Source of the DNA: Nitrospinae bacterium RIFCSPLOWO2_12_FULL_45_22
GTDB lineage: Bacteria > 2-12-FULL-45-22
Assembly (NCBI GenBank): GCA_001803565.1
Contig: MHDQ01000105.1
Coordinates: 1 to 7,923 of the forward strand
DNA length: 7,923 nt
Direction: 5' to 3'
Shown here: piece by piece, positions 1-7,923 of the stretch
Layout: every line of letters begins with the position of its first letter
How positions within the stretch are numbered: position 1 is the first letter of the stretch
Notes under the pieces: model-generated
Seen by the model: only the letters and a program-made list of their open reading frames with translations
What the model was told of the DNA's origin: nothing
Databases searched by the model: none
Made by a program: the position numbers and the translations under genes

Positions 1-2
1 TA

Positions 3-218
3 CGGCTTAAAAAGAAATTGGCCGAAGAGTTTCGGTACCAGTTGACCATAGGCATTCCAACCAACGAAGATGAGGCCGGCTTCTTATATTGGCTTGCCAG
101 ATTCATGAATGACATTACTACCCTGGCCTCGGGCAATCCGAAAAGGATCGCTAGAAGGGCAAAGAATAAGCTGCTGGGGAGGACACTGGTAAAGAAGATA
201 TGGCGATGGCTTTTCTAA
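3..218 (+). CDS. C-terminal end of an unrecognised protein with a basic tail (5' partial)
   Basis: The reading frame is open to the left edge of the window, so this is most likely the last 71 codons of a longer gene. A TTG at 18 could be a start, but no ribosome binding site precedes it and the codons before it also read as lysine-rich protein, so I prefer the partial reading. The visible part has a mixed segment with a few aromatic residues (FLYWLARF near the middle) and then about 28 residues dense in Arg and Lys, ending in IWRWLF. Such a tail suits nucleic-acid or membrane-surface contact, but that is inference. I do not recognise the family. The 87 bases after its stop contain no convincing terminator. 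Confidence 0.5.
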
Positions 219-305
219 TCGCCCCAATCTCTTGGCTTTTAACGATAATAGGGTGGGTCAGTTTTCAATTAGAATCTACAAAATTTAGCAATAAGGAGAA
301 ATGCA

Positions 306-1667
306 ATGAGAACGTGCGACTCTTGTGGTGCAGAAATACTTGATATTAGCCGATTTTGCCATATATGCGGGCATCCAACTCCGTTGTCTACGGGCCCGGA
401 AGTCCTCAGCGTCCGCCCCGAGTGGTTTTTCGCAAAAGAAGACCTTTTGTTACAGAAGTTTCTGACTAGTCCAGGACTTCCGAAGCTTAAAAAGCTGTTA
501 CCATCCTATTGGGAAGGTGTTGCAAATGGGGACAAGGGTGCAATTGGCAGCTTTCGGAAATTGGCTGTGCGCGTCACCGGCTCGTCTATGTTTCCCTCAT
601 TACTCGAATCATTCCATGAGGCGTTTACTTTATTTGGGCAACCCGGCCAGTGCTTTGAGGTCTTTGTGGGACTGGACCCAGAGTTTGGCCAGGAAAACGC
701 GGTCTGTACGTTTGATGGCGAGACCCCGGTTTTTTACTTTGTTAACAAGATTCTGCCGCTCATGAGCGAGCAAGAGCTAAAGTGCATAGTTGGCCACGAA
801 GTTGGTCATTGCATTTTGAGACACCCCTTGCATATAGACCACCGAGTAACCCAGGGATTGGCGGAACGTCCACTGGAGGAAGACATAGTAGAAGCCATTT
901 CGAGAGATGCCGATATATATGCCAGTTTTGCGTTGAGTAGTGCACTATCCTGGTGTCAAGAGCTCAATGCGGATCGCTTTGCGCTGCTTCTAACAAGGGA
1001 TTTGTCCGTAGCAATGGGAGCTTTTGTAAAGCTAGTGCTTGGTTTTTCACCGCCGACACCCCTCGACGCCGAGGCATTTCTTCGGCAGTTCACCCCTTCG
1101 ACTCCGGATGACCTTATAGAGTCACCTTCACACCCGGACTTCCCAAAATGCTGCCATGCGCTGAAACTGTTCTCAGATTCTAACGTCTACCAGAGTCTCG
1201 TAGGTGGTTCAGGCGGGAGACCGATCAATGAGATTGATTCCTTGGTTAGTGAGATAGTACCTGAGGCCAAGTCTCCGACAAACCAGATGATCGAAGTGTG
1301 GTTAATGGAATTTGTTCTAATGGCTACCGTCGCGGCCATTGATGGTAAGGTCACGCCCAAGGAGGATGAGGTACTGAGAAAGTCAATCCCACCGCCAATG
1401 CGCAAGCAATACGAAGAACTATGGACCTTTTGTGAGGAGAGTTACAATCGGCATGAAAATTACCAAGAATTAATGGAACGCGCATCGTTATTACCTGACA
1501 AATGGAAAACAAGGATCCTCAAACGGATGGTCACCATTGCCAGATCAGATCGGAAACTCGATCATAAGGAACTCTCCGAGATCTGCCATTTGGCGGTCGA
1601 TATCAAGGCCCAAAGACAGTGTGATAAGGTCTTCCTGAACGAACTGGGTTTAGAGATCCAATGGTAG
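306..1667 (+). CDS. Zinc-ribbon / M48-type metalloprotease / TerB-like fusion protein
   Basis: 453 residues, no signal peptide or membrane segment, so probably cytosolic. Residues 1-23 form a zinc ribbon with Cys4, Cys7, Cys18 and Cys21. The middle is an M48-like zinc peptidase: HEVGH at 164-168 supplies two zinc ligands (His164, His168) and the catalytic Glu165; ELNAD at 219-223 supplies the third ligand Glu219 and the conserved Asp223. Residues about 330-435 resemble a TerB-like helical domain, with paired acidic turns AAIDGKVTPKEDE (343-355) and ARSDRKLDHKEL (412-423). AAGGAG at 293-298 lies 7 bases before the ATG and fixes the start; the nearer ATG at 301 runs into a stop after one codon. 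Classical M48 enzymes are often membrane-bound, so the soluble form capped by a ribbon and a TerB domain is notable. The substrate is unknown. The protease call is firm; the TerB call is likely but rests on pattern only. Confidence 0.87.
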   Translation: MRTCDSCGAEILDISRFCHICGHPTPLSTGPEVLSVRPEWFFAKEDLLLQKFLTSPGLPKLKKLLPSYWEGVANGDKGAIGSFRKLAVRVTGSSMFPSLLESFHEAFTLFGQPGQCFEVFVGLDPEFGQENAVCTFDGETPVFYFVNKILPLMSEQELKCIVGHEVGHCILRHPLHIDHRVTQGLAERPLEEDIVEAISRDADIYASFALSSALSWCQELNADRFALLLTRDLSVAMGAFVKLVLGFSPPTPLDAEAFLRQFTPSTPDDLIESPSHPDFPKCCHALKLFSDSNVYQSLVGGSGGRPINEIDSLVSEIVPEAKSPTNQMIEVWLMEFVLMATVAAIDGKVTPKEDEVLRKSIPPPMRKQYEELWTFCEESYNRHENYQELMERASLLPDKWKTRILKRMVTIARSDRKLDHKELSEICHLAVDIKAQRQCDKVFLNELGLEIQW

Positions 1668-1736
1668 GATGATGAACGGAAGTCTCGGTGGAGATAACGA
1701 ATAATCAAGTCCGAAGGATCAGGAGTTGTTCACTGA

Positions 1737-1985
1737 TTGGACATGCATTGCCCATTCACGATTGCTTCTTTCGGGCTAAAAAATCGAGAACTCGCGTGGG
1801 CCATTCCAGGTGCGAAGCGCATTCTTAGCGGCATAATATCACGGGATGATTGTAAAGGCCGACTAGAACTTAACGGTGTATATAGAACCCGAGAGAACAA
1901 AATTTACGGAGCAAACAAGATTCATTTTATAAAACTGGTAGGGCTTCTTGTGTGCCAAGAAGGTTGTATGCAATCGGTTGTTTAA
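1737..1985 (+). CDS. Doubtful small ORF, 82 codons, function unknown
   Basis: Open frame starting at TTG (1737) or, two codons later, ATG (1743). A possible AGGAG at 1721-1725 is somewhat distant from the TTG and further from the ATG. The product is mixed in character, with no membrane segment and no motif I recognise. It ends three bases before the ATG of the helicase fragment and is in the same frame with it, separated by one TAA. Either it is a small real gene, or random open sequence at a recombination junction. I lean to the second. Confidence 0.15.
   Translation: MDMHCPFTIASFGLKNRELAWAIPGAKRILSGIISRDDCKGRLELNGVYRTRENKIYGANKIHFIKLVGLLVCQEGCMQSVV
1903..1933 (+). promoter_or_regulatory. 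Weak candidate promoter ahead of the helicase fragment
   Basis: TTTACG (1903-1908) and TATAAA (1928-1933) resemble -35 and -10 boxes, with a long 19-base spacer. It would start transcription shortly before the helicase fragment and so could drive the whole kinase-methylase-nuclease operon now that the original 5' end is gone. The match is modest and such pairs occur by chance in AT-rich DNA. Confidence 0.18.
1944..1962. repeat. Perfect 7-bp inverted repeat (hairpin) with 5-base loop
   Basis: CTTCTTG at 1944-1950 is the exact reverse complement of CAAGAAG at 1956-1962, with loop TGTGC. No T-run follows, so it is not a standard intrinsic terminator. It sits 27 bases before the ATG of the helicase fragment, so it could be a structure in the leader or mark the junction. 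It may also be chance. Confidence 0.35.
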
Positions 1986-1988
1986 AAA

Positions 1989-2774
1989 ATGCATCAGGAC
2001 TTATGCACAGACGAGGCATTCTTTGAGGATGATCGGAATGACCAGGTGGTACTTGACCTTTATAATGAGAAGGCAAATATTTTGGATGGTGATGTTGATA
2101 CCGAGGTAGATTTGGCTTCTTATGCCTATCAGATTTGGAAAAATGCCATTACTGCCGACCCCGGTCTGCAAAAGATTATCCCTGAACTACCTCCGGTTGT
2201 CTATTCCACACGCCCACACAGACCCAATGAACAAAATCCCGAAGGCGTGCTCCTCTATCTTCGAACGGCGGAAGGGAACGATGCCTTAGCCCGGATTGAT
2301 AAGAATGGTGACAGTGTCACCGAGTCTCAGTTTGAAATCCTGAAGGCAGCGGAGTGCTTGCCTGATACACCGGCATTGCCACGCCAGGAAAATCACCATG
2401 AACTGGTTAAGAGAGGTGTTGAGCTTATTTTGGAAGAGGAGAAATCTGTCGGTGGGCAGTTGGGGAGACCATCAAGCGCACGGTTCCGTACTTATGAGAG
2501 GTTAAAACATTATGCCCAAGAAATAAAAGGCACGCTCTTCGAGTCAAAAGAACTATTAAAAGCTATTGATGACATTTACCGCTGTCCATTGCGCCAATCG
2601 GCCATTGACACGCTTAACCGTCAACTGCGTAGCGGTATCTCTGACCAGGCCCTCGCAGAACTCGTCATTGCCCTGCGGGATGAAGATCGCCTCTGTATTA
2701 CCCATGAAGAAGAACAGACCCAGGAACCTAAAATTATCTGTTCAATGGGATTAGTCGATCAAGGGAAAGGATGA
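1989..2774 (+). CDS. C-terminal fragment of a large helicase (5'-truncated)
   Basis: 261 codons that I recognise, from memory of related sequences, as the C-terminal region of large SNF2/HepA-type helicases encoded next to Eco57I-type methylases; some of these carry an N-terminal phospholipase-D-like domain. Recognisable family stretches are VDLASYAYQIWKNA, RTAEGNDALARIDKNG, KSVGGQLGRPSSARFRTYER and DTLNRQLRSGI. None of the helicase motor motifs (Walker A, DEAH, motif VI) is present, so by itself the piece cannot be a motor. The ATG has no ribosome binding site, and the upstream DNA does not continue the helicase in any frame I checked. This supports loss of the 5' portion by rearrangement. 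The rest of the frame is intact, which suggests recent truncation or retention of a use for the C-terminal domain. The stop is followed after one base by the kinase start, as in an operon. Family placement is moderately sure; truncation is well supported. Confidence 0.68.
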   Translation: MHQDLCTDEAFFEDDRNDQVVLDLYNEKANILDGDVDTEVDLASYAYQIWKNAITADPGLQKIIPELPPVVYSTRPHRPNEQNPEGVLLYLRTAEGNDALARIDKNGDSVTESQFEILKAAECLPDTPALPRQENHHELVKRGVELILEEEKSVGGQLGRPSSARFRTYERLKHYAQEIKGTLFESKELLKAIDDIYRCPLRQSAIDTLNRQLRSGISDQALAELVIALRDEDRLCITHEEEQTQEPKIICSMGLVDQGKG

Positions 2775-2775
2775 T

Positions 2776-3369
2776 TTGAAGAACAAAACCCAAAACCCCA
2801 GACTCTATATCATTGCTGGCTCAAATGGTGCAGGGAAGACAATCTTTGCCCGTGAATTTCTTCCGCATTATGCTGAGTGTCCTGAATTTGTGAACGCTGA
2901 TCTGATCGCCGGAGGTTTATCACCATTCGCCCCAGAAAGAGCTGCCATTCATGCAGGCAGACTTATGCTGGAACAAATTCATTTTCTGAGTAATCGGGGC
3001 CTGGATTTCGGTTTCGAGACTACCCTCTCAGGAAGATCATATGTGAAACTCCTGCATCACTTGAAAAAAAAAGGATACCATATTCATCTGTTTTTCCTTT
3101 GGATTAACAGTATTAAGCTTGCCCTGGAACGTATTAAAATCCGTGTTCAAAGTGGAGGACATAATATTCCAGAATCTATTGTTCGCCGTCGTTTTAGCAG
3201 AGGACTTTACAATTTTTTCAATTTTTATCAAATGATAGTGGATTCATGGGTAATCTTTGACAATTCAGCGGATACCCCTAAAATGATTGCTTACGCGGAA
3301 TCAGGAAAGCTTGAAATCCTTGATCCGGGGCTATTTAGTATGTTATTAAAATACAAGGAGAAACGATGA
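2776..3369 (+). CDS. Zeta-toxin-like P-loop kinase (COG4185 type)
   Basis: 197 residues, the usual length of the COG4185 group of predicted kinases related to zeta toxins. Walker A is GSNGAGKT at 15-22, with Lys21 and Thr22 for nucleotide and magnesium. NADLIAGGLSP at 40-50 carries Asp42, at the place of the catalytic aspartate of zeta toxins. FETTLSGR at 80-87 and the arginine-rich RVQSGGHNIPESIVRRRFSR at 123-142 match the substrate- and phosphate-binding parts of the fold. Zeta toxins phosphorylate UDP-N-acetylglucosamine and block wall synthesis; whether this protein shares that substrate is unknown. The start is a TTG one base after the helicase stop, preceded by AAAGGA at 2766-2771; no in-frame ATG gives the full P-loop. 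The next gene overlaps it by ATGA. All key residues are intact, so it is probably active. Fold call firm, toxicity inferred. Confidence 0.85.
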   Translation: MKNKTQNPRLYIIAGSNGAGKTIFAREFLPHYAECPEFVNADLIAGGLSPFAPERAAIHAGRLMLEQIHFLSNRGLDFGFETTLSGRSYVKLLHHLKKKGYHIHLFFLWINSIKLALERIKIRVQSGGHNIPESIVRRRFSRGLYNFFNFYQMIVDSWVIFDNSADTPKMIAYAESGKLEILDPGLFSMLLKYKEKR

Positions 3370-3581
3370 AAAAAAAGAAAAAGTCACCTCATAGTCTACT
3401 GGCATACCGAGCCGAGGAAGCTCTTAAAAGGGCCGTTGCGAAAGCTATTGCGGAACATCAACGCCAGGGTATTCCGATTGCCATCTGGCGCGATGGAAAA
3501 GTAGTTCGTGTTCCTCCTGATCAGATTACTGTCCGAGATGTTGAGGCTAATTATCTAATCTCAAATAAAAAGAGAAAATAG
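3366..3581 (+). CDS. Small basic protein, possible partner or antitoxin of the zeta-like kinase
   Basis: 71 residues. The ATG overlaps the kinase stop as ATGA (3366-3369), with AAGGAG at 3355-3360 five bases upstream, so translation of the two is probably coupled. The N-terminus is a run of lysines, residues about 11-34 look like one amphipathic helix (AEEALKRAVAKAIAEHQRQG), and the rest contains the pattern IPIAIWRDGKVVRVPPDQI, likely a short beta hairpin. I recall similar small proteins beside zeta-like kinases, but I cannot name the family. Position and size suit an antitoxin, though classical epsilon/zeta antitoxins are encoded before their toxin and this one comes after. It ends three bases before the methyltransferase start, so it is part of the same operon. 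Confidence 0.75.
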   Translation: MKKKKKSPHSLLAYRAEEALKRAVAKAIAEHQRQGIPIAIWRDGKVVRVPPDQITVRDVEANYLISNKKRK

Positions 3582-3584
3582 GCA

Positions 3585-6500
3585 ATGCCTCTCGATGTCA
3601 CACGAGCACGACAGTATTTAAGAGATTTGAATTTCAAGGCCCTCTTCATTGAAGAACTAGGATGGGACCAACATCCTTATCTTCTCGACGTCTATGTTGA
3701 TGGAAACACCTACAGTCTGACTTCTATCTCCCAGAAGCGCGGTATGGTGGCTTTTGTCTGTGCTCCAATGGATGATGGTCGTATCCCTGATTACCCCACA
3801 CGACGGAAAATCGAGAGACAGGTGGCAAGATCTGTCCACGAGCATCTCATCATTTATACCGACCAGGATAAAAAAATCCAGATTTGGCAGTGGGTCAAGC
3901 GTGGCGAAGCGGGCAAGCCCACCCAATGTCGTGAGCATACCTATTATTGCCATCAGCCAGGCGATTCCCTCATTCAAAAATTGAACGCCATCGCCTTCAG
4001 CCTTGATGAGGAAGAAGGGCTTACCATTGTTGATGTGACCGGTCGCGTCCGTGCTGGTTTCGATCTTGATCGGGTCACCAGGAGATTCTATGACCGTTTC
4101 AAATCCGAGCACGATATGTTTTTAAAATTTCTGAAATGCATACCCGATGAAGAGATGCAGCGGTGGTATGCATCGGTGATGCTTAACCGCCTGATGTTTA
4201 TCTATTTTATTCAGAAAAAAGGCTTCCTTGACAGTAACATCAACTATTTAGGTGACAAACTCACAGAAAGCAAACAACGGGGGAAGGACTGTTTCTATAA
4301 GGATTTCCTCTGCCCCCTCTTCTTCGAAGGGTTTGCCAAAAGGGAGAATGAGCGCAAAGCCGCTATTAACCAACTACTTGGGAAAGTACCTTTCCTTAAT
4401 GGAGGGATTTTTCAGCCCCACCAGCTTGAGGAGCTTTACGGCAAGGGCATCCAGATTGCTGATCTTGCCTTTGAAAAATTATTCGACTTTTTCGACCAGT
4501 ACCACTGGCATTTAGACGAGCGTCCCCTGCGGGCCGATAATGAAATTAACCCGGACGTACTCGGCTATATCTTTGAGAAGTATGTCAACCAGAAGCAGAT
4601 GGGCGCCTATTACACCAAGGAAGACATCACTGAATATATCAGCAAAAGCACCGTAATCCCATACCTATTCGATGCGGCAAGGCAGAAATGTAAAATTGCC
4701 TTTGATGTAAGGGCGCATGGCAATGCGCCCGATACATCGGTATGGCGTTTGCTCCAGGCTGATCCTGACCGTTATATCTACGATGCCGTGAAAAAAGGGG
4801 TTGACTTACCCCTGCCTCATGAGATTGCTATGGGTTTAGATGATGTCGCGAAACGCACTGAATGGAACAAACCCGCTCCTGGAGAATATGCCTTACCGAC
4901 TGAAATCTGGCGTGAAGTAGTAGCAAGGCGCAAACGGTACGAGGAGATTCGTACCAAACTGGCAAATGGCGAAATCCGGGATATTAATGATCTCATCACT
5001 TACAATCTAAACATCCGTCAGTTTGCCCAAGATGTGATCGAGAATTGCGAAGGCCCGGAATTGTTGCGTGCCTTCTGGCATGCTATTGTGGGAAGGATAC
5101 CGGAGAAGGCCAACGAAAAATTTGAAAGTGGCATTACCATTCTTGATCCCACCTGTGGTTCCGGGGCCTTTCTTTTTGCCGCGTTAAACATTCTTGATCC
5201 CCTGTATGAGGCATGCCTGGACCGCATGGAGGTCTTTCTGGACGAATTGGAACGTTCGGGGGAGAAACATCGTCCGGAAAAGTTAAGTGACTTTCGTAAG
5301 GTGTTGGAACGTATCGGACAGCACCCCAACCGTCGCTACTTCATCCTCAAATCTATTATTGTGAACAACCTTTACGGCGTAGATATTATGGAAGAGGCCA
5401 TAGAAATCTGCAAACTCCGCCTCTTCCTCAAGCTGGTAGCACAGATAGAGCGGGCGGAAGATGTTGAGCCACTCCCTGATATTGATTTCAATATCCGCGC
5501 AGGTAACACCCTGGTAGGCTATGCTACTTATGATGAAGTCAAGGGAGCAGTAACCAGATCATCCACAGGCCAGCTCAAGATGCAATTTGATGATACCATG
5601 AAACGGATTGACGAGAAGGCCCAGGATGTTGACCGCCTTTTCGGACGTTTCCGACAGCAACAAACCGAGATTGGTGGAGAAGTCACTCTCACCGACAAGC
5701 AAAAACTTCGTAACAGCCTGAAGGCATTGGAAGACGAACTCAACCGCTACCTAGTAAAGGAATACGGTGTTGACCCAAACAAAAAGGCTGCCTACGATAA
5801 ATGGCTCGCCTCCCATAAACCATTCCATTGGTTTATTGAGTTCTATGGCATTGTTTACAACAGGGGCGGTTTTGATGTAATTATTGGCAATCCACCCTAT
5901 GTGGAGTACAGCAAGATTCGCGATGATTATACGATAATAAGGGGTCAATACAAAACTGAAGCTACAAGCAATCTGTATTCGTTTATATTGGAGCGATCTA
6001 AATCTCTTCTCCTTTCGGGTGGTAGTTTAGGCATAATTCTACCGTTGAGTGCATTTTGTACGCAAAGGATGGTGCCTTTGATTAAATTGGTTAAGGGGAA
6101 AAGTGGCGCCAAGTGGATCGCTCATTTCGGATGGCGTCCTGCTAAACTTTTCGAAGGAGTTAATATTCCTCTTTCGATTTTGCTATTCAAGCCAGGACAA
6201 CCTCGTATTTACACTACTACATTTGTGAAATGGTACAGAGATTATCGACCCGCTGTATTCCCAACCTTACAGTATGTCGATTCCAATGAGTTTCTGCGAT
6301 TTGATTATGTTATCCCAAAAATTGGAGACCCTATTGAACGGGATATTCTGTCTAAAGTATTTACAAAACAGACACCCCTTGGTCACTATCAAGCCCATTT
6401 TGAAAGTAGGGGAGGAACACTATTTTATAGAAATACAGGAGGTCTCTACTGGCGTATTTTCACCGATTTCCAACCTTTTTTTTCTCAAAATGGACATCGG

Positions 6501-6935
6501 ATGAGTTCCAGTACTGAGTCAACCATAGAATTTGTAGATAAGGAAATTCTCTCCCTGGTAACTGGAATATTGAACAGCAATCTTTATTGGTTTTTTTATG
6601 TAGTGTTTTCATCTTTTCATCACGTTAATCCGCCAGATATCCTTGAATTCCCCATAGATTTTGATCAAATGGAGATAACAACAAGAAGACAACTGCTTCT
6701 TTCTTCAAAGAAACTAATGGATGATATGAAGCGTAAAAGTGAAATAAGGCAAAGAATCCATAAAGGTGGAGGTATTAGTAGAATGCAAACATTCTTCCCC
6801 TCTCTTTCCAAGTCATTGAATGATGAAATAGATTTTATTCTTAAAAAATATTATGGATTTAATTCTCATGAGATAGATTTCATTATCAACTATGATATTA
6901 AGTACAGAATGGCTGAAGATAGGGAAGGAGATTAA
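3585..6935 (+). CDS. Eco57I-class N6-adenine DNA methyltransferase of a restriction or phage-defence operon
   Basis: 1116 residues; transfers methyl from S-adenosylmethionine to adenine in a DNA target. Residues about 1-160 form an N-terminal domain seen in large helicase-associated methylases (IERQVARSVHEHLIIYTD, IQIWQW). A helical part follows, RFYDRFKSEHDMFLKFL and LNRLMFIYFIQKKGFLD. The methylase core has LGYIFEKYVN (326-335), MGAYYTKE (339-346, motif X-like), DPTCGSGAF (521-529, motif I, cofactor binding), NLYGVDIMEEAIEICKLRLF (start near 595), and catalytic NPPY at 769-772 (motif IV). The remainder is the target recognition region, ending in a conserved-looking IDFIINYDIKYRM. The length is typical of DISARM/BREX-like or type IIG-like enzymes, and no clear nuclease active site is visible. 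The ATG follows the previous stop by three bases with only a weak GAGA upstream, so coupling is likely. GC falls from about half near motif I to about a third or less past NPPY, suggesting an exchanged recognition domain. Confidence 0.9.
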   Translation: MPLDVTRARQYLRDLNFKALFIEELGWDQHPYLLDVYVDGNTYSLTSISQKRGMVAFVCAPMDDGRIPDYPTRRKIERQVARSVHEHLIIYTDQDKKIQIWQWVKRGEAGKPTQCREHTYYCHQPGDSLIQKLNAIAFSLDEEEGLTIVDVTGRVRAGFDLDRVTRRFYDRFKSEHDMFLKFLKCIPDEEMQRWYASVMLNRLMFIYFIQKKGFLDSNINYLGDKLTESKQRGKDCFYKDFLCPLFFEGFAKRENERKAAINQLLGKVPFLNGGIFQPHQLEELYGKGIQIADLAFEKLFDFFDQYHWHLDERPLRADNEINPDVLGYIFEKYVNQKQMGAYYTKEDITEYISKSTVIPYLFDAARQKCKIAFDVRAHGNAPDTSVWRLLQADPDRYIYDAVKKGVDLPLPHEIAMGLDDVAKRTEWNKPAPGEYALPTEIWREVVARRKRYEEIRTKLANGEIRDINDLITYNLNIRQFAQDVIENCEGPELLRAFWHAIVGRIPEKANEKFESGITILDPTCGSGAFLFAALNILDPLYEACLDRMEVFLDELERSGEKHRPEKLSDFRKVLERIGQHPNRRYFILKSIIVNNLYGVDIMEEAIEICKLRLFLKLVAQIERAEDVEPLPDIDFNIRAGNTLVGYATYDEVKGAVTRSSTGQLKMQFDDTMKRIDEKAQDVDRLFGRFRQQQTEIGGEVTLTDKQKLRNSLKALEDELNRYLVKEYGVDPNKKAAYDKWLASHKPFHWFIEFYGIVYNRGGFDVIIGNPPYVEYSKIRDDYTIIRGQYKTEATSNLYSFILERSKSLLLSGGSLGIILPLSAFCTQRMVPLIKLVKGKSGAKWIAHFGWRPAKLFEGVNIPLSILLFKPGQPRIYTTTFVKWYRDYRPAVFPTLQYVDSNEFLRFDYVIPKIGDPIERDILSKVFTKQTPLGHYQAHFESRGGTLFYRNTGGLYWRIFTDFQPFFSQNGHRMSSSTESTIEFVDKEILSLVTGILNSNLYWFFYVVFSSFHHVNPPDILEFPIDFDQMEITTRRQLLLSSKKLMDDMKRKSEIRQRIHKGGGISRMQTFFPSLSKSLNDEIDFILKKYYGFNSHEIDFIINYDIKYRMAEDREGD

Positions 6936-6938
6936 TGT

Positions 6939-7721
6939 ATGGGCGATTATAAGAATATCAATCGGAAAGCTATTTTTGATTTATTACGGAAAGGTACTCA
7001 TGGTGTATACAGTGAGTCACAGTTAATAATTCCAGCATTAATATTACTCTCTGAGAATAGATCGGGACTTAGAACAAGCAAATTAATACAGAAACTTGAG
7101 AAATTGTTAAAACCAAAAGGTCATAATGCAGAGCTTATTTCTGGAAGAAAAGATACTTATTTTAGTCAGAAGGTTAGGAATTTGAAATCTCATAATACTC
7201 TTACAAGTAGAGGTCTCGCTACATATAGAAATGGTCTATGGAAAATTACAGATAGAGGTTCTTCATTTTTAGAAGAGAATGAGCATATACGCCCATTACT
7301 CCACGATCAGGGTTTCACCCCTGAAAAAATAGAAAAGGAAACCGATGGGGATTATTCAAAAATTGTTATCGAGGAGGGGATATTAGGGTTAAAAACCTCC
7401 AAACAAAGGAAACGATCTCAAAAATTGAGACAAATAGCGATTAAGGAGTTTAAAGAAAGACATGAAAATAAACTAATTTGCGTGGTATGTAATTTTGATT
7501 TTTCGGAATGCTATGGAGATTATGGAAAGGATTATATTGAAATCCACCATACCGAACCCGTCCATTTAAATGACATACGAGGAGTTAAAAGTATGTTAAT
7601 TAAAGCCCTAAAGAAAGTTGTACCTATTTGCTCAAATTGCCACCGAATGGTTCATCGAAAAGTAGGGAAGATGGTGTCTATAGACCAGCTAAGGGATATC
7701 GTAAACAAGCTTAAAATTTAA
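6939..7721 (+). CDS. Winged-helix plus HNH endonuclease
   Basis: 260 residues. Residues about 25-115 read like a winged-helix DNA-binding domain similar in pattern to the N-terminal part of Mrr-type restriction proteins: helix-rich start, then YFSQKVRNLKSHNTLTSRGL and a WKITDRGSSFLEEN end. A basic linker (about 150-178) leads to an HNH nuclease domain: CVVC at 181-184 and CSNC at 231-234 form the zinc-binding pairs; EIHH at 201-204 gives the likely general base His204; Asn233, His235 and His239 complete the metal-binding end. Start ATG at 6939 has AAGGAG at 6925-6930, 8 bases away, and follows the methylase stop by three bases. An HNH nuclease directly after a DNA methylase is most simply its restriction partner. 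The gene is very AT-rich (two sampled 60-base lines, 7081 and 7141, have 16 and 18 G+C) and matches the 3' part of the methylase, so the two probably arrived together. Confidence 0.85.
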   Translation: MGDYKNINRKAIFDLLRKGTHGVYSESQLIIPALILLSENRSGLRTSKLIQKLEKLLKPKGHNAELISGRKDTYFSQKVRNLKSHNTLTSRGLATYRNGLWKITDRGSSFLEENEHIRPLLHDQGFTPEKIEKETDGDYSKIVIEEGILGLKTSKQRKRSQKLRQIAIKEFKERHENKLICVVCNFDFSECYGDYGKDYIEIHHTEPVHLNDIRGVKSMLIKALKKVVPICSNCHRMVHRKVGKMVSIDQLRDIVNKLKI

Positions 7722-7722
7722 T

Positions 7723-7839
7723 TTTGCCTTTGGGCAACCGTGGCAGGGCAATGTTTACGCTATCAAACAAGTCGCACCCATCATCAAGGAAGAACCCAAC
7801 GAAATAGTGGTGATTACTGTCTATACGTTTTACTTATGA
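7723..7839 (+). pseudogene. Start-less remnant of a DUF4258-like protein
   Basis: The frame ending at TGA 7837-7839 encodes NVYAIKQVAPIIKEEPNEIV and then VITVYTFYL, which resembles the C-terminal end of DUF4258 proteins (usually about 80-90 residues, RelE/HigB-like in being small putative toxins). Upstream the frame reaches a stop at 7702-7704 inside the HNH gene, and it holds no ATG or TTG and only late GTGs. So the N-terminal half is missing, probably lost where the HNH gene end was joined at about 7722. The following DUF2283 gene, the usual neighbour of DUF4258, supports the call. Family assignment is from memory and the piece is short. Confidence 0.55.
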
Positions 7840-7851
7840 AAGGAGACCAAG

Positions 7852-7923
7852 ATGAAAATCAGTTACGATCCTGAGGTTGATGCCCTCTATATCCGCTTGA
7901 TTGAAGGACATCACGAATGCCGC
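7852..7923 (+). CDS. DUF2283 family protein, N-terminal 24 codons (3' partial)
   Basis: Reads MKISYDPEVDALYIRL at the start, the hallmark opening of the DUF2283 family of small (about 60-80 residue) proteins. AAAGGAG at 7839-7845 lies 6 bases before the ATG and fixes the start. The gene runs off the window. DUF2283 proteins commonly follow DUF4258 proteins in toxin-antitoxin-like pairs and are then the presumed antitoxin; here the partner upstream is broken, so this would be a solitary antitoxin. Biochemical function is unknown. Confidence 0.82.
   Translation, partial: MKISYDPEVDALYIRLIEGHHECR

Follow-up and report, generated by a model that had tools for sequence, protein, structure and literature searches.

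The window, that is, the whole 7,923-nt stretch of DNA analysed here (contig MHDQ01000105.1, Nitrospinae bacterium RIFCSPLOWO2_12_FULL_45_22), carried five packed open reading frames on the forward strand, with gaps of 1, -4, 3 and 3 bases, as had been reported in the first-pass annotation. These encoded a 250-residue C-terminal helicase piece (2005..2774; 81-82% identical to the C-terminal part of a 1154-aa helicase from a locus with the same gene order), an intact zeta-family (COG4185-type) P-loop kinase (2776..3369), a 71-aa protein predicted to be its partner and likely antitoxin (3366..3581; 4-bp overlap with the kinase gene), a full-length Eco57I/type IIG-class adenine methylase (3585..6935) and a protein with wHTH and HNH nuclease regions (6939..7721). 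Domain searches bore out the naming of the zeta-like kinase (PF06414 Zeta_toxin, 3.1e-11; 43.5 bits against a curated Pfam cut-off of 22.3), the adenine methylase (PF07669 Eco57I, 1.6e-25) and the HNH nuclease (phage HNH families in PHROGs, 4.9e-10). A C-terminal gene remnant, debris 3' of the operon, was recognised from its translation at 7729..7836 on the same strand; it is presumably derived from a DUF4258-type gene, and a gene similar to it starts at contig position 8280. GC3 (codon-position composition) was 61% in the helicase end, 36% in the kinase gene, 33% in the small gene, 51% and 31% over methylase residues 1-800 and 801-1116, respectively, and 28% in the HNH gene, differences that show the set to be a mosaic and not a single coherent operon.

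Split helicase gene and methylase specificity end

Intact relatives encode a phospholipase-D/SNF2 helicase of 1,130-1,225 residues (best PADLOC match, over partial length, candidate C3a139 'HKD+Snf2', 155-181 bits), of which the window piece represents the last 250 residues. A second piece, an N-terminal remnant (~residues 90-115) ending just 5' of the HKD nuclease motif, was located on the forward strand at 3..80, outside the interval 1989-7721 covered by the first-pass annotation. Nucleotides 280-345 of the intact helicase gene in locus L009 align with this remnant over 66 bp (82% nucleotide identity), and tblastn matched it to helicase residues 90-118 at 72% identity. Homology to the L009 helicase ended at 80 and restarted at 2005; between these breaks a foreign segment (81..2004), single-copy within the genome, stands in place of ~2,347 nt (~782 codons) of helicase. 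The called ATG at 1989 belongs to this inserted sequence, as does the forward-strand gene for a zinc-ribbon/M48 peptidase/TerB-like protein (306..1667; Pfam PF01435, PF13240 and PF05099 above cut-off), which lies outside the restriction operon. By these alignments the helicase gene is split by a foreign segment carrying the M48 peptidase, with ~780 codons lost, so the restriction arm would be dead in this genome. The first gene had been correctly called a helicase piece, and it had been overlooked that this piece is what remains of the 3' part of a disrupted gene. Judged by homology, this is a restriction operon of a widespread kind that has decayed, and the five genes do not make up one working system.

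The methylase was aligned to the PADLOC type IIG profile PDLC03628 with 1072.7 bits (residues 1-1114 on profile positions 1-1099 of 1100) and contains the SAM-binding DPTCGSGAF and NPPY motifs. No nuclease domain was recognised by Pfam at its N-terminus, and a sequence search of solved structures with the methylase and the kinase returned none. Sliding identity against loci L018 and L027 delimited methylase residues ~800-1116 as an exchanged end. An HNH homologue (62% identity) was found in the equivalent position in L027 alone, a locus with a matching methylase 3' end as well, and the HNH gene was present in 1 of 80 scan loci. These comparisons show that the methylase specificity end and the HNH gene were swapped in from another allele, with an old 3' end left behind by the exchange, and that the HNH gene moves with the specificity end as an exchanged cassette, not with the core.

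Helicase-methylase junction in relatives

Related loci were collected by a scan that detected 473, and junction counts rest on the 76, from many phyla, in which the helicase-methylase junction could be read. The two genes abutted directly in 52 of these and were separated by an insert of 163-1,774 bp in the other 24; the inserts, whose cargo classes were confirmed by Pfam, varied (ParE, BrnT, MntA/HepT, PIN, Fic, DUF1016, Uma2 and others). A DprA-like protein was a frequent third core gene (33/41 loci); it had no match in the window genome, which is 85% complete and in which the contig stops 0.5 kb past the window. Across intact relatives the core operon thus reads as a PLD-nuclease/SNF2 helicase with an Eco57I/type IIG methylase, often joined by the DprA-like protein, and the junction between the first two as a cargo slot for varied toxin-antitoxin (TA) and nuclease modules. 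In such an operon the helicase would be the motor that cuts DNA, and the methylase would mark the cell's own DNA and set the sequence specificity.

The kinase/71-aa pair occupied this junction in one of the 76 loci (L020) and in one of 14 further loci (G360), that is, in 2/90 outside the window, and was lacking at 75/76 and 13/14 junctions. The first-pass annotation had suggested that the five genes could be one system and had itself proposed to judge the pair by its presence in homologous loci; at these frequencies the pair is not a core component and, with the HNH count of 1/80 added, the five-gene set is rejected as one unit. The other outcome put forward there, chance insertion, did not hold up either: in both L020 and G360 the exact order helicase, kinase, small gene, methylase recurs with 4-bp overlaps beside an intact helicase. 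Chance insertion is a poor fit given the varied TA and nuclease modules in the slot and the related pairs inside type I restriction operons (pSYSG, L115 and L123). The comparison instead supports a restriction operon with a recruited growth-arrest module as a rare, recurrent variant, in which the pair is interchangeable with other slot modules and found at the same site in a few intact relatives.

Placement among known systems was considered for the core. In BREX-related Type-2 loci an HKD-SNF2 helicase and an N6 methylase occur with DUF499 and DUF3780 (PMC12839542). The operon described here resembles these in its HKD/PLD-SNF2 helicase, its N6 methylase and the recruitment of auxiliary effectors to the locus, and differs in that no DUF499 ATPase lay in or near the tested loci, the usual third gene is DprA-like and the methylase is type IIG (PDLC03628). 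Among nine genomes searched for DUF499, none was found in the window genome and five others; in the remainder it lay on other contigs (G355, G360) or >300 kb away (G095). BREX-related membership was rejected because this ATPase is missing from the core locus. DISARM class 1 was rejected on scores, the helicase giving 155 bits with C3a139 against 114 with DrmD and the methylase 1073 with type IIG against 77.5 with DrmMI. C3a139 and REase_MTase_IIG PDLC03628 were the best PADLOC matches of the two proteins, and PADLOC does not unite them in a single operon that has a kinase/small pair at the junction.

Kinase and small partner

The AlphaFold model of the kinase (pLDDT 87.9) resembled PezT, zeta and AvrRxo1 kinases. 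It was superposed on 3q8x, 1gvn and 2p5t with Z 15-16 and 2.6-3.3 A over 168-181 residues; polynucleotide kinases gave equally high structural scores. Walker A was conserved, with K21 and D42 invariant in alignments. Asp42 lies 21 residues past the Walker lysine, the spacing seen in zeta, in which Asp67 follows Lys46, which we take to be the Walker lysine of that protein. Asp66/67 is the catalytic base of zeta (PMC3062530). Sequence and model together indicate that the kinase is a zeta-family member and a likely toxin.

The 71-aa reading frame had no meaningful family match, and searches of Pfam, NCBIfam, PADLOC and PHROGs gave no match to epsilon or PezA. It is nevertheless a real, conserved gene: a profile built from relatives detected a homologue beside almost every sampled kinase and, when run against the 25,010 ORFs in the loci retrieved, picked up only kinase-adjoining ORFs, sub-threshold matches aside. 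A long helix and a beta-hairpin were predicted for it with moderate confidence (pLDDT 73.6). The kinase and small partner also occur on their own as a two-gene unit, in various phyla and on plasmids, with free-standing copies beside housekeeping genes such as hemW. A kinase-partner fusion on viral contig L172 was also recorded, with a partner-like end at E = 0.0083 and a divergent kinase end, and is suggestive only.

The pair is most likely, from its sequence relationships, a TA-type zeta-family module. In remaining side by side from genome to genome, with overlapping reading frames, the two small genes have the arrangement of a type II TA module. With PezAT and epsilon/zeta it shares the kinase fold, Walker A and the spacing of the catalytic Asp, whereas its partner is ~70 aa, folds as helix plus hairpin in prediction and is encoded downstream with a 4-bp overlap; membership of either TA family was rejected because the antitoxin is not upstream and the partner, 3' of the kinase, matches neither epsilon nor PezA. 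The top Foldseek match of the kinase was 4z8q (AvrRxo1-ORF1/ORF2), which likewise combines a zeta-like kinase core with a small partner; the identity is only 16-17%, and AvrRxo1 is an effector from plant pathogens that does not belong to a restriction operon.

In the kinase tree the three slot kinases (window, L020 and G360) clustered with support of 92/87. A single clade was rejected for the methylases of these operons (AU p = 9.3e-6), whereas a single origin was not rejected by the helicase trees (AU p = 0.405 and 0.55). A single origin of helicase, kinase and small gene, with the methylase exchanged later, is therefore possible on these trees.

A proposed slot-borne growth-arrest module and its alternatives

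The best explanation, to which we assign a probability of roughly 0.68, is a decayed restriction operon whose junction slot holds a TA-type kinase/partner unit. We infer the toxicity of the pair, its neutralisation, its substrate and its role in phage defence as follows. The ~70-aa partner would most likely keep the kinase in check; were expression of the pair halted by phage shut-off or operon loss, the labile partner would be gone first, and the freed kinase may then stop growth by phosphorylating a nucleotide sugar of the cell wall, with UNAG suggested by the analogy to PezT. For the restriction operon the pair would thereby be an addiction lock, an abortive fallback or both. Against this explanation stand the rarity of the pair in this operon family, the same appearance to be expected of a generic addiction cassette, a UNAG substrate proposed by analogy where polynucleotide kinases are equally close in fold, and a downstream partner in which no similarity to epsilon or PezA was detected. 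The earlier proposal of restriction with a growth-arrest fallback keeps its reasonable part, the recruited module; with the helicase broken, it cannot operate here as described.

The pair could instead be a mere addiction module in the promoter context of the operon, protecting the restriction genes from loss with no role in defence. This is a possible, less favoured account: free-standing copies near housekeeping genes such as hemW and on plasmids, the varied TA types in the same slot and the persistence of the pair in a decayed operon speak for it, but repeated entry into two types of restriction operon seems to exceed what scattered insertion would be expected to give. We doubt that the pair belongs to this restriction system as an integral second defence line, sensing failure of the helicase/methylase complex and then killing the infected cell in the manner of PrrC with EcoprrI. 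Slot, orientation and translational coupling are the same in three genomes, the slot kinases cluster while the methylases do not form one clade, and precedents exist in PrrC/PrrI (PMC3710099) and in BREX-like backup effectors (PMC12839542); yet the pair occurs in only ~2% of loci, many unrelated modules fit the slot, the kinase frame is still open here despite the dead helicase, support for the kinase clade is not strong and a single origin is compatible with the helicase trees. It also seems unlikely that a distinct zeta-kinase branch with a downstream ~70-aa partner has taken on growth arrest as its special role in PLD-SNF2/type IIG operons, being passed between them at one fixed junction and triggered by a disabled restriction complex.

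A mis-join hiding an intact five-gene operon is in principle conceivable at the helicase break, since the genome is a draft MAG in 321 contigs. The contig start falls within the helicase remnant, and a 9-N scaffold joint flanked by a 42-bp duplicated overlap lies at contig position 7924. Neither break carries an N run, however, and the missing helicase middle was not found elsewhere in the genome at matching identity, the next-best matches (28-41%) lying inside other full-length genes; an assembly error is improbable. Least credible is a single new five-gene defence system with the C-terminal helicase piece as a stand-alone adaptor. That piece has kept an open frame and 81% identity to its relative, but its start codon lies in foreign sequence, a short helicase form with this gene set was found in no other locus and the HNH and kinase genes did not co-occur elsewhere in the sample.

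Preference thus remains with the decayed operon carrying a TA-type unit in its junction slot. Suicide and addiction genes are already known from restriction operons: HEPN, DOC or RhuM genes occur in them, and PrrC is carried by the type I EcoprrI operon (PMC3710099). Like PrrC, the kinase is a potentially self-harming enzyme within a restriction operon, proposed as a second line; PrrC is an anticodon nuclease under the control of the restriction complex, whereas the enzyme in the window is a kinase of zeta type that comes with a small partner of its own, and the operon around it is of the PLD-SNF2/type IIG kind. A search of the open-access literature for zeta kinases within restriction operons found no paper, and no description was found there of such a kinase with a downstream antitoxin-like partner at this place. 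The helicase-methylase junction would seem a natural place at which to sample TA and nuclease modules, and reading the slot across genomes should reveal new pairs.

Gene content and the operon in relatives

Five open reading frames lie where the first-pass annotation had placed them, at spacings of 1, -4, 3 and 3 bases: a helicase end (called start 1989, homology 2005-2774), a kinase (2776-3369), a 71-residue protein (3366-3581), a methylase (3585-6935) and an HNH nuclease (6939-7721). In family searches the kinase matched PF06414 (3.1e-11), the methylase matched PF07669 (1.6e-25) and the HNH nuclease matched PHROG families; the first and 71-residue frames gave no noteworthy family match in the same searches. 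The methylase was also matched full-length by the PADLOC type IIG model PDLC03628 (1072.7 bits).

Genomes (84,980) were scanned with the helicase C-terminus and the best 80 of 473 relatives were retained. The methylase was found behind the helicase in 76 of these 80, and in the remaining four the contig stops at most 300 bases from the helicase. The two genes abut in 52 of the 76 loci (median 25.5 bp from the end of helicase homology to the start of methylase homology) and are separated by an insert of 163-1,774 bp in 24. A DprA-like gene (PF02481; e.g., L035:14115-14753, with 32 other loci alike) is next behind the methylase in 33/41 informative loci, which suggests a three-gene core of helicase, methylase and DprA-like protein, of which no description was found. 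BREX-related systems are defined by DUF499 (PMC12839542), whereas the loci tested here are without DUF499 in or near them.

Rearrangements of the window copy

Relatives of the first frame are open frames of 1,127-1,225 amino acids that match it with their C-terminal 250 residues; they are laid out as an N-terminal PLD/HKD nuclease domain and then a SNF2-type helicase. Going by what is known of these families, in intact loci the methylase would mark self DNA and the PLD-helicase would attack unmarked DNA. The contig was aligned to the intact helicase gene of L009, from a genome of the same order (contig named a Nitrospinota bacterium); window 15-80 corresponds to nt 280-345 of that gene (82%) and 2005-2750 to nt 2693-3438 (71%). 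Approximately 2,347 nt of the gene are absent and replaced by 1,924 bp that hold a zinc-ribbon/M48/TerB gene, and the called start at 1989 is inside this foreign segment. At its left edge there is a small frame (105-218) ending in a 36-residue stretch. The missing part was found on no other contig of the genome, where remaining helicase hits are 28-41% identical. Mis-assembly may still account for the break, the genome being a draft of 321 contigs and 85% complete. As assembled, the nuclease motif and motor are gone and restriction by this operon is dead in this genome.

The operon nearest to that of the window is L018 (84% over the helicase end, ~80% over the N-terminal part of the methylase). 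Methylase residues 1-800 are 66-89% identical to L018 vs only 12-38% beyond residue 800, where L027 is 60-67% identical. Among the scan loci, L027 is also the only other carrier of the HNH gene (62%), and a remnant of the earlier methylase 3' end, which is of the common type, lies at contig position 8120-8254. Because L027 shares both parts and the old end was left behind, the specificity end and HNH gene were most likely swapped as a single cassette (window 5985-7721; L027:14597-15505). GC3 is ~30% in both.

Behind the operon, a 9-N scaffold joint with identical 42 bp on either side lies at 7924 of the window's own contig (G000:C105, L008), inside a DUF2283 gene (PF10049). The repeat is likely an unmerged overlap, and the DUF2283 frame there would thus be artificial. 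Around this gene are pieces (L008:7729-7836 and 8280-8411) that we take to be two DUF4258-type genes; together with DUF2283 they look like the remains of another toxin-antitoxin-like module.

The junction as a cargo slot

The helicase-methylase junction is a cargo slot. Inserts assigned by Pfam were ParE (L026), ParE with a MerR-type HTH (L027), BrnT (L037), an MntA/HepT-type nucleotidyltransferase with HepT (L074), PIN (L075), MazE-type (L081), Fic (L025), DUF1016/YhcG (L021), DUF559 (L052), DUF3800 (L058), Bro-N (L038), an AAA/OLD-like ATPase (L085), Uma2 (L087) and DUF5674 (L094); DUF1016/YhcG was assigned by reading in L068 and L089. A second, less biased sample, with the helicase end in 19/386 genomes, yielded 14 further junctions: 11 abut, and the other three hold, respectively, a MazE-type/PIN (VapBC-like) pair, two Uma2-like genes and the kinase pair.

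Both samples combined and the window excluded, the kinase and its small partner occupy the slot in 2/90 loci, L020 (Nitrospirales) and G360, both with an intact helicase. There the helicase stop is overlapped by the kinase start, the small gene and kinase overlap by 4 bp, and the methylase starts within a few bases of the small gene. The pair is absent from L018, and its GC3 in the window is 33-36% vs 61 and 51% for its neighbours. The reading of the five genes as a single system was wrong.

Elsewhere the two genes form a free-standing unit. Of 386 genomes, 31 (window's own counted) have the kinase, and a 45-72-residue partner is directly 3' of nearly all sampled kinases. The unit occurs, for example, on Synechocystis, Nostoc and Geminocystis plasmids and in a Parabacteroides record. 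On pSYSG of Synechocystis it follows the hsdS gene of a type I restriction operon; L115 (hsdS, kinase, small gene, HsdR-like N-terminus) and L123 (hsdS, kinase, small gene) resemble it. Several toxin-antitoxin-like genes (DUF433/DUF5615, nucleotidyltransferase, zeta/small) flank the pSYSG specificity gene (L099:3745-6686). Searched against 25,010 frames of the fetched loci, the partner profile gave above-threshold matches only to kinase neighbours and to one kinase on a viral contig (L172:3959-4798), whose partner-like C-terminal extension (E = 0.0083) may make it a natural fusion of kinase and partner. In L109 the partner-type protein occurs twice, the copies lying close together.

Origin and likely role of the kinase pair

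In the kinase tree the three slot kinases (window, L020 and G360) cluster with support of 92/87. A single clade of the three methylases was strongly rejected (delta lnL 149, AU p = 9.3e-6); this argues that the pair has moved from one operon to another. Single origin was not rejected by the helicase trees (p = 0.405 and 0.55), so that helicase, kinase and small gene may instead have arisen together once, the methylase being exchanged later.

Most likely, kinase and partner form a toxin-antitoxin unit. The kinase model (pLDDT 87.9) matches AvrRxo1, PezT, zeta and, equally, polynucleotide kinases. Between P-loop lysine and catalytic Asp the kinase keeps the spacing of zeta, whose catalytic Asp is given in PMC3062530. 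The pair may lock the operon in place, serve as a backup in the way that PrrC backs up PrrI (PMC3710099), or both. The first-pass annotation was partly right: the underlying idea, that a restriction operon has recruited a growth-arrest pair, still holds for a variant that is rare but has been met repeatedly.
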